A stretch of DNA of 64,000 bases, from NCBI GenBank assembly GCA_905181615.1, contig CAJIYH010000002.1, forward strand, positions 496,001 to 560,000, read 5' to 3'. Made by a program: the position numbers and the translations under genes. The notes below the pieces were generated by a model that was given only the letters and a program-made list of their open reading frames with translations, did no database searches and was not told the origin of the DNA. Below are positions 1-64,000 of the stretch, one piece after another (position 1 is the first letter of the stretch; every line of letters starts with the position of its first letter). Source of the stretch: an uncultured Flavobacteriaceae bacterium. GTDB lineage: Bacteria > Bacteroidota > Bacteroidia > Flavobacteriales > Flavobacteriaceae.

Positions 1-55
1 GTGGTGATCTACAAATGTTCCCAAGGCAAACCATAAGCACATTTCCTTTTTTCAT
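1..55 (-). CDS. Low-molecular-weight protein tyrosine phosphatase, 5' end only
   Basis: Reading the minus strand from an ATG at 55 gives 18 codons before the window edge. Residues 10-16 read CLGNICR, the C-x5-R phosphate-binding loop that contains the nucleophilic cysteine, followed by SP, as in low-molecular-weight tyrosine phosphatases. It starts 11 bases after the dnaA stop on the same strand, so co-transcription with dnaA is likely. Only the N-terminus is visible; the general-acid Asp cannot be checked. The motif is strong for so short a piece. Confidence 0.8.
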   Translation of the reverse strand, partial: MKKGNVLMVCLGNICRSP

Positions 56-66
56 CAATTAGATAA

Positions 67-1494
67 CTATAAAGTTAACTTTTGATTGAGATCTTCGACA
101 TACTTTCTAAATTGTTTGTCTGTAAAGGTTAAGTTATCAACTGTTTTGCAAGCATGAAGAACAGTTGCATGGTCACGTTTACCGATCTGACTTCCGATAC
201 TTGCTAATGAAGCTTTAGTGTATTTTTTAGCAAAATACATTGCCAATTGTCTTGCCTGAACAATATGACGTTTTCTTGTTTTGGACTGGAGTGTTTCTAC
301 ATCCATTTGGAAGTATTCTGAAACTACTTTTTGGATGTAGTCTATAGAAACCTCTCGTTTGGTATGTTTCACGAATTTTTCAACAATCTCTTTGGCTAAT
401 TCGATTGTAATTTCGACTTTATTGAATGAAGACTGAGCTATCAATGAAATAATTGCACCTTCTAATTCTCTTATGTTTGATTTGATGTTTTTAGCAACAT
501 ATTCAATAATTGGTTCTTCGATTACTACACCATCGCGATAGAGTTTGTTTTTTAAAATAGAAATTCTAGTTTCAAAATCAGGTTGTTGTAATTCAGCAGA
601 AAGTCCCCATTTGAATCGAGACAATAAACGTTGCTCAATATCTTGCATGTCAACAGGCGCTTTATCCGACGTCAGGATTACTTGCTTTCCGTTTTGATGC
701 AGGTGGTTGAATATATGGAAGAACACATCTTGTGTTCCTGTTTTTCCAGCTAAGAATTGAACGTCATCGATAATTAAGACATCAATAATTTGATAGAAAT
801 GAATGAAGTCATTTCGAGTATTCTTTTTAACCGATTCTATATACTGTTGAGTGAATTTTTCAGCAGAAATGTATAGAACAGTCTTATCGGTATATTTCTC
901 TTTAATTTGAACTCCAATTGCATGAGCTAAATGAGTTTTACCTAATCCTACATTTCCAAAGATAAGTAAGGGGTTAAATGAAGTTCCACCTGGCTTATTG
1001 GCAACAGCATAACCAGCTGAGCGAGCTAAACGATTTGAATCTCCTTCTAGGAAATTTTGAAAATTATAATTTGGATTTAACTGAGACTCGATTTGTAAAT
1101 TTCTAATCCCTGGAATAACAAAAGGATTTTTTAATTCCGCATTCAGAGAACTCAACGGAGCTTCTACATTTTGAGCGAGAACTTGTGATTGTTGTGAACT
1201 TGGAATACTTTCAGTGAAAGGCTGTTTACTTCCAAGTGTATTTTCCATGTTTATGATATACACTAGACGGGCATCTTCACCTAATTCCTGAGTTAATGCT
1301 ATTTTAAGTAATTTCACGTAGTGCTCTTCTAGCCACTCATAAAAAAACTTACTAGGCACCTGAATACTCAATGCTTTATCAGTTAACTTGACAGGAACAA
1401 TTGGTTCAAACCAAGTTTTATATGCTTGTGGTTGAATGTTGTCTTGAATAAATTCAAGACATTTTTCCCAGGAAGATTGAGCAGTTTTTTGCAT
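67..1494 (-). CDS. dnaA: Chromosomal replication initiator protein DnaA
   Basis: 475 residues, a normal length. DnaA binds the replication origin and opens it in an ATP-dependent way. Seen: an N-terminal DnaB/DiaA-interaction domain (1-80), a poorly conserved linker (80-135), an AAA+ domain with Walker A GNVGLGKT near 180-187 and Walker B LIIDDVQ near 240, and a C-terminal helix-turn-helix containing the DnaA signature around KRDHATVLHACKTV, which contacts DnaA boxes. It is followed closely by a tyrosine phosphatase gene. A TAnnTTTG box lies just upstream of the start. I see no convincing cluster of DnaA boxes beside the gene, so oriC is not placed here. Confidence 0.98.
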   Translation of the reverse strand: MQKTAQSSWEKCLEFIQDNIQPQAYKTWFEPIVPVKLTDKALSIQVPSKFFYEWLEEHYVKLLKIALTQELGEDARLVYIINMENTLGSKQPFTESIPSSQQSQVLAQNVEAPLSSLNAELKNPFVIPGIRNLQIESQLNPNYNFQNFLEGDSNRLARSAGYAVANKPGGTSFNPLLIFGNVGLGKTHLAHAIGVQIKEKYTDKTVLYISAEKFTQQYIESVKKNTRNDFIHFYQIIDVLIIDDVQFLAGKTGTQDVFFHIFNHLHQNGKQVILTSDKAPVDMQDIEQRLLSRFKWGLSAELQQPDFETRISILKNKLYRDGVVIEEPIIEYVAKNIKSNIRELEGAIISLIAQSSFNKVEITIELAKEIVEKFVKHTKREVSIDYIQKVVSEYFQMDVETLQSKTRKRHIVQARQLAMYFAKKYTKASLASIGSQIGKRDHATVLHACKTVDNLTFTDKQFRKYVEDLNQKLTL

Positions 1495-1505
1495 TAATGG
1501 TAAAC

Positions 1506-1513
1506 CAAACTTA
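1506..1513 (-). promoter_or_regulatory. dnaA: Possible minus-7 box for dnaA
   Basis: On the minus strand this reads TAAGTTTG, matching the Bacteroidetes consensus TAnnTTTG, 12 bases upstream of the dnaA ATG. No well-spaced TTG is visible upstream, so this is a weak call from one element only. Confidence 0.35.
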
Positions 1514-1563
1514 TTTTAAATTCAAGCAAATTACATCAGCTGAATTGGATTACAAATATTAAC

Positions 1564-1585
1564 ACTTTTTTTTTAAAAAAAAAGT
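1564..1585. repeat. Perfect 22-base A/T palindrome
   Basis: The stretch reads AC followed by nine T, nine A and GT, a perfect palindrome in the 166-base gap between divergent dnaA and a thioesterase gene. It could be a bidirectional hairpin, a bent or easily melted segment, or chance in AT-rich DNA. No function is assigned. Confidence 0.6.
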
Positions 1586-1660
1586 CATATTGCTATTGAT
1601 TTTTAAGTTTTTTTTTCGCAGATTATAGGATATTTAATAATCTTATTTATTATATACATT

Positions 1661-2062
1661 ATGAAGCAATTTACATCTAAACCCTTACTTGTGCGATATG
1701 GAGAAACTGACCAGATGGGTGTAGTGCATCACAGTAATTATCTTAGGTATTTTGAAGTTGCTAGGTTAGAGTGGCTTAGTGCCCTTGGCGTATCTTATGC
1801 TTTAATGGAAAAAGAAGGTTTGATAATGCCGGTTATAGATGTGAAAGTAACATACAAAATTCCTGCTCTGTTCGATGATTCATTAACAATTTATATTTTT
1901 TTAAGAGAGCTTCCTAGGGTAAAAATTATTTTTTCTTATGAAATAAAAAACCAAAAAGATGAAATTGTGTGTAACGGAGAAACCACTTTAGCGTTTTTAA
2001 ATACTAAAACAAGAAAACCTGTTCGCTGTCCAGAGGAGTTTAGCGAATTATTTAGTACTTAG
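1661..2062 (+). CDS. Acyl-CoA thioesterase, YbgC/4HBT hotdog family
   Basis: 133 residues, typical of single-hotdog thioesterases that hydrolyse acyl-CoA or acyl-ACP esters. The N-terminal segment RYGETDQMGVVHHSNYLRYFE (split here as RYGETDQMG and VVHHSNYLRYFE) carries the 4-hydroxybenzoyl-CoA thioesterase catalytic Asp (about D17) and the hydrophobic helix start. The preferred substrate cannot be read from sequence. It is transcribed divergently from dnaA and its 3' end overlaps that of convergent ribD by 11 bases. Confidence 0.88.
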   Translation: MKQFTSKPLLVRYGETDQMGVVHHSNYLRYFEVARLEWLSALGVSYALMEKEGLIMPVIDVKVTYKIPALFDDSLTIYIFLRELPRVKIIFSYEIKNQKDEIVCNGETTLAFLNTKTRKPVRCPEEFSELFST

Positions 2063-3101
2063 AATAGAAAACATCAAGTCGATCTTCTTCTATCAAAATA
2101 GATTCTTGAGCAGTACCTTCTAGTTTCGGTTTTTTAATTCCATCTTTCAGAATACTTGGAGTTACAAATACTCTAGCTTCATCCCACAAATTCGAGTCAA
2201 TAAAAGCCTGTAGAGTTATACTCCCCCCCTCAATTATTACAGACTGAATATTTCTGTTATATAATAAAGAGCAAAGCTTTTCTAGAATTAAAGTAAAATC
2301 TAATACGACAACCTCTTCTATAGTATCATCTTTTTGTGATGAAATGACTAATGTATTGTTTTTGTCGTTCAAAAGAGCTGATTCTTTAGGAATACGACCC
2401 TTAGGATCTATAACAATTCTTAGGGGCGAATTTCCGTTTACTTTTCGGGTAGTAAGACTAGGATTATCGTCAACAACAGTTTGTACTCCAACCAAGATGC
2501 TTTGTTCTTGTGATCTCCAGAGATGCGAAAGTGTTTGGGAGGCTTCGTTTGTTAGCCAAAACGGATCTTCTGATAATCTAGATTCTTTAGTAGGTGCAAT
2601 AAATCCATCTGAGCTTTGAGCCCATTTTAAGATTATATACGGTCTTTTCTTTCTGTGATATGTAAAAAACCGCTTGTTTATTGCTTTTGCTTCTTCCTCT
2701 AAAACTCCCAAAAGGACCTCACACCCTGATTTTTTTAGTTTTTTTATCCCTTTACCATTTACCAATCCAAAAGGATCAGAACAGCCGATAACTACGCATG
2801 GAATTTCAGATAAAATAATTAAATCACTGCATGGGGGAGTTGAGCCGTGATGACTGCAAGGCTCTAGGTTAACATATAAAGTGCATTGGTTTAATATGCT
2901 TTTGTTTTTTAAATTGTTAATTGCATGAACTTCGGCATGAGCTTCCCCTTTTTTTTGGTGCCATCCCTCGCTTACAATTTTTCCATTATACACAAGAACA
3001 CTTCCTACCAATGGGTTGGGATAGGTTTGTCCCAAACCTTTATTAGCTAGATCTAAACATCTTTGCATGAACTTTATATGAATCGGATCTTTTTTATTCA
3101 T
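2052..3101 (-). CDS. ribD: Bifunctional riboflavin biosynthesis protein RibD (deaminase/reductase)
   Basis: Deaminates diaminohydroxyphosphoribosylaminopyrimidine and then reduces the sugar, the second and third steps of riboflavin synthesis. I start it at the ATG at 3101 (MNKKDP...), giving 349 residues; an upstream in-frame start at 3197 would add a hydrophobic stretch not typical of RibD and would overlap the divergent neighbour. Seen: TYPNPLVG, the zinc ligand motif HAEVHAI and the PCSHHG...PPC cysteines in the N-terminal deaminase half; a reductase half with SSDGFIA and a late IIEGG motif. It stands alone rather than in a rib operon. Confidence 0.95.
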   Translation of the reverse strand: MNKKDPIHIKFMQRCLDLANKGLGQTYPNPLVGSVLVYNGKIVSEGWHQKKGEAHAEVHAINNLKNKSILNQCTLYVNLEPCSHHGSTPPCSDLIILSEIPCVVIGCSDPFGLVNGKGIKKLKKSGCEVLLGVLEEEAKAINKRFFTYHRKKRPYIILKWAQSSDGFIAPTKESRLSEDPFWLTNEASQTLSHLWRSQEQSILVGVQTVVDDNPSLTTRKVNGNSPLRIVIDPKGRIPKESALLNDKNNTLVISSQKDDTIEEVVVLDFTLILEKLCSLLYNRNIQSVIIEGGSITLQAFIDSNLWDEARVFVTPSILKDGIKKPKLEGTAQESILIEEDRLDVFYSKY

Positions 3102-3156
3102 GTTAAGAAATGAAATAGTATTATTTTTATAAAGTATAAAAATACTAAAGAATTGA

Positions 3157-3642
3157 ATGAAGAGTACAATAATTAGAGAAGTTTTAGAAAAAGACAATTC
3201 AGCTTTAGCTGCTGTGATCCGTCGAGTGCTTGTTGATATAGGAGTTCCAAAAGTCGGAACGGCTTATGCTGATCCAGAGCTCGATTATATACATAAAACA
3301 TATTTAAAAGAAAAGGCAGTATATTTTGTCTTAGAGGGAAAAGGTATTATCATAGGTGGGGCAGGTATTGCTCCCTTGCAAGGTGGAGAACCAACTGTTT
3401 GTGAATTGCAGAAAATGTATTTTTTAGAAGAAGCCAGAGGAAAAGGATTAGGGGAAAAAATGATAAATCATTGTCTAGACTTCGCAAGAAAAGCGGGCTT
3501 TGAGTTGTGTTATATAGAAACCCTTCCTTATATGAAAGCTGCACAAAAACTATATATAAAAAAAGGCTTTGAATACATCGATGGGCCAATGGGCACAACA
3601 GGGCATACTTCATGTAATGTTTGGTTAACAAGAAGACTTTAA
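3157..3642 (+). CDS. GNAT-family N-acetyltransferase
   Basis: 161 residues. The acetyl-CoA-binding motif A is visible as EARGKGLGEKMI (R/Q-x-x-G-x-G/A), preceded by the beta-4 strand ELQKMYF and followed by a C-terminal KGF(E)YIDGPMG element. Substrate unknown; members with this ending often act on small amines or peptides, but that is not decisive. It abuts prmC with no gap (stop then ATG at 3643), and ligA follows after two more bases, so the three are probably one transcript. Confidence 0.85.
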   Translation: MKSTIIREVLEKDNSALAAVIRRVLVDIGVPKVGTAYADPELDYIHKTYLKEKAVYFVLEGKGIIIGGAGIAPLQGGEPTVCELQKMYFLEEARGKGLGEKMINHCLDFARKAGFELCYIETLPYMKAAQKLYIKKGFEYIDGPMGTTGHTSCNVWLTRRL

Positions 3643-4497
3643 ATGAAATTAATTGAATTCAGATCATATTTCCGTTCTCAACTAAAAGAAGTTTCTTCAG
3701 TTGAACAAAGTGATGATTTTTTAAAAAGAATTACTCAAAATTATTTTGGTTGGGATGCAGTGAAATTTGGTTTAGAACCGGACTATCAATTATCTGATTT
3801 TGAGCTAAGTAAATTAAGTCTAGCGCTCCGTGATTTAGAGAGAGAAAAGCCTCTCCAATATATATTAGGGACTTCTCATTTCATGAATTTAGATTTTGAA
3901 GTAAACAGTTTTGTATTAATACCAAGACCCGAAACAGAAGAATTGGTTGAATGGATTTTGAAAAATGAAAATGATGCGAGCCCAAAAACTATTTTAGATA
4001 TTGGGACCGGAAGTGGCTGCATTGCAATAGCTTTAAAGCAAGGTGCTCCAAATTGGAAAATTTCTGCTGTTGATGTTTCTGAAAAGGCATTATTGGTTGC
4101 TAAGAAAAATGCGAAGAACAACGAACTGGACGTTGAGTTTTATCTTGAAGACATTCTTGATGAACCATCCTGGCCCATTGGTTTAGATATCATTGTATCC
4201 AACCCCCCTTATGTTCTTCCCTCAGAAAAAGGTAAAATGAAAAATAATGTTTTGGCTTATGAGCCAGACCTAGCTCTTTTTGTTCCAGAAAACGACCCTT
4301 TACTTTTTTATAATAGAATAATTGAATTTGGCCAAAAAAACCTGAATCAAGGAGGAGCCTTATATTTTGAAATTAATCCTATTTTTGTTAAAGAACTTTA
4401 CTCTTTTTTAAAAAACCATAATTTTGAATCAGTTGAGGTTAGAAAAGATTTTCTTAAAAAACCGCGAATGATTAAGGCTGTAAAAAGTACAACATAA
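3643..4497 (+). CDS. prmC: Peptide chain release factor N5-glutamine methyltransferase PrmC
   Basis: 284 residues, normal for PrmC/HemK. It methylates the glutamine of the GGQ motif in release factors RF1 and RF2 using SAM. Seen: an N-terminal helical release-factor-binding domain (1-90), SAM motif I LDIGTGSGCIAIAL, and the diagnostic SNPPYV motif near residue 186 that binds the target glutamine. It starts directly after the acetyltransferase gene and ends two bases before ligA. Confidence 0.95.
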   Translation: MKLIEFRSYFRSQLKEVSSVEQSDDFLKRITQNYFGWDAVKFGLEPDYQLSDFELSKLSLALRDLEREKPLQYILGTSHFMNLDFEVNSFVLIPRPETEELVEWILKNENDASPKTILDIGTGSGCIAIALKQGAPNWKISAVDVSEKALLVAKKNAKNNELDVEFYLEDILDEPSWPIGLDIIVSNPPYVLPSEKGKMKNNVLAYEPDLALFVPENDPLLFYNRIIEFGQKNLNQGGALYFEINPIFVKELYSFLKNHNFESVEVRKDFLKKPRMIKAVKSTT

Positions 4498-4499
4498 AC

Positions 4500-6497
4500 A
4501 TGAACGACATTAAAGATAAAATAGAAGCCCTAAGGTCAAAACTACATTACTATAATTTTGAATATTATGTAAATGATAAAAGTCTAATCAGCGACTTTGA
4601 CTTTGACCATTTAATGAAAGAGCTTCAGGTCTTGGAGGAAAAAAACTCTGAATTCAATGATTTAAACTCACCTACTCAAAGAGTTGGGGGACATGTCACT
4701 AAAAATTTTAAAACTATTGTTCATGCTGAACGTATGTATTCTCTAGGCAACACCTATTCTGAAGACGAAATAAGAGAATGGGTAGACCGAATAGTTAAAA
4801 ATCTAGATGGAAAAGTTCCTAGCTTTACTTGTGAACTTAAGTACGATGGTGCTTCAATTAATTTGACTTATAAGAACGGATATTTACTTAAGGCTGTGAC
4901 TCGAGGGGATGGAACTCAAGGAGATGAGGTTACCGCAAATGCAAAAACCATCCCTAATATCCCGCTTAAATTACAGGGAAATTACCCTGATGAATTTGAG
5001 ATTCGTGGAGAAATTGTAATGCCTTTGTCTGGTTTTTCCGCTTTGAATGAAAGTCGTGTTGCTGCAGGAGAAGAGCCTTATATGAATCCAAGAAATACAG
5101 CTTCAGGATCCTTAAAATTACAAGATAGTAAAGAAACAGCTCAGCGACCATTAAGCTGTCTGTTATATGCATTGGTAGGTAAGAATTTAGGATTTAAAGA
5201 TCATTACCAGGCACTGGTTGAAGCCAGGTCATGGGGATTCACCGTTCCAAACACATTGGTTAAAGCAGATACCATTGAAGATATTTTAAAGTACATCAAT
5301 AGTTGGGAGAATAAAAGGAATGAACTTCCTTTTGAAATCGATGGTATTGTAATTAAAGTCAATGATTTGAGAGATCAAGAGCTTTTAGGTTTTACAGCAA
5401 AATCACCAAGATGGGCTATTTCATACAAATATAAGGCTGAGCAAGTAGCTACGGTCCTAGAAACGGTTTCTTATCAAGTAGGAAGAACTGGAGCGATTAC
5501 CCCTGTGGCAAATTTGACACCTGTATTGCTTTCAGGAACCGTTGTTAAGCGTGCTTCGTTGCACAACGCTGATCAAATTGATAAATTAGATTTACGACTA
5601 GGCGATCAGGTTTATGTTGAGAAAGGCGGTGAGATTATCCCTAAAATTGTAGGAGTAAACAACGCTAATAGAGGCTTGGTTGAGGATTGCGTTACTTATA
5701 TTAACAGTTGTCCTGACTGTGAAACACCCCTTGTTCGTATTGAAGGAGAAGCTCAACATTATTGCCCAAACATTAGTGGCTGCTCAACACAAATAATAGG
5801 AAAAATCCAACACTTCATAGGTAGAACTGCAATGGATATAGAAGGATTAGGAGGTGAAACAGTTGCTTTGTTATTTCATGAAGGCTTAATCAATAACATA
5901 GCTGATTTATATTCACTTCGTGGTTCTGATATTTTGCCCTTAGATCGAATGGCAGAGAAGTCTGTCGAAAATTTGCTAATAGGAGTAGAGGCATCAAAAA
6001 AACAACCTTTTCCAAAGGTATTGTTTGGTCTAGGAATTCGATTTGTAGGAGCAACTGTAGCCAAGCGTCTTGCAACTCATTTTATTTCAATGAGTAACCT
6101 TATGCGAGCCAATATAGAAGAATTAGTTGGTGTAGATGATATCGGTCAGCGTATTGCACAAAGTTTAATTCACTTCTTTGAAGAGCCAAGTAATATAGAT
6201 TTAATAGAACGTCTGACTCAATCAGGAGTTCAAATGGAAAATAAATCAATACTATTAACATCAACAACTCTTGAAGGTAAAAACATCATGGTCAGTGGAG
6301 TTTTTGAAACACTTTCTAGAAATGAACTTAAGGAATTGATTGAACAAAACGGAGGGAAAGTTTCTAGTTCAATATCCTCAAAAACGTCCTTCATAGTTGC
6401 CGGAGAGGGTATGGGGCCCAGTAAAAAGGTAAAAGCTGAAAAGCTTGGAATTCCAATACAATCTGAATCTTCTTTTTTATCAATGTTAAGTTTGTAA
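4500..6497 (+). CDS. ligA: NAD-dependent DNA ligase LigA
   Basis: 665 residues, full length. Seals nicks in Okazaki fragments and in repair using NAD+. Domains in order: Ia NAD-binding domain, adenylation domain with the nucleophilic lysine in ELKYDGAS (about K114), OB fold, a four-cysteine zinc finger (CPDC ... CPNISGC, about 407-430), helix-hairpin-helix repeats, and a C-terminal BRCT domain (about 590-665, GKNIMVSGVF...). All key residues that I can check are present. Confidence 0.97.
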   Translation: MNDIKDKIEALRSKLHYYNFEYYVNDKSLISDFDFDHLMKELQVLEEKNSEFNDLNSPTQRVGGHVTKNFKTIVHAERMYSLGNTYSEDEIREWVDRIVKNLDGKVPSFTCELKYDGASINLTYKNGYLLKAVTRGDGTQGDEVTANAKTIPNIPLKLQGNYPDEFEIRGEIVMPLSGFSALNESRVAAGEEPYMNPRNTASGSLKLQDSKETAQRPLSCLLYALVGKNLGFKDHYQALVEARSWGFTVPNTLVKADTIEDILKYINSWENKRNELPFEIDGIVIKVNDLRDQELLGFTAKSPRWAISYKYKAEQVATVLETVSYQVGRTGAITPVANLTPVLLSGTVVKRASLHNADQIDKLDLRLGDQVYVEKGGEIIPKIVGVNNANRGLVEDCVTYINSCPDCETPLVRIEGEAQHYCPNISGCSTQIIGKIQHFIGRTAMDIEGLGGETVALLFHEGLINNIADLYSLRGSDILPLDRMAEKSVENLLIGVEASKKQPFPKVLFGLGIRFVGATVAKRLATHFISMSNLMRANIEELVGVDDIGQRIAQSLIHFFEEPSNIDLIERLTQSGVQMENKSILLTSTTLEGKNIMVSGVFETLSRNELKELIEQNGGKVSSSISSKTSFIVAGEGMGPSKKVKAEKLGIPIQSESSFLSMLSL

Positions 6498-6556
6498 CAC
6501 TTTGATGTATTTTTAAACAAAAACTATAATTTATTATTTTGCTTCATGGGTTTTGG

Positions 6557-6564
6557 TATTTTTG
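6557..6564 (+). promoter_or_regulatory. Minus-7 box upstream of the DUF6913 gene
   Basis: TATTTTTG matches TAnnTTTG. It lies 21 bases upstream of the TTG start at 6586. A TTG at 6539-6541 is 15 bases upstream, slightly short of the usual spacing. Confidence 0.45.
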
Positions 6565-6585
6565 TAGTTCAAAACATAACTAGGT

Positions 6586-7095
6586 TTGATTCGTAATTTT
6601 TGGCGTAATAGGGTTTTAGAGAAAGAACTAGGTAAAAGGTTATCGAGTAAAAAGCTTGATTCATCTTTTAAAATAAGGAAAGTTGCAATTATAGTTGATC
6701 CTAAAACTGAAGTTGAAAGTCGCTTTTTCTTGGATCTAGCCAAAGATTTTAAAATATTAGAGGTTCAAATTAATCTTATGTTATTGAATAAAGATTTGAA
6801 ATTGGGAACCCAATACCAGTATTTTTTTGATCAAGATGAAGTGAATTTTTGGAGTAGTTTCAAGGGAGATTTATTGAACTTTTGCGAAGGTGATTATGAC
6901 CTTTTAATTAATTATTACAATGAAGCAAACTCAATTTATTCCCTAATAAGTACAAGAACAAATCATAAGTTAAGTTTAGGATTTATGGGAGCAGACACAA
7001 GAGTTAATGATCTGATTTTTGATTTTGACCCTAAAGACAAGCAAACATTTAAAAATGAATTGCTTAAGTATATGAAAATTTTAAATAAAATATAA
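6586..7095 (+). CDS. DUF6913 family protein of unknown function
   Basis: 169 residues with a TTG start. The general pattern (basic N-terminus with RNFWRNR, a mid-protein LLINYYN segment, and the ending LLKYMKILNKI) matches small flavobacterial DUF6913 proteins from memory. No signal peptide, membrane segment or catalytic motif is evident. It touches dapA directly (stop TAA then GTG), which suggests a shared transcript, an arrangement commonly seen in this family; a link to lysine or cell-wall synthesis is only contextual. Confidence 0.75.
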   Translation: MIRNFWRNRVLEKELGKRLSSKKLDSSFKIRKVAIIVDPKTEVESRFFLDLAKDFKILEVQINLMLLNKDLKLGTQYQYFFDQDEVNFWSSFKGDLLNFCEGDYDLLINYYNEANSIYSLISTRTNHKLSLGFMGADTRVNDLIFDFDPKDKQTFKNELLKYMKILNKI

Positions 7096-7971
7096 GTGAA
7101 GTTTTTAAGAGGCTCTGGAGTTGCAATGATAACGCCATTTAATAAGAAAGGTGAGGTAGATTACGGTGCCGTGGTTAAGGTTGTCGACCATATTATTTCA
7201 GGTGGTATTGATTATATTGTTGTTATGGGAACAACAGCCGAAACGTCTACTCTATTCGAAGAAGAACGCTCAAAGGTTGTTTCTTTAATCGTTGAAACGA
7301 CAAACAATAGAGTTCCTTTAGTTCTGGGTATAGGAGGAAACAACACCGCCTTGGTTGTTTCCAAAATAAAGTTGGCAGATTTATCTTCTTTTAAAGCAAT
7401 ATTATCAGTTTGTCCTTACTACACAAAACCCAGCCAAGAAGGGATTTACCAACATTACAAAAATATAGCAAACGCTTCCTCAATTCCTTTAATTTTATAT
7501 AATGTTCCTTCACGTTCTGGAGTTTCTATAGAAAATGAGACTACAGTTCGATTAGCAAATGATTTTTCTAACATCATCGGAACCAAGGATGCTTCAGGCG
7601 ATTTAGAGTCTATATTAGAGCTCTTAGGAACTGTTCCCGATGGCTTTCATGTTATTTCTGGAGATGATTTACTTGCTCTTCCGATAGTTTTGGCAGGGGG
7701 TTCTGGAGTAATCTCAGTAATAGGAGGTGGACTGCCTACTCAAGTTTCTCAAATGATTCACTTAGGTCTAGAAGATAAGATTGATCAGGCTTCTGAATAT
7801 CATAATCAAATGCTTGAAATGATTGATTTAATTTTTAAGGAAGGAAACCCAACGGGAATTAAGAATCTATCCGAGCATATAGGCTTATGCGAGTCTTATG
7901 TGCGTTTACCTTTAGTAGCGGCAACAGACAAATTAAGTAGTTCTATTCTAAGCGCTTACAGACAGATTTAA
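7096..7971 (+). CDS. dapA: 4-hydroxy-tetrahydrodipicolinate synthase DapA
   Basis: 291 residues, GTG start immediately after the preceding stop. Condenses pyruvate with aspartate semialdehyde, the committed step to diaminopimelate and lysine. Seen: the substrate-binding GTTAETSTL segment (about 46-54), the catalytic tyrosine in ILYNVPSR (about 134-141), and the Schiff-base lysine in IGTKDASGD (about 163). Cytoplasmic TIM barrel. The dap branch starts from the same aspartate semialdehyde made by thrA at 56.6-59 kb. Confidence 0.96.
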   Translation: MKFLRGSGVAMITPFNKKGEVDYGAVVKVVDHIISGGIDYIVVMGTTAETSTLFEEERSKVVSLIVETTNNRVPLVLGIGGNNTALVVSKIKLADLSSFKAILSVCPYYTKPSQEGIYQHYKNIANASSIPLILYNVPSRSGVSIENETTVRLANDFSNIIGTKDASGDLESILELLGTVPDGFHVISGDDLLALPIVLAGGSGVISVIGGGLPTQVSQMIHLGLEDKIDQASEYHNQMLEMIDLIFKEGNPTGIKNLSEHIGLCESYVRLPLVAATDKLSSSILSAYRQI

Positions 7972-8066
7972 TAAAGATTACAGTTAAAATTTTGATAAAT
8001 ATGTTTAAGCTACTTTTTTTACAACTTACATTTGAATTTTAATACCCCACATTGATTATATTTTAG

Positions 8067-8074
8067 TAGTTTTG
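8067..8074 (+). promoter_or_regulatory. bamD: Minus-7 box for bamD
   Basis: TAGTTTTG matches TAnnTTTG and ends five bases before the bamD ATG, so the transcript would have almost no leader. No well-placed upstream TTG. Confidence 0.4.
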
Positions 8075-8078
8075 CATC

Positions 8079-8903
8079 ATGATTTTAAAAACCATCAAAT
8101 CTATAGTGTTTTTTACGCTAATTATTTCATTTGTAAGCTGTAGCGAATATCAAAAAATGCTTAATAATCCGGATACTAATCTAAAGTACAAGGCTGCTGA
8201 AGTTTATTATAAAGAAGGCGAGTACAAAAAAGCAAATCGTATTTTTGAACAAATAGTGCCTAACTACAGAGGAAAACCCCAAGCGCAAAGAATTATTTAT
8301 TTTTATGCCAACAGCTATTTTCAAATCAGAGACTATAATTTATCCGCTTATCAATTTGAAAGTTTTGTAAAATCATATCCAAAGAGTGATCGCGCTCAAG
8401 AAGCTTATTTTATGGCAGCAAAGTCATACTATATGCTTTCTCCTCGTTTTAGTCTAGATCAACAAGATACATACAAGGCAATTGATAAACTACAGATATT
8501 TTTAGACAACTATCCTGACGGAGAATTTAGCGATGATGCCAATACGTTAATATCAGAACTTCAAGTTAAGTTGGAGAAAAAGTTTTTTGAAATATCAAAA
8601 AAGTATTACACTATTAGAGACTATAAAGCTTCAATTAATGCATTTGACAGCTTTATAAGTGACTTTCCAGGAACGCCATTTAAGGAAGAGGCTTTATATT
8701 ATAAATTTCTTTCAAACTATGAGTTAGCAATAAACAGTATCTTTGACAAAAAGGAAGAACGTCTTGTTGAAGCAAAAGAATTAGGAGATTCACTTCTTGA
8801 TTATTTTCCTGAATCGTTATTTCTTGAGGATATAGAAAAGAAATTTAAGAATATAGAAAAAGAGTTAACCAGTTTTGATCAACCAACAACAAACACAAAA
8901 TAA
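8079..8903 (+). CDS. bamD: Outer membrane protein assembly factor BamD, lipoprotein
   Basis: 274 residues. The N-terminus is a lipoprotein signal with a basic start, a hydrophobic core and a lipobox ending in SFVSC (Cys about 21), so it is lipid-anchored to the inner face of the outer membrane. The remainder is TPR-like (YYKEGEYKKANRIFEQI, ANSYFQIRDYNLSAYQFESFV, repeated YPDGEFSDDAN-type boundaries), as in BamD/YfiO, which works with BamA to insert beta-barrels. An RNA polymerase omega gene follows after five bases, a common flavobacterial order. Confidence 0.93.
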   Translation: MILKTIKSIVFFTLIISFVSCSEYQKMLNNPDTNLKYKAAEVYYKEGEYKKANRIFEQIVPNYRGKPQAQRIIYFYANSYFQIRDYNLSAYQFESFVKSYPKSDRAQEAYFMAAKSYYMLSPRFSLDQQDTYKAIDKLQIFLDNYPDGEFSDDANTLISELQVKLEKKFFEISKKYYTIRDYKASINAFDSFISDFPGTPFKEEALYYKFLSNYELAINSIFDKKEERLVEAKELGDSLLDYFPESLFLEDIEKKFKNIEKELTSFDQPTTNTK

Positions 8904-8908
8904 CTAGG

Positions 8909-9229
8909 ATGACAAAGTATAGAGAATCAAAAGCCCCAATAACAACATCGACTTACGATAAGAATAAAGTCGAAGGTGAAACGAATAATATTTACGAAGC
9001 GTTATCTATTATTGCTAAACGTTCCATGCAAATCAATTTAGATATTAAAAAAGAATTGCACGAAAAACTTGAAGAGTTTGCTACGCACAACGATAGCTTG
9101 GAAGAGATTTTCGAAAACAAAGAGCAAATCGAAGTATCTAAATTCTATGAAAGTCTTCCAAAACCGCATGCACTTGCAGTAGAAGAATGGCTTCAGAATA
9201 AAGTTTATCACCGCAAAACAGAAGAATAA
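8909..9229 (+). CDS. rpoZ: RNA polymerase omega subunit, Bacteroidetes Rpb6-like form
   Basis: 106 residues. The core NNIYEALSIIAKRSMQIN corresponds to the Rpb6/omega helix that latches the beta-prime subunit. The protein is longer than proteobacterial omega and has the acidic C-terminal half (KPHALAVEEWL near the end) seen in Bacteroidetes homologues. It sits between bamD and coaBC with gaps of only 5 and 6 bases; omega next to the CoA gene is a widespread association. Confidence 0.9.
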   Translation: MTKYRESKAPITTSTYDKNKVEGETNNIYEALSIIAKRSMQINLDIKKELHEKLEEFATHNDSLEEIFENKEQIEVSKFYESLPKPHALAVEEWLQNKVYHRKTEE

Positions 9230-9235
9230 AAGGAT

Positions 9236-10453
9236 ATGTCCTTGTTTACGGGTAAAAAAATTCTCATGGGAATCTCAGGAGGAATAGCTGCTTATAAGAC
9301 ACCTACGCTTGTTCGAGCATTTATCAAACAAGGAGCAGAGGTTCGTGTTATTATGACACCTTCTTCCAAAGACTTTGTTACCCCACTTTCTTTAGCAACA
9401 GTTTCACAAAACCCTGTATTTTCATCTTTTATTTCAGAAGACCAAGATAATCCACTTTGGAATAATCATGTTGAAATGGCGCTTTGGGCAGATTATATGC
9501 TGATTGCTCCAGCCACTTCGAACACCTTGTCTTCAATGGCACAAGCATGTTGCACTAATTTAGTGTTAGCAGCCTATTTATCGTCTCAATGTAAGGTTTT
9601 TGTTGCTCCAGCTATGGACTTAGATATGTATTCACATCCAGCAAATCAAAAAAACTTAGAAACTCTATCTGATTACGGAGTTGTTGTACTTCCAACAGAA
9701 GAAGGCTTTTTAGCCAGTGGCTTACTCGGAAAAGGAAGAATGATGGAACCCGAAAGTATTATTGCTTTTATGGAGAAAGACATCTACAAAACATTACCTC
9801 TTAAAAACAAAAAAGTTGTTATAACTGCTGGCCCTACGCAAGAAGCTATTGATCCAGTTCGCTTTATAGGAAACAATTCTTCTGGTAAAATGGGATTTGA
9901 ACTTGCCAAAAGAGCTGCAGATCTTGGCGCTGAGGTTATCTTAATCAGTGGCCCTACTAATTTATCTATTAAGCATGTTAACATTAAATTAGAACAGGTT
10001 GTTACTGCAGATCAAATGTTTGAAAGTTCTAAGAAACACTATGTGGATGCTTCTGTTTTTATCGCATCTGCTGCCGTAGCTGACTTTAAGCCTGATAATA
10101 ATGCTACACAAAAAATAAAAAAAGGAACAGGCTTTGATCAAATCAACCTTCTTCCAACACCAGATATTCTCGCTTATTTGGGTAAAATTAAAAAGGATCA
10201 ATTTCTTGTTGGCTTTGCTTTAGAAACCGAAAATGAACTAGAAAATGCGAAAGGAAAACTGGAGAGCAAAAATTTAGATGCCATTATATTAAATTCACTT
10301 AACGATGAGCAAGCAGGTTTTGGTGGCAATCAAAATAAAATCACCTACCTTCAACCTAATGTAAATCCAATTTCTTTTGAATTAAAAACTAAACAAGAAG
10401 TAGCCGTTGATGTTTTTGATCAAATTTTACTCAAATATGAAAAATTATCTTAG
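9236..10453 (+). CDS. coaBC: Phosphopantothenoylcysteine decarboxylase/synthetase CoaBC
   Basis: 405 residues, full length. Two steps of coenzyme A synthesis: ligation of cysteine to phosphopantothenate (CoaB, C-terminal) and decarboxylation (CoaC, N-terminal, flavoprotein). Seen: flavin fold GISGGIAAYK, the APAMDLDMY signature of CoaC around residue 124, and CoaB motifs ITAGPTQEAIDPVRFIGNNSSG and KIKKG with later DAIILNS. The 3' end overlaps the next gene by 17 bases. CoaE, the last CoA enzyme, is encoded at 14.9 kb. Confidence 0.96.
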   Translation: MSLFTGKKILMGISGGIAAYKTPTLVRAFIKQGAEVRVIMTPSSKDFVTPLSLATVSQNPVFSSFISEDQDNPLWNNHVEMALWADYMLIAPATSNTLSSMAQACCTNLVLAAYLSSQCKVFVAPAMDLDMYSHPANQKNLETLSDYGVVVLPTEEGFLASGLLGKGRMMEPESIIAFMEKDIYKTLPLKNKKVVITAGPTQEAIDPVRFIGNNSSGKMGFELAKRAADLGAEVILISGPTNLSIKHVNIKLEQVVTADQMFESSKKHYVDASVFIASAAVADFKPDNNATQKIKKGTGFDQINLLPTPDILAYLGKIKKDQFLVGFALETENELENAKGKLESKNLDAIILNSLNDEQAGFGGNQNKITYLQPNVNPISFELKTKQEVAVDVFDQILLKYEKLS

Positions 10454-11327
10454 CCTATTGTTATTTATTTTTCTTTTTACCCTTGGTAATGCCCAAGAAA
10501 TAGATTTCGAAATTACAATCAATTCTGATTTAGTAAATCAAACCAATCAACAGATTTTTAAAACATTAGAGAAAAGTATTAATGAGTTCATGAATAACAA
10601 AGCATGGACCAACCAAGAACTCGATGCAGAAGAAAAGCTAGATTGCAGTATGGTTCTTAACTTAACGGCATATAACGGATCTCAGTTTCAAGGCACCCTC
10701 CAGGTTCAAATTCAACGTCCAGTATTCAATACCAATTTTAAATCAACGATTTTAAATCACCTGGACAAAGATATTAGCTTCAGTTATCAGGAGTTTCAGC
10801 CGCTTTTTTACAACACTTCTACCTACGAGTCTAACTTAGTGTCCCTTTTAAGTTTCTATGCCTTTATAAGCTTAGGAATGGAAGCAGATACTTTTAAAGA
10901 AAATGGCGGTAACCCTTATTATGCAGTTGCGCAACAAATACTCAACCTAACAAATCAAAATCAGAAAAAAGGCTGGAACCAAGCTGATGGTAACCGCAAT
11001 AGATATTGGTTGATAGAAACACTTCGTTCAAATACTTTTAAAGAATACAGAACGGTAATGTATCAATATCATCGCAACGGACTTGATCTAATGACTCAAG
11101 ATCCTCTAAAGGCAAAGCAAAACATAATGACATCAATTAATAGCTTGAACCGTATGTATTCTAGACGACCCAATGCTTTTTTAAATCAAATATTTTTCGA
11201 TGCTAAAGCCGATGAAATTGTAGATATATTTTCTGATGGCCCAGAAGTTGAATTTCAAAATACGCTTAATTTACTCAATAAAATCGCACCTTTCTTTGGG
11301 CCAAAATGGAAACGTATTAAATACTAA
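10437..11327 (+). CDS. Exported DUF4835 family protein
   Basis: 296 residues starting at ATG 10437 (MKNYLSL...), chosen because it gives a clean signal peptide (hydrophobic core to residue about 18, cleavage after GNAQ) and because an earlier start would extend into coaBC without adding a sensible sequence. The family is Bacteroidetes-specific and often follows coaBC. No catalytic motif. Conserved-looking blocks include YYAVAQQILNL and a tyrosine- and asparagine-rich middle. Likely periplasmic or outer-membrane associated; function unknown. Confidence 0.85.
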   Translation: MKNYLSLLLFIFLFTLGNAQEIDFEITINSDLVNQTNQQIFKTLEKSINEFMNNKAWTNQELDAEEKLDCSMVLNLTAYNGSQFQGTLQVQIQRPVFNTNFKSTILNHLDKDISFSYQEFQPLFYNTSTYESNLVSLLSFYAFISLGMEADTFKENGGNPYYAVAQQILNLTNQNQKKGWNQADGNRNRYWLIETLRSNTFKEYRTVMYQYHRNGLDLMTQDPLKAKQNIMTSINSLNRMYSRRPNAFLNQIFFDAKADEIVDIFSDGPEVEFQNTLNLLNKIAPFFGPKWKRIKY

Positions 11328-11336
11328 TCATTTTCC

Positions 11337-11367
11337 TTGAAATTAGCTCGCTTGTGATTTATCTTTG
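11337..11367 (+). promoter_or_regulatory. recN: Bacteroidetes-type promoter for recN
   Basis: TTG at 11337-11339 and TATCTTTG at 11360-11367 are separated by 20 bases, matching the minus-33/minus-7 consensus. The minus-7 box covers the TTG codon at 11365, which argues that translation does not start there but at GTG 11389. Confidence 0.65.
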
Positions 11368-11388
11368 AGTTTCATAAACCTTATTTTC

Positions 11389-13041
11389 GTGCTTACAGGA
11401 TTAATTATTAAAAATTATGCTCTAATAGATCACTTGGAAGTTAATTTCTCAAGTGGAATGACAAGTATTACTGGTGAAACAGGAGCAGGTAAGTCAATCC
11501 TTTTAGGCGGTTTGGGATTGGTTCTAGGGAATAGAGCAGATCTATCAACTCTTAAAGATCTCAATCAAAAATGTTTTGTTGAAGCAACCTTTTCTATTCA
11601 AGATTATAAACTCAAGGACCTGTTCGAAGAGCTTGATTTGGATTATGATTCAATTACCCTAATCCGAAGAGATATATTGCCCACCGGAAAATCCAGGGCC
11701 TTTGTTAATGACACTCCTGTAAATTTAAATACACTTCAACGTTTAGGTCAGCAATTAATTGATGTTCATTCACAACACCAAACACTTTCATTAACTCAAA
11801 CAGAATATCAATTAGAAGTTCTTGATTCTCTTGCATCGAACAAGGAGTTGTTGATTGAATATCAAAATAAACTTTTGGTTTTCAAAAGCTTGGATGATAA
11901 ACTAAATAAGTTAACCGCGCTTCAAAACTCTCAAAAGCAAGATTTAGAGTACTCCGCTTTTCTTTTGGAAGAACTTATTGAAGCTAATTTGGTTTCAGGA
12001 ATGCTAATTCCTTTAGAAGAAGAAGAGCAGGAGTTGATTCATGCCGAAGAAATTGGATTGAGCCTTCTTAAGGCATCGCAAATTATCAGTGAAGAACAAA
12101 TGGGCGTAGAAGAACAGCTCAATGAAATTCGATCTGCCCTACAAAAAGTTTCTTTGCTATCAGAAAAATACGCCCCACTTTTTAATCGTGTGGAAAGCTT
12201 AAAAATAGAATTACTTGATTTAAACCAAGAAATTCAATTACAGGCTGAGCAAATTGAAGCCAACCCACAACGCCTCGAAGTTGTTAAAATAGCACTTCAG
12301 AAAATATATGATTTGCAAGCTAAACACAAATGTCAATCTGTTGAAGAATTGATTGCTATTCGTGAATCTTTAGACGAAAAAGTTCAATCAAAGGCGACTA
12401 TAGGGGAGGATCTAATTAAATTGGCAAAGGAACGAGAAGTCTTGAACGCTGAGCTTTTGGAGTTGGCGCAAAACATATCGCATAAAAGGAAGAATACAAT
12501 CCCTTCTTTAAAAGAAGAGCTTGAATCTCTTTTGGGTGTCTTAGGGATGCCAAACGCACGGTTCAATATAGACTTATTGGCGAGTGAACGCATGTTACTT
12601 AATGGAAAAGACGAGTTGGTTTTTGAATTTTCTGCGAACAAAGGATCTAATTTTGGATCTCTAAAAAAGGTTGCTTCTGGAGGAGAATTATCTCGCATAA
12701 TGCTTTCTATTAAAGCAATTTTATCTCGCTTTAAAACATTGCCCACCATTATTTTTGATGAAATTGACACGGGAGTCTCAGGGGAAGTTTCTTATAAGAT
12801 TGGAGAGGTAATGCACCGTATGAGTAGATACATGCAAGTAATCACAATTTCTCATCTACCACAAGTAGCAGCTAAAGGAGCGCATCACTTTAAAGTTTAT
12901 AAAGAAACTATAGATCAAAGTACTTATACACAACTCAAAAAGTTAAATTCTGGAGACCGTGTTCAAGAAATTGCTCAGATGCTTGGAGGAGAAGAAATTT
13001 CTGAAACAGCTGTTCAGCACGCAAAAGAATTATTGAATTAA
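11389..13041 (+). CDS. recN: DNA repair protein RecN
   Basis: 550 residues from GTG 11389. SMC-like ATPase that holds and repairs broken DNA ends. Seen: the typical N-terminus LIIKNYALIDHLEV, Walker A TGETGAGKSILLGGL, a central coiled-coil (about 150-350) rich in Glu, Leu and Lys, the ABC signature region SGGELSRIMLSIK and Walker B TIIFDEIDTGVSGEV. I prefer the GTG to an in-frame TTG at 11365 because the TTG lies inside a promoter element and family members begin near this point. Confidence 0.95.
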   Translation: MLTGLIIKNYALIDHLEVNFSSGMTSITGETGAGKSILLGGLGLVLGNRADLSTLKDLNQKCFVEATFSIQDYKLKDLFEELDLDYDSITLIRRDILPTGKSRAFVNDTPVNLNTLQRLGQQLIDVHSQHQTLSLTQTEYQLEVLDSLASNKELLIEYQNKLLVFKSLDDKLNKLTALQNSQKQDLEYSAFLLEELIEANLVSGMLIPLEEEEQELIHAEEIGLSLLKASQIISEEQMGVEEQLNEIRSALQKVSLLSEKYAPLFNRVESLKIELLDLNQEIQLQAEQIEANPQRLEVVKIALQKIYDLQAKHKCQSVEELIAIRESLDEKVQSKATIGEDLIKLAKEREVLNAELLELAQNISHKRKNTIPSLKEELESLLGVLGMPNARFNIDLLASERMLLNGKDELVFEFSANKGSNFGSLKKVASGGELSRIMLSIKAILSRFKTLPTIIFDEIDTGVSGEVSYKIGEVMHRMSRYMQVITISHLPQVAAKGAHHFKVYKETIDQSTYTQLKKLNSGDRVQEIAQMLGGEEISETAVQHAKELLN

Positions 13042-13043
13042 TG

Positions 13044-13051
13044 TATATTTG
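13044..13051 (+). promoter_or_regulatory. fabI: Minus-7 box for fabI
   Basis: TATATTTG matches TAnnTTTG, 26 bases before the fabI ATG and just after the recN stop. Confidence 0.45.
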
Positions 13052-13077
13052 GCATTTATTAATTTAATTATAAACAT

Positions 13078-13893
13078 ATGTCTCATCAACTTTTAGCTGG
13101 GAAAAGAGGAATTATTTTTGGAGCACTTGACAATCAATCTATTGCATGGAAAACTGCAGAAAGTGTTCACGAACAAGGAGGTCAAATTGTTTTGACCAAT
13201 GCTCCTGTTGCACTGCGCATGGGAACTATAATTGAATTGGCAGCTCAAGTCAATGCCCCAGTAATACCTGCTGATGCTACTTCGATTGAAGATTTAGAAA
13301 ACCTAATAGACAAAGCTGTAGAGCATCTAGGAGGCCCACTAGATTTTGTTCTACACTCTATTGGAATGTCTGTTAATGTTCGCAAAGGAAAGCACTATAC
13401 CGACTTAAATCACGATTGGATGACTAAAGGATGGGATGTTTCAGCGGTTTCATTTCACAAACTACTCCAAACTTTATATAAAAAAGATGCAATGAAGCCC
13501 GGTGGTAGTATTGTTGCACTCACTTACGTTGCAGCCCAACGCGTATTTCCAAATTATAACGATATGGCAGATAATAAAGCTTATTTAGAGTCTATAGCTC
13601 GAAGCTTTGGTTATTTTATGGGGAAAGACAAGCAAGTTCGTGTTAATACCATTTCACAGTCACCAACATTAACGACTGCAGGTCAAGGTGTTGAAGGCTT
13701 AGATGGCTTTTTGAACTACGCCGAAAAAATGTCTCCTTTAGGTAATGCATCTGCTAAAGAATGCGCAGATTATACCGTAATGATGTTCTCTGATTTTACA
13801 AGAAAAGTTACTTTACAAAACCTATTTCATGATGGTGGATTTTCGAATACAGGTGTAAGTCAAGAAGTTATAGACATGCTTCAAAAAGAATAG
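13078..13893 (+). CDS. fabI: Enoyl-[acyl-carrier-protein] reductase (NADH) FabI
   Basis: 271 residues. Reduces trans-2-enoyl-ACP in the last step of each fatty-acid elongation cycle. Seen: the FabI-type nucleotide site GKRGIIFGALDNQSIAW, the HSIGMS segment, and the catalytic Tyr-x6-Lys as YNDMADNK (near residues 160-167). This is the target type of triclosan and related inhibitors. Its own minus-7 box is present; the YbbR-like gene follows eight bases after the stop. Confidence 0.96.
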   Translation: MSHQLLAGKRGIIFGALDNQSIAWKTAESVHEQGGQIVLTNAPVALRMGTIIELAAQVNAPVIPADATSIEDLENLIDKAVEHLGGPLDFVLHSIGMSVNVRKGKHYTDLNHDWMTKGWDVSAVSFHKLLQTLYKKDAMKPGGSIVALTYVAAQRVFPNYNDMADNKAYLESIARSFGYFMGKDKQVRVNTISQSPTLTTAGQGVEGLDGFLNYAEKMSPLGNASAKECADYTVMMFSDFTRKVTLQNLFHDGGFSNTGVSQEVIDMLQKE

Positions 13894-13901
13894 TATAATC
13901 T

Positions 13902-14870
13902 ATGGAACAACGTTTTCCTTTTCTCCACTCTTTACAAGATATTTCTCTGGAAAGAGGGAAGTCACGTTCATTTTTAATATTCTTAGCCCTTTCTTTTTTA
14001 TTTTGGACGATAACTAAATTTTCAAATCAATATACGGAGGTTTTGACCTTTGATGTTGCTTTTGAAAATTTTCCTTTGGGAGTTGTCCCCATATCCAGCA
14101 ACACTTCTGAGGTTCAAATGACCTTATCTGCTTCAGGTTTTCAATTCCTTTTTTATAAGTTTTTTGTAAATGAAATTGTTTTGAACTCAGATAAAGGGAC
14201 TTTTGAAGGGGGTATTGCTTCAATGTCTTTAGAACAGAGTATTAAAGACATACAAGACCAACTTATTGGAGTCACAGAAGTGAGAGCTCTTTTCCCGAAC
14301 ACTGTTAATTTTGAGTATTCACAACTTGATAATAAACGTATCCCTGTAAAATTACAATCGGTTCTGGATGTAGTTTCTGGTTTTGGAATTTCCGAACAAC
14401 TTGTTTTCGAACCTGATAGTATTAATGTGATAGGGACTTCAAATATCCTAGACACATTAAAAGCTGTTTACATAAATTCTGATCAGATTTCTGAAGTGAA
14501 GAAATCCTTTAAAGAACAATTAATATTATACAATCCAATTCCCGACCAAATCAAATTTTCTGAATCTAGTGTTTCACTGAAAGTAGTAATTGATCGGTTT
14601 TCTGAGAAAAGCATTGAAATCCCTATAAGTCTTATCAATGTTCCAGATTCTATAGGCCTAAAATTATTTCCAAGTAACATTAAACTTACTTTTGCAGCAA
14701 GTTTAACTAATATTAAAGTAATAAATGAATCTAGCTTTACAATCTCATGTGATTATAATTCATTAAAACTTGGAGACGAAAGCCTGGAACTCAAGCTCAT
14801 TAGATACCCAAATAACCTGCAGAATTTGCGCTGGTCACCCAAACAAGTTGAATATTTAATTCGTAAATAA
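13902..14870 (+). CDS. YbbR-like (CdaR-related) domain protein
   Basis: 322 residues. One N-terminal membrane segment (about 23-41, FLIFLALSFLFWTITKF) is followed by an extracytoplasmic region of repeated beta-rich YbbR-like domains (blocks with N/V-x-G/P boundaries around 130-230). In Firmicutes YbbR proteins regulate the diadenylate cyclase CdaA; no cdaA is present beside it here, so such a role is not supported. coaE begins two bases after its stop, a conserved flavobacterial order. Confidence 0.75.
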   Translation: MEQRFPFLHSLQDISLERGKSRSFLIFLALSFLFWTITKFSNQYTEVLTFDVAFENFPLGVVPISSNTSEVQMTLSASGFQFLFYKFFVNEIVLNSDKGTFEGGIASMSLEQSIKDIQDQLIGVTEVRALFPNTVNFEYSQLDNKRIPVKLQSVLDVVSGFGISEQLVFEPDSINVIGTSNILDTLKAVYINSDQISEVKKSFKEQLILYNPIPDQIKFSESSVSLKVVIDRFSEKSIEIPISLINVPDSIGLKLFPSNIKLTFAASLTNIKVINESSFTISCDYNSLKLGDESLELKLIRYPNNLQNLRWSPKQVEYLIRK

Positions 14871-14872
14871 GG

Positions 14873-15460
14873 ATGCCTAAAATTGTTGGATTAACGGGAG
14901 GTATAGGAAGTGGAAAATCGACGACTGCAGCGTATTTTTCTGAGTTAGGAATACCTTGTTATATCGCAGATGATCGTGCTATAGAACTCATGACATCTAG
15001 TATAACCATACAACAGGCGATAATAAATGAATTTGGCGCAGAAAGTTATATTAACGGAAATCTAAACCGTCCCTTTTTAGCTTCTATTGTTTTTAAAGAC
15101 AGCGGTCTTTTAGCAACCCTAAATGCTATTGTTCACCCAGCTGTTGCTAGTGATTTTAGATCTTGGTTATTAGAGCAAAATTCAATTTATGTAATTAAGG
15201 AAGCAGCAATTTTATTTGAAAACGGAGGATCTAAACTTTGCGATCAGGTTATCCTTGTAATAGCTCCAAAAGATATTCGTGTGCAACGAGTAATAGACCG
15301 TGACAAATGCACTAAAGAAGATGTTCTTGAAAGAATGTCAAAACAGTGGAGTGATGCTAAAAAGAAACCCCTTGCAGATTACATAATAGAAAACATCGAG
15401 TGGAAAGAAACTTCGAAGCAAATAGAGGTTCTCCATCAAAAGTTGAACCAGATTAGTTAA
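14873..15460 (+). CDS. coaE: Dephospho-CoA kinase CoaE
   Basis: 195 residues. Phosphorylates the 3' hydroxyl of dephospho-CoA, the final CoA step. Seen: P-loop GLTGGIGSGKST at the N-terminus, the CoA-binding ADDRAIELM segment, the conserved HPAV motif, and the lid region RDKCTKEDVLERMSKQW (split: RDKCTKEDVL, ERMSKQW). The end DYIIEN matches the family. Confidence 0.95.
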   Translation: MPKIVGLTGGIGSGKSTTAAYFSELGIPCYIADDRAIELMTSSITIQQAIINEFGAESYINGNLNRPFLASIVFKDSGLLATLNAIVHPAVASDFRSWLLEQNSIYVIKEAAILFENGGSKLCDQVILVIAPKDIRVQRVIDRDKCTKEDVLERMSKQWSDAKKKPLADYIIENIEWKETSKQIEVLHQKLNQIS

Positions 15461-15538
15461 ATTAATTGAATTAACAATGTTTTAGCATTATTTTAAATAT
15501 TAAATAGTAAAATTTGTAGATTAATTCGAGTTTTGTTT

Positions 15539-17137
15539 ATGAAGAAGAAACAATTTATATCACTGGTAATTTTTATGCTTTTATCTCTTTCAGGGGTAAT
15601 ATTCATTCAAGGGTACTGGATATATTCGTCAATGAATAACATTGAAGAAGAGTTTTCACTTACAGTTCGTCAGGCACTTAGCTCGGTTGCTGAAGAAGTT
15701 CAAGAAAGAGAATTACGTTATTATTTTGATCGTTTTGAAACCCTTATAGATTCTGCCGGCTCTCCAGAAACTTCAGAATTTAGAGATGTATTTTTATTTT
15801 ATGATAACGACGCTCCTTCTAGTCTTTCTGCTCTTCATGCTTTTGGGATGGTTAAGAATGAATATAATATCCCTACAAATGGCGGGACAAACGATGAGTC
15901 GGAGACATTCACTAAAGTTTCTGATTATAAGGGAGTTCGCACAAAAACTATTTTAACAGAAAATTTCGATCGGGAAAATAGAGTTTCTTTAACAATAGAT
16001 AAGTTTAAAGATATCGAACGTATTAATGCTTTTGATCAAGCGACATACAAATCTTTTTTCTCAAGTATCGCTAATGCCTTTCCAATTCATAAACGTCTTA
16101 ACTCTTATGAAGTCGAAGTTATTCTTCGTCGTGCTCTAATTGGAAGAGATATAATAACCCCTTTTGAGTTTGGAATCTTCAGTGATGGATTGGCAACCAA
16201 AGTAACTTCAAATAATTACGTAGAAAGTCAAAAAGGGCCAAAGTATTCTATTCCGTTATTTCTAGAGAGTGAAGGCGTTAATGCATATGATTTGGTGGTT
16301 TCGTTCCCTGAAAAAAACACGTACTTACGATCTTCGTTTGTTGGCATTACCATTTTATCCTTCGTACTTACTTTATTGATTATTGTGGTTTGTGCATATT
16401 CTATTTATGAGATTGTTCAACAAAAGAAAATCTCGGAAATTAAATCTGACTTTATAAACAACATGTCTCATGAATTCAAAACACCCATCGCAACCATTAA
16501 CCTTGCCATTGATGCGTTGCAAAATAAAAGCGTAAAAAATGATAGCAGTAAAGTAGATCGCTATTTGAATATGCTGAGAGAAGAAAATAAAAGAATGCAA
16601 GATCAGGTAGAAAATGTTTTGATGATTTCTCAATTGGATCGTGGAGCTACCCCCTTAAACTTACAGCATACAGCTATAAACCTGCTTGTTAAAGAGGCTA
16701 TAAGTCATGTTGCGCTTATTATTCAAAGCAAAAAAGGAACCATTAAGAGTGCTTTAAAGGCCAGCGAGCAAAGTGTTTTTGTAGATAAAAATCATTTTAC
16801 TAATGTGTTTGTGAATTTATTGGATAATGCAATTAAATATTCACTTAAAGCTCCCTTGATAGAAATCCGATCCTTTAATGAAAAGAACTTTTGGATTTTT
16901 GAAATCCAAGATTATGGTATGGGGATGGATCCAGATACTACAAAGCTTATTTTTAAGAAATTTTACAGACAAGAGGGAGGTAATATTCACAACATAAAGG
17001 GACATGGACTTGGTCTTTCCTATGTAAAAAAAATAATAGAATTACATAACGGCACGATTAATGTAATTAGTAAAAAGAAGGTGGGTTCAACGTTTCAAAT
17101 TCGTTTGCCAATCACCGCCTATAATATCAATCTTTAA
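15539..17137 (+). CDS. Membrane sensor histidine kinase, RprX-like
   Basis: 532 residues from ATG 15539 (a TTG six bases earlier is in frame). A membrane segment at about 8-28, a periplasmic sensor region of about 240 residues, a second membrane segment at about 266-290, then HisKA with the phospho-acceptor His311 in NMSHEFKTPIATI, and HATPase_c with N box NLLDNAIKYS, G1 DYGMGM and G2 GHGLGLSYVKKI. The response regulator gene follows 22 bases later. The signal is unknown; resemblance to Bacteroides RprX is by general layout. Confidence 0.92.
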   Translation: MKKKQFISLVIFMLLSLSGVIFIQGYWIYSSMNNIEEEFSLTVRQALSSVAEEVQERELRYYFDRFETLIDSAGSPETSEFRDVFLFYDNDAPSSLSALHAFGMVKNEYNIPTNGGTNDESETFTKVSDYKGVRTKTILTENFDRENRVSLTIDKFKDIERINAFDQATYKSFFSSIANAFPIHKRLNSYEVEVILRRALIGRDIITPFEFGIFSDGLATKVTSNNYVESQKGPKYSIPLFLESEGVNAYDLVVSFPEKNTYLRSSFVGITILSFVLTLLIIVVCAYSIYEIVQQKKISEIKSDFINNMSHEFKTPIATINLAIDALQNKSVKNDSSKVDRYLNMLREENKRMQDQVENVLMISQLDRGATPLNLQHTAINLLVKEAISHVALIIQSKKGTIKSALKASEQSVFVDKNHFTNVFVNLLDNAIKYSLKAPLIEIRSFNEKNFWIFEIQDYGMGMDPDTTKLIFKKFYRQEGGNIHNIKGHGLGLSYVKKIIELHNGTINVISKKKVGSTFQIRLPITAYNINL

Positions 17138-17159
17138 TTTGAATTAATAAAAAAGTAAA

Positions 17160-17873
17160 ATGAAATTAGAAAGTAAAAAAATATTATTAGTTGAAGATGA
17201 CCCAAACTTTGGAAACATACTTAAAGAGTATCTATCCATTAACGGATATGATGTTACCCTCGCTAAAAACGGAATAGAAGGTTTTGAGAAATTCAAAAAG
17301 GACATGTTTGATCTTTGTCTATTGGATGTTATGATGCCGTATAAAGATGGTTTTACTCTGGCTAAAGAAATTAGAGAAAAGAATGAAGCAGTGCCTTTGA
17401 TTTTTATAACCGCAAAGACACTGAAAGAAGATGTCTTAAAAGGATTTAAATTAGGTGCAGATGATTATATTTCAAAGCCCTTTGATTCTGAAGTATTACT
17501 CGCTAAAATTAAATCCATTCTTTCTAGAAGGGTAGTTCAACCCTCAATTGAATCTAAAGAAATTGATTTCACAATTGGAGCTTTTGAGTTTAATTCAAAA
17601 CTAAGAATCCTTACTTTTAATGACACTGTACCCATAAAGCTCTCTCCAAAAGAAAATCAATTGTTACGCTTATTAGCGTTGCATATAAACGACCTCTTAT
17701 CTAGAGAAACGGCTCTGAATAAAATTTGGCAGGACGACAATTATTTTACTTCCAGGAGTATGGATGTATATATTGCTAAATTAAGAAAATATCTAAGAAC
17801 CGACCCGAATGTTGAAATTTTAAATATTCATGGAGAAGGTTTTCGTTTGGTAGTTAATGAAGCTGTTGTGTAG
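17160..17873 (+). CDS. OmpR-family response regulator, RprY-like
   Basis: 237 residues. Receiver domain with acidic pocket EDD (12-14), phospho-acceptor Asp56 in LLDVMMP, Thr in ITAK and Lys in SKPF; C-terminal winged helix (about 135-230) with the SRSMDVYIAKLRKYL recognition-helix region (split SRSMDVYI, AKLRKYL). Forms a two-component pair with the kinase directly upstream. Targets cannot be inferred. Its stop is four bases from the convergent xerD end. Confidence 0.93.
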   Translation: MKLESKKILLVEDDPNFGNILKEYLSINGYDVTLAKNGIEGFEKFKKDMFDLCLLDVMMPYKDGFTLAKEIREKNEAVPLIFITAKTLKEDVLKGFKLGADDYISKPFDSEVLLAKIKSILSRRVVQPSIESKEIDFTIGAFEFNSKLRILTFNDTVPIKLSPKENQLLRLLALHINDLLSRETALNKIWQDDNYFTSRSMDVYIAKLRKYLRTDPNVEILNIHGEGFRLVVNEAVV

Positions 17874-17876
17874 CTT

Positions 17877-18776
17877 CTAGCTCTTATTTCTGGGATGGAA
17901 ATCCTCGAGGACTTGACTTAAATGCCGCGTATCTAAATGCATGTAAACTTCAGTAGTAGTAATACTTTCATGACCCATTAAGGCTTGGATGGTTCTTAAG
18001 TCAGCTCCATTTTCTAAAAGATGGGTTGCAAAAGAGTGTCGGAATGTATGCGGACTTATTTTCTTTTCAATCCCAACTGTTTTTGATAACAATCTAACGA
18101 TTGTAAAAATCATCGCTCGAGTCAATTTTTTACCGTTTCTATTCAAAAACAAGGTGTCTCGATCTTCTTTTCCTATTTTATTAATAACACGCACGTCTTG
18201 TATGTAAATTTTAATGAATTTTTTGGCGAAAGCACCTAAAGGAACTAAACGTTGTTTGTCTCCTTTTCCGTTAATGAGCATCATATTTTCATCAAAATAT
18301 AAATCTGATATTTTGAGATCAACCAATTCACTAACACGCAAGCCACTTCCGTAAAGGGTTTCTAGTATAGCTCTATTTCTATGACCCTGGGAATCTCCCA
18401 AATCAATACCATCTAGAAGTTGTTCAATTTCTTTAAGCGAAAGCACAGTAGGGAGTTTTCTGCCTAATTTTGGGCTTTCGATCAAATCTATAGGCGATGT
18501 TTTGATGTAGTTTTCGAAAACCAGAAAATTAAAAAAGCTTTTTAAGCCCGATATTCGCCTAGCTTGCGAACGCGCCTCAACTTTTTTAGCTTCTTCGTAC
18601 AAAAAGCGCTGTACGTCTTCTTTAGAGCAGTTCAGCGGGGTGCAAGAATCATTTTCTAAGTGGAATGATTCTAAAGCCTGAACATCGAGACAATAACTGC
18701 TTATGGAATTTAGAGATAAGCCTCGCTCAATTTTAAGATATTGCTCGTAATGTTTTAGTGCCTCTTTCCACTGCAT
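17877..18776 (-). CDS. xerD: Site-specific tyrosine recombinase XerD
   Basis: 299 residues from ATG 18776 (MQWKEAL...); a start at 18800 would add eight residues that are atypical. Resolves chromosome dimers at dif with a partner. Seen: N-terminal SAM-like DNA-binding domain, catalytic Arg in LYGSGLRVSELV, Lys in GKGDKQRLVPLG, the HTFRHSFATHLL box, GHESITTTEVYMH with the nucleophilic Tyr. No integrated element surrounds it, and the order next to aroQ is typical of chromosomal xerD in flavobacteria. Confidence 0.93.
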   Translation of the reverse strand: MQWKEALKHYEQYLKIERGLSLNSISSYCLDVQALESFHLENDSCTPLNCSKEDVQRFLYEEAKKVEARSQARRISGLKSFFNFLVFENYIKTSPIDLIESPKLGRKLPTVLSLKEIEQLLDGIDLGDSQGHRNRAILETLYGSGLRVSELVDLKISDLYFDENMMLINGKGDKQRLVPLGAFAKKFIKIYIQDVRVINKIGKEDRDTLFLNRNGKKLTRAMIFTIVRLLSKTVGIEKKISPHTFRHSFATHLLENGADLRTIQALMGHESITTTEVYMHLDTRHLSQVLEDFHPRNKS

Positions 18777-18850
18777 AGACAAAATTAAGCTTTTTAGCAT
18801 TCATTTTTTCTGTTCTGGTCTATGGAAAGCTATTCTAAAAAAACTTTAAC

Positions 18851-18858
18851 TATTTTTG
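18851..18858 (+). promoter_or_regulatory. aroQ: Minus-7 box for aroQ
   Basis: TATTTTTG matches TAnnTTTG and lies 15 bases upstream of the aroQ ATG. Confidence 0.45.
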
Positions 18859-18873
18859 TCTAAAATTTAGCAA

Positions 18874-19290
18874 ATGAAAATAAGCATCATCAACGGTCCA
18901 AATCTAAACCTTCTAGGTCAACGGGAGCCAGGTATATACGGGAATCAACCCTTTGAGCAGTTTTTTACTGAATTAAAATCTAAATTCCCACAAGTTGAAT
19001 TGAACTATTTTCAATCCAACATAGAAGGGGAGTTAATCGATGAAATTCAACGTATTGGTTTCTCTTCGGACGGTATCATACTTAATGCTGCGGCATATAC
19101 TCATACTTCAGTTGGTTTGGGAGATGCAATTAAAGCGATAGAAACAGCTGTTATAGAGGTGCATATTTCAAATACATTTTCACGAGAAGACTTTAGACAT
19201 ACTTCTTATATAACACCTAATGCAAAAGGTTTAATCTTAGGTTTTGGATTGGATTCTTATCGTTTGGCAATAGAAAGCTTTTTGAAATAA
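18874..19290 (+). CDS. aroQ: 3-dehydroquinate dehydratase, type II
   Basis: 138 residues. Third step of the shikimate pathway. Seen: PNLNLLGQREPGIYG with the catalytic Tyr (about 22) and the flexible-loop Arg, NAAAYTHTSVGL (substrate-binding Asn and His), and VIEVHISN with the catalytic His. Dodecameric cytoplasmic enzyme by family knowledge. Transcribed divergently from xerD. Confidence 0.96.
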   Translation: MKISIINGPNLNLLGQREPGIYGNQPFEQFFTELKSKFPQVELNYFQSNIEGELIDEIQRIGFSSDGIILNAAAYTHTSVGLGDAIKAIETAVIEVHISNTFSREDFRHTSYITPNAKGLILGFGLDSYRLAIESFLK

Positions 19291-19330
19291 GCCTCCAACA
19301 AATTGACTATTCTTCTGCTAGCGGATCAAA

Positions 19331-19543
19331 TTATTGTATTTTTTGCATAAGCCATTCCTGCATTGCATTTGGCTTTTGCATTAATTCTTCCATTGCAGCC
19401 ATAGCTTTCAAATGAGCTGCATCTTTTTAGTCAAACATTTCTTTTCCGTGAGCTTTGCTCTAATTGGCTAACTCTTCGAACGTATTTCCGCTAAAAACTT
19501 TATGACAAGCACCCCCGAGTTGTATACAAGTCATTTTTTTCAT
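19331..19543 (-). pseudogene. Decayed DUF1059-like small gene with two in-frame stops
   Basis: From ATG 19543 the minus strand encodes 70 codons with a clear protein pattern: MKKMTCIQLGGACHKVF, GNTFEELAN, SKAHGKEMFD, KDAAHLKAM, NAMQEWL. This matches the DUF1059 family by its MTC-x-x-LGG-x-C and GNTFEE-x-A features. Codon 28 is TAG and codon 39 is TAA, at places where the family has residues such as Gln and Lys; there is no frameshift. It lies 15 bases downstream of a GNAT gene on the same strand, so the two probably were one operon. Sequencing error at two independent sites is less likely than real nonsense mutation. Confidence 0.75.
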
Positions 19544-19558
19544 GAGAAGTATTTTAAA

Positions 19559-20020
19559 TTATAACCGCATTTTCAATAAATCAGGCTTAAACCCAATTTT
19601 GGCATAGGCATCAAGTGCACTTTTGTTTTGCGCATATACGTCAAGTTGAATATCGCTTATGTTTCGGTTTTTTGCCCAATCAATTAGTTTAGTGCAAAGA
19701 GCACCGTTTAGTCCTTTGCCGCGATGGTCTGGAGCTACATACATAAAACCTAGGTAGGCATAATGATCAGGGTCTTTGTAGGGTGGCGATTTTTTAATTA
19801 AAGCATAACCCGAACCAACCAATAGCTTGTCATCTACAACGACTAATACTTCGGCGTCTGCACGCACTATTAAATCTTTTATGTCGTAGTATATTATTGG
19901 ATTTTTTTTTAGGTTAGGAGCAAAGGGACGCTCGTAGCTAATGATTTCTTGTTCAAACTCTTTTAATGTTTCTAGATCTTCGAGAACAGCCGTTCGAATT
20001 TCAAAATTTAATGTTTGCAT
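19559..20020 (-). CDS. GNAT-family N-acetyltransferase
   Basis: 153 residues from ATG 20020; an in-frame TTG at 20029 is a less likely start. Motif A appears as VAPDHRGKGLNGALCTKLI, with the R-G-K-G acetyl-CoA loop, after the strand YLGFMYV; the C-terminal block DVYAQNKSALDAYAKIGFKP is typical of GNAT motif B. Substrate unknown. The gene upstream of a decayed DUF1059-like gene on the same strand. Confidence 0.88.
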   Translation of the reverse strand: MQTLNFEIRTAVLEDLETLKEFEQEIISYERPFAPNLKKNPIIYYDIKDLIVRADAEVLVVVDDKLLVGSGYALIKKSPPYKDPDHYAYLGFMYVAPDHRGKGLNGALCTKLIDWAKNRNISDIQLDVYAQNKSALDAYAKIGFKPDLLKMRL

Positions 20021-20146
20021 ACGTGTCAAATAATGAATCTTTTGTTGATTAATGTTTTTTTAAAGATACTAAAAACTAAAAATCAAATGTAAATTACTGT
20101 TTTGTGGATGTTTTAATAAAAAAATATAATAAAACCATTTAATAGG

Positions 20147-20163
20147 TAATAGTAATACTATTA
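20147..20163. promoter_or_regulatory. 17-base palindrome, candidate TetR operator
   Basis: TAATAGTA-A-TACTATTA is a perfect odd-centred palindrome (8+1+8). Its right end overlaps the minus-7 box TATATTTG at 20162-20169, and it lies 17 bases before the tetR ATG. A symmetrical site on the promoter of a TetR gene is where autoregulation would be expected; binding is inferred. Confidence 0.5.
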
Positions 20164-20169
20164 TATTTG
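20162..20169 (+). promoter_or_regulatory. Minus-7 box for the tetR gene
   Basis: TATATTTG matches TAnnTTTG, 11 bases before the ATG at 20181. Confidence 0.5.
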
Positions 20170-20180
20170 AAAATATTAGT

Positions 20181-20852
20181 ATGAAAAACCTGCAATTACA
20201 AATTGTAATAAGCCCAGAGCTTTACACTAAGAATCCTGAATCATCTGACCTTGGGAAGAAAATTGTGTCTAAAAGTATTGAAATGATCGATGCTTTAGGT
20301 TTTGAGGATTTTACTTTTAAAAAGTTGGGAATTAAAATAGGTTCAAACGAAAGTTCCGTGTATCGCTACTTCGAAAGTAAACACGCTTTGTTGGTTTACT
20401 TGATAAACTGGTACTGGAGTTGGATTGATTATAAGCTTGTGTCTTCAACCCTAAACGTTAACTCTCCACTTGAGAAACTTGAAAAAGCAATTGTGATTTT
20501 AACAGAAGAGGTAAGTGAAGACAACTCTTTTTCTTACATCAACGAAGTTGTTCTGAACAAGATTATAATTTCAGAGTCCTCCAAGGCATATCACACAAAG
20601 GCTGTGGATAAAGAAAATAAAAAAGGATATTATAAAATTTATAAAGATGTTGTAGAGCGAGTTAGCAACTTTGTTTTAGAAATAAATCAATCCTATGAAT
20701 ATCCTCATATGCTAATTTCTACAGTTATTGAAGGTGCCCATCATCAACGTTATTTTTCTAAGCATCTTCCATCCTTAACCGATGTCAGAAAAGGAGGAAA
20801 TAATATAGTTCGATTCAATACAGATTTAGTTATTAAATTAATTTCTAACTAA
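20181..20852 (+). CDS. TetR-family transcriptional regulator
   Basis: 223 residues. The N-terminal helix-turn-helix is seen at about 40-72 (GFEDFTFKKLGIKIG, NESSVYRYFESKHALL), the classic TetR arrangement with YRYF in the recognition helix. The C-terminal ligand/dimer domain is less typical. The next gene overlaps the stop by one base (TAATG). Bases 20546-20743 (codons about 123-188) are repeated without a mismatch at 22508-22705. The neighbours (SulP remnant, carbonic anhydrase) suggest it controls bicarbonate or anion handling; ligand unknown. Confidence 0.88.
   Translation: MKNLQLQIVISPELYTKNPESSDLGKKIVSKSIEMIDALGFEDFTFKKLGIKIGSNESSVYRYFESKHALLVYLINWYWSWIDYKLVSSTLNVNSPLEKLEKAIVILTEEVSEDNSFSYINEVVLNKIIISESSKAYHTKAVDKENKKGYYKIYKDVVERVSNFVLEINQSYEYPHMLISTVIEGAHHQRYFSKHLPSLTDVRKGGNNIVRFNTDLVIKLISN
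20546..20743 (+). repeat. 198-base exact direct repeat, copy 1 (inside tetR)
   Basis: Every base from 20546 to 20743 matches 22508-22705 at a constant offset of 1962. Upstream the copies are unrelated; downstream they diverge in DNA but remain similar as protein. See the copy 2 entry and the findings. Confidence 0.95.
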
Positions 20853-21178
20853 TGAATAGTATTAAAAAAAGCTCTTTTTCTGCTTTATTTGTTTCCTTAT
20901 TTATTATTGGCTCTATGCTTATCCAATCACTCCTTGAATCAATTAAGCTTTTTGAAAACCCAGATGTAGTTTTAACAGACCTATCTTTCGAGGAGAAGTG
21001 CAACGATAAAAAGGGTTCAGAAAAAAGGGGTAATGAAAACGATAAAGAGGAAATTTTCTTGATGAGTTTAAAATTTCCTTTCTGTTTTCCATTTAAAAAA
21101 TTACCTATTTACTATGCACAACATCCGTCTTTGAATTTTGTTATAGAAACCCAATTTCCACCTCCAGAATTAATCTAA
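20852..21178 (+). CDS. Small membrane-anchored protein of unknown function
   Basis: 108 residues, start overlapping the tetR stop by one base. An N-terminal hydrophobic segment (about 9-26, FSALFVSLFIIGSMLIQSLL) follows a short basic start and may be an uncleaved anchor. The middle (about 50-70) is highly charged, Lys/Glu/Asp-rich, and the C-terminus ends PPPELI. No domain recognised. Translational coupling to the regulator and position before an anion transporter suggest it belongs to that system, perhaps as a small accessory or sensor; this is inference. Confidence 0.65.
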   Translation: MNSIKKSSFSALFVSLFIIGSMLIQSLLESIKLFENPDVVLTDLSFEEKCNDKKGSEKRGNENDKEEIFLMSLKFPFCFPFKKLPIYYAQHPSLNFVIETQFPPPELI

Positions 21179-21193
21179 CTCTTCCTTTACTAT

Positions 21194-21226
21194 AATCACT
21201 GATCTAATAAGTTAAGATCAGTGATT
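21194..21226 (+). terminator. 12-bp stem-loop after the tetR-small protein pair
   Basis: AATCACTGATCT and AGATCAGTGATT form a perfect 12-bp stem with a 9-base loop, 15 bases after the stop at 21178. The following tract is only moderately T-rich, so it may act as a terminator or as an mRNA stabilising hairpin. Confidence 0.55.
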
Positions 21227-21289
21227 TATGCCCATTTCTTTTTTCTAAATCAATAAGTCTGTCATATACTAATTGTCAGACAAATTTTT

Positions 21290-22507
21290 ATGTATATGAA
21301 TTATTCAAATCCTTTAAAGAATTTTAAAAACGATTTTCCTGCTAGTGTTGTCGTTTTCTTTGTAGCCATTCCTTTATGTTTAGGGATTGCTTTAGCCAGT
21401 GGTGCTCCTTTATTTTCGGGCTTGATAGCTGAGATAATTGGAGGTGTTTTCGTGGGAGTTTTAAGTGGCTTTCAGGTTGGGGTAATCGGCAATTGTGCTT
21501 ACTGCAATTGATACACTTGACGGGTTTGAGAATTTCTTGCTTGCAGTTGCTCTAGGTGGAGTTATCCAAATTTTATTTAGAGTTCTCAAGGCGGGTGTTA
21601 TTGGGTATTATTTTCCCTCTTCTGTAATTAAGGGAATGCTTACAGGTATTGGAATTATAATAATTTTAAAGCAAATCCCCCATTTTTTTGGATATAAACA
21701 TAGTCCCAGAAGGTGATTTTGCTTTTTTCCATGTAGACGGTGAAAATACATTTTCTGAAATCATAAACTCAATTAATTATATTAGTCCAGGTGCAACCAT
21801 GATTGCTCTAATTGCAATGGGAATTTTATTCCTTTGGAGTAATGTGATGGTTAACAAATGGAAAATATTTCAATTGATACAGGGGACCGCTAGTAGCTGT
21901 GATTACTGGTATCTTATATTTTACCATAACTGAAGGAAATACTTCTTGGGGAATTTCAAAAGACCTTCTAGTAAGTGTTCCAGTGCCTGAAGATATGAGT
22001 TCATTTTTGGGCCAATTTGTTTTGCCAAATTTTGCTGGCATAACAAATCCTCAGATTTGGATTACTGCTTTTACAATAGCTTTAGTAGCTAGTTTAGAAA
22101 CACTGTTATGTGTAGGCAACTGATAAAATTGACCCATTAAAACGCGTAACACCTACCAGCAGAGAGTTGTTAGCTCAAGGAGTTGGCAATGTGTTGTCTG
22201 GTTTAATCGGTGGATTACCTTTGACTCAGGTTATTGTTCGTAGTTCTGCGAACATTCAATCAGGAGGGAAAACAAAAATATTAACAATTATTCACGGACT
22301 TTTGCTTTTATTTTCCGTTATTTTAATATCAATATTACTAAATAAAATTCCACTTTCTGTTTTAGCATCAATTCTTTATTGTTGTTTTCCATCTTTAATC
22401 TGTTTAAAGAAATGTATCTACTAGGATGGAAGCAGTTTACTCCATTTATTGTAACTGTTTTAGGGATTATATTTACAGACCTTTTAATAGGAATATCACT
22501 AGGGCTT
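21290..22507 (+). pseudogene. SulP-family anion/bicarbonate transporter, broken by multiple frame changes
   Basis: Translating successive frames recovers a SulP transporter: [25 protein letters not shown] (start, ATG 21290), [30 protein letters not shown], a VASLETLL segment, ATDKIDPLKRVTPTSRELLAQG, GGLPLTQVIVRSSANIQSGGKTK (shown here in parts), and LFKEMYLLGW...TDLLIGISLGL. Frame breaks fall near 21490 (a conserved GPAAGL-like stretch is missing), 21700, 21880 (GGGG run), 22110 and 22380 (another small deletion). The C-terminal end is replaced by a tetR fragment at 22508. Indels of different sizes plus missing codons indicate real decay rather than only sequencing error. SulP next to carbonic anhydrase suggests an ancestral bicarbonate uptake unit. 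Confidence 0.85.
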
Positions 22508-22705
22508 AGTTGTTCTGAACAAGATTATAATTTCAGAGTCCTCCAAGGCATATCACACAAAGGCTGTGGATAAAGAAAATAAAAAAGGATATTATAAAAT
22601 TTATAAAGATGTTGTAGAGCGAGTTAGCAACTTTGTTTTAGAAATAAATCAATCCTATGAATATCCTCATATGCTAATTTCTACAGTTATTGAAGGTGCC
22701 CATCA
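22508..22705 (+). repeat. 198-base exact direct repeat, copy 2
   Basis: Identical to 20546-20743. Its left edge joins the SulP remnant inside the block AGTTGTTCTGAACAAG shared with copy 1; its right edge runs into sequence that still encodes a TetR C-terminus but with many DNA differences. Confidence 0.95.
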
Positions 22706-22814
22706 GCAGCGTTATTTCTCAATACATTTACCCTCTTTAACGGATGATCAAAAGGGTAGTAATAACATCGAACGCTTTTATACCGATGTTGTTTTTAAAA
22801 CGATTACAAATTAG
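22508..22814 (+). pseudogene. 3' fragment of a second tetR gene
   Basis: In the frame of the repeat this encodes the equivalent of residues 123-223 of the TetR protein at 20181, ending at TAG 22812-22814. The first 198 bases are identical to that gene. The last 109 are clearly homologous as protein (QRYFS-x-HLPSLTD, KG-x-NNI, RF-x-TD-x-V) but differ at many bases. The DNA-binding half is absent, so it cannot work as a repressor. The pattern, identical block plus diverged tail, points to recombination or gene conversion between two paralogues, or to a chimeric assembly. Confidence 0.85.
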
Positions 22815-22871
22815 AAATTCAACTAGAACATATTTAATTAAAAACCATAACAGCCTAATCTTTAAACAATA

Positions 22872-23501
22872 ATGAAAGCACAAACAAAAGAAACACAAAA
22901 TTCAATGACACCACAATCATCTCTAGACGTCCTAAAACAAGGAAATGATAGATTTGTAAACGGAACTCAAGTAGTAAGAAATTTAATTGCACAAGTAGAA
23001 GAAACCAGTACAGGTCAATATCCTTTTGCAACCGTATTGCACTGCATCGACTCAAGAGTGTCTGCAGAGCATGTTTTTGATCAAGGGATTGGAGATTTAT
23101 TCAGTATCCGTATTGCCGGGAACTTTGTGAACGAAGACATTCTTGGAAGCATGGAATTTGCATGTAAGTTAGCTGGAACCAAAGTTCTTGTTGTTCTTGG
23201 ACATACAGCCTGTGGAGCAGTAAAAGGGGCTTGCGATCATTCGCGCCTAGGTAATTTAACTGCGCTAATCAACAAAATAGAGCCCGCTGTAGATGCAGTT
23301 AAAACTCCAGCTGATGCTGACTTACGGAACTCATCTAACATCGATTTTGTTAACGATGTAGCTGCTAAAAATGTTGAAATGACGATCGATAATATACGAA
23401 CAAGAAGTTCCGTTCTATCAGAAATGGAAGCAAACGGTGAAATTAAAATTGTTGGGGGTATGTATGATATCGCTACAGGCAAAGTTGATTACTATGAATA
23501 A
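22872..23501 (+). CDS. can: Beta-class carbonic anhydrase
   Basis: 209 residues. Interconverts CO2 and bicarbonate with a zinc ion. Zinc ligands visible: Cys58 and the Asp60/Arg62 dyad in CIDSR, His111 and Cys114 in LGHTAC. The GGMYDIATGKVDY ending is typical. No signal peptide is evident, so cytoplasmic. It is intact although the SulP transporter upstream is broken, so it would now have to serve internal CO2/bicarbonate needs. It overlaps the next gene by eight bases. Confidence 0.95.
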   Translation: MKAQTKETQNSMTPQSSLDVLKQGNDRFVNGTQVVRNLIAQVEETSTGQYPFATVLHCIDSRVSAEHVFDQGIGDLFSIRIAGNFVNEDILGSMEFACKLAGTKVLVVLGHTACGAVKGACDHSRLGNLTALINKIEPAVDAVKTPADADLRNSSNIDFVNDVAAKNVEMTIDNIRTRSSVLSEMEANGEIKIVGGMYDIATGKVDYYE

Positions 23502-24165
23502 GAAGCATCTTTTAATGGCTGCATTATTTTTTATGTTACTGCTGCCTTCATTATCTCAAGCTCAAGAAAGTGATTTGGGTAATTGGCTAATTTATATTGG
23601 GAGTAAAAAACTGGAAGGTAAATGGAACCTGCACAATGAAATTCAATATCGAAACTACGATGCTGTCGGCGATCTAGAACAGTTGTTGTTAAGAACCGGG
23701 ATAGGCTATAACCTTTCGGAGAACAACAACAATCTGCTTTTAGGATATGGGTTTATAAAGTCCGAAAACTACACTGCAAATGGTTTAGATAAGATAACCG
23801 TAAACGAACATAGAATTTTTCAGCAGTTCATCTCAAAACAAAAAGTCGGGAAGTTGTCCTTAACCCACCGCTACCGTTTTGAACAGCGTTTTGTTGAAGA
23901 TGATTTTAAGGTACGATTCCGTTATTTTTTAGCGTTTAAGTTGCCCTTTAAAGGAATAGAAGAAGCTCCTTCAAAGTATTATCTATCGGCATATAACGAG
24001 ATTTTTTTAAATACCAAATCTTCAGTTTTTGATCGAAACCGAGTGTATGGTGGTTTGGGATACCAGCTGAATAAAAACATACGCCTAGAAGCAGGTTATA
24101 TGAATCAGTTTTTCGAGTCGGGTGGGAGGGATCAGATAAATCTAATCACCTTTGTTAATTTTTAG
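23494..24165 (+). CDS. Exported DUF2490 family outer-membrane-like protein
   Basis: 223 residues from ATG 23494, which overlaps the carbonic anhydrase stop and gives a clean signal peptide (MNKKHLLMAALFFMLLLP, cleavage after SQAQ). The mature part has alternating aromatic beta strands (NLHNEIQYRNYD, LTHRYRFEQRF, RVYGGLGYQL, LEAGYMNQFFE) and a terminal NLITFVNF, consistent with a small outer-membrane beta-barrel. Function unknown; co-location with carbonic anhydrase is repeated in flavobacteria as far as I recall. Confidence 0.8.
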   Translation: MNKKHLLMAALFFMLLLPSLSQAQESDLGNWLIYIGSKKLEGKWNLHNEIQYRNYDAVGDLEQLLLRTGIGYNLSENNNNLLLGYGFIKSENYTANGLDKITVNEHRIFQQFISKQKVGKLSLTHRYRFEQRFVEDDFKVRFRYFLAFKLPFKGIEEAPSKYYLSAYNEIFLNTKSSVFDRNRVYGGLGYQLNKNIRLEAGYMNQFFESGGRDQINLITFVNF

Positions 24166-24405
24166 TCAGTAGTTTAAACAAATAAAAGCAGCCAATTGGC
24201 TGCTTTTTTTATTCTCTAAAATTTCAGACTGTTCGTAATACTTTTCCATCTTCCGAACTTTAGCTAATTTATCTACTAATTTTTCTAAATAGCGCACTTG
24301 TCGGGTTGGGGTGTAATCAATATCTTCTATGCGATAGCAACTACAACCCCCTTTATCAGAACGGCATTCGTGTTTAGTTTTGTGTTTTGAAAGAAGGTTC
24401 GAAGG
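24166..24405 (-). other. Possible remnant of a small Cys-containing gene in a 462-base gap
   Basis: Between the DUF2490 gene and lpd (24166-24627) the minus strand is open for 79 codons from 24405 to a stop at 24166. The middle looks protein-like: KHECRSDKGGCSCYR, IEDIDYTPTRQVRYLEKLVD, LAKVRKMEKYYEQ. There is no plausible start codon before the cysteines and the frame runs on through the terminator palindrome, so it is probably a truncated remnant or chance. The family is not recognised. The rest of the gap holds an inverted repeat (24501-24529) and the lpd terminator. Confidence 0.25.
24184..24207 (+). terminator. Rho-independent terminator after DUF2490 gene
   Basis: AAAAGCAGCCAA-TTGGCTGCTTTT is a perfect palindrome followed by more T on the plus strand, 18 bases after the stop at 24165. 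Confidence 0.8.
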
Positions 24406-24500
24406 TTATTTTATTTTAGATAAATCCCTGAATTTGTATTTCGTTGTAACCCGTTAGCCATCTAAAGGGTTCTTTATTTCTTTTGTTCCTTCGATTTTAT

Positions 24501-24529
24501 GAACAAAACATAAGTGTATTGTTTTGTTC
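24501..24529. repeat. 10-bp inverted repeat with 9-base loop
   Basis: GAACAAAACA and TGTTTTGTTC are perfectly complementary. A further TTTTGTTCC copy lies just to the left near 24482-24489. No terminator T-tract follows. Role unknown; it sits between two bona fide terminators. Confidence 0.6.
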
Positions 24530-24558
24530 CAATTACTAAAGTTACCCCTAAATCTCAG

Positions 24559-24594
24559 ATAATAAAAACCAGTCTGCAGACTGGTTTTTATTAT
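24559..24594 (-). terminator. Bidirectional terminator hairpin downstream of lpd
   Basis: A perfect 36-base palindrome centred on ACCAGTCTGCAGACTGGT with flanking A and T tracts; works on either strand and lies 33 bases past the lpd stop. Confidence 0.85.
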
Positions 24595-24627
24595 GTAATA
24601 AGTGATGAATTTTGTGCGCTAGGTGGT

Positions 24628-26016
24628 CTATAAGTGGATCACCTCGTCGTACGCATCGGCTACGGCTTCCATCGTGGCCTCACTCATAGTCGGGTGGGGG
24701 TGCACTGCTTTCAGAACTTCATGTCCAGTAGTTTCTAGCTTACGTCCCAAAACTGCTTCGGCAATCATGTCGGTAACTCCAGCACCAATCATGTGGCAGC
24801 CTAGCCATTCGCCGTACTTGGCATCAAAAATAACTTTAACAAAACCATCAGTAGTTCCTCCGGCTTGTGCTTTTCCAGAGGCAGAGAACGGAAATTTACC
24901 AACCTTAAGTTCGTACCCTTGTTCTTTAGCCTGAGCTTCGGTCAATCCAACAGAAGCAATTTCTGGAGATGCATAGGTACAGCCCGGAATATTTCCATAA
25001 TCTAGAGGCTCTACATCGTGTCCTGCAATTTTTTCTACACACAAAATCCCTTCCGCAGAGGCAACGTGAGCTAGTGCTTGACCCGAAGTTACATCTCCAA
25101 TCGCGTAATATCCTGGAAGGTTGGTTTGGTAAAAATCGTTTACCAAGATCTTATCTCGGTCTACAGCAATACCAACATCTTGTAGGCCTATGTTTTCAAT
25201 ATTAGTTTTTATTCCAACAGCCGATAATACAACATCAGCTTTTAGGATTTCTTCTCCTTTGTCAGTCTTTACGGTTGCAGTAACGCCTTTTCCTTTGATG
25301 TCCACCTGGGTTACTTCGGCATTTGTAAGGATTGTAATCCCTGCTTTTTTGAAGGAACGCTCGAGTTGTTTAGAAACTTCTTCGTCTTCGACCGGAACAA
25401 TGCGATCTTGATATTCAACTACGGTTACTTCTGTTCCCATAGCGTTATAGAAGTGTGCAAATTCGATTCCAATAGCTCCAGAACCGACTACGATTAGTTT
25501 TTTAGGTTGTTTTTTCAAGGTCATTGCTTCTCGGTATCCAATTACCTTAAAGCCGTCCTGTGGAAGGCTAGGAAGCTCTCTTGAGCGTGCTCCAGTAGCA
25601 ATGATTATGTTTTTGGCAGCGTAAACGGTTTCTTTATCGTCCAGAGTAACGCTAACTTGCTTGTTTGGAAGGATTTTCCCAAAACCGTTTATTACTTCAA
25701 TTTTATTTTTTTTCATCAAAAACTGAACTCCTTTACTCATTCCTGCAGCAACATCACGACTTCGGTTTACTACGGCGTCAAAATCTTTGTCGTAGTCCGT
25801 AACTTTAAGACCGTAATCCGATGCGTGTTTGAGGTAGTCAAAAACTTGAGCAGACTTCAATAAAGCTTTAGTTGGAATGCATCCCCAGTTCAGACAAACT
25901 CCGCCAAGGCTTTCTTTTTCAATTACAGCAGTTTTAAGCCCTAATTGAGAAGCGCGGATAGCGGTAACGTAACCTCCAGGACCACTTCCTAAAACAAGTA
26001 TATCGTAAGTTGTCAT
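24628..26016 (-). CDS. lpdA: Dihydrolipoyl dehydrogenase (E3)
   Basis: 462 residues. Reoxidises dihydrolipoamide for pyruvate and 2-oxoglutarate dehydrogenases and for glycine cleavage (gcvT is at 51.6 kb). Seen: FAD site VLGSGPGGYV, redox disulfide Cys41/Cys46 in GGVCLNWGCIPTK, NAD-binding GSGAIGIEFA, a second FAD segment AIGDVTSG, and the C-terminal HPHPTMSEA with the active-site His. A TATTTTTG minus-7 box lies just upstream. Confidence 0.97.
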   Translation of the reverse strand: MTTYDILVLGSGPGGYVTAIRASQLGLKTAVIEKESLGGVCLNWGCIPTKALLKSAQVFDYLKHASDYGLKVTDYDKDFDAVVNRSRDVAAGMSKGVQFLMKKNKIEVINGFGKILPNKQVSVTLDDKETVYAAKNIIIATGARSRELPSLPQDGFKVIGYREAMTLKKQPKKLIVVGSGAIGIEFAHFYNAMGTEVTVVEYQDRIVPVEDEEVSKQLERSFKKAGITILTNAEVTQVDIKGKGVTATVKTDKGEEILKADVVLSAVGIKTNIENIGLQDVGIAVDRDKILVNDFYQTNLPGYYAIGDVTSGQALAHVASAEGILCVEKIAGHDVEPLDYGNIPGCTYASPEIASVGLTEAQAKEQGYELKVGKFPFSASGKAQAGGTTDGFVKVIFDAKYGEWLGCHMIGAGVTDMIAEAVLGRKLETTGHEVLKAVHPHPTMSEATMEAVADAYDEVIHL

Positions 26017-26037
26017 AAATTAATTTTTTAGATGGTG

Positions 26038-26045
26038 CAAAAATA
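26038..26045 (-). promoter_or_regulatory. lpdA: Minus-7 box for lpd
   Basis: Minus-strand TATTTTTG matches TAnnTTTG, 21 bases upstream of the lpd ATG. Confidence 0.4.
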
Positions 26046-26073
26046 CAAAAAAACTAAGTTAAGAAAAAATGCA

Positions 26074-26481
26074 TTAGACTTCCTTTTCTGGGTCAAAGGT
26101 AATGCTGGCAGAATTAACACAGTAGCGTTTTCCAGAAATCGTTGGCCCGTCGTCAAAAACATGCCCTTGGTGTCCGCCACAGTTCGAGCAAACAATTTCG
26201 ACACGAACCATGCCTAAGCTAGAATCTTTTCTATATTCTATAGATCCTTCTATGCTTTGGTCATAGCTTGGCCATCCACACCCACTGTCGAATTTAGAGG
26301 CGCTTTTGTATAAAGGTTGGTTACAGCCTTTGCAAAAGTAGGTTCCGTTTTCGTAATGGGAGTTATATTCCCCAGTATTCGGATATTCTGTGCCTTGCTC
26401 TCTTAAAACACGATATTCTTCATTCGAAAGTAGCTTACGCCATTCTTCTTCTGATTTTTGGATGGGATAGTTGTTATTCAT
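26074..26481 (-). CDS. msrB: Peptide-methionine (R)-S-oxide reductase MsrB, cytoplasmic
   Basis: 135 residues. Repairs methionine-R-sulfoxide in proteins. Seen: zinc-binding CxxC pairs at Cys50/Cys53 (CKGC) and Cys98/Cys101 (CSNC), GCGWPS, and the catalytic Cys121 in KRYCVNSAS. No export signal. Its start overlaps the end of the upstream lipoprotein MsrB gene by eight bases, so both are translated from one message. Confidence 0.95.
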   Translation of the reverse strand: MNNNYPIQKSEEEWRKLLSNEEYRVLREQGTEYPNTGEYNSHYENGTYFCKGCNQPLYKSASKFDSGCGWPSYDQSIEGSIEYRKDSSLGMVRVEIVCSNCGGHQGHVFDDGPTISGKRYCVNSASITFDPEKEV

Positions 26482-26959
26482 CGGCTGTAGGAGTAAAAGT
26501 TAAGGCAGCTGAGTTGATGCAGTGTCTTTTTCCTGTTGTTTTGCGAGGTCCGTCGTTAAACATATGACCCAAATGTCCGCCACAGGTATTACATTTCAAC
26601 TCAGTTCGTGCGTAACCTAGCTTATAATCGACATCAAATTCAATGTTTTCGGTTGCTCCACGATCAAAAGAAGGCCATCCTGAATTAGAATCGTACTTAT
26701 CTTTAGAAAAATAGAGTTCGGTGTTGCAAGCAGCACAGATATAAACCCCTTCTTCATAAAACTTATCATAAATTCCACTAAAAGGAGGTTCTGTTGCCTC
26801 ATGTCGCAAAACTTGATAAGCCATTCTTGGTAGCTCATTTTTCCATTCGGCATCTGTTTTTTCAACAGCGTATATTTTGCTTTTAATGGCTTCTTTTTTG
26901 TTGTTTTGACAACTTGCCATTAAAGGAAAAAGGAGTAGGGTGAGTAATATTTTTTTCAT
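26474..26959 (-). CDS. msrB: MsrB methionine sulfoxide reductase, predicted lipoprotein
   Basis: 161 residues. A lipoprotein signal (hydrophobic core then LMASC, Cys17) precedes an MsrB domain with CAAC and CNTC zinc pairs, SGWPSF and catalytic Cys in KRHCINSAA. The second-shell differences from the downstream paralogue (SNSGWPS instead of SGCGWPS) mean it lacks that extra cysteine. Likely repairs oxidised envelope proteins, while its neighbour works in the cytoplasm. Confidence 0.93.
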   Translation of the reverse strand: MKKILLTLLLFPLMASCQNNKKEAIKSKIYAVEKTDAEWKNELPRMAYQVLRHEATEPPFSGIYDKFYEEGVYICAACNTELYFSKDKYDSNSGWPSFDRGATENIEFDVDYKLGYARTELKCNTCGGHLGHMFNDGPRKTTGKRHCINSAALTFTPTADE

Positions 26960-26975
26960 ATTCAGGGTTCTTTAA

Positions 26976-26983
26976 CAAATGTA
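26976..26983 (-). promoter_or_regulatory. Minus-7 box for the msrB pair; AT-rich intergenic region
   Basis: Minus-strand TACATTTG matches TAnnTTTG, 16 bases upstream of the lipoprotein msrB start. The remaining gap to 27321 is very AT-rich with A/T runs; I see no gene or clear hairpin in it, and no convincing promoter for the MFS gene. Confidence 0.45.
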
Positions 26984-27321
26984 CAAATCTTTCAAAGAGT
27001 TTGGTTTTATATTCAAATTGTTTCGATACACACTAGGTGTAATTTAAATAAGGGGCCAAAAATAAATTTAAAGTAATACTTTAACCAGATAAAAGAATAC
27101 ACGCTATATTTAGTAAATTAAAAATTTAACTTTTGTATTTTAAAATATTGATTAATAATTAATTATAGATTACTATAAGTAATTCTTATGTAAGATTTTC
27201 TGCAAAATAACAGGAAAAAACTGTTTTGAAATAGAATTATTTATTCACAATTTAAAAAAAAAAAACAATTTTTAGTGCAACTGTTGTTAATGTTCTATAT
27301 TCATAACTTTAAAACTATTTT

Positions 27322-28647
27322 ATGATTAAGCCAAAAGTTGCTTTAGTTAAAGGAAGTAAGAAATTGATAAATGCTTGGGCATTTTATGACTGGGCAAATT
27401 CTGTCTATCCTCTAGTAATTTCCTCTGCCATTTTTCCGATCTATTATGGAATGGTTTTTTCCGAAAATAACCAGATAGACTTTTTTGGCTATTCAGTCAA
27501 AAACACAGCAATGATAAGTTTTGTTACAGCACTTGCATTTATTGTAGTTGCCTTAATTTCCCCAATTTTATCTGGAATTGCAGATTATGCAGGAAATAAG
27601 AAAAAATTCATGAAGTTTTTTGTTCTAATGGGATCAATTTCATGTGTTGGATTGTATTGGTTTAATTTAGAAACAATTTATTTAGGTTTCTTATTCTATT
27701 TTTTAGCTATGATTGGTCTATGGTCAAGTTTAGTTTTTTATAACTCATACTTACCTGATATTGCTTACGAGGATCAACAAGACCGTGCTTCAGCCAAGGG
27801 TTACTCCATGGGTTATATAGGAAGTGTCTTGTTGCTCTTATTCAATTTATCTATGGTTATGATGCCCGACGCTTATGGAATTGAGGGTAATGAAACTGAA
27901 GCTGCAATGACCGCAATGAAATATTCTTTCATTTCAGTTGGAGTTTGGTGGGCTATATTCAGTCTGTATTCGTTTTATTATTTACCAGTTGGAACTTCTG
28001 ATCAAAAGGTGACTAAAAATATTATCTGGAATGGTTTTAAAGAATTACATAATGTTTGGAACGAAATGGCAGAAAATCTTCGTTTAAAGCGCTATTTGAT
28101 TGCTTTCTTTGTATACAGTACTTCACTTCAGACCGTGATGCTGGTTGCTGCATATTTCGGAGAAGAGGAGATTGATTGGGGGTCGAACGCCGATAAAACA
28201 CAAGGATTAATCATAAGTATCTTATTGATTCAAATTGTTGCTATTGCTGGAGCGATAATCACTGCAGGTTGTTCAGAGCGTTTTGGGAATTTAAAAACGC
28301 TTTTTGTTATTAATTTAATATGGGCTTCAATTTGCATTTGTGCTTTTTTTATTCATACACCACAAGAGTTTTATTTTATAGCCGGTTTTGTAGGACTGGT
28401 AATGGGCGGATTACAGGCGTTGTCTCGATCTACCTATTCAAAATTCCTTCCAGAAACCGAAGATACCGCGTCATACTTTAGTTTCTATGGAGTTACCGAA
28501 AAGATAGCTATAGTTATCGGGATGGTTCTTTTTGGAGTTTTAGATCAAATAACCGGAAGTATGCGTACATCCATTTTGTTTTTTTGTGTATTCTTTGTTA
28601 TTGGTGCGCTGATGCTTCTTAGAGTGCCTAAAGAGAATGAGGCTTAG
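27322..28647 (+). CDS. MFS transporter, UMF1-like
   Basis: 441 residues with about 12 hydrophobic segments. The N-terminus INAWAFYDWANSVYPLVISS is characteristic of the UMF1/Atg22-like MFS branch (AWxxYDWANSxY), and YNSYLPDIA plus GGLQALSRSTYSK are conserved loops. Atg22 relatives export amino acids from vacuoles, but the bacterial substrate is unknown. Ends overlap the convergent DUF2807 remnant by four bases. Confidence 0.88.
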   Translation: MIKPKVALVKGSKKLINAWAFYDWANSVYPLVISSAIFPIYYGMVFSENNQIDFFGYSVKNTAMISFVTALAFIVVALISPILSGIADYAGNKKKFMKFFVLMGSISCVGLYWFNLETIYLGFLFYFLAMIGLWSSLVFYNSYLPDIAYEDQQDRASAKGYSMGYIGSVLLLLFNLSMVMMPDAYGIEGNETEAAMTAMKYSFISVGVWWAIFSLYSFYYLPVGTSDQKVTKNIIWNGFKELHNVWNEMAENLRLKRYLIAFFVYSTSLQTVMLVAAYFGEEEIDWGSNADKTQGLIISILLIQIVAIAGAIITAGCSERFGNLKTLFVINLIWASICICAFFIHTPQEFYFIAGFVGLVMGGLQALSRSTYSKFLPETEDTASYFSFYGVTEKIAIVIGMVLFGVLDQITGSMRTSILFFCVFFVIGALMLLRVPKENEA

Positions 28648-28988
28648 TTGTATTTTATTTCTCTGATTGAGCCTGATCCGCTTACTTTGGTTTTCAATAA
28701 TAAGTTGGGACTTCCTAGGTAGCGAATGCTTCCAGATCTAGAAACTTTAGCAATGATTTTTTCCATCACATTGGTTTCTATACGACCGGATCCACTTACA
28801 GTAAATTTACCCTCTTCTGTTTTCAACTCATTTGCTTTAACAGAGCTTGAACCTGAAAGAACTGCTTCGAAGTTAGAGCTACTTCCGTATAATTCGATGC
28901 GACCAGAGACCGATAATACGGCTTCTACATCCTCAGCAGCTAAGCATTTCTGTATATAAGATGGTTTTTTTAAAAATGTTACACTATT
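28644..28988 (-). pseudogene. 5'-truncated DUF2807 (GIN domain) remnant
   Basis: An open minus-strand frame of 114 codons with no usable start encodes the repeated short beta-solenoid pattern VSGSGRIE, GSSSNFEAVLSGSSSVKA, VSGSGSIREIKYN of DUF2807 head-domain adhesin-like proteins. Family members are about twice as long with a signal peptide, so the first half is missing; a stop precedes it at 28989. Likely a deletion remnant. Confidence 0.7.
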
Positions 28989-29006
28989 CTAAAATATTCT
29001 TTTAAA

Positions 29007-29105
29007 ATGAATGGCACAACTCTTGAACTGGTAGAGACTGATAAAATAAAGTACCCCATTTCAGGTTTCAACGGACTATGTAATGCTGTTCAAATGACAC
29101 AATGA
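29007..29105 (+). CDS. Possible 32-residue small ORF upstream of lon
   Basis: ATG 29007 to TGA 29105; mixed composition (LELVETDKIKYPISGF, GLCNAVQMTQ) without membrane segment. It ends 14 bases before lon, so it could be a leader ORF, a small protein, or chance. I do not recognise it. Confidence 0.25.
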   Translation: MNGTTLELVETDKIKYPISGFNGLCNAVQMTQ

Positions 29106-29119
29106 CGTAAAAATATATT

Positions 29120-31570
29120 ATGGCCAAACCAATATTTTCAAATTTAGACAACCTGTCACTTCAAGACATTGAATCTGAAGCCGAATTAATTCCCCTTTTA
29201 ACCTCAGAAGACGAAGAGGCGCTTGAGAAAGAAGACCTTCCTGTTGAAGTTTCTTTACTTCCTTTACGAAATACCGTGCTTTTTCCTGGCGTTGTTATTC
29301 CTATTACCGTAGGAAGAGATAAATCAATACAACTGATTAAAGACGCCAACAAGGGGTCCAAAGTAATAGGCGTAGTCGCTCAAAAAGATCAGGCAGTCGA
29401 AAACCCTGGCTCAAAAGATATTTATAACCTAGGAACGGTTGCTCAAATCTTACGGGTTCTTAAAATGCCCGATGGTAATACAACCATTATTATTCAAGGA
29501 AAAAAACGCTTCGAAATAGATCAAATTACTTCTGAAGAGCCCTACCTAAAGGCTACTACACGAAAAGTAATTGACGAGCAAGCGGAGAAGAACGATACAG
29601 AATTCAAGGCAGTAGCGGAATCAATCAAAGAATTATCTCTTCAGATTATTCAAGAGAACCCTAACCTTCCGTCAGAGGCTTCCTTTGCCATAAAGAATAT
29701 CCACAGCTATTCGTTTTTAATCAATTTCGTATCCTCGAACATGAACCTATCGGTAAATGAGAAGCAAAACATACTTTCTTTTAAAAACATCAAAGAGCGG
29801 GCGCTGTTATGCCTAAAGTATATGAACGTTGAGTATCAGAAATTAGAACTCAAGAACGATATCCAGTCTCGTGTGCGTCACGATTTAGACCAACAACAAC
29901 GAGAATACTATTTACAACAGCAAATGAAAACCATTCAAGAAGAGTTGGGTGGAATTTCTTACGAAGAAGAAATCGAGGAAATGAAAGTTCGCGCAAAGAA
30001 AAAGGTATGGACCAAAGAGGTTGGTGCTCATTTCGAAAAAGAATTAATGAAAATGCAACGCATGAACCCACAGGTAGCTGAATATTCTGTTCAGCGTAAC
30101 TATTTGGATCTTTTTCTTGACCTTCCTTGGGAGCATTTCTCAAAAGATAAATTTGATTTAAAGCGTGCTGAGAAAGTATTGAATAGTGATCATTTTGGTC
30201 TCGAAGAAGTTAAAAAACGCATCATTGAATATCTGGCAGTTTTGAAGCTAAGAAACGACATGAAGTCACCCATACTATGTTTATATGGCCCTCCGGGAGT
30301 CGGAAAAACTTCTCTCGGAAAATCGATTGCCGAAGCATTAGGAAGGTCTTATGTGCGTATTTCGCTTGGTGGAATGCGAGATGAAGCTGAAATTCGTGGG
30401 CATCGTAAAACCTATATTGGTGCGTTACCCGGTAGAATTATACAGAGTTTAAAAAAGGCAGGAACTTCAAATCCTGTTTTTGTTTTAGATGAAATAGATA
30501 AATTGAGTAGTGGTTCTCAAGGAGATCCTTCTTCTGCACTTTTAGAGGTATTGGATCCAGAGCAAAATAATGAGTTTTACGACAACTTCTTAGAAATGGG
30601 CTACGACCTTTCTAAAGTTATGTTCATCGCTACTGCAAACAATTTAGGTGGAATTCACCCAGCATTGCGAGATCGTATGGAAATCATTAACGTAAGTGGT
30701 TATACTATTGAAGAAAAGGTAGTGATAGGGAAACAGCATTTATTGCCAAAACAATTAAAAGAACACGGTTTAGATAAAAAAGCAATCCAATTAGGAAATC
30801 CTGTTTTGGAACGAATTGTAGAAAGTTATACCCGTGAATCAGGGGTTAGAGGCTTAGATAAGCAAATTGCAAGAGTTACCCGTTATGCCGCTAAATCCAT
30901 TGCCATGGAAGAGGTTTATGCCATTAAGCCTTCCTTAAAAGATTTGACCGAAATTTTAGGTCCTGAAAAAATAAGTCGTGATCTATATGAAAATAATGAG
31001 ATAGCCGGAGTTGTTATTGGCTTAGCATGGACATCAGTAGGAGGGGACATCTTGTTCATCGAATCGGCGCTTTCCCCAGGAAAAGGAACCCTCAATATTA
31101 CTGGGAACCTTGGTAAAATAATGAAAGAGTCTTTTACCATAGCCATGGAGTACATCAAAGCAAACGCAAAAAGACTTGGTTTAGATGACTTTAAATTCGA
31201 TAAATACAACATTCACATCCATGTTCCGGAGGGGGCTACCCCCAAAGATGGTCCTAGTGCTGGAATTACCATATTAACTTCACTGGTCTCTTTGTTGACT
31301 CAAAAACGTGTCAAGAAAAATCTTTCCATGACAGGAGAAATCACACTTCGTGGTAAGGTACTTCCTGTTGGTGGAATTAAAGAGAAGATTTTGGCGGCAA
31401 AACGTTCTAAGATTAAAGAAATTATTTTGTGTGAAAGCAACAGAAAGGATCTCGAGGAGATTAAAGCCTCTTACCTCAATGGCTTAACCTTTCATTTTGT
31501 TAAGGAAATGGAAGAAGTTCTTGCTTTGGCTCTGACATCTCAGAATGTTAAAAACGTGAAAAAGATTTAA
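29120..31570 (+). CDS. lon: ATP-dependent protease La (Lon)
   Basis: 816 residues. Degrades misfolded and regulatory proteins in the cytoplasm. Seen: N-terminal substrate-binding LON domain (about 45-245), coiled-coil linker, AAA+ module with Walker [14 protein letters not shown], Walker [10 protein letters not shown], and the C-terminal serine protease with catalytic Ser in [10 protein letters not shown] and Lys in PVGGIKEK. An acidic N-terminal extension precedes the domain, as in other Bacteroidetes Lon. No heat-shock element recognised. Confidence 0.97.
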
Positions 31571-31576
31571 GTTCCT

Positions 31577-32305
31577 ATGTGTACCGTCAGTTTCATTCCG
31601 CACCAAGAAAATAAGTTTATTTTCACTTCTAACCGAGATGAAAACCCTAAGCGTGCGGCGACTTCTTTACACGAAGTAGATGTAAAACACAAAAAATTGT
31701 TTTTCCCTCAGGATGCTCAAGCAAAGGGAAGCTGGTTTGTTTTTTCGAATACCAATCAGTTTGTATGTATTTTAAACGGAGCTTTTGAACCGCATATTCC
31801 AAAAGGTGGTTACAGACTGAGTCGAGGGAAAATGGCACTTCATTTTTTTGAGTATAATTCCCATAAAGATTTTATTGAAAAATTTAAATTTGAAGGGATG
31901 GAACCCTTTACTTTCATTATTTATGATAAAGGAACGTTACTAGAACTTCGTTGGGATGAAAATATGCTTCACCAGAAGTCCCTTTCTACCTCAGAACTAC
32001 ACCTTTGGTCTTCTGCGACACTTTATCCGATAACATGGCAGAAAACTCGCCAGAAAAACCTTGAGGATTGGTCTGGAGTGATCTCTCGTTCACAAGACGA
32101 AGTTATGGACTTTCAGCTTTTTGAATTTCCGTTTGAACATGCTGCTTTAGTAGCACTTTATGGAGATCAGGTTCCGGAAGGCCTCCCAGTCCAAACGTTA
32201 AGTGTTTCGTCTATTTATGGAGGTTCAGACACCTTTAATTTTAAATACAAAAGAGCGAATGCAGTAGTAAATTTCGAAAAGTCTGTAGTGCTTGAAGAGG
32301 CATAA
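31577..32305 (+). CDS. NRDE (TANGO2-like) family protein
   Basis: 242 residues. N-terminal MCTVSFIP places Cys2 at the position where these proteins resemble N-terminal nucleophile hydrolases, and the family motif NRDE is seen near residues 19-23 (SNRDENP). Biochemical activity is unsettled; the eukaryotic relative TANGO2 is linked to heme/lipid handling. It begins six bases after lon, so it is likely co-transcribed. Confidence 0.88.
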   Translation: MCTVSFIPHQENKFIFTSNRDENPKRAATSLHEVDVKHKKLFFPQDAQAKGSWFVFSNTNQFVCILNGAFEPHIPKGGYRLSRGKMALHFFEYNSHKDFIEKFKFEGMEPFTFIIYDKGTLLELRWDENMLHQKSLSTSELHLWSSATLYPITWQKTRQKNLEDWSGVISRSQDEVMDFQLFEFPFEHAALVALYGDQVPEGLPVQTLSVSSIYGGSDTFNFKYKRANAVVNFEKSVVLEEA

Positions 32306-32320
32306 GAACTTTCTCTTTAT

Positions 32321-32328
32321 TATCTTTG
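32321..32328 (+). promoter_or_regulatory. cmk: Minus-7 box for cmk
   Basis: TATCTTTG, perfect match to TAnnTTTG, ending four bases before the cmk ATG. A TTG at 32292 is 26 bases upstream, a little far. Confidence 0.45.
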
Positions 32329-32332
32329 AACT

Positions 32333-33004
32333 ATGGAAACTACTGTTATCGCTGTCGATGGTTTTGCTTCTACCGGAAAAAGTACCTTGTCAAAGCGCTT
32401 GGCGAATGAACTTAACTTCACTTATATCGATACGGGTTTTATGTATCGTGTTGTTAGTTATTTTGCTTTAAATAGTAATTTAATTGAGGATGGTGTTATT
32501 CTTGAAAGGGAGTTCGAAAAAGCACTTGCTGAAACTAAATTTACCTGGAGTACGGATACTCAATCAAAGAAAATGCTGTTTAACGGTAAGTCTTTTGGAG
32601 ATGAAATACGAACCCTAGTAATTTCGACTTTGGTAAGTCAAATAGCACAATTGGGATTTGTTAGAGAACATTTGGTAGCGCAGCAAAGGTCTTTGTCCAA
32701 GTTAGGGAGTGTTGTTATGGATGGTCGCGATATTGGGACTGTTGTATTTCCTTATGCAGATTTTAAATTCTTTCTGGTGGCAGATTCTAAAATTAGAGCT
32801 CAACGGCGTTTTGATGAACTTAAAGCTAAAGGAGAAAAGGTTCTTTTTGAGGAGATTCTTAAGAATGTAGTGGATCGTGATCATCAAGACAGCACCCGCG
32901 ATATTTCGCCTCTCAGAAAGGCTGAGGACGCTCTAGAAATAGATACTACTTCCTTTGGTGAAGAAGAAGTATTTGAGCAGATGGTTTCTTACATTAGCAA
33001 ATAA
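32333..33004 (+). CDS. cmk: Cytidylate kinase
   Basis: 223 residues. Phosphorylates CMP and dCMP. Seen: P-loop DGFASTGKSTLSKRLA (the usual GPASSGKST with Phe in place of Pro), IDTGFMYR substrate loop, VMDGRDIGTVVFP, and the lid RDHQDSTRDISPL. Two bases separate it from the convergent DUF3784 gene. The cmk-before-rpsA order is interrupted here by two minus-strand genes. Confidence 0.95.
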   Translation: METTVIAVDGFASTGKSTLSKRLANELNFTYIDTGFMYRVVSYFALNSNLIEDGVILEREFEKALAETKFTWSTDTQSKKMLFNGKSFGDEIRTLVISTLVSQIAQLGFVREHLVAQQRSLSKLGSVVMDGRDIGTVVFPYADFKFFLVADSKIRAQRRFDELKAKGEKVLFEEILKNVVDRDHQDSTRDISPLRKAEDALEIDTTSFGEEEVFEQMVSYISK

Positions 33005-33005
33005 T

Positions 33006-33746
33006 CTATTCTTCGAACAAGTCAGGTTCTAAAGCACGTTTTAGTTCGTCGAATACTTGTGTAACATCCTTGTTAAAATTATTATAATATACGTCTTTAC
33101 CTTTCTTTTTATCAATGAAAATATATTTGGTAACTTGAGTATCTATAATCAGTTTAACAGATTTTTTGTTCTCAAGTTTAAAATACCCCTTTTTTTTAGT
33201 GCCAGAAGAAAACCCGTTGTTTTTTTTAATGATTTTAGGGAGTCCTTCGGAAAGTTGAATGGCTTCTATACCATCGAACGAAATGTCTTCTCCGAACATC
33301 CCGCTAATAATAAGCTGATCTTTTTCTATAGTTAATATATTCTCAACGGAAGAATAATATAACATCCCTACAATACCTAAAAAGCACAAGCTTAGCACTC
33401 CAACACCCAAATATAGGGTTGATTTACTTTGTTTTTTTGGTTGAAAGGGAGCACTTTTTATTATAAAATAAATGTATCCTAGTATGGAATAAGTTCCAAT
33501 GAATACGCCTAACAGGTTTCCGTAGTCTAAAAAATAAAGTGCAAATCCTATGATGGCCTGAGAAACTCCAAGATTAATATGAAACTTTTTGAAAAATGCA
33601 AGAAGGGGTTTTAGGTCCACTTGATCTTGTTCCTCTTTGCTCATGGTGTTATAGCCTGCGAGCAGGTATGGGGCGTTTTTCTCTGTAATGAGGTATCCAA
33701 TTCCAATAAGAATTAAACTGATTATTGAGATTGCAATTAAAGTCAT
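33006..33746 (-). CDS. DUF3784 family membrane protein
   Basis: 246 residues. The N-terminal part (LLAGYNTMSKEEQDQ) after a first membrane helix is diagnostic of DUF3784. There are about four membrane segments (2-20, 62-78, 80-95, 110-130), and the last 110 residues form a soluble PH-like region with many lysines. Starts four bases inside the upstream methyltransferase gene. Function unknown. Confidence 0.8.
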   Translation of the reverse strand: MTLIAISIISLILIGIGYLITEKNAPYLLAGYNTMSKEEQDQVDLKPLLAFFKKFHINLGVSQAIIGFALYFLDYGNLLGVFIGTYSILGYIYFIIKSAPFQPKKQSKSTLYLGVGVLSLCFLGIVGMLYYSSVENILTIEKDQLIISGMFGEDISFDGIEAIQLSEGLPKIIKKNNGFSSGTKKKGYFKLENKKSVKLIIDTQVTKYIFIDKKKGKDVYYNNFNKDVTQVFDELKRALEPDLFEE

Positions 33747-34360
33747 GTTAATTTTTTCTTTAAATGAACAAATTGAAAATTCTGATGGGTATCGAAAGGA
33801 GTTGTATGATCTTCGGTTTTAGCGTCAACTAATTCAAATGTACTTCCAAAGCAATTGCTGAGGTCTTGCGAGTTGTATTGCGAAATGTTTAAACCACTGC
33901 ATTTAAGGGGACCTTCCTTAGAAAAAGTTCCGATAATTAAATTGGACATTGCCGATTGACGTACTAAGTTTTTGTATGTATCAATTTCGACTTCATCAGT
34001 CAAGAAGTGAAAAGTAGCTCGATCATGCCAAATAGCATATTTTTTGTTTGGTTTAAAGTCAATAATGTCAGAAACAATCCAAGTTACTGAATCCGCTAAA
34101 GAGCCTAAGCGTTTCTTGGCATTATCAATAGCTTGTTGTGAAATGTCCAATACGCTTATTTTACTGTAGTTCTCTTGAAGTAAAAAATCCACCAGAAGAC
34201 TGTCACCTCCGCCGATGTCGATTACCTCAGCATCTTTTGTAAGTTTACACGCTTTTATATAATCGAGAGAAGTCTTTGGCTTTTCTTGTGTCCAACTGAC
34301 TTGATCAGGAGTTTTAGTGGTGTATACCTTTTCCCAATGTTCCCTTTTTTCTGATTGCAT
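33743..34360 (-). CDS. Class I SAM-dependent methyltransferase
   Basis: 205 residues. SAM motif I is seen as EVIDIGGGDSLLVDFLL (about 42-58), followed by SVLDIS (acidic residue binding ribose) and IIDFKPNKKYAIWHDRATFHFL. The sequence resembles trans-aconitate/thiopurine-type methyltransferases that act on small molecules; substrate not assignable. Overlaps the DUF3784 gene by four bases. Confidence 0.85.
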   Translation of the reverse strand: MQSEKREHWEKVYTTKTPDQVSWTQEKPKTSLDYIKACKLTKDAEVIDIGGGDSLLVDFLLQENYSKISVLDISQQAIDNAKKRLGSLADSVTWIVSDIIDFKPNKKYAIWHDRATFHFLTDEVEIDTYKNLVRQSAMSNLIIGTFSKEGPLKCSGLNISQYNSQDLSNCFGSTFELVDAKTEDHTTPFDTHQNFQFVHLKKKLT

Positions 34361-34379
34361 ATCGAAAATTTAACTCTAC

Positions 34380-34387
34380 CAAATATA
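34380..34387 (-). promoter_or_regulatory. Minus-7 box for the methyltransferase gene
   Basis: Minus-strand TATATTTG, 19 bases upstream of the start at 34360. Confidence 0.4.
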
Positions 34388-34527
34388 ATTATTTAACAAG
34401 TAAACGATTCGATTGATTTATGAAATTCCATAAAAGTTGTTTATTTTCTGGAGTTGTAATTTATGTTTAACCGTTAGTATGGTTAGTAAAACAACCCTAT
34501 AGCAGATATAAAATATCAGTTGGAACT

Positions 34528-34557
34528 TTGTCTATCAACAGATTATTATTACATTTG
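34528..34557 (+). promoter_or_regulatory. rpsA: Bacteroidetes-type promoter for rpsA
   Basis: TTG at 34528-34530 and TACATTTG at 34550-34557 with a 19-base spacer, the best consensus promoter in the window. Predicted start near 34563, giving a leader of about 105 bases before the rpsA ATG. Confidence 0.75.
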
Positions 34558-34574
34558 CGCACTCTTATGATTAA

Positions 34575-34638
34575 ATAGAGCGAGAGTAGCTAAATCAAAT
34601 CAAGAACAACTTCTGTTGTTTTTCGTTTAAAGCTCTAT
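34575..34638 (+). promoter_or_regulatory. rpsA: Structured 5' leader of rpsA
   Basis: ATAGAGC (34575-34581) pairs with GCTCTAT (34632-34638), enclosing a second hairpin AACAAC-TTCT-GTTGTT (34605-34620) with a following T-rich loop. The whole lies between the promoter and the rpsA ATG at 34669. Ribosomal protein S1 is known to control its own mRNA in other bacteria, so an autoregulatory element is plausible but unproven. This also accounts for the 308-base gap. Confidence 0.45.
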
Positions 34639-34668
34639 AAAATAGCGGAATACAAATATTCATCAGCA

Positions 34669-36489
34669 ATGTCTGAAGAGAACACCACACCACAAGAGGC
34701 TAATAAGCAAGTTGCTCCACAAGAAGCCCAAGCACAACCAACTGCAAACAACGCAGAAGATTTTCTAACAAATTTTAACTGGCACAACTACGAAGAAGGT
34801 ATCGACGTAATCGAAGATGACCAACTTTTGGAGTTTGAAACGCTAGTAAAAGAAAACTTCGTTGACACAGCAGACGAAGATTTGATCGAAGGAACTGTAG
34901 CCTTTATGACAGAACGTGAAGCGATCATTGATATCAATGCAAAGTCAGAAGGAGTTATTTCATTAAACGAATTCCGATACAATCCAGACCTTAAGGTTGG
35001 AGATAAAGTTGAGGTTATCGTTGATGCACGTGAAGATAGAACAGGTCAATTGATTCTTTCTCACCGTAAAGCTCGTGTAATTAAAGCATGGGATCGTGTA
35101 AACAATGCACACGATACAGGTGAAATCGTTAATGGTTTTGTTAAATGTAGAACTAAAGGAGGGATGATTGTAGATGTTTTCGGAATTGAAGCATTTTTAC
35201 CAGGATCTCAAATTGATGTTAAACCAATTCGAGACTACGATCAGTACGTGAATAAAACAATGGAATTTAAAGTGGTTAAAATTAACCAAGAATTCAAAAA
35301 CGTTGTAGTATCTCACAAAGCGTTGATCGAAGCAGATATCGAAGAACAGAAAAAAGAAATTATAGGACAACTTGAAAAAGGCCAAGTTCTTGAAGGAACC
35401 GTTAAAAACATTACTTCATACGGAGTATTTATCGACCTTGGTGGTGTAGATGGATTAATTCACATTACAGACCTTTCTTGGAGTCGTATCAACCACCCGA
35501 ATGAGATTTTGGAATTAGACCAAAAACTTAACGTTGTAATCTTAGACTTTGATGATAACAAATCTAGAATCCAACTTGGATTAAAACAATTGAAGGCTCA
35601 CCCATGGGATCAATTAGGAGATGCTATTAAAGAAGGAAAAAAAGTAAAAGGAAAAGTAGTTGTAATTGCAGATTACGGTGCATTTATCGAAATAGAAGAT
35701 GGTGTTGAAGGTCTAATCCACGTTTCTGAAATGTCTTGGTCTACGCACTTGCGTTCGGCTCAAGATTTCGTGAAAGTTGGAGATGAAGTAGAAGCAGTTA
35801 TCTTAACCTTAGATCGTGAGACGCGTAAAATGTCTCTAGGTATCAAGCAATTGACACAAGATCCTTGGACTGATATTACTACTAAATACCCAGTACAATC
35901 TAAGCATTCAGGAATCGTAAGAAACTTTACAAACTTTGGTGTATTCATCGAGTTAGAAGAAGGTATCGACGGTCTAGTATATATCTCTGATTTATCTTGG
36001 ACTAAGAAAGTTAAGCACCCATCAGAAATTTTAACTGTAGGTGATACAATCGAAGTTCTAGTACTTGAATTGGATGTTGAAGGACGTAAATTAAGTTTAG
36101 GTCACAAACAAACAATTGACAATCCTTGGGATAAGTATGAGACTGAATTTGCTCTAGATACAACTCACAAAGCTGAATTAGCTGAAATCGTAGACAAAGG
36201 AGCTACCATTAACTTCAACGATCATGTAGTTGCCTTTGTACCTTCACGTCACCTTGAAAAAGAAGATGGAAGTAAAGTTGGATTGGGTGAAGAGATTGAA
36301 TTTAAAATCATCGAATTTAACAAAGAATTCAAAAGAGTTGTAGCATCGCATTCAGCTCTCTTCAAAGAAGAAGAACGCAACAACATTCGTAAAGCAACTA
36401 AGAAAATTGCTGCAAGCAACTCTGAAAAGACAACACTTGGAGACATAGACGCTCTTGCTGATTTGAAACAAAAGATGGAAGGGAAATAA
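34669..36489 (+). CDS. rpsA: 30S ribosomal protein S1
   Basis: 606 residues. Binds mRNA on the small subunit. Several consecutive S1 (OB-fold) domains are visible through repeats such as GTVKNITSYGVFIDLGGVDGLIH, KVVVIADYGAFIEIEDGVEGLIH and IVRNFTNFGVFIELEEGIDGLVY (each given in part by its core). An acidic, Gln-rich N-terminal extension is typical of Bacteroidetes S1. Codon use looks more biased than in neighbours (many GAA, AAA, GGA), as expected for high expression. A strong terminator follows. Confidence 0.97.
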   Translation: MSEENTTPQEANKQVAPQEAQAQPTANNAEDFLTNFNWHNYEEGIDVIEDDQLLEFETLVKENFVDTADEDLIEGTVAFMTEREAIIDINAKSEGVISLNEFRYNPDLKVGDKVEVIVDAREDRTGQLILSHRKARVIKAWDRVNNAHDTGEIVNGFVKCRTKGGMIVDVFGIEAFLPGSQIDVKPIRDYDQYVNKTMEFKVVKINQEFKNVVVSHKALIEADIEEQKKEIIGQLEKGQVLEGTVKNITSYGVFIDLGGVDGLIHITDLSWSRINHPNEILELDQKLNVVILDFDDNKSRIQLGLKQLKAHPWDQLGDAIKEGKKVKGKVVVIADYGAFIEIEDGVEGLIHVSEMSWSTHLRSAQDFVKVGDEVEAVILTLDRETRKMSLGIKQLTQDPWTDITTKYPVQSKHSGIVRNFTNFGVFIELEEGIDGLVYISDLSWTKKVKHPSEILTVGDTIEVLVLELDVEGRKLSLGHKQTIDNPWDKYETEFALDTTHKAELAEIVDKGATINFNDHVVAFVPSRHLEKEDGSKVGLGEEIEFKIIEFNKEFKRVVASHSALFKEEERNNIRKATKKIAASNSEKTTLGDIDALADLKQKMEGK

Positions 36490-36510
36490 GCTCTTTATCT
36501 TTAATCTCAA

Positions 36511-36540
36511 AAACCCCCTTTGTTTAAAGGGGGTTTTTTT
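36511..36540 (+). terminator. Rho-independent terminator after rpsA
   Basis: AAACCCCCTTT-GTTT-AAAGGGGGTTT with a run of seven T, 22 bases past the stop. Confidence 0.9.
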
Positions 36541-36575
36541 ATGCTCATAAAGCAAGTGGAGTAGATAAAAAATAA

Positions 36576-36583
36576 TATTTTTG
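36576..36583 (+). promoter_or_regulatory. pyrR: Minus-7 box for pyrR-pyrB
   Basis: TATTTTTG, perfect TAnnTTTG match. It covers the TTG codon at 36581, so translation most likely begins at ATG 36602. Confidence 0.5.
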
Positions 36584-36601
36584 TACTATAAAACAAAAGG
36601 C

Positions 36602-37147
36602 ATGCATCCCAAGTTACTTCTTAATGCACATCAAATAGACATTCTACTTCATCGCCTTGCTTGTCAATTAATAGAGAAACATCTCGACTTTTCAAAAACT
36701 GTACTCATTGGCCTTCAGCCTAGAGGGGCATTTGTTTTGGATCGAATAATTGACCTCCTTTCGAAGTACTATGGCGTAACTGATATCGCACATGGTAAAT
36801 TAGACACTACCTTTTTTAGAGATGATTTTAGACGAACAGACAAACCTCATGCTGCAAATGCAACGCAGATGAATGTGTCTATAGAAGATAAGTGTATTGT
36901 TTTTATAGATGATGTTTTGTATACGGGACGCAGTATTCGAGCTGCTCTTACTGCGATAGAGTCTTACGGACGTCCTAAGGAAATAGAACTACTAACTTTT
37001 ATAGATCGTCGATTCAGTCGTCACCTTCCAATACAACCTGATTATGTAGGACGGCAAATAGATTCTTTACAAAATGATAAGGTTGAGGTTAAGTGGAAAG
37101 AGATAACAGATGAAGATGCTGTATATTTGATTAAAGAAATCTTATGA
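36602..37147 (+). CDS. pyrR: PyrR-like phosphoribosyltransferase
   Basis: 181 residues from ATG 36602. Seen: the PRPP loop VFIDDVLYTGRSIRAAL and the LIGLQPRGAF segment, with RRFSRHLPIQPDYVG near the end, as in PyrR, which has uracil phosphoribosyltransferase activity and in Gram-positives binds pyr mRNA. No attenuator hairpin of the Bacillus type is evident in the short leader here, so an RNA-regulatory role is not shown. Overlaps pyrB by four bases (ATGA). Confidence 0.92.
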   Translation: MHPKLLLNAHQIDILLHRLACQLIEKHLDFSKTVLIGLQPRGAFVLDRIIDLLSKYYGVTDIAHGKLDTTFFRDDFRRTDKPHAANATQMNVSIEDKCIVFIDDVLYTGRSIRAALTAIESYGRPKEIELLTFIDRRFSRHLPIQPDYVGRQIDSLQNDKVEVKWKEITDEDAVYLIKEIL

Positions 37148-38079
37148 GTGAATTAAGTGTAGACCATTTACTAGGAATTAAGTACCTCAAAGAAGATGAC
37201 CTTCATTTGATCTTTGAAACTGCAGATCACTTCAAGGAAGTTATCAATAGAAAAATAAAGAAAGTCCCTACACTCCGAGACCTTACAATTGCCAACCTTT
37301 TCTTTGAAAACAGTACACGAACTAAACTTTCTTTTGAATTGGCTGAAAAGCGTTTAAGTGCTGATGTAATAAATTTTTCTGCATCACAATCTTCTGTTAA
37401 GAAAGGGGAAACCCTAATAGACACCGTAAATAATATCTTAGCGATGAAGGTCGACATGGTTGTGATGCGTCATCCCAATCAAGGAGCTGCTTCCTTTTTA
37501 TCTAAAAACGTGGATGCCTGTATTATTAATGCTGGAGATGGAACACACGAACACCCTACGCAAGCCTTACTTGATGTATTTTCGATTCGCGAAAAATTTG
37601 GAGAAGTTGCTGGTAAGAAAATTGTAATTGTTGGTGATATTTTACATTCTCGGGTAGCCCTTTCTAATATTTTTGCCCTAAAAAAACTTGGGGCAGAAGT
37701 TAAATTGTGTGGACCAAAGAGCTTATTGCCCAAACATTATGAATCTTTAGGCGTAGCAATAGAATTAGACCTTAAAAAAGCACTTCAATGGTGCGATGCT
37801 GCCAATATGTTGCGCGTTCAGAACGAACGTATGGATAAAAGTTATTTCCCTTCAATCAGAGAATACACACAGCTCTATGGTTTAGGCTTACCGCTTCTAA
37901 AAAGTTTAAATAAAGAAATAGTTGTCTTACACCCTGGGCCAATCAACAGAGGGGTAGAAATCAGCTCACAAGTTGCAGATTCTGACCAAGCAATTATACT
38001 TGATCAAGTCGAGAATGGAGTTGCAATCCGCATGGCTGTAATTTACTTACTTGCTTCAAAAATAATGATACCAGCCTAA
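37144..38079 (+). CDS. pyrB: Aspartate carbamoyltransferase catalytic subunit
   Basis: 311 residues. Forms carbamoyl-aspartate in pyrimidine synthesis. Seen: the carbamoyl phosphate loop FFENSTRTKLSFE, the 80s loop SSVKKGET, HPTQALLD, and HPGPINRG near the C-terminus. No pyrI regulatory subunit gene adjoins. Its stop overlaps the next start (TAATG). Confidence 0.96.
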   Translation: MSELSVDHLLGIKYLKEDDLHLIFETADHFKEVINRKIKKVPTLRDLTIANLFFENSTRTKLSFELAEKRLSADVINFSASQSSVKKGETLIDTVNNILAMKVDMVVMRHPNQGAASFLSKNVDACIINAGDGTHEHPTQALLDVFSIREKFGEVAGKKIVIVGDILHSRVALSNIFALKKLGAEVKLCGPKSLLPKHYESLGVAIELDLKKALQWCDAANMLRVQNERMDKSYFPSIREYTQLYGLGLPLLKSLNKEIVVLHPGPINRGVEISSQVADSDQAIILDQVENGVAIRMAVIYLLASKIMIPA

Positions 38080-38408
38080 TGATTTCAAACATAGAAAACA
38101 ACATCCTTGTTTTATATATAGGTTTAGACCAAATAAATAATCCAAAGAGCATTTCTGCTTCTTTAGGAAAAGAAGCTGTTAACTATGATGTTATTTTGGA
38201 TTTTCTGGTTCTTGGAAACCTTAATAAAAATCAAAAGATTTTGGGGAGTATTTATGATTCTTTTAAAAAGGAAAATTATTCCACGGTACTTGTTGCCTTG
38301 CCAGAACAATATGCTGATTTGCCAGAATCTTGGGTTCTTGTTCCGACCATAGAAGAGGCATTCGATTTTATAGAATTTGAGCGCATACAACGCGACTTAG
38401 GATTTTAG
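38079..38408 (+). CDS. Small conserved protein between pyrB and rnz
   Basis: 109 residues, translationally coupled to pyrB. Alternating hydrophobic strands and helices (NNILVLYIGLD, YDVILDFLVLGN, YSTVLVALPEQ, WVLVPTIEEAFDFIEFE) ending IERIQRDLGF-like suggest a small alpha/beta domain. Similar proteins precede ribonuclease Z in flavobacteria, and databases sometimes mislabel them as RNase Z. An STAS-like fold is possible from the strand pattern but I cannot show it. Confidence 0.65.
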   Translation: MISNIENNILVLYIGLDQINNPKSISASLGKEAVNYDVILDFLVLGNLNKNQKILGSIYDSFKKENYSTVLVALPEQYADLPESWVLVPTIEEAFDFIEFERIQRDLGF

Positions 38409-38412
38409 TTAT

Positions 38413-39318
38413 ATGAAACTTACAATCATTGGCTGTAACGCAGCTACCCCCCGTAAAAACGCTCAAACTACCTCGCAGCTTCTAGAAATTAAAGGGAATT
38501 TAATTCTTATTGATTGTGGCGAAGGAACACAAATGCAATTGCGAAAGCTTGGGATTAAATTTGCACGCATTCAACACATATTCATTTCTCATTTACATGG
38601 AGATCATTTTTATGGCTTAATTGGCTTGATAAGTACATTCCGTTTATTGGGAAGAGAAGCTGAATTAAATGTTTATGGGCCAAAAGGAATTAAGGAGATA
38701 ATAACCCTTCAACTCAAATTAGCAAATTCATGGATAGATTATCCTTTGTATTTTCATGAACTTAATTCAACCCAATCAACAATTGTCCTGGAGGATGATA
38801 AGATTAGAGTTTCTACAATTCCACTAGATCACAGAGTTTATACTAACGGGTACTTGTTTGAAGAACAAGTAGGACCACGTAAAATCAATATTGAAGCTGC
38901 TAATAGTCATGGAGTTGAGGTTTGTGATATGGAAAACCTCAAGTCTGGGAGAGATTTTACTGATTCAGATGGGAAACTGATTTCCAACTCAATTTTGACT
39001 CTAGATCCCGATCCTGTAAAATCATATGCTTTTTGTAGTGATACAGCTTACAAAGAAGACATTATACCTATAATTAGAAACGCTACCATGCTTTATCACG
39101 AATCTACTTTTCTAGAGAGTCATAAAGATTTAGCTTCCAAAACAAAACACAGCACTGCGGGAGAAGCTGCTAAAATTGCAGCTAAAGCCAATGTTGGGGG
39201 TTTAATATTAGGCCATTATTCGACCCGATATGGTGATCAAAACCTTTTTAAAGACGAAGCTCAAGTGTTTTTTGACAATGTTTATTTGTCCGAAGACGGG
39301 AAGCTTTTTGACATATAA
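38413..39318 (+). CDS. rnz: Ribonuclease Z
   Basis: 301 residues. Metallo-beta-lactamase-fold endonuclease that trims tRNA 3' ends. Seen: zinc motif HLHGDH (about 62-67), an exosite-sized insertion, Asp in CSDTAY, the H-E-S-T-F motif (YHESTFLE) and the late GHYSTRYG. It starts four bases after the small upstream gene. Confidence 0.95.
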   Translation: MKLTIIGCNAATPRKNAQTTSQLLEIKGNLILIDCGEGTQMQLRKLGIKFARIQHIFISHLHGDHFYGLIGLISTFRLLGREAELNVYGPKGIKEIITLQLKLANSWIDYPLYFHELNSTQSTIVLEDDKIRVSTIPLDHRVYTNGYLFEEQVGPRKINIEAANSHGVEVCDMENLKSGRDFTDSDGKLISNSILTLDPDPVKSYAFCSDTAYKEDIIPIIRNATMLYHESTFLESHKDLASKTKHSTAGEAAKIAAKANVGGLILGHYSTRYGDQNLFKDEAQVFFDNVYLSEDGKLFDI

Positions 39319-39409
39319 AATGGTAGTTTTTCATATAGATTCACCTAATTTATTTTCCTTTCAAGCGTTAAAATTTAATTTTCTTTATGGGTTATCGTAA
39401 CTTGCGATC

Positions 39410-40063
39410 ATGAAAGAAGAGAAAAATATCGGGTATTTAAGGAAGTCCTATGAAAAGGGTTCTTTAAATGATGATAAAAAAGCAATGCATCCTGTTGATT
39501 TATTTAAGGACTGGTTTGATTCTGCAGAAGCTCATCCAGATGTTGAAGAAGCCAATGCTATGAGCATAGCAACTCTTGGTTTAGATGGCTTTCCAAAAGC
39601 CAGAGTAGTTCTTTTAAAACAGTTTAGTTCAGAGGGCTTTGTATTCTATACAAATTACAAGAGCCAAAAAGGTCTTGCTATTGAAGTCCATGACAAGGTA
39701 GGTTTAACCTTTTTTTGGCCAGCAATGGAGCGTCAAATATTAATCAAAGGAATTGCACAAAAAGTTTCTGCTCAAACCTCTGACGCTTATTTTTACTCAA
39801 GACCAAAAGGAAGTCAAATTGGTGCTATAGTTTCTCCTCAAAGTCAGCCCATTGAAGATCGTTCGTTTTTAGAAAAAAGACTTGATTCCTTAGAAACTCA
39901 ATTTAAAAAAGATAATCCAAAGCGTCCAGCACATTGGGGTGGATATTTGGTTGTTCCTGAAACTATTGAATTTTGGCAAGGAAGACCCAATCGTTTGCAC
40001 GACCGAATGGAGTTTTCTCTAAATAAAAAAAATAAATGGACAGCAGTGCGCTTAGCACCTTAG
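39410..40063 (+). CDS. pdxH: Pyridoxamine 5'-phosphate oxidase
   Basis: 217 residues. FMN enzyme making pyridoxal phosphate. Seen: N-terminal LRKSYEKGSL, ARVVLLKQFSSEGFVFYTNY with SQKG (FMN phosphate binding), the SRPKGSQIGA block and the C-terminal EFWQGRPNRLHDRMEF with WxVxRLAP ending (substrate loop). The signature residues are intact. Confidence 0.96.
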   Translation: MKEEKNIGYLRKSYEKGSLNDDKKAMHPVDLFKDWFDSAEAHPDVEEANAMSIATLGLDGFPKARVVLLKQFSSEGFVFYTNYKSQKGLAIEVHDKVGLTFFWPAMERQILIKGIAQKVSAQTSDAYFYSRPKGSQIGAIVSPQSQPIEDRSFLEKRLDSLETQFKKDNPKRPAHWGGYLVVPETIEFWQGRPNRLHDRMEFSLNKKNKWTAVRLAP

Positions 40064-40107
40064 GGATATAAAGTTGATTTTTAACACAACAAACCTTTAA
40101 ATTATTT

Positions 40108-42168
40108 ATGAAAGAATTACAATCTTCATCCTATATAAACAGAGAAATAAGCTGGCTAGATTTTAATGCTCGTGTACTACAAGAGGCTTCCGAACAAACT
40201 GTTCCCTTGATAGAACGTCTTCGCTTTTTAGGAATATTCTCGAATAATTTAGATGAATTTTTTCAGGTTCGTTTTGCGACCGTCAAACGTATTTCTCAAT
40301 CAGATTTAACAGGGAGAAAAGCACTTGGAGGTATCGCCGCAACTGAATTATTGGAAAAAATAACTAAGTTGGTCATTGATCAGCAACGTGAGAGCTTATC
40401 CATACTTCAAAACATTGAAGATGAACTTGCTGAAGAAAACATCATTTTCATTAATGAAAAAGAAGTAAGCCCTGGGCAAAAAATTTTTTTAAATCAATTT
40501 TTTATTGACAAAGTAGCACCAGCTTTGGTAACTGTTATTTTACATCAAAAAGAACAAGATTTAAGTGACAACACTGCTTTTATGGTCATTACACTCAAAA
40601 TAGAGGATCAGGGTCATATTGAGCCCATGTATGCTCTTATTGAATTGCCAAAGCAACTGGATCGTTTTGTAGTTCTTCCTAAGAAAGATGGAAAACAATA
40701 TGTAATGATGTTGGATGATTTGATTCGGTATAATTTTCATTTGATATTTAATATGTTTAATTACACTTCAATCGAAGCTCACATGGTAAAAATAACCCGT
40801 GATGCAGAGCTTGATCTAGAAGAAAATGTGGGTAAAAGCTATGTAGAAAAAATACGGAATAGCGTAAAAGAACGTATGATTGGTGATCCTGTTCGTTTAG
40901 TTTATGATAAAACCATTACCGAAAGCACCCTTCTTTTTATTATGAAAAAAATGGGAATTTCCTCAACAGACAGTCTGATTCCTGGTGGTAAATATCACCA
41001 CAGGAGAGATTATATGAATTTTCCTAGCTTAAATAGAAGTGACCTATTATATCCAGCAGTTACTCCGCTAGAAATCAAAGGTTTGCGTCTCGATGGGAAT
41101 ATTCTAAAATCTATTTCCGAAAAGGATTATTTACTTTATGCACCCTATCATAATTATTACTACGTCATAAAATTTTTAAGAGAAGCGGCACTAGACCCTA
41201 AGGTTAAAACCATTAAAATCACCTTATATCGCTTATCTCAAAACTCACAGGTAGTAAGTTCTTTGATTAATGCAGCTAAAAATGGCAAAAAAGTAACAGT
41301 TCAAATTGAGCTGCAGGCTCGTTTTGATGAAAAAAACAACATCATCTTTGCTGAAAGGCTGGAAGCTGCAGGAGTAAACCTTATTTTTGGAGTTCCTGGA
41401 CTTAAAGTTCACACTAAAATATGCCTTATTGAAAGAGAAGAAGGGAGTAAATTAAAACGCTACGGGTTTATTAGCTCTGGAAATTTCAATGAAACTACCG
41501 CCAAGATATATACCGACTATACTTTATTTACGGCACATCAAAAAGTATTGAAAGACGTAGGCAAGGTCTTTGGTTTTTTTGAAGTTAATTATAAAATTAA
41601 GAGCTACAAGCACTTAATAGTTTCTCCCCATTACACAGCAACAGTTTTAAATAAACTGATTGATAAGGAAATTGAAAATGCACTAGCTGGAAAGCCTGCT
41701 AAAATTAGGCTAAAACTCAATAGTATTACCAATTACAAAATTATAGACAAACTCTATAAAGCAAGTAACGCAGGTGTAGAAGTTCACATGATTGTTCGTG
41801 GGGTATGTTGTTTGATACCTGGAATTAATGGAATGAGCGAACGCATCGAAGTTATTAGTATTCTCGATAAATACTTGGAACATCCAAGGGTTTATATTTT
41901 CGAAAATGATGGTTCTCCTAAAATGTATATTTCCTCTGCAGATTTAATGACTAGAAATATTGACAATAGGGTAGAAGTAGCTTGTCCTATTTATGATTTG
42001 GACCTGCAGAAACAACTTTTGGACACTTTTTTAATCAGTTGGAATGATAATATGAAAGCTAGAATTCTAAACGGTACAGACCAAAACATCTTCAAAAAAA
42101 CAAATGCAAAACCATACCGTTCCCAATGGGAAATGTATGAATATTTTAAAGCCCAATTAGCCGAATGA
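40108..42168 (+). CDS. ppk1: Polyphosphate kinase 1
   Basis: 686 residues. Reversibly makes polyphosphate from ATP. Seen: N-terminal NREISWLDFNARVL, then FLGIFSNNLDEFFQVR, the phospholipase-D-like catalytic half with ITLYRLSQNS and the autophosphorylated His in GLKVHTKICLI (about residue 435), and a second HPRVYIFEND segment. Overlaps ppx by four bases, so synthesis and breakdown of polyphosphate are coupled in one operon. Confidence 0.96.
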   Translation: MKELQSSSYINREISWLDFNARVLQEASEQTVPLIERLRFLGIFSNNLDEFFQVRFATVKRISQSDLTGRKALGGIAATELLEKITKLVIDQQRESLSILQNIEDELAEENIIFINEKEVSPGQKIFLNQFFIDKVAPALVTVILHQKEQDLSDNTAFMVITLKIEDQGHIEPMYALIELPKQLDRFVVLPKKDGKQYVMMLDDLIRYNFHLIFNMFNYTSIEAHMVKITRDAELDLEENVGKSYVEKIRNSVKERMIGDPVRLVYDKTITESTLLFIMKKMGISSTDSLIPGGKYHHRRDYMNFPSLNRSDLLYPAVTPLEIKGLRLDGNILKSISEKDYLLYAPYHNYYYVIKFLREAALDPKVKTIKITLYRLSQNSQVVSSLINAAKNGKKVTVQIELQARFDEKNNIIFAERLEAAGVNLIFGVPGLKVHTKICLIEREEGSKLKRYGFISSGNFNETTAKIYTDYTLFTAHQKVLKDVGKVFGFFEVNYKIKSYKHLIVSPHYTATVLNKLIDKEIENALAGKPAKIRLKLNSITNYKIIDKLYKASNAGVEVHMIVRGVCCLIPGINGMSERIEVISILDKYLEHPRVYIFENDGSPKMYISSADLMTRNIDNRVEVACPIYDLDLQKQLLDTFLISWNDNMKARILNGTDQNIFKKTNAKPYRSQWEMYEYFKAQLAE

Positions 42169-43055
42169 AAGTAAAAAAATTAGCTGCAATTGATATTGGT
42201 TCCAATGCAATCAGGATTTTAATTTCAAATATAGTCCAAGTAGAAGGAGAGCACCCTGTATTTATGAAGAGCGAGATGATTCGAGTTCCGATTCGTTTAG
42301 GAGAAGATTCTTTTACCATTGGCGAAATTTCACCAAAGAATATTAAGCGTGTAGTAAAAGCGATGAAAGCTTTTAAATTAATCATGAAAATTAATGGCGT
42401 AAAAAATTACATGGCATGTGCTACATCTGCCTTGAGAGAATCAAATAACGCGGATAAACTGATTGCAAAGGTTAAGAAAAAAGTAGGAATTAAAATCGAA
42501 CTAATCGATGGAAAAAAAGAAGCCGAAATAATTTCCTATACAACCATCTTAGCCGATCAAGAGCATAATTCAAATTACCTTTATGTGGATGTTGGAGGCG
42601 GAAGTACTGAGTTTAGTGTTCTTAAAAAGGGGAAGCGTATCGTGTCAAAATCCTTCAAAGCAGGTACTGTTCGTATGATTAATAATATGGTTAATGATAA
42701 AGTGTGGCAGGAAATCGAAAAATGGATTAAAATGAATACAAAGGGGATTGAAGAGATTCAACTTCTTGGTTCAGGTGGTAATATCAATAAAGTTTTTAAA
42801 TTATCAAACATCAAAGATGGAAACCCACTAACTTACTTTAATCTAAAATCTTTTTATCAAGATTTAAAAAAACTGTCTTACGAAGAGAGAATCCTCAGGT
42901 ACAACCTTAATTTAGATCGTGCGGATGTAATCTTACCTGCATTAGAAATATATCTTAAGGCATTGAAATGGAGTGGAGCGACTAAAGTTTTTGTACCTAA
43001 AATAGGCTTGTCTGATGGTATGATTAAGATGATGTATAAGAAGCATAATGCTTAA
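42165..43055 (+). CDS. ppx: Exopolyphosphatase, Ppx/GppA family
   Basis: 296 residues, the short two-domain form. Sugar-kinase/Hsp70-like fold: AAIDIGSNAIRIL at the N-terminus, ATSALRES, and YVDVGGGSTEFSV, the ATP/polyphosphate-binding glycines. Lacks the extra C-terminal domains of E. coli Ppx. Could act on polyphosphate or pppGpp; operon position with ppk1 favours polyphosphate. Confidence 0.93.
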   Translation: MKVKKLAAIDIGSNAIRILISNIVQVEGEHPVFMKSEMIRVPIRLGEDSFTIGEISPKNIKRVVKAMKAFKLIMKINGVKNYMACATSALRESNNADKLIAKVKKKVGIKIELIDGKKEAEIISYTTILADQEHNSNYLYVDVGGGSTEFSVLKKGKRIVSKSFKAGTVRMINNMVNDKVWQEIEKWIKMNTKGIEEIQLLGSGGNINKVFKLSNIKDGNPLTYFNLKSFYQDLKKLSYEERILRYNLNLDRADVILPALEIYLKALKWSGATKVFVPKIGLSDGMIKMMYKKHNA

Positions 43056-43066
43056 CTAGTTGTTTT

Positions 43067-43753
43067 TTAAATATCTAAATCAAATTCTTTACGTAACAAA
43101 TCAATTGCTGGATTGATTTCTTTTAGGCGCTCGTATTTTTCTTCCGAAGTGTAAATGAAGTTTTTCTCTATTTTTTCATCTACAATAACCTTAATCGACA
43201 AGTCATAATTATGAAGATTTTTTCTTAAATATGGAATGAATTCGGTAAACTCTCTTTCTAATTCAACTTTATTCATATCTGAAGGTACGCTGAAATGAAT
43301 CTCGGTCTCCGTATTAAAAACAGGCTTACTTATGTTAAGCAATGACCCTATGTTCTGATATCCATTTTCAAATTTTTTATTCTTATAGATATCCCAAAAA
43401 CTCAAAAGTTGTTCTTCTGTAAATGATTTAGCAGGCAGATCCTGAGTTACTTCATCTGGTTTTTGTTCTCGTTTCCATTCTTTTTTTCGTTTGATACTGG
43501 AAAGAGAGAAACTAGAAATTTGATTGGATTGAAGTGCTCCTTTATTAATTTCAGGCTTGATAATAATAAGTTCTTCTTGAGAAGATTCAATTTTATTGTC
43601 AGCTGTTTTTTCTTGAATATTTTCTTCGATAACTTTCTTATCGTCTAAAGATGCTATATTTTGACTTCCAGAGGACTTTAACTTATGGGTTGGAATTAGT
43701 GTTCCTTTTTTTTTTCTCCATCGAAGTGGAGTGAAGCTAATTGCATGATACAA
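43067..43753 (-). CDS. dnaX: DnaX tau-specific C-terminal part, minus-1 frame relative to the start
   Basis: This frame continues the DnaX reading after a one-base shift at the A10 run (43706-43715 on the plus strand as T10). From the shift it encodes a basic, low-complexity linker and then a conserved-looking final domain with SFWDIYKNKKFENG, NTETEIHFSVPSDMNK, LRKNLHNYDLSIKVIV and a terminal DLLRKEFDLDI, comparable to tau domain V that binds the polymerase alpha subunit. It has no start of its own in the right place. Joined to the upstream frame the product would be about 571 residues. The frame is maintained, with no stops over 220 codons, which argues it is used. Confidence 0.85.
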   Translation of the reverse strand: MYHAISFTPLRWRKKKGTLIPTHKLKSSGSQNIASLDDKKVIEENIQEKTADNKIESSQEELIIIKPEINKGALQSNQISSFSLSSIKRKKEWKREQKPDEVTQDLPAKSFTEEQLLSFWDIYKNKKFENGYQNIGSLLNISKPVFNTETEIHFSVPSDMNKVELEREFTEFIPYLRKNLHNYDLSIKVIVDEKIEKNFIYTSEEKYERLKEINPAIDLLRKEFDLDI

Positions 43754-44781
43754 AGTTCAACGTGTAACCGTTTATTGTTACTGTTTTTGAAATTTAATTC
43801 ACATCCATGGGCCAAATCAATTGCATCAAGCAGATATCCGAGCGATAGCTGTTTTGCTTGATCGGCATATCCCTGTTGAAGACTTTCACTTATTTCCAGA
43901 AGTGGAATGGTTTTAGGGTCTTTACTGATTAACAAGTCTCTGAAGTGAATTGCTAGTCCTGACATAAATTGATGTCCTTCAATTCCTTTTTGAAGAATGC
44001 TGTCAAACTGCATCAGACTTTCGGGAATGTTATGTTCAATAAGATGATTTGTAAACTCTAAATAAGCTCCTTTGTCAAGAATATTAAGGTTTTCTGAAAC
44101 AGCAGCAGCTGTTAAATTTTGATTGCAAAAACTACTCATTCGATCAAAAATAGACAGTGCATCTCGCATTGCTCCATCTGCCTTTTGAGTGATTAAATGA
44201 AGTGCTTCATCTTCGTAAGCAACTCCTTGGTCCTTTGCCAAATCAATTAAATACTTTAGAGTGTCTTTGGCAGTGATTCTTTTAAACTCAAAGATTTGAC
44301 AACGGGATAGTATTGTAGGAATTATTTTATGTTTCTCGGTAGTTGCAAGAATAAATATTACATGTTTAGGCGGTTCTTCTAATGTTTTTAAAAACGCATT
44401 AAAGGCTGCGGTAGAAAGCATATGTACCTCATCAATTATATAAACTTTGTGACTTCCTGTTTGGGGAGGAATTCGTACTTGTTCATTCAAATTGCGAATA
44501 TCGTCGACAGAGTTGTTTGAAGCTGCATCAAGCTCAAAAATATTAAAAGCAAAATCTTGATTGGGATCAATATTTTCATGATCTGTACTATTTATTTGCT
44601 TAGCTAAAATGCGGGCACATGTAGTTTTACCAACCCCACGTGGTCCACAAAAAAGTAATGCTTGAGGTAATTTATTATTAAGAATGGCACTGCTTAAAGA
44701 ATCCGTAATAGCCGCTTGCCCAACAACATCTTTGAATTGTTGTGGACGGTATTTTAAGGCAGATACAATAAAAGGTTCCAT
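43696..44781 (-). CDS. dnaX: DNA polymerase III subunit gamma (N-terminal frame of dnaX)
   Basis: 361 residues. Clamp-loader ATPase. Seen: Walker A GPRGVGKTTCARILA (about 46-60), Walker B YIIDEVHML, the sensor LATTEKHKIIPTILSRCQ, and lid and collar domains. The four zinc cysteines common in DnaX are absent, as in other Bacteroidetes. The frame stops three codons after a lysine run encoded by A10, giving a gamma-like product; the rest of DnaX lies in the minus-1 frame (43067-43753). Programmed slippage or a homopolymer error would both explain this. Confidence 0.93.
   Translation of the reverse strand: MEPFIVSALKYRPQQFKDVVGQAAITDSLSSAILNNKLPQALLFCGPRGVGKTTCARILAKQINSTDHENIDPNQDFAFNIFELDAASNNSVDDIRNLNEQVRIPPQTGSHKVYIIDEVHMLSTAAFNAFLKTLEEPPKHVIFILATTEKHKIIPTILSRCQIFEFKRITAKDTLKYLIDLAKDQGVAYEDEALHLITQKADGAMRDALSIFDRMSSFCNQNLTAAAVSENLNILDKGAYLEFTNHLIEHNIPESLMQFDSILQKGIEGHQFMSGLAIHFRDLLISKDPKTIPLLEISESLQQGYADQAKQLSLGYLLDAIDLAHGCELNFKNSNNKRLHVELCIMQLASLHFDGEKKKEH
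43706..43715 (-). promoter_or_regulatory. dnaX: A10 slippery run in dnaX
   Basis: In the mRNA sense the site reads GGAG-A10-GGAAC. In frame zero this is GAA AAA AAA AAG, which contains the A AAA AAG heptamer used for minus-1 frameshifting in E. coli dnaX, and the stop TAA follows two codons later. A 5-bp stem CTCCA/TGGAG (6-base loop) lies directly upstream and a 4-bp stem GGAA/TTCC directly downstream. Long A-runs also permit transcriptional slippage, as reported for Thermus dnaX. Confidence 0.6.
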
Positions 44782-44860
44782 ATATTCAAAAGTAAAAAAA
44801 ACTACAGTCTTATTCGACTATACTGCTTGTAAATAACATCTAAATTATTAACATAATATG

Positions 44861-44868
44861 TATCTTTG
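44861..44868 (+). promoter_or_regulatory. rnpB: Minus-7 box for rnpB
   Basis: TATCTTTG, a perfect TAnnTTTG match, five bases before the predicted first base of RNase P RNA. Confidence 0.55.
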
Positions 44869-44872
44869 CATA

Positions 44873-45165
44873 AGCAGGTCTCTTATCGCTGCTCATCATA
44901 GATGAGGAGAGGAAAGTCCGGACACCATAGAGCAGTATAGCGGGTAACGCCCGTCGTTCGCCCAGGCGAATAGGACAAGTGCAGCAGAAAGTATGTACAG
45001 GTAATGCTGTAGTGAAACCAGGTAAACTCTATACGGTGCAACGCCAAGTATATTTACGTTTGAGAGCTGCTCGCTCGATGTAAAAGGGTAGGCGGTTCGA
45101 GCTTTTGAGTAATCAAAAGCCTAGATAAATGATAAGACACGACAGAATCCGGCTTATGGCCTGCT
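44873..45165 (+). ncRNA. rnpB: RNase P RNA
   Basis: Catalytic RNA that removes tRNA 5' leaders. Seen: conserved region I GAGGAAAGTCCGGACAC and region V ACAGAATCCGGCTTA, plus the intervening AGTGCAGCAGAAAG and GTAATGCTGTAGTGAAACC-like elements (each cited in part). The ends AGCAGGTC and GGCCTGCT pair as helix P1, fixing the boundaries. About 293 bases, somewhat short for a bacterial type A RNA, so some peripheral helices may be reduced. A T-run follows and overlaps the end of rsmD on the other strand. Confidence 0.93.
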
Positions 45166-45169
45166 TTTT

Positions 45170-45703
45170 TTATTCAAAAAAACTAAAAGAGTTACTTCCA
45201 TAATTTCTTGAAGATTCAAAATTTGGAAGATGATCTAGCTTATATTGTTTGGAATGCTCTATAACAATTTGCCCGCTTTTATTTAACCAATTCCCTTCGA
45301 AAATTAAAGCAACTAACTTTTCAAAGTCCGCTACCGGAAGGTCATAAGGGGGGTCAGCAAATATTACATCAAAGCCTTGTTGGGGTTTGCCGAGATAGTC
45401 AAAAACTTTTTTACAAACAACATCAATATTAAGATCAAACTCTGTTGCTGTTTCATCAATAAAACGAGCGCAAAACTTATTTTGATCCACAGCTACAATA
45501 TCTTGTACACCTCTAGATCCAAATTCATAACTGATGTTACCGGTTCCAGAAAATAAATCCAATACGCGAACCTCACTAAACTCAAACCAGTTGGTCAAGA
45601 TGTTGAATAGAGCTTCTTTAGACCTGTCTGTAGTTGGTCTTACAGGTAATTTCTTGGGTGCTGAAATACGCCTTCCTTTTAAGTGTCCGGATATAATTCG
45701 CAT
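45170..45703 (-). CDS. rsmD: 16S rRNA (guanine(966)-N2)-methyltransferase RsmD
   Basis: 177 residues. Seen: N-terminal MRIISGHLKGRRISAPK, RPTTDRSKEALFNIL, SAM motif LDLFSGTGNISYEFGSRG and catalytic FADPPYD. All are RsmD hallmarks. It begins at the last base of the upstream DUF3822 gene (overlapping stop/start), a gene order seen in flavobacteria. Confidence 0.95.
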   Translation of the reverse strand: MRIISGHLKGRRISAPKKLPVRPTTDRSKEALFNILTNWFEFSEVRVLDLFSGTGNISYEFGSRGVQDIVAVDQNKFCARFIDETATEFDLNIDVVCKKVFDYLGKPQQGFDVIFADPPYDLPVADFEKLVALIFEGNWLNKSGQIVIEHSKQYKLDHLPNFESSRNYGSNSFSFFE

Positions 45704-46470
45704 TAGGCTACTTTGTTTTCTAAAAATGGTACAGGATGCAATGTGTTTCTGTTTTCTGATGGAGCATCTAAAAATATAACATCATGATGAAACTCTTGAA
45801 CGCCCTGATAATGTTCTTTAAAACATTCATATTCTCCTAAAAAGGCAAGTTTAAAGTTCTCCGGGTTTAAATAAAACTGTTCGGTTATATAGAAAAGGTA
45901 ATACAAAAACTCGTCTACGTTGTCCTGTTTGAAGGAGTTGAAAAACAATAATTGAGCTCCTTGAAAAAGAAATAAATCAAAAGCTCCATCTCTCATATGT
46001 ACAAAGAGTTGCTTCTTGGGTGTTCCCATTGAGAACTGAGTTAAAGGAGCTGTCAATAATGATGTAGCGTGTTTAGATTTAAGATTTGGAAACAATTTTT
46101 TTAATACTTCCATCACTTTTGGATGCTCTGAATATACAACAACTTGATTATAAGCTTCCAAAACATCAAAAGCAACAGCCTCATTATCTTTTAAAGTTAC
46201 TCCTTTTGATAAGTAAAACTCTGCATTTTGATCATCAAACAATTCTTGAGGAACAATCGTAGAAGCAGTTTTTAGATGAATAACATGAACAGTTTCTGAA
46301 ACTATTTTTTCTTGATCAATAAACAGAGAAACCGAATCAAAATCAAAGATGTTGGTGTCATTGACAGGGTAAAAAATTGATTTGTTTTGGGTACAAAAAG
46401 AAAATCCATCCCTAAGAACAAGGATGGATAATTCATTTGCTTGAAGTTTTTTATTGTTTAGGATCATCAA
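45703..46470 (-). CDS. DUF3822 family protein
   Basis: 255 residues. Matches the flavobacterial DUF3822 pattern: N-terminal LSILVLRDGFSFC, a mid region FAFDVLEAYNQVVVYSEHP-like segment, and LFVHMRDGAFDLFLFQG, with NSFKQDNVDEFLYYLFYITEQ. The strand order resembles actin-like ATPases (ASKHA) but without a clear phosphate motif. Co-transcribed with rsmD; function unknown. Confidence 0.82.
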   Translation of the reverse strand: MMILNNKKLQANELSILVLRDGFSFCTQNKSIFYPVNDTNIFDFDSVSLFIDQEKIVSETVHVIHLKTASTIVPQELFDDQNAEFYLSKGVTLKDNEAVAFDVLEAYNQVVVYSEHPKVMEVLKKLFPNLKSKHATSLLTAPLTQFSMGTPKKQLFVHMRDGAFDLFLFQGAQLLFFNSFKQDNVDEFLYYLFYITEQFYLNPENFKLAFLGEYECFKEHYQGVQEFHHDVIFLDAPSENRNTLHPVPFLENKVA

Positions 46471-47095
46471 ATATAGATGGCCAGTTACCGTTTTCGCTCA
46501 CGTCTGTTAGTGAACCGAGTATAATTGCTGGACCATTAACCCCATCAACAGAAACTGTTTCGTTTTCTTGTTTCAATAAGTCTTTATTTTGGTCATGTAA
46601 GATAGTATTCTTAGAAACTCTAACTTCAAAAACAGCAACTCTATAATCGTTCTTTTTAATAATATCTGCTTTTATTGAGAATTCAGCCTCAATTCCATCA
46701 ACAGGAACCTTGCTTAAGTTTGTATAATCAATGTTTCTGAATAAAGAATCTTTCACTGGAATAAATCCAAGGGTATCAGTAACAATAACTTCTTTTAACA
46801 TATCAATACGATAAACCTTATCATATTCTAGATAACTAGAATCCCGTTTTTGAACTAGCGTAAAAATACCTGTATCAATAAAACTAACTAAGCTGTCAAA
46901 ATTGTTTGCATAAAAACCTCTAACGTCTTTATGAGCAATTTGAGCTTTTCTAATTTCCTTGAGACGAGATATTACATCTGCGTAACGATCATTTTTAGTT
47001 TCATTAAAATTGATGGGGCCGTTAATAGAATCATATATTTTAAAACTAAAAAATACAATTAAAATCCAGAGCAAAACTTGTGATGCAATCTTCAT
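46451..47095 (-). CDS. Membrane-anchored protein of unknown function
   Basis: 214 residues. One N-terminal membrane segment (about 5-22, SQVLLWILIVFFSFKIYD) then a periplasmic-looking region with RLKEIRKAQIAHKDVRGFYAN, which loosely resembles pseudopilin-type helices, and a beta-rich rest. Overlaps the DUF3822 gene by 20 bases, so the three minus-strand genes form one operon. A TAGATTTG box lies just upstream at 47118-47125. Confidence 0.7.
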   Translation of the reverse strand: MKIASQVLLWILIVFFSFKIYDSINGPINFNETKNDRYADVISRLKEIRKAQIAHKDVRGFYANNFDSLVSFIDTGIFTLVQKRDSSYLEYDKVYRIDMLKEVIVTDTLGFIPVKDSLFRNIDYTNLSKVPVDGIEAEFSIKADIIKKNDYRVAVFEVRVSKNTILHDQNKDLLKQENETVSVDGVNGPAIILGSLTDVSENGNWPSIFDDPKQ

Positions 47096-47191
47096 TATTA
47101 ATTATTTTGTTAAAAAACAAATCTACAATTTTTTTTTATTCATGAAAGTATTTAGGAAATGAATTATCTTCCCAAAAATTAATGTTTAATA

Positions 47192-48616
47192 ATGGATTCC
47201 TCAGATTTTAAAATTTTACTTAACGACAAGTTTCCATTTGATGCAACATCCTCTCAAAAATTATGGTTAGGATCAATAGTGGATTTTCTTTTTTCTCAAG
47301 AAAAACACGTTCTATATCTGTTCAAAGGCTATGCAGGTACTGGGAAGTCTACTTTAATAGGTCACCTAGTGAAATTTTTAAGTAAAGCTAATTTCAAATC
47401 CGTTTTAATGGCGCCTACTGGAAGGGCCGCAAAAGTAATTGCCGGATATTCAAATAAAAAAGCTTTCACAATACATAAACAAATATATTATACGAAAGCC
47501 GAAAAGGGTTCGGGAGTGAAGTTTGTATTGAAGCCTAACAAGTTTAAAAACACCCTTTTTATTGTTGATGAGGCTTCTATGATTGGAGATGATAGACAAA
47601 GTGCCAAGTTATTTGAAAACGGCTCTTTGTTAGACGACCTAATGCAATACGTAGACGCTGGATCTAATTGTAAATTATTACTTGTTGGAGATCCGGCTCA
47701 ACTTCCCCCAGTTCATTTGACAATAAGCCCTGCTTTAGATGCAGATTATTTAGAAAGACAGTTCAATAAATTAGTTACAGAATGGGAACTCAAAGAAGTT
47801 GTTCGACAACAGCAAGATTCAAGTATTCTATTAAATGCTACACAGCTTAGAAATCAGATGAGCGAAGAGCATTTAGACTCCTTTTCGTTTGATCTTAGCG
47901 TTGGCAAAGACATTCAGCGACTACAAGATGGCAATGAAATTCTAGAATTACTTGACGATTCGCTCAGAAAAGATGGGCTAGAGGATACCGTTTTTATCGT
48001 TCGATCGAACAAAAGAGCAAATCTTTATAATCAGCAAATAAGAAGTAGAATCTTGTTTTTGGAAGCAGAATTATCGGTTGGAGATCAATTGATGGTAGTT
48101 AAAAATAATTATTTCTGGTTGGAATCTGAATCAGAGCCTGGTTTTATTGCAAACGGAGATTTAGTGAAGATCTTGAAAATTTTAAGCCATCATGAGTTGT
48201 ACGAATTTAAATTTGCAAAAGTAGAGGTACAGCTAGTAGACTACCCTAGCGAAAAACCATTTGAAACTGTAATTATACTAGACACCCTTACTTCCGAAAA
48301 TCCATCGCTTACTTATGAGGAAGGGAATCAGTTGTACCAGGCGGTACAAGAAGACTATCAACACCTAAGTTCTAAGTATAAGCGGTTCATGGCTGTAAAA
48401 AACAATTCCTATTTTAATGCATTACAAGTAAAGTATTCTTATGCTATAACCTGTCATAAATCTCAAGGAGGTCAATGGAAAAATGTTTTTATCGAACAAC
48501 CTTATTTACCAGAAGGTCCGGATCTTAGTTATTTCAGATGGCTATACACAGCTGTTACTCGAGCACAGACAAATTTATATTTAGTAGGTTTTAAAAGTGA
48601 ATTTTTTACTAAATAA
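47192..48616 (+). CDS. RecD-like superfamily 1 DNA helicase
   Basis: 474 residues. Walker A GYAGTGKSTLIGHL (about 47-60), MAPTGRAAKVI, Walker B FIVDEASMIGD, LLVGDPAQLPPV, and the C-terminal UvrD-like YAITCHKSQGGQW and YTAVTRAQTNLYLVG motifs. This is the short RecD2-like helicase widespread in Bacteroidetes, lacking the long RecD2 N-terminus. Probably a 5' to 3' helicase in repair; partner not visible. Confidence 0.9.
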   Translation: MDSSDFKILLNDKFPFDATSSQKLWLGSIVDFLFSQEKHVLYLFKGYAGTGKSTLIGHLVKFLSKANFKSVLMAPTGRAAKVIAGYSNKKAFTIHKQIYYTKAEKGSGVKFVLKPNKFKNTLFIVDEASMIGDDRQSAKLFENGSLLDDLMQYVDAGSNCKLLLVGDPAQLPPVHLTISPALDADYLERQFNKLVTEWELKEVVRQQQDSSILLNATQLRNQMSEEHLDSFSFDLSVGKDIQRLQDGNEILELLDDSLRKDGLEDTVFIVRSNKRANLYNQQIRSRILFLEAELSVGDQLMVVKNNYFWLESESEPGFIANGDLVKILKILSHHELYEFKFAKVEVQLVDYPSEKPFETVIILDTLTSENPSLTYEEGNQLYQAVQEDYQHLSSKYKRFMAVKNNSYFNALQVKYSYAITCHKSQGGQWKNVFIEQPYLPEGPDLSYFRWLYTAVTRAQTNLYLVGFKSEFFTK

Positions 48617-48651
48617 TGACTTTCTAAAGGTGTAGTTAAGTTTACACTTAG

Positions 48652-48659
48652 TATTTTTG
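48652..48659 (+). promoter_or_regulatory. kdsB: Minus-7 box for kdsB
   Basis: TATTTTTG matches TAnnTTTG, 17 bases before the kdsB ATG. Confidence 0.45.
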
Positions 48660-48676
48660 ATATTGATTAAGTTACT

Positions 48677-49414
48677 ATGAAAATAATTGCAGTTATTCCA
48701 GCCCGCTATGAAGCTTCTCGATTCCCGGGAAAACTAATGCAGCTCCTTGGAGATAAAACAGTTATTGAGCATACCTATCAAAATGTAGTTGCTACTAAAT
48801 TGTTTTCTGAAGTAATTGTAGCTACAGATAACGATTCAATCCAAAAAGAAATTGAGGCTATTGGTGGGCAAGTTTTTAGAAGTAAAAAGAATCATGAATG
48901 TGGAAGTGACCGGATTGCTGAAGCTGTTTTAGATAGCTCAGCTGATCTTGTAGTTAATATTCAAGGAGATGAGCCTTTTTTGAATCAATCGAGCCTTAGC
49001 TCACTTCTTAATGCTTTTGAAAGCGACTCCGATAAGAAAATTGATTTAGCTTCTTTAATGATTCCTCTTGTTGAAAAAGAAGAAATACAAAACCCAAACA
49101 ATGTAAAAGTTATCGTAGATCAAGATAATTTTGCATTATACTTTTCAAGAAGTTTAATACCTTATTACAGAGCAACAGATGTTTCTAAAACATATCATAA
49201 ACACATTGGTGTTTATGCATTTAGACGTCAAGCATTAATTGATTTTAGCACATCTGAAATGACTCCTTTAGAAAGAGCAGAAAAAATTGAATGCATACGA
49301 TATTTAGAACAGGGTAAGAAAATGAAAATGGTTTTGTCACATCAAGCTACCATTGGAATCGACACCCCCGAAGATTTAGTTAAAGCCCAACAGTTTTTAA
49401 ATAATAACTCCTAA
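48677..49414 (+). CDS. kdsB: 3-deoxy-manno-octulosonate cytidylyltransferase
   Basis: 245 residues. Activates Kdo with CTP for lipopolysaccharide inner core. Seen: IPARYEASRFPGKLM (CTP-binding), SGSD-type ECGSDRIAEA, NIQGDEPFL and HIGVYAFRRQ. Together with bamD it shows an LPS-bearing outer membrane. Confidence 0.96.
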   Translation: MKIIAVIPARYEASRFPGKLMQLLGDKTVIEHTYQNVVATKLFSEVIVATDNDSIQKEIEAIGGQVFRSKKNHECGSDRIAEAVLDSSADLVVNIQGDEPFLNQSSLSSLLNAFESDSDKKIDLASLMIPLVEKEEIQNPNNVKVIVDQDNFALYFSRSLIPYYRATDVSKTYHKHIGVYAFRRQALIDFSTSEMTPLERAEKIECIRYLEQGKKMKMVLSHQATIGIDTPEDLVKAQQFLNNNS

Positions 49415-49421
49415 TAATTTT

Positions 49422-49973
49422 ATGTTTTATTTACTTTCAAAACTAATAGTGATTAAGATCCTTGGGTGGAAGGTTGTAGGCTCTTTTACGAAACTTCCAA
49501 AAGTTGTTGTAGCTGTTTATCCTCATACAAGCAATTATGATTTTGCCTTAGCGATTATGATTCGAACTTATATTAAGGAAGAAATTAACTATGTAGGGAA
49601 GAAAGAACTTTTCAATCCGCTTACTGCATGGTTTTTTAAAGGGCTTGGTGGAGCTCCGCTTAACCGAAAAGGAAATCAAAATATAGTTGAGGGTATTGTT
49701 GATGTTTATAAAAGCAAACAAAAATTTCGCTTAGCAATTGCTCCAGAAGGCACTAGAAATTTAGTTGACGAATGGAAAACAGGTTTTTATTATATTGCTA
49801 AAGGTGCAGAAGTACCGATACAATTGATTGGTTTTGATTACCCTAAAAGAGAGGTTGTGTTTTACCCATTATTTACTCCTACAGATAATATTGAAGCGGA
49901 TTTTAAAGCTATGAAATCAAGTTTTAAAGGTGTAAAAGGTAAAAATCCAGATAAATCTATTCTTATTACCTAA
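49422..49973 (+). CDS. PlsC-like acyltransferase
   Basis: 183 residues. Contains the HX4D motif HTSNYD (about 32-37) and the substrate loop APEGTRN (about 107-113) of 1-acylglycerol-3-phosphate acyltransferases, with a short N-terminal hydrophobic stretch. The protein is shorter than typical PlsC and belongs to a soluble branch; the acyl acceptor could be a lysophospholipid or other lipid. Its last eight bases overlap the convergent yebC gene. Confidence 0.87.
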   Translation: MFYLLSKLIVIKILGWKVVGSFTKLPKVVVAVYPHTSNYDFALAIMIRTYIKEEINYVGKKELFNPLTAWFFKGLGGAPLNRKGNQNIVEGIVDVYKSKQKFRLAIAPEGTRNLVDEWKTGFYYIAKGAEVPIQLIGFDYPKREVVFYPLFTPTDNIEADFKAMKSSFKGVKGKNPDKSILIT

Positions 49974-50679
49974 GGTCTAAGTTGTGATAAACATTCATAA
50001 CATCATCATCTTCTTCAATTTTTTCAAGTAGCTTTTCAACTTCTTCAACTTGTTCCGCATCAATTTTAGTTAAAGTTTGTGGGATTCGTTCAAAATCAGA
50101 TGATAAAATTTCAAAAGAACGATTTTCTAATTCTTTCTGAATTGCTCCAAAGTTTTCGAAAGGGCCATAAAGTAAAATCCCATCTTCATCTGCGAAAACT
50201 TCTTCCACACCGAAGTCTATAAATTCAAGTTCTAACTCTTCTGGGTCTATATTTTCAGGATTTATTCTAAAGTTACAGGTTCGGTCAAACATAAATTCTA
50301 CAGAACCAGAAGTTCCCAAATTACCGTTAGATTTATTGAAGTAGCTTCTTACATTGGCAACTGTTCGGTTATTGTTATCGGTTGCAGTTTCTACTAAAAC
50401 TGCAATTCCAAAAGGAGCATATCCTTCAAACAAAACTTCTTTATAATTCTCTGTATTTTTATCAGATGCCTTTTTAATAGCACGTTCAACATTGTCTTTG
50501 GGCATGTTGGCAGCCTTTGCATTTTGAATTACGGCCCTTAGTCGCGCGTTATTGTCTGGATCTGGCCCCCCATCTTTAACAGCAATAACAATATCCTTTC
50601 CTATTCTAGTAAATGTTTTTGCCATTGCTGACCAGCGCTTCATTTTTCTTGCTTTTCTAAATTCAAAGGCTCTTCCCAT
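49966..50679 (-). CDS. YebC/PmpR family protein
   Basis: 237 residues. Seen: N-terminal MGRAFEFRKARKMKRWSAMAK, AKAANMPKDNVERAIKK, YEGYAPFG-like FEGYAPFGIAVLVE and GTSGSVEFMF. The family has been described as a transcription regulator and as a translation factor that relieves ribosome pausing; sequence cannot distinguish these. Minus-7 box TATATTTG at 50701-50708 (minus strand). Confidence 0.93.
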   Translation of the reverse strand: MGRAFEFRKARKMKRWSAMAKTFTRIGKDIVIAVKDGGPDPDNNARLRAVIQNAKAANMPKDNVERAIKKASDKNTENYKEVLFEGYAPFGIAVLVETATDNNNRTVANVRSYFNKSNGNLGTSGSVEFMFDRTCNFRINPENIDPEELELEFIDFGVEEVFADEDGILLYGPFENFGAIQKELENRSFEILSSDFERIPQTLTKIDAEQVEEVEKLLEKIEEDDDVMNVYHNLDLR

Positions 50680-50700
50680 TTCAGTTATTTTGGATTCTTA

Positions 50701-50708
50701 CAAATATA
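50701..50708 (-). promoter_or_regulatory. Minus-7 box for the yebC gene
   Basis: Minus-strand TATATTTG, 21 bases upstream of the start at 50679. Confidence 0.4.
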
Positions 50709-50735
50709 AAAAAGTATTTAACGGTAAAAACACCT

Positions 50736-51548
50736 TTAGGGTAAATATAAATCTTCAAGGATAGATTCATATGAAACGTGTAAATGGGAGGGAAGTTTAT
50801 TGTTTTTGGGAAGTGCAACCAAATAACGCATCTGATTAGTCGTATATATCTGTTTATAAACAGCTCCGTCTAATTTTCTTCGATTTATTACACGTTTTAT
50901 AAAGTCAAAGTGGGTTATTAAATCCGAACTTCCCAGATGATACACCCCAGTTAGTTTTTGATTAATGATGAAGTGAATTTGTTGACTTAGCTTACGATCA
51001 CTGGTTACATTAATAATTGTGTTTGGAAATACTTCAATGGGTATCCCAGACTTTACTTGCGCTTCTATTTTTTTTGTTCGCGGTGCATTTGTTCCAAATA
51101 CCATGGGCAGTCGTCCAATAACATACTTACTAGGGGGTAATTTTAGAAGACTATTTTCAATTTTAATTTGGTATCGCCCATAGGTACTTTCAGAGAGTGT
51201 TTTGTCGAACTCATAGGACGGATAATGTTCGAATGCATCAAAAACATTAGCTGAAGAAAAATACATCAAACGACAGTTAAAGTTTTTGATATAATCTACC
51301 AATTGTTGATGACAAGTCACTTGTGCTTCAAATGAGCCTCTGAGACAAGAAATTATTAATTGAGGTTTTACTTCCTTAATAATTGATAGGATGTTGTCGT
51401 CTTCAAGATTGTAGTGAAAAAAGTTTTGTTGTTTCGAAAAGCGCATTGAAGAATAATAGGTTCCGAAAAGATCAAAATACGGATATAGTTCTTTGTAAAG
51501 GCAGTTACCAATAAAGCCGCTTCCACCAAGAATCAATATTTTCTTCAA
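50736..51548 (-). CDS. RmlD-like extended short-chain dehydrogenase
   Basis: 270 residues. Rossmann motif GGSGFIGN at the N-terminus, RLMYFSSANVFDA and VIGRLPMVFGTN as in dTDP-4-dehydrorhamnose reductases. The usual Tyr-x3-Lys is replaced by YGRYQ, so the catalytic lysine is not at its normal place (the next lysine is at Tyr+6). It may bind a nucleotide sugar without acting as a standard reductase. Lies between yebC and gcvT on the same strand; operon with gcvT is likely (nine-base gap). Confidence 0.8.
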   Translation of the reverse strand: MKKILILGGSGFIGNCLYKELYPYFDLFGTYYSSMRFSKQQNFFHYNLEDDNILSIIKEVKPQLIISCLRGSFEAQVTCHQQLVDYIKNFNCRLMYFSSANVFDAFEHYPSYEFDKTLSESTYGRYQIKIENSLLKLPPSKYVIGRLPMVFGTNAPRTKKIEAQVKSGIPIEVFPNTIINVTSDRKLSQQIHFIINQKLTGVYHLGSSDLITHFDFIKRVINRRKLDGAVYKQIYTTNQMRYLVALPKNNKLPSHLHVSYESILEDLYLP

Positions 51549-51557
51549 AATTTCGAG

Positions 51558-52646
51558 CTATTTAGCCTTGTAAAAAGGCAATGAAACAACAGTTGCATTT
51601 AGCATTTTATTTCTAATCTGTATCAATATTTTAGAACCTACAGCACTGTTTTTCTGGTTAACATAACCAAGACCTATCCCTTTTCCAAGACTTGGAGCTT
51701 GTGTTCCTGAGGTTACTATTCCTATTGAAGACTCTTCAAAATCAAAGAGTTGATGACCAGTTCTTGGAATACCACGTTCTTCGAGTTGAAACCCAACCAG
51801 GCGTTTTGGTGTACCCTTTTCTTTTTCATTTCCTATGCGTTCAGAATTTATGAAATTAGTTTGAGGCCGACTAACCCAACCTAACCCAGCTTCAATAGGC
51901 GACTGGTTTTCATTTATTTCATTTCCGTATAGACAATACCCCATTTCTAAGCGTAAGGTGTCTCGAGCAGCAAGCCCTATAGGAGCAATATCAAACGCTG
52001 AACCTGCTCTAAATATTTCATCCCAAACTTGTTTAATAAACTGATTAGGAACATATAACTCTAATCCACCTGAACCAGTATAACCTGTTGTTGCAATCAA
52101 AACACCTTCTATTCCAGCAAAAGAAGCGGTTTTATGAGCGTAAACGGGAAGGTCAATTAGGTTAACTGACGTAAGGGGTTGCATGGCTTCTATTGCCTTA
52201 GGTCCTTGAATTGCGAGTAAGGAATACGCGTCAGATTTATTTGTAATTGTAGCATTAAAAGATTCGTTTTGTTTTCTTACCCAAGCCCAATCTTTTTCAA
52301 TGTTTGAAGCATTTACAACTAAGAGGTATTTAGTTTCTTCTAATTGATAAACAATCAAATCATCTACTACACCGCCAGAAGCATTTGGGAGATAATTGTA
52401 TTGCGCTTTACCTGGAACTAGTTTTGAAATATCATTACTACAAATACGCTGTAAAAAACTCAGTGCGTTAGGACCTTCTATAAAAAATTCACCCATATGA
52501 GAAACATCAAAAACTCCCAATCCCTCTCTTACAGTTATATGCTCTTTGGTAACTCCTTCATACTGAACAGGCATAAGATAACCTCCAAAAGAAACCATTT
52601 TTGCTCCAAGCGCTATATGGGTATCGTAAAGTGTTGTTCTTAACAT
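51558..52646 (-). CDS. gcvT: Glycine cleavage system T protein (aminomethyltransferase)
   Basis: 362 residues. Moves the methylene group from lipoyl-bound glycine to tetrahydrofolate. Seen: FDVSHMGEF with the folate-stacking region, CLYGNEINE (with the conserved Asn), IEAGLGWV and GIVTSGTQAPSLGKGIGLGYV (in part). E3 for the same complex is lpd at 24.6 kb; gcvH and gcvP are not in the window. Divergent from the aminopeptidase gene. Confidence 0.96.
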   Translation of the reverse strand: MLRTTLYDTHIALGAKMVSFGGYLMPVQYEGVTKEHITVREGLGVFDVSHMGEFFIEGPNALSFLQRICSNDISKLVPGKAQYNYLPNASGGVVDDLIVYQLEETKYLLVVNASNIEKDWAWVRKQNESFNATITNKSDAYSLLAIQGPKAIEAMQPLTSVNLIDLPVYAHKTASFAGIEGVLIATTGYTGSGGLELYVPNQFIKQVWDEIFRAGSAFDIAPIGLAARDTLRLEMGYCLYGNEINENQSPIEAGLGWVSRPQTNFINSERIGNEKEKGTPKRLVGFQLEERGIPRTGHQLFDFEESSIGIVTSGTQAPSLGKGIGLGYVNQKNSAVGSKILIQIRNKMLNATVVSLPFYKAK

Positions 52647-52667
52647 TTCGTTACTTTAATTAATTGT

Positions 52668-52675
52668 TATATTTG
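52668..52675 (+). promoter_or_regulatory. Minus-7 box for the M24 aminopeptidase gene
   Basis: Plus-strand TATATTTG, 50 bases before the start at 52726. Confidence 0.4.
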
Positions 52676-52679
52676 AAGG

Positions 52680-52687
52680 CAAAGATA
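52680..52687 (-). promoter_or_regulatory. gcvT: Minus-7 box for gcvT
   Basis: Minus-strand TATCTTTG, 33 bases upstream of the gcvT start; it lies only four bases from the opposing aminopeptidase box, so the two promoters are back to back. Confidence 0.45.
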
Positions 52688-52725
52688 AGTTGTTTTTTAC
52701 TTATTTTAGATTTGATAAATTAAAA

Positions 52726-54348
52726 ATGAAGATGCGTAAATTAATATTTTTTTCAATATTACTGTTTTTATTCTGTGAAACCACGAATGCTCAAGATGCT
52801 CAATTAAACCCTGAATTCCATAAATCCAAACGTGATGCGTTACGTGCAAAGATGCCAGCAAACAGTGTTGCAATATTATTTGCTAATCCAGTTCGGAACA
52901 GAGCCAATGACGTAGATTTTATTTACCACCAAGACCCAAACTTCTATTATCTTTCAGGTTTTAAAGAGCCTCAATCAGTTTTGGTGATTTATAAAGAAAC
53001 CCAGCAAGATGCCAAAGGCGGTTATTTGGATCAGCTTTTTGTTCAAGAAAGAAATGCTGCTAGAGAACAATGGAACGGTTATAGGCTGGGAGTTGAAGGC
53101 GCAAAAAAGCTTGGTCTAGATCGTGTTTTGTTAAGATCCGAGTTCATCAATAATCAAACAAATTTCACTTCTTTTAAAGAGGTATTAATATTCGATTTTG
53201 AAAATGACGTAAGAAACAACAAGAATGACCCCTACGATTTATATGATTTACAGCGAACTTTCAAGGAGAACATCAATTACTCTGAAGACTTTAACCGTTT
53301 ACGTCACCGATTACTAAAAAGTATTCGAACTGTAAAAACAGAAGATATAGAGAATTTGAAAAATGAAATTGAATTGTATTCTAAGCGGAACGAGACTATA
53401 GCTTTCGATCCAGCAATCCAAAATTTCATAAAAAGTTCTACTTTAGAAGTACCCGATGATTTAAAAATGCAGGTTGCTTTTTTACTTAAGGATCAGTATT
53501 TTGATGTTGAGCTCTTGGGTCAACTTCTAGGAGACTTGCGGGAGGTTAAAACAGAAGAAGAAATTGCATTATTAAAAATGGCTATAAACATATCCGTTGT
53601 TGGACAACGTGAAGTAATGAAAGCCATGAGTCCTAATATGTCAGAACGAGAAATTCAGGGAATCCATGAATTTGTTTTCAAGAAGTATGGTGCTGCATAT
53701 GAAGGGTACCCTTCGATCGTTGGTGCAGGATCTAATGCTTGTGTTTTACATTATATAGAAAACGATGAAGTTGGATTAGGTTCCGATTTGATCTTAATGG
53801 ATCTAGGCGCTGAATACGAAGGCTATACAGCCGACATTACCCGAACAATTCCAAAAGACGGTACGTTTTCTGAACCTCAAAAACTACTTTACGAGATCGT
53901 ATATGAAGCGCAAAATGCAGGGATAGAAGCTGCTTTAGTTGGAAACTCTGCCGGTCAAGTTACTCAGGCTACCCAAGAGGTAGTTTCAGCTGGTTTACTT
54001 CGTTTGGGTATTATTTCTGATGAAAAGGAGTTTAGAAAATACTTTCCCCACGGTGCAGCGCACCACATTGGACTAGATGTTCATGATTTATCTAATTATG
54101 GTCCACTTAAAGCTGATGCAATTATAACAGTAGAACCGGGTATTTATATTCCTAAAAATAGTCCTTGTGATCCAAAATGGTGGGGTATAGGAATCCGTAT
54201 TGAAGATGATGTTTTGATAACGGACAACGGACCGATTAATCTTTCTTCAAATGCACCGAGATCTTGGCAATCAATCGAGGCACTGATGAAAGAAGCGAGT
54301 CCATTAGATCAGTTTTTATTACCAGAATTAGAAAATCAGTTTAACTGA
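52726..54348 (+). CDS. Exported Xaa-Pro aminopeptidase (M24B)
   Basis: 540 residues from ATG 52726, chosen because it starts a clear signal peptide (RKLIFFSILLFLF, cleavage after TNAQ). An aminopeptidase P N-terminal domain (FYYLSGFKEP) is followed by the pita-bread domain with metal ligands visible: two Asp in LGAEYEGYTADITRT, His in HGAAHHIGLDVHD, Glu in TVEPGIYI and Glu in IRIEDDVL. Likely periplasmic peptide breakdown. Overlaps the convergent thrC end by eight bases. Confidence 0.93.
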   Translation: MKMRKLIFFSILLFLFCETTNAQDAQLNPEFHKSKRDALRAKMPANSVAILFANPVRNRANDVDFIYHQDPNFYYLSGFKEPQSVLVIYKETQQDAKGGYLDQLFVQERNAAREQWNGYRLGVEGAKKLGLDRVLLRSEFINNQTNFTSFKEVLIFDFENDVRNNKNDPYDLYDLQRTFKENINYSEDFNRLRHRLLKSIRTVKTEDIENLKNEIELYSKRNETIAFDPAIQNFIKSSTLEVPDDLKMQVAFLLKDQYFDVELLGQLLGDLREVKTEEEIALLKMAINISVVGQREVMKAMSPNMSEREIQGIHEFVFKKYGAAYEGYPSIVGAGSNACVLHYIENDEVGLGSDLILMDLGAEYEGYTADITRTIPKDGTFSEPQKLLYEIVYEAQNAGIEAALVGNSAGQVTQATQEVVSAGLLRLGIISDEKEFRKYFPHGAAHHIGLDVHDLSNYGPLKADAIITVEPGIYIPKNSPCDPKWWGIGIRIEDDVLITDNGPINLSSNAPRSWQSIEALMKEASPLDQFLLPELENQFN

Positions 54349-55636
54349 GTAAAAAGCTTTTTAGCCCTTCATAATTCTTAATTTCAATACTTTCCTTGGT
54401 CTTGGTTAATGTTTCTTTTAGTCTATTAGGTATTTCAACTTTAATGTCTAGAGTTTCTTCAACTGTATCTAAAAACTTAACTGGATGAGCAGTTTCAAGA
54501 AATATCCCATACTTTCCTGGATGATCTTTTAGATATTTTTTTAATCCTAAATACCCTACAGCTCCATGTGGGTCTGCAACATACCCGGAAATTTGATGAA
54601 TTTCTTTAAGCGCTTTCCGAGTTTGGTTATCTGTAAAACAATATCCTGAAAGTGTTTGCTTTAAATTTTCAAAATCATTCCCGAATATTTTTAAAATACG
54701 TATAAAATTTGAAGGATTTCCAACGTCCATCGCGTTTGAAATAGTTGGAGTTGATTTTATGGGTTTATAGATCCCGGTTTTTAGATAATTGGGCACAACA
54801 TCATTTATGTTTGTACTTGCAACAAAGTGGTCAATAGGCAAACCAATTTCTCTTGCCATTAAGCCAGCACAGATGTTACCAAAATTTCCGCTTGGAACAG
54901 AAATAACCAAGGGTTTGTTAATCTTTTTGAGTTCCTTATAAGCAATAAAATAATAAAACATTTGAGGCAACCATCGGGCAATATTTATTGAGTTTGCTGA
55001 TGTTAATTGCTTTTGTTTAGTTATTTCTTCATCTAGAAATGCAGATTTAACCATATCTTGACAATCATCAAAAACGCCATCTACCTCCAGTGCTGTTATG
55101 TTTTTACCTAGTGTAGTTAATTGTTGCTCTTGAACTTTACTTACTTTTCCTTTGGGATATAAAATAACCACTTCTATGCCAGGTACACCAAGGAACCCAT
55201 TTGCTACAGCACCGCCAGTATCTCCTGAAGTTGCAACTAGAACAGTGACTTTTTGGGAGGTATTTTTTTGGTTAAAATAACCAAGGCAGCGAGCCATAAA
55301 TCGAGCTCCAACGTCTTTAAAGGCTAGAGTTGGACCTTGAAATAATTCTAATGTTGCAATTTGATTATTTATCGAAATTATGGGAAAATCAAAGTCTAAT
55401 GTTTCTGTTATGATTTTTTTTAATTCATTTTCTGGAATGCTTCCTTCTAAAAAAGGGGCTATTGCTTGGAAAGCAATTTCAGGAATGGTTTTGGTTTCAA
55501 TATCATTAAAAAAAGAAGCAGGAAGACGATGAATTTTTTCCGGAAAATATAACCCTCGATCTGGAGCTATTCCTCGAACAACTGCTTCTTCAAACTTCGC
55601 AGGCTTAGATTTTTTATTTAAACTTTTATAAATCAT
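54341..55636 (-). CDS. thrC: Threonine synthase
   Basis: 431 residues. Converts phosphohomoserine to threonine with PLP. Seen: N-terminal RGIAPDRGLYFPE, PLP-lysine in PTLAFKDVGARF, VATSGDTGGAVANGF (phosphate/PLP binding) and SVPSGNFGN. Third gene of the thrABC operon; its start overlaps the thrB stop by four bases. Confidence 0.97.
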   Translation of the reverse strand: MIYKSLNKKSKPAKFEEAVVRGIAPDRGLYFPEKIHRLPASFFNDIETKTIPEIAFQAIAPFLEGSIPENELKKIITETLDFDFPIISINNQIATLELFQGPTLAFKDVGARFMARCLGYFNQKNTSQKVTVLVATSGDTGGAVANGFLGVPGIEVVILYPKGKVSKVQEQQLTTLGKNITALEVDGVFDDCQDMVKSAFLDEEITKQKQLTSANSINIARWLPQMFYYFIAYKELKKINKPLVISVPSGNFGNICAGLMAREIGLPIDHFVASTNINDVVPNYLKTGIYKPIKSTPTISNAMDVGNPSNFIRILKIFGNDFENLKQTLSGYCFTDNQTRKALKEIHQISGYVADPHGAVGYLGLKKYLKDHPGKYGIFLETAHPVKFLDTVEETLDIKVEIPNRLKETLTKTKESIEIKNYEGLKSFLLS

Positions 55637-56562
55637 TTTGATGATATTATATGAATTCCTTCAGGGTTAATTTTTGAGATATGTAATTCAAACTCGATGC
55701 TATATGATTCAAATGATTTTGACATTGCTTCTCCAACCAAAACAGCAGTCTCTTTTCCTTTTGATAAAGCAAACATTGAAGGTCCAGAACCCGAAATCCC
55801 ACTTCCTAAAGCACCGGTTTGTATTGCAGCTTCCTTTAAATCATGGAAGCCAGGAATTAGGGCAGAGCGATGTGGTTCTACAACAACATCAACCAGTGAT
55901 CTGCCTATAAGGCCGTAATCATTTGTATACAGTGCACTGACTAATGCAGCAAGATTCCCCCACTGTTCAATTGCTTTTTCTAGTAAAATATTTTTTTTAA
56001 GAACTGCTCGAGCATCTGATGTTTTCAATTCAATTTTTGGATGTAAAACGGTGGCATATAATTGAGTAGGAGTAGGGAGGCCTATCACATCTGGCTCTTT
56101 TGAGCTGCGTACTAAAGTAAAACCTCCTAATAATACCGGTGCTACATTATCCGCATGGGGTACCCCACTGGCAAGCTCTTCACCTTTCATTGCAAACTGT
56201 ATCAGCTCTTTTCGGGTAAAAGGCCTACCCAAAAGTTCATTAATACCGAACACTGCTCCAGCAGCACTAGCAGCACTACTACCTATTCCACTTCCAGCTT
56301 TTATTCCTTTGTTAATTTCTATTTCAAATCCAAAACCTACTGGGTGGGCTTTTAATAAAGCCAATCCTGCTACTCCCGCTACATTATTCATTGTTTCTAA
56401 TGGGAGATTTTGTCCATCAATTTTTAGAATTTGAATCCCTTTTTTAAAAGTTTTTCTAATTACCATTTCATCTCCGATACGGTCTAGGCAAAATCCCAGT
56501 ACATCAAATCCACATGAAACATTAGCTACACTGGCTGGACAAAAAAGTTTGATTTCATTCAT
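55633..56562 (-). CDS. thrB: Homoserine kinase
   Basis: 309 residues. GHMP kinase phosphorylating homoserine. Seen: PASVANVSCGFDVLG at the N-terminus, the phosphate loop KAGSGIGSSAASAAGAV, and GSGISGSGPSMFAL near the C-terminus. Two bases after thrA stop, overlapping thrC: tight operon. Confidence 0.96.
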   Translation of the reverse strand: MNEIKLFCPASVANVSCGFDVLGFCLDRIGDEMVIRKTFKKGIQILKIDGQNLPLETMNNVAGVAGLALLKAHPVGFGFEIEINKGIKAGSGIGSSAASAAGAVFGINELLGRPFTRKELIQFAMKGEELASGVPHADNVAPVLLGGFTLVRSSKEPDVIGLPTPTQLYATVLHPKIELKTSDARAVLKKNILLEKAIEQWGNLAALVSALYTNDYGLIGRSLVDVVVEPHRSALIPGFHDLKEAAIQTGALGSGISGSGPSMFALSKGKETAVLVGEAMSKSFESYSIEFELHISKINPEGIHIISSK

Positions 56563-56564
56563 AT

Positions 56565-59009
56565 TTATCGTTTTCCTATTCTAATGATATCTGCAAAAAT
56601 ACCTGATGCAGTTACTTCTGCTCCAGCTCCAGCACCCTTTACAATCAAAGGTTGGTTTACATATCGGTTGGTATAAAATAGAATAATGTTATCGCTTCCT
56701 TCTAGGTTATAGAAATTATGTCCTTCAGGAATTTCTTGTAATCCAACCTTAGCAACCCCATTTTCAAGTTGTGCTACGTATTTTAGACGAGCGTTATTAG
56801 CCTTTGCTTTAGCTAGTAAGACATCGAAATGTTTTTTGTGAGTAGTTAGAGATTCAAAAAAGCTTTCATTGTCAGGAGTCTCTAAACAAGCTTGAGGCAG
56901 GAAAGAAATATTTTTAATAGCATTCAATTCAATCTTCAATCCACTTTCACGAGCTAAAATTAATATTTTGCGAGCAACATCAATACCGCTTAGATCAATC
57001 TTTGGATCGGGTTCTGTATATCCCTCTTTTTGAGCCTGAACCACAATGTCTTTGAATTCAGTTCCTTCTTTAAAATTGTTGAAAACAAAATTTAAACTTC
57101 CTGATAAAACGGCCTCGATTTTTATGACCTGATCTCCAGATGCAATTAAGTTGTTTAATGTGTCAATAATTGGTAATCCTGCTCCAACATTTGTTTCGAA
57201 AAGAAACGGACTTCCGTATTTACGAGAAGATTTCTTTAGATTGACATAGTGATCTAAAGTGTCTGCACAAGCGATTTTATTACAAGTTACTACTCCGATA
57301 TTGTTGTTTAAATAACGCTCATATTCATAAGCAATTGAAGCGTTCGCAGTGTTGTCAACAAAAATACTATTGCGTAAATTTAATCCTTTTGCGTGTTGAA
57401 AAAACTGATTCATATCCGCAGCTTCTCCATTTTCGATAGAATTTTTCCAATGCTCAAGATCAAGCGCATCATTGCCTAGAACCATTTTTCGTGAGTTAGA
57501 AATTGCAATTACCCGAATTCTAAGTAATAAGTTTTCTCTTAAGTAATTTTCCTGTTTTTGAATTTGCTCTAAAAGTTTACTTCCAACATTACCCAAACCA
57601 ACTACAAATAAGTTAAGTTCTTTAATGTCGTTCTCAAAGAAAGTTTCATGGAGTGTATTTAAAGCTTTTTGTGTATCTATTTTGTTGATCATTATAGAAA
57701 TATTTCGTTCAGACGCACCTTGTGCAATTGCTCGAATGTTTACATTATTAGCTCCTAATGAGCTAAACATTTTTCCGCTAATCCCTTGATGATTTTTCAT
57801 GTTATCTCCGACAACAGCAATGTTTACTAAGTTGTCTTCAATTTTTGCCATGGCAACTTTTTGTAAAGATATTTCAAAGGCAAATTCATTATCTATAACA
57901 CGTTTAGCTTCTTTGTCGTCTTCATTTCGAACGGCAATGCAGATCGAATGCTCAGAGGAAGCCTGTGTAATCATTATTACGTTAATATTGGCTATAGATA
58001 ATACTTCAAATAAGCGTTTGGAGAAACCCGGAATACCTACCATTCCGCTTCCTTCAAGACTGATTAAACTAATTTGTGGAATGTGGCTAATGCCTTTTAT
58101 TACTGTATTGTTTATTTCTTTTTCAGTATGATCAATTCTTGTTCCTTTGTCCGCTGGAGCAAATGTATTTTTAATTAAAACTGGAATTTGCTTTTCTACT
58201 AAAGGCTGAAGTGTTGGTGGATATATTACTTTTGCTCCGAAATGAGATAACTCCATAGCCTCTAGGTAGGAAAGCTTTTCAATTGGAGTTGCTTGCCTAA
58301 CTAGCTTAGGATTAGCAGTATACATACCGCTTACATCTGTCCAAATTTCTAAAACATCAGCATCTAGTGCATAAGCTAAAATAGCAGCAGAAAAATCAGA
58401 GCCTCCTCTTCCTAAGGTAGAAGAATTACCATCAGAATCTTGTGCTACAAACCCTGGAACTAAGGTTGTTTTGGCGGAATTGGTTTTGAAAAAAAAATCA
58501 ATCTTGGTTTGTGTAGCTTTCCAATTAACAGTAGATTTATGGTTCTGATCTTGTGTCTCGATTAGTTCTCTACCGTCTTTTAAAACAACATCTAAAGCTT
58601 TGTTTTTTAATATTTCATAAATAATAGTACTTGATAGTAATTCTCCGAAAGAGGTAACTTTTGCAGTTGTTTTTGGAGTTATTTCTCTAAGCATACTAAC
58701 CCCATCGAGGATTGTTTCTAAGTGGTTTAATTCTGCTTTCACAAAACTGATTACGCTGCTTTGTTTTTCAGCAGGAATACTTGCTCTAATTGGTTCTAGA
58801 TGGCGTTCTTCAATCTTTTTGAGTGTTTTCGAGAAGTTTGAATCCCCATTTGCAGCTTGTTCTAGTGCTTCTAAAAGTAAGTCGGTTACTCCTCCAAGAG
58901 CAGACACAACAACTACATTGGTTTCATTTTCAGAAGATAGTATAGAACATACTTTTTCTATGTTTACGGAATTGGCAACAGATGTTCCGCCAAATTTTAG
59001 AATTTTCAT
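56565..59009 (-). CDS. thrA: Bifunctional aspartokinase/homoserine dehydrogenase
   Basis: 814 residues, full length. Catalyses the first and third steps toward threonine. Seen: aspartokinase KFGGTSVAN at the N-terminus and TLGRGGSDFSAA, two ACT domains (about 300-455, GIPGFSKRLFEVL, SSLGANNVNIRAIAQGASE) for feedback inhibition, then homoserine dehydrogenase with VVGLGNVGSKLL, NVGAGLPII and EPDPKIDLSG. The 5' leader carries a Thr-rich peptide and hairpins, so transcription attenuation is expected in addition to feedback by threonine. Confidence 0.97.
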   Translation of the reverse strand: MKILKFGGTSVANSVNIEKVCSILSSENETNVVVVSALGGVTDLLLEALEQAANGDSNFSKTLKKIEERHLEPIRASIPAEKQSSVISFVKAELNHLETILDGVSMLREITPKTTAKVTSFGELLSSTIIYEILKNKALDVVLKDGRELIETQDQNHKSTVNWKATQTKIDFFFKTNSAKTTLVPGFVAQDSDGNSSTLGRGGSDFSAAILAYALDADVLEIWTDVSGMYTANPKLVRQATPIEKLSYLEAMELSHFGAKVIYPPTLQPLVEKQIPVLIKNTFAPADKGTRIDHTEKEINNTVIKGISHIPQISLISLEGSGMVGIPGFSKRLFEVLSIANINVIMITQASSEHSICIAVRNEDDKEAKRVIDNEFAFEISLQKVAMAKIEDNLVNIAVVGDNMKNHQGISGKMFSSLGANNVNIRAIAQGASERNISIMINKIDTQKALNTLHETFFENDIKELNLFVVGLGNVGSKLLEQIQKQENYLRENLLLRIRVIAISNSRKMVLGNDALDLEHWKNSIENGEAADMNQFFQHAKGLNLRNSIFVDNTANASIAYEYERYLNNNIGVVTCNKIACADTLDHYVNLKKSSRKYGSPFLFETNVGAGLPIIDTLNNLIASGDQVIKIEAVLSGSLNFVFNNFKEGTEFKDIVVQAQKEGYTEPDPKIDLSGIDVARKILILARESGLKIELNAIKNISFLPQACLETPDNESFFESLTTHKKHFDVLLAKAKANNARLKYVAQLENGVAKVGLQEIPEGHNFYNLEGSDNIILFYTNRYVNQPLIVKGAGAGAEVTASGIFADIIRIGKR

Positions 59010-59041
59010 GAGACTATATTTTGAGACACCTTAAAAATCAG

Positions 59042-59060
59042 GTTTTCTAGGTTAGAAAAC
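59042..59060 (-). terminator. Candidate attenuator terminator before thrA
   Basis: In the mRNA sense GTTTTCTA-ACC-TAGAAAAC is a perfect 8-bp stem with a 3-base loop, followed four bases later by TTTTT, and lies 32 bases upstream of the thrA ATG. It is AT-rich, hence a modest terminator; position after the leader peptide supports an attenuation role. Confidence 0.5.
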
Positions 59061-59110
59061 ACAGTTTTTATGTAGGTATTATAATATTTATTTTGAACTA
59101 ATTTCAAGAG

Positions 59111-59156
59111 CTACAGGTTATATGTTTAAAATACCCCTATGGGGTCATTACTGTAG
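59111..59156 (-). promoter_or_regulatory. Stem-loop spanning the end of the thr leader peptide
   Basis: CTACAG (in the last Thr codons of the leader) pairs with CTGTAG 35 bases later, enclosing ACCCC-ATA-GGGGT, whose loop and right arm contain the leader stop TAG. Ribosome position on the Thr codons would therefore decide whether this fold forms. Confidence 0.5.
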
Positions 59157-59223
59157 TTGAAGTAAGGGTGTTAGAAGTGAATAGTACAGTTGTATTAAAT
59201 TTTTTTAAACTTGAAATAAACAT
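59137..59223 (-). CDS. thrL: Threonine-rich leader peptide of thrABC
   Basis: ATG 59223 to TAG 59137-59139, 28 codons. Eight residues are Thr (positions 11, 12, 16, 19, 21, 23, 24, 27), all in the last 18 codons, with the core TTVLFTSNTLTSTT. This is the expected design of a leader that senses charged tRNA-Thr, as thrL does in E. coli; the sequences are not homologous beyond that. A TAATTTTG minus-7 box ends 19 bases upstream. Gene symbol by functional analogy. Confidence 0.8.
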   Translation of the reverse strand: MFISSLKKFNTTVLFTSNTLTSTTVMTP

Positions 59224-59242
59224 GTTTTGAAACTTCATAAAA

Positions 59243-59250
59243 CAAAATTA
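59243..59250 (-). promoter_or_regulatory. Minus-7 box for the thr leader and operon
   Basis: Minus-strand TAATTTTG matches TAnnTTTG. Transcription would begin around 59237, about 14 bases before the leader-peptide ATG. With the leader peptide and hairpins this accounts for the 339-base gap between clpC and thrA. Confidence 0.5.
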
Positions 59251-59302
59251 ATTTAAATCAGCCTGATTTGAAACTAATTAGCAGTTTTTTTTGCATAAAA
59301 AA

Positions 59303-59339
59303 ACCATCATTTTTATGAATTATTCGTAAAAATGATGGT
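59303..59339 (-). terminator. Rho-independent terminator of clpC
   Basis: ACCATCATTTTTA and TAAAAATGATGGT form a perfect 13-bp stem with an 11-base loop, followed on the minus strand by a run of T, ten bases after the clpC stop. It separates clpC from the thr operon. Confidence 0.9.
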
Positions 59340-59348
59340 GTTATTTGT

Positions 59349-61880
59349 TTATGCGTTTACCTCGAGAGATAATTTTTCTGATTTCTCATCCCAATCAAGA
59401 CTAAATAGATCACCTTCTTTTGTTCGGTTATTCACAATTTCTTCGGCAATAATATCTTCAAGATATTTTTGAATTGCTCTTGATAAAGGTCTTACTCCGT
59501 ATTTCTTATCAAACCCTTTTTCAACTATAAAGCTTTTTGCTTTTTTAGATAGTTTCATTTGATATCCAAGCTTTTTAATCCTTTTCATGAGTTTGTCCAG
59601 CTCGATATCTACTATTTTCGTGATGTCTTCTTTTTCAAGACCATTAAAAATAACGATATCATCCACACGATTCAAAAATTCAGGGGCAAAGGTCTTTTTG
59701 AGAGCACCTTCAATTACGCTCCGTTCTATATCGTCTGTTTGTGCTTTTTGCGCAGCAGTAGAAAAACCAACTCCAGTACCAAAGTCTTTAAGTCTTCGAG
59801 CTCCAATATTAGAGGTCATTATTATTATCGTATTTTGAAAATTAATTTTTCGACCTAAACTATCGGTCAAGAATCCATCGTCTAGTACCTGAAGTAGCAT
59901 ATTGAAAACATCTGGATGGGCTTTTTCTACCTCATCTAGTAAAATAACAGAATAGGGTTTACGTCTAACTTTTTCACTCAATTGTCCACCTTCTTCATAG
60001 CCAACATAACCTGGAGGTGCACCTATCAAACGAGATATAGCAAACTTCTCCATGTATTCACTCATATCAATCCGAATAAGGTTTTCTTCAGACTCGAACA
60101 TTTCGCTAGCTAAAATCTTCGCAAGTTGTGTTTTACCAACTCCAGTTTGACCTAAAAATATGAATGAGCCAATTGGCTTGTCAACTGCCTTAAGGCCTGC
60201 ACGATTACGCTGAATGGCTTTAACTACCTTTTCAACAGCATCTTCTTGCCCTATAAGTTTAGCACCTATAATTTCAGTAAGTTTTGAAAGTTTATTTTTT
60301 TCTGATTTAACAATCTTATTTACGGGTATTCCTGTAATCATAGAAACCACATCAGAAATATGTGTTTCAGTAACCTCTACACGGTTTAATTTAGATTCTT
60401 CATGCCATTTTTCTTGAGCAGTCAAAAGGTTTTTTTCTACTCTTTTTTCATCATCTCTAAGTTTAGCCGCTTCCTCGTATTTTTGTTTTTTAACAACATC
60501 ATTCTTGTGAGCTTTAACACTTTCCAGTTCTTCTTCAAGATCTATAACATCTTGTGGAACATTCATGTTGTTTATGTGCACCCTTGATCCAGCTTCGTCT
60601 AAAGCATCAATTGCTTTATCTGGTAGAAAACGATCGGAGACATAACGACTTGTAAGTTCTACACATGCAATAATTGCTTCATCTGTATAAAAAACATTGT
60701 GATGACTCTCGTATTTATCTTTTATGTTTTGAAGTATTTCAATAGTTTCTTCTACGGTTGTTTGCTCTATAACTACTTTTTGAAAACGACGTTCTAACGC
60801 ACCATCTTTCTCAATACTTTGTCTGTATTCGTCAAGAGTCGTTGCACCAATACATTGGATTTCGCCACGTGCAAGAGCAGGTTTAAACATGTTGGAAGCA
60901 TCTAAACTTCCGGTTGCTCCACCAGCACCAACAATGGTGTGAATTTCATCAATAAATAGAATGATGTCACTATTCTTTTCCAATTCATTCATTACGGCTT
61001 TCATTCGTTCTTCGAACTGACCTCTGTATTTAGTTCCAGCCACTAAACTGGCTAAGTCTAAAGTAACAAGTCGTTTCCCGTAAAGTACACGAGAAACTTT
61101 TTTCTCGATAATGCGAAGCGCAAGGCCTTCTGCAATTGCAGATTTACCTACACCTGGTTCTCCAATTAACAGGGGGTTGTTCTTTTTACGTCTACTTAAT
61201 ATTTGTGAAACCCGTTCAATTTCTTTTTCTCTACCTACAACTGGATCGAGTTTATCTTGCCTTGCAAGCGCAGTAATATCTTTTCCGAAATTATCTAAAA
61301 CAGGTGTTTTTGACTTTTTACTTTTAGCGCTCTCTGAAGTGGGTACAAAAGGATTATCTTTACCAGCGCTTGCATCATCTTCTTTTTCATCAGGAAAAGA
61401 AGCAGAGGTATTGAAGTCTGAGTAGTCCGTATCCGAAGTAAGTAAAAGTTTAAACTGCTCTTTTACGAGGTCATAATTAATGTCTAATTTTTCGAGAAGC
61501 TTAGTAGTGGGGTCATTTTCGTTTCTAAGGATGCACAAAAGTAGGTGAGCGGTATTGATTAGATCGCTTTGAAATAACTTAGCTTCTAAAAATGTAGTTT
61601 TAAGTGCTCTTTCTGCAGAACGTGTAAGGTGAAGGTTTTTTTTTGAATTTCCAATTCCAGAACTATCCAATAGTGCAGGATTTAAAATCTCAACCTTTCT
61701 TCTCAAGTTTTCAAGATCAAGATCAACTGCATTAAAAATTGATATCGCCTTTCCACCCCCATCTCTGAGGATACCAAGCATTAAATGCTCAGTGCCAATA
61801 TGATCATGGCCTAAACGTAAAGCTTCTTCCTTGCTGTAAGAAATTACATCTTTTACTCTTGGTGAAAAATTATCATCCAT
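59349..61880 (-). CDS. clpC: ATP-dependent Clp protease ATP-binding subunit ClpC
   Basis: 843 residues. Hsp100 unfoldase that feeds ClpP. Seen: two N-terminal Clp_N repeats ([30 protein letters not shown]), AAA-1 Walker [15 protein letters not shown], a UVR-like middle helix ([13 protein letters not shown]), AAA-2 Walker [15 protein letters not shown], and the [11 protein letters not shown] pore loop. Length and middle domain fit ClpC rather than ClpB or ClpA. Divergent from gyrA. Confidence 0.96.
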
Positions 61881-62111
61881 AGGTATTCTATTTCTTTTTC
61901 ATTATATCAATACAAAAACTATTCCATTTAGAATATACACTTAAGCTAATAGACAAAATATTTTTGAAATACCAAAGCAGCAGACCGTTATTTTTTTCAT
62001 ATTGTTGTGCAAAATAATGTTGATAAATTCAGTTACAAAAAGTGAAATTTCGCTTAATATTTATGGTTTAAATACATATTTTAGCAGATAGGATTAAAAA
62101 AAAACAAATTT

Positions 62112-64000
62112 ATGGCTGAAGGCGAAAAACTGATACCCATTAACATTGAAGATGAAATGAAATCGGCTTACATTGATTATTCAATGTCTGTCATTGTGTC
62201 ACGTGCACTTCCCGACGTTCGGGATGGCTTAAAGCCAGTACATCGACGTGTTTTATTTGGAATGCACGAATTGGGTATACGCTCCAGTACTTCTTTTAAA
62301 AAGTCAGCTAGAATTGTTGGAGAAGTTCTAGGAAAGTACCACCCACATGGTGATACTTCTGTTTACGACGCAATGGTTCGTATGGCTCAAGAATGGAGTT
62401 TACGTTACTTATTAGTTGATGGTCAGGGTAACTTTGGATCTGTAGATGGCGATAGTCCAGCTGCAATGCGTTATACGGAAGCGCGTATGCGTAAAATGTC
62501 AGAGGATTTACTAGCTGATATTGACAAAGACACAGTAGATCATCAATTTAACTTTGACGACACCTTAAAGGAGCCTAAAGTACTTCCAACTCGAGTTCCT
62601 ACACTTCTAATAAACGGAGCTTCGGGTATTGCTGTAGGTATGGCAACCAATATGCCGCCTCATAACATCACTGAAGTTATTGACGGTACAATACAATATA
62701 TCAACGATAATGACATTTCTATTGATGAATTAATTCAAACCATCAAAGCGCCAGATTTCCCGACAGGAGGAACCATATACGGTTATGATGGTGTAAAAGA
62801 AGCTTTTCATACCGGTAGAGGAAGAATTGTAATGCGTGCTAAGGCTATTATTGAGGAAGTAAAAGGACGTGAGTGTATCATTGTAACTGAAATCCCCTAC
62901 CAAGTCAATAAAGCGGAAATGATTAGAAAGACCGCAGAATTAGTTAACGACAAGAAAATCGACGGTATTTCTAATATTCGAGATGAATCTGACAGAAACG
63001 GTATGCGGGTTGTTTATATCCTAAAAAGGGATGCAGTTCCTAACATCGTTCTAAATAAGTTATATAAATACACTGCACTTCAATCTTCTTTTAGTGTAAA
63101 CAACATTGCTTTAGTTAAAGGGCGTCCGCAATTATTGAATCTTAAAGAAATGATTCATTATTTTGTTGAGCACCGACATGAGGTTGTTGTTCGTAGAACA
63201 AAATATGAACTAAGAAAAGCTGAAGAAAGAGCCCATGTATTAGAGGGTCTAATCATAGCGTCTGACAATATAGATAAGGTAATTGCTTTGATTCGTTCTT
63301 CTTCTAATGCAGATGAAGCCAAGGCAAAATTAATTGAGAATTTCAAGTTATCTGAAATTCAAGCTAAGGCAATCGTAGAAATGCGATTACGTCAGCTAAC
63401 TGGATTAGAACAAGATAAGTTACGTTCAGAGTATGATGAATTAATGAAAACCATTGAAGATCTTAAAGATATCTTAGATAAAAAAGATCGTAGAATGCAA
63501 ATCATAACAGACGAGCTTCTTGTAATTAAAGATAAGTATGGAGATGAACGCAGATCTGTGATTGAATTTGCCGGCGGAAACTTCAGTATGGAAGACATGA
63601 TTCCAGATGAGAAAGTAGTCATTACAATTTCACATGCGGGTTATATCAAACGTACTCCTTTAACTGAATACAAAACTCAAAATCGAGGCGGGGTTGGTCA
63701 AAAGGCATCTACAACTCGAAATGAAGACTTCTTAGAGCATCTGTTCGTTGGTACTAACCATCAATACATGCTGTTCTTTACCCAAAAGGGTAAGTGTTTT
63801 TGGATGCGGGTTTATGAAATTCCAGAAGGATCTAAGACTGCTAAAGGAAGAGCAATTCAAAACTTGATCAACATTGAGCAAGACGATAAAGTAAAAGCTT
63901 TTATTAATACGCAAGACCTTAAAGACGAAGACTATATTAACAGTCATTATGTAATCATGGCAACCAAAAAGGGTCAGGTCAAGAAAACCTTACTTGAGCA
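62112..64000 (+). CDS. gyrA: DNA gyrase subunit A, 3' end beyond the window
   Basis: 629 codons visible from ATG 62112. Cuts and rejoins DNA to add negative supercoils. Seen: N-terminal [23 protein letters not shown] (shown in part), the winged-helix QRDR region [13 protein letters not shown] in which E. coli Ser83 is Thr and Asp87 is retained, catalytic Tyr121 in AMRYTEARM, the coiled-coil arm (about 360-490), and the first blades of the C-terminal wrapping domain with TQNRGGVGQ resembling a GyrA box start. This box-like motif supports gyrase rather than topoisomerase IV. Confidence 0.95.

Follow-up and report, generated by a model that had tools for sequence, protein, structure and literature searches.

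The locus described here raises the question of how a gene that appears broken could give two products. In an uncultured Flavobacteriaceae bacterium, dnaX carries a one-frame split at ten consecutive A residues, and an initial annotation left open whether this is programmed slippage or a homopolymer error. The gene lies in a stretch of 64,000 nucleotides, hereafter the window (assembly GCA_905181615.1, contig CAJIYH010000002.1, positions 496,001 to 560,000), which belongs to a genome of 2.19 Mb in 7 contigs. The split is biology and not error, the latter being excluded by the relatives, and transcription is indicated as the level that deserves attention. Judged from sequence, the window dnaX is quite probably a transcript-slippage switch giving gamma and tau from one gene.

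The gene is on the minus strand and starts with an ATG at 44781. Its 0-frame ORF (43696..44781, stop included) has 361 codons and a 3' end that reads GAT GGA GAA AAA AAA AAG GAA CAC TAA. The A10 run, the candidate slip site, occupies 43706..43715. The TAA that ends the gamma-like product (43698-43696) follows two codons later and lies within the tau-frame codons CTA ATT (Leu-Ile). The 361-residue product and its stop two codons after the run are thus as first annotated. The tau-specific tail (43067..43705) continues in the -1 frame, which is indeed open, for 212 codons and not for the 220 claimed, and its stop is at 43069-43067. Mechanical ORF calling gives this tail 228 aa, counted from an upstream TTG. 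In the third register, a TAA is found at 43683..43685; the stops come 2 codons (0 frame) and 6 codons (third frame) after A10. Runs of at least A10 occur at two places in the window, with 4 pattern matches against 9.95 expected from shuffles, i.e., no enrichment. The other such run is an A12 at 27254-27265; it lies outside ORFs of at least 60 aa and upstream of a 441-aa ORF at 27322.

Head and tail are the two ends of one gamma/tau protein model. The head matches TIGR02397 (dnaX_nterm) with 378.5 bits at a cut-off of 250, which makes it a clamp-loader ATPase of the dnaX family. It covers positions 1-370 of NF011531, and tail residues 43-212 cover positions 443-613 of the 614 in the same model (1.9e-19); head alone and tail alone each stay below the whole-protein cut-off of 685. 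For the tail, no Pfam family was found. A profile search of the tail against solved structures gave four matches, none of them significant (the third was DnaA, E 0.39). The AlphaFold model of the tail (43070-43705) has a mean pLDDT of 75.2 and a pTM of 0.46, with blocks at 72-95 from residue 91 onwards, and the last ~115 residues are predicted as a compact domain. The best Foldseek matches of this model in the PDB, DciA and DnaA domain I, were not significant (E 0.07-0.19). Over its whole length, the tail can be aligned with the tails of 44 relatives that are in frame 0, -1 or +1, with W104 and N198 invariant, and its conservation starts directly after the A-run with LIPT. The functions of gamma and tau in this organism are assumed here from general knowledge of clamp loaders.

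The same layout is found throughout the genus. Nineteen genomes were searched, and a dnaX match (E 1e-60 or better) was obtained in 18, with none in G014; among named records, the genus is represented by Candidatus Arcticimaribacter and by MAGs labelled Flavobacteriaceae or Flavobacteriales. All 18 genes show GGA GAA AAA AAA AAG, two codons, a TAA and a tail in the -1 frame, except that in one of them (L012) a change of AAG to AAA makes the run A11. The 0-frame stop lies 2 codons past the run in 18/18, and the third-frame stop 0-22 codons past it. Complete tails are open in 17/17 (210-231 codons), the remaining one (L013) being cut by a contig end. The tail has a median dN/dS of 0.19 (51/136 pairs usable) and the head one of 0.056 (44/153), both limited by saturation. 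Because synonymous differences are near saturation, the agreement in frame goes beyond mere recency of descent. Comparison of run length and frame in related genomes, the check that had been proposed, thus revealed one split common to the whole genus.

Several simpler explanations can be weighed against these data. Homopolymers such as A10 are error-prone, and single +1 cases elsewhere (e.g., L276, L184) may be errors; for the window gene, however, frame and stop are the same in 18/18 relatives, drawn from many assemblies, and all complete tails are open, so the chance of a sequencing error is negligible. It is also very improbable that only gamma is made and that the tail is a decaying remnant. 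The split itself would fit such decay, and a short dnaX is possible in very small symbiont genomes (L059), but the complete tails of the genus are open, with the median dN/dS of 0.19 given above, and the window tail aligns along its whole length with the tails of unsplit relatives. Translation of the tail on its own, by re-initiation past the gamma stop, would give gamma and a separate tau-tail protein. The gamma stop does fall within the tail ORF; nevertheless, no start codon is conserved, 7/17 complete tails are without any ATG, the others have their first ATG at codon 63 or later, and the conserved LIPT residues come directly after the run. This reading is accordingly given very little weight. 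The run length could, in addition, differ in the DNA between cells and turn tau on and off by phase variation. A10 runs mutate readily, and frames differ between related species, seven genera having more than one state. Against this, the frame relation is identical in all 18 genus members despite the near-saturated synonymous sites, and tau is expected to be necessary in every cell, which leaves phase variation highly unlikely.

The history of the frame was followed beyond the genus. Searches covered 60 relatives, 299 family genomes, 146 order genomes (140 matched) and 148 class genomes (145 matched). Split genes, defined as an open frame <470 aa, were tallied in the order and class searches and amounted to 66/140 and 43/145 genomes, respectively; these are upper figures, as they include contig-end cuts (L048, L196, L322) and short genes without a run. 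Junctions were read in 256 loci, i.e., 255 distinct dnaX genes, with split genes over-sampled on purpose. Left out before counting were L024, L048 and L196 (contig ends), L059, L326 and L327 (unclear) and L270 (no run found). Named loci, many of them from the same genomes, were kept out of the counts. A clear tau frame was assigned in 248/255 genes, with 123 in frame 0, 112 in -1 and 13 in +1, figures inflated by shared descent; by genus (154 in all), 98 show frame 0, 52 show -1 and 11 show +1.

The run itself is common to all three states. A9-A14 stands at the junction in 238 of the 248 clear genes, and A10 in 188, compared with 19 runs of at least A9 elsewhere in the same genes (428,398 bases). 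Neighbouring lysines elsewhere are both encoded by AAA in only 51%. A run of at least A9 is present in 116/123 frame-0, 109/112 -1 and 13/13 +1 genes. Relatives with one uninterrupted frame and no long A-run, which had been named as the observation that speaks against slippage, are hence not the rule, the run being kept in those 116 unsplit genes. The -1 state is the only one among the 17 genes read in genus g132 and the 23 read in family f5. In one of the seven mixed genera (g20), G037 has A11 and -1, and G052 has A10 and +1. The +1 state is shared by two genomes of genus g52 (L277 and L281), and it is also found in the named isolate Aquimarina agarivorans HQM9 (L100). On a FastTree gene tree of the 248 heads, on which alone the flips were counted, the three states require 41 changes, compared with a mean of 89.9 and a minimum of 80 for shuffled labels (50 shuffles). 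Collapsing weak branches reduces this to 34 (support 90), 24 (support 95) and 8 (support 99).

A few genes depart from this pattern. In a 0.3-Mb genome (L059, G051) and in Bacteroides sp. cpbc052018 (L123, 0.49-Mb chromosome), dnaX ends at 345 and 353 aa, respectively, and no long open tail was found after either stop. Such reduced genomes possibly encode gamma only. Genus g226 includes two 0.6-Mb genomes (L273, L274) with A11, an immediate stop and a tail of ~130 codons in +1, and two further members (L271, L272) with dnaX in one frame. In genus g284 (L326, L327, L328), the gene ends at 406-420 aa, and its junction lacks any run of six or more A's. Outside the class, three Acidobacteria MAGs (L126, L128, L137) and an Aminicenantes MAG (L134) have a one-frame dnaX whose gamma/tau junction carries A9-A10, and at least one of the other frames is closed within 0-2 codons. 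A Thermus-like layout may, to judge from these genes, exist beyond Bacteroidia.

The frames that do not lead to tau are closed early. The ten of the 248 genes with runs <9 were omitted from this test as well as from the hairpin and folding tests. Both non-tau frames are closed within 6 codons past the run in 182/238 genes, compared with 2069/11,899 (17%) random places in the same genes, with medians of 2 and 8 codons. Part of this closure is embedded in the tau codons. Among 118 genes with at least 60% identity and a run of at least 9, 97 carry an [ILV][ILV]P motif just past the run, and the other 21 lack it. A stop (TAA) is formed by the first motif codon and the next base in 94/97 genes, which are related by descent and not independent. 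Isoleucine at this position is ATA in 74/76 cases, compared with an ATA share of 21.8% elsewhere in these genes, and leucine is TTA or CTA in 20/20, compared with 46.7%. An off-frame stop is found at the motif in 46 of the 49 unsplit relatives that have it, at the same place as the gamma TAA in the window.

Next to the run, the message can fold. Immediately 5' of A10, 16 nt (43716..43731, minus strand) can form a potential nascent-RNA stem-loop of CUCCA, a 6-nt loop and UGGAG, whose stem end touches the run. Both the upstream 5-bp stem and the GGAG listed by the initial annotation are present, the latter as the 3' arm of this very stem. Five pairs are possible in 18/18 genus members; a sixth is possible in 9/18, as U-A in 8 and C-G in 1, and is an unpaired C.A in the other 9. 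The control kept the protein fixed and drew codons by each gene's usage, uncorrected for descent. In the family of the window (f1), an abutting stem of at least 5 bp was found in 97/109 genes, compared with 25.9 expected under this control. The excess is seen in each state, i.e., in frame 0 (50/57, 13.0 expected), in -1 (42/46, 11.3) and in +1 (5/6, 1.6), and also when averaged by genus (56.5/67, 15.2 expected). Other random windows of the f1 genes have the stem in 321/2180 cases, again uncorrected for descent. Outside f1, the signal is weak (40/129, 25.6 expected), and family f5 has the stem in only 1/23 genes. When covariation was tested across the family in a single register of 8 bp, 287/432 cells were paired, compared with a shuffle mean of 275.9 and a maximum of 294. 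Since these shuffles gave no support, the case for the hairpin rests on the synonymous-codon control and the random windows.

Several features point to slippage during transcription, namely the run length, the run being kept in three states, the two shift directions, the stops in the other frames and the hairpin in f1; transcript slippage is favoured because of them. According to Antonov et al. (PMC3711429), mixed shift direction among orthologues is a mark of transcriptional realignment. In the window, RNA polymerase would slip on the A10 run and produce a mixed message pool, probably aided by the small RNA hairpin just behind it. Messages with A10 would give gamma (361 aa), those with A11 or A8 full tau (571 or 570 aa), and those with A9 or A12 a gamma-like protein of 365 or 366 aa that ends at the third-register TAA, six codons past the run. 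Both clamp-loader proteins would thereby come from one gene, and the genomic frame would matter little, having flipped repeatedly across the class. That slippage takes place at transcription, at what rate, and with which role for the hairpin, is what we infer.

Programmed -1 ribosomal frameshifting at A_AAA_AAG on a faithful A10 message would also produce tau, alone or together with transcript slippage. The heptamer is in frame at the window's A10 run, as had been claimed, and is found in 47 of the 109 -1 genes with a run of at least 9. The only Lys tRNAs found are UUU (30 of 33 tRNA matches read), a feature shared with bacteria in which A_AAA_AAG is a site of shifting. Moreover, -1 outnumbers +1 (112 vs 13 genes, 52 vs 11 genera), as -1 ribosomal shifting predicts, and this excess counts against slippage. 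Atkins et al. (2016) describe reversed dnaX cases as ribosomal, with E. coli-like stimulators in Chlorobium phaeobacteroides. However, a ribosomal heptamer requires just 6-7 A's, and 109/112 -1 genes have at least 9; the 13 +1 genes with the same run call for a shift in the opposite direction. Shine-Dalgarno (SD)-like motifs within 20 nt are equally common in -1 and frame-0 genes (56/109 vs 58/116), E. coli-like SD spacing is present in 14/109 -1, 9/116 frame-0 and 5/13 +1 genes, and the GGAG of the window ends at the run. The small downstream stem noted in the initial annotation exists with 4 bp, but its stability does not exceed that of shuffles (75 nt downstream, z 0.15; 141 nt around the site, z -0.22). 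Across the genus, downstream folding is close to random, and a downstream stem of only 3 pairs is predicted in 11/18 members, with the third pair broken in 3/11. In the -1 genes of the class, downstream folding is slightly below controls (mean -0.63 vs -0.27; z < -2 in 16/109 vs 8/108). Bacteroidia ribosomes are described to sequester the anti-SD (PMC9976891), and poor shifting at prfB was reported for Flavobacterium johnsoniae (PMC12421855). Ribosomal shifting is therefore judged rather unlikely. A comparison of 43400-44000 with Rfam returned no dnaX element among matches up to E 10. An E. coli-like spaced SD and a downstream stem-loop were also considered as stimulators and set aside, since neither is conserved.

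Transcript slippage has its own difficulties besides the excess of -1. The third-frame stop in the window's genus can lie as far as 22 codons out, and the hairpin is missing in f5. In the window, A/T runs of 9 are not avoided (8 vs 9.1 expected), and runs of 10 or more number 2 vs ~5.8 expected. Because only the latter are avoided, a slip-prone polymerase is without independent support. Of the first reading of programmed slippage, the A-run as a conserved slip site has stood, and the E. coli-type ribosomal version is the less well supported part. Together, a stretch of some ten A's, stops soon afterwards in both non-tau frames and, in the family of the window, an abutting RNA hairpin would form a slip cassette that is a conserved unit of Bacteroidia dnaX. 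On balance, we lean towards the view that the genomic frame wanders among three states around this cassette, with slippage so efficient that one-base indels beside the run are near-neutral and, in terms of expression, split and unsplit genes do not differ. The principle that a single base can exchange the roles when efficiency is close to 50% is noted by Atkins et al. (2016). If the reading is true, many Bacteroidia rely on polymerase slippage for one of two products of a replication gene, and relatives in all three frame states offer a natural series for asking why gamma persists. A short gamma/tau annotation does not necessarily imply a missing tau.

The inverted dnaX layout has been known since Antonov et al. 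(2013), and the window gene is a further example. They reported 17 two-ORF dnaX genes from 12 genera that depend on recoding to make tau, found ten A's in nine of the 17 and proposed transcriptional realignment (PMC3711429). As in the window, gamma stops in frame 0 right past the poly-A, tau is in -1 and the split is conserved among orthologues. Their cluster is -1 only, whereas Bacteroidia also show +1. In their paper, supplement aside, there is no mention of the window's genus, the +1 state, the embedded stop or the abutting hairpin. Likewise, no description of the three-state history across the class, the embedded-stop constraint or the abutting dnaX hairpin was found in the open-licence literature, again with the Antonov supplement aside.

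Other systems resemble the window gene in part. E. coli dnaX shares the A_AAA_AAG heptamer and the production of gamma and tau from one gene (PMC5009743). In E. coli, an SD and a downstream stem-loop stimulate a shift that leads to the shorter product (PMC5009743); in the window, the shift would lead to the longer one, and neither stimulator is conserved. The inverted logic proposed in the initial annotation is thus supported, and the layout was already in print (PMC3711429). Thermus thermophilus dnaX is alike in its A-run (A9), its mixed messages and its close stops in the other frames (Larsen et al. 2000, as cited in PMC1088944 and PMC5009743). The stops in both other frames (PMC1088944) recur in Bacteroidia dnaX, and the window has an A-run of at least 9 (A10) and close stops in both. 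The genomic frame differs, as it encodes tau in T. thermophilus and gamma in the window. For the hairpin, the nearest likeness is a Roseiflexus IS630-type transposase, in which a nascent-RNA stem-loop directly 5' of the slip motif enables slippage (PMC5009743). In Roseiflexus, a strong GC stem precedes T5C5 and one base is lost, whereas in the window a stem of 5-6 bp precedes A10, and tau would require one base gained or two lost.
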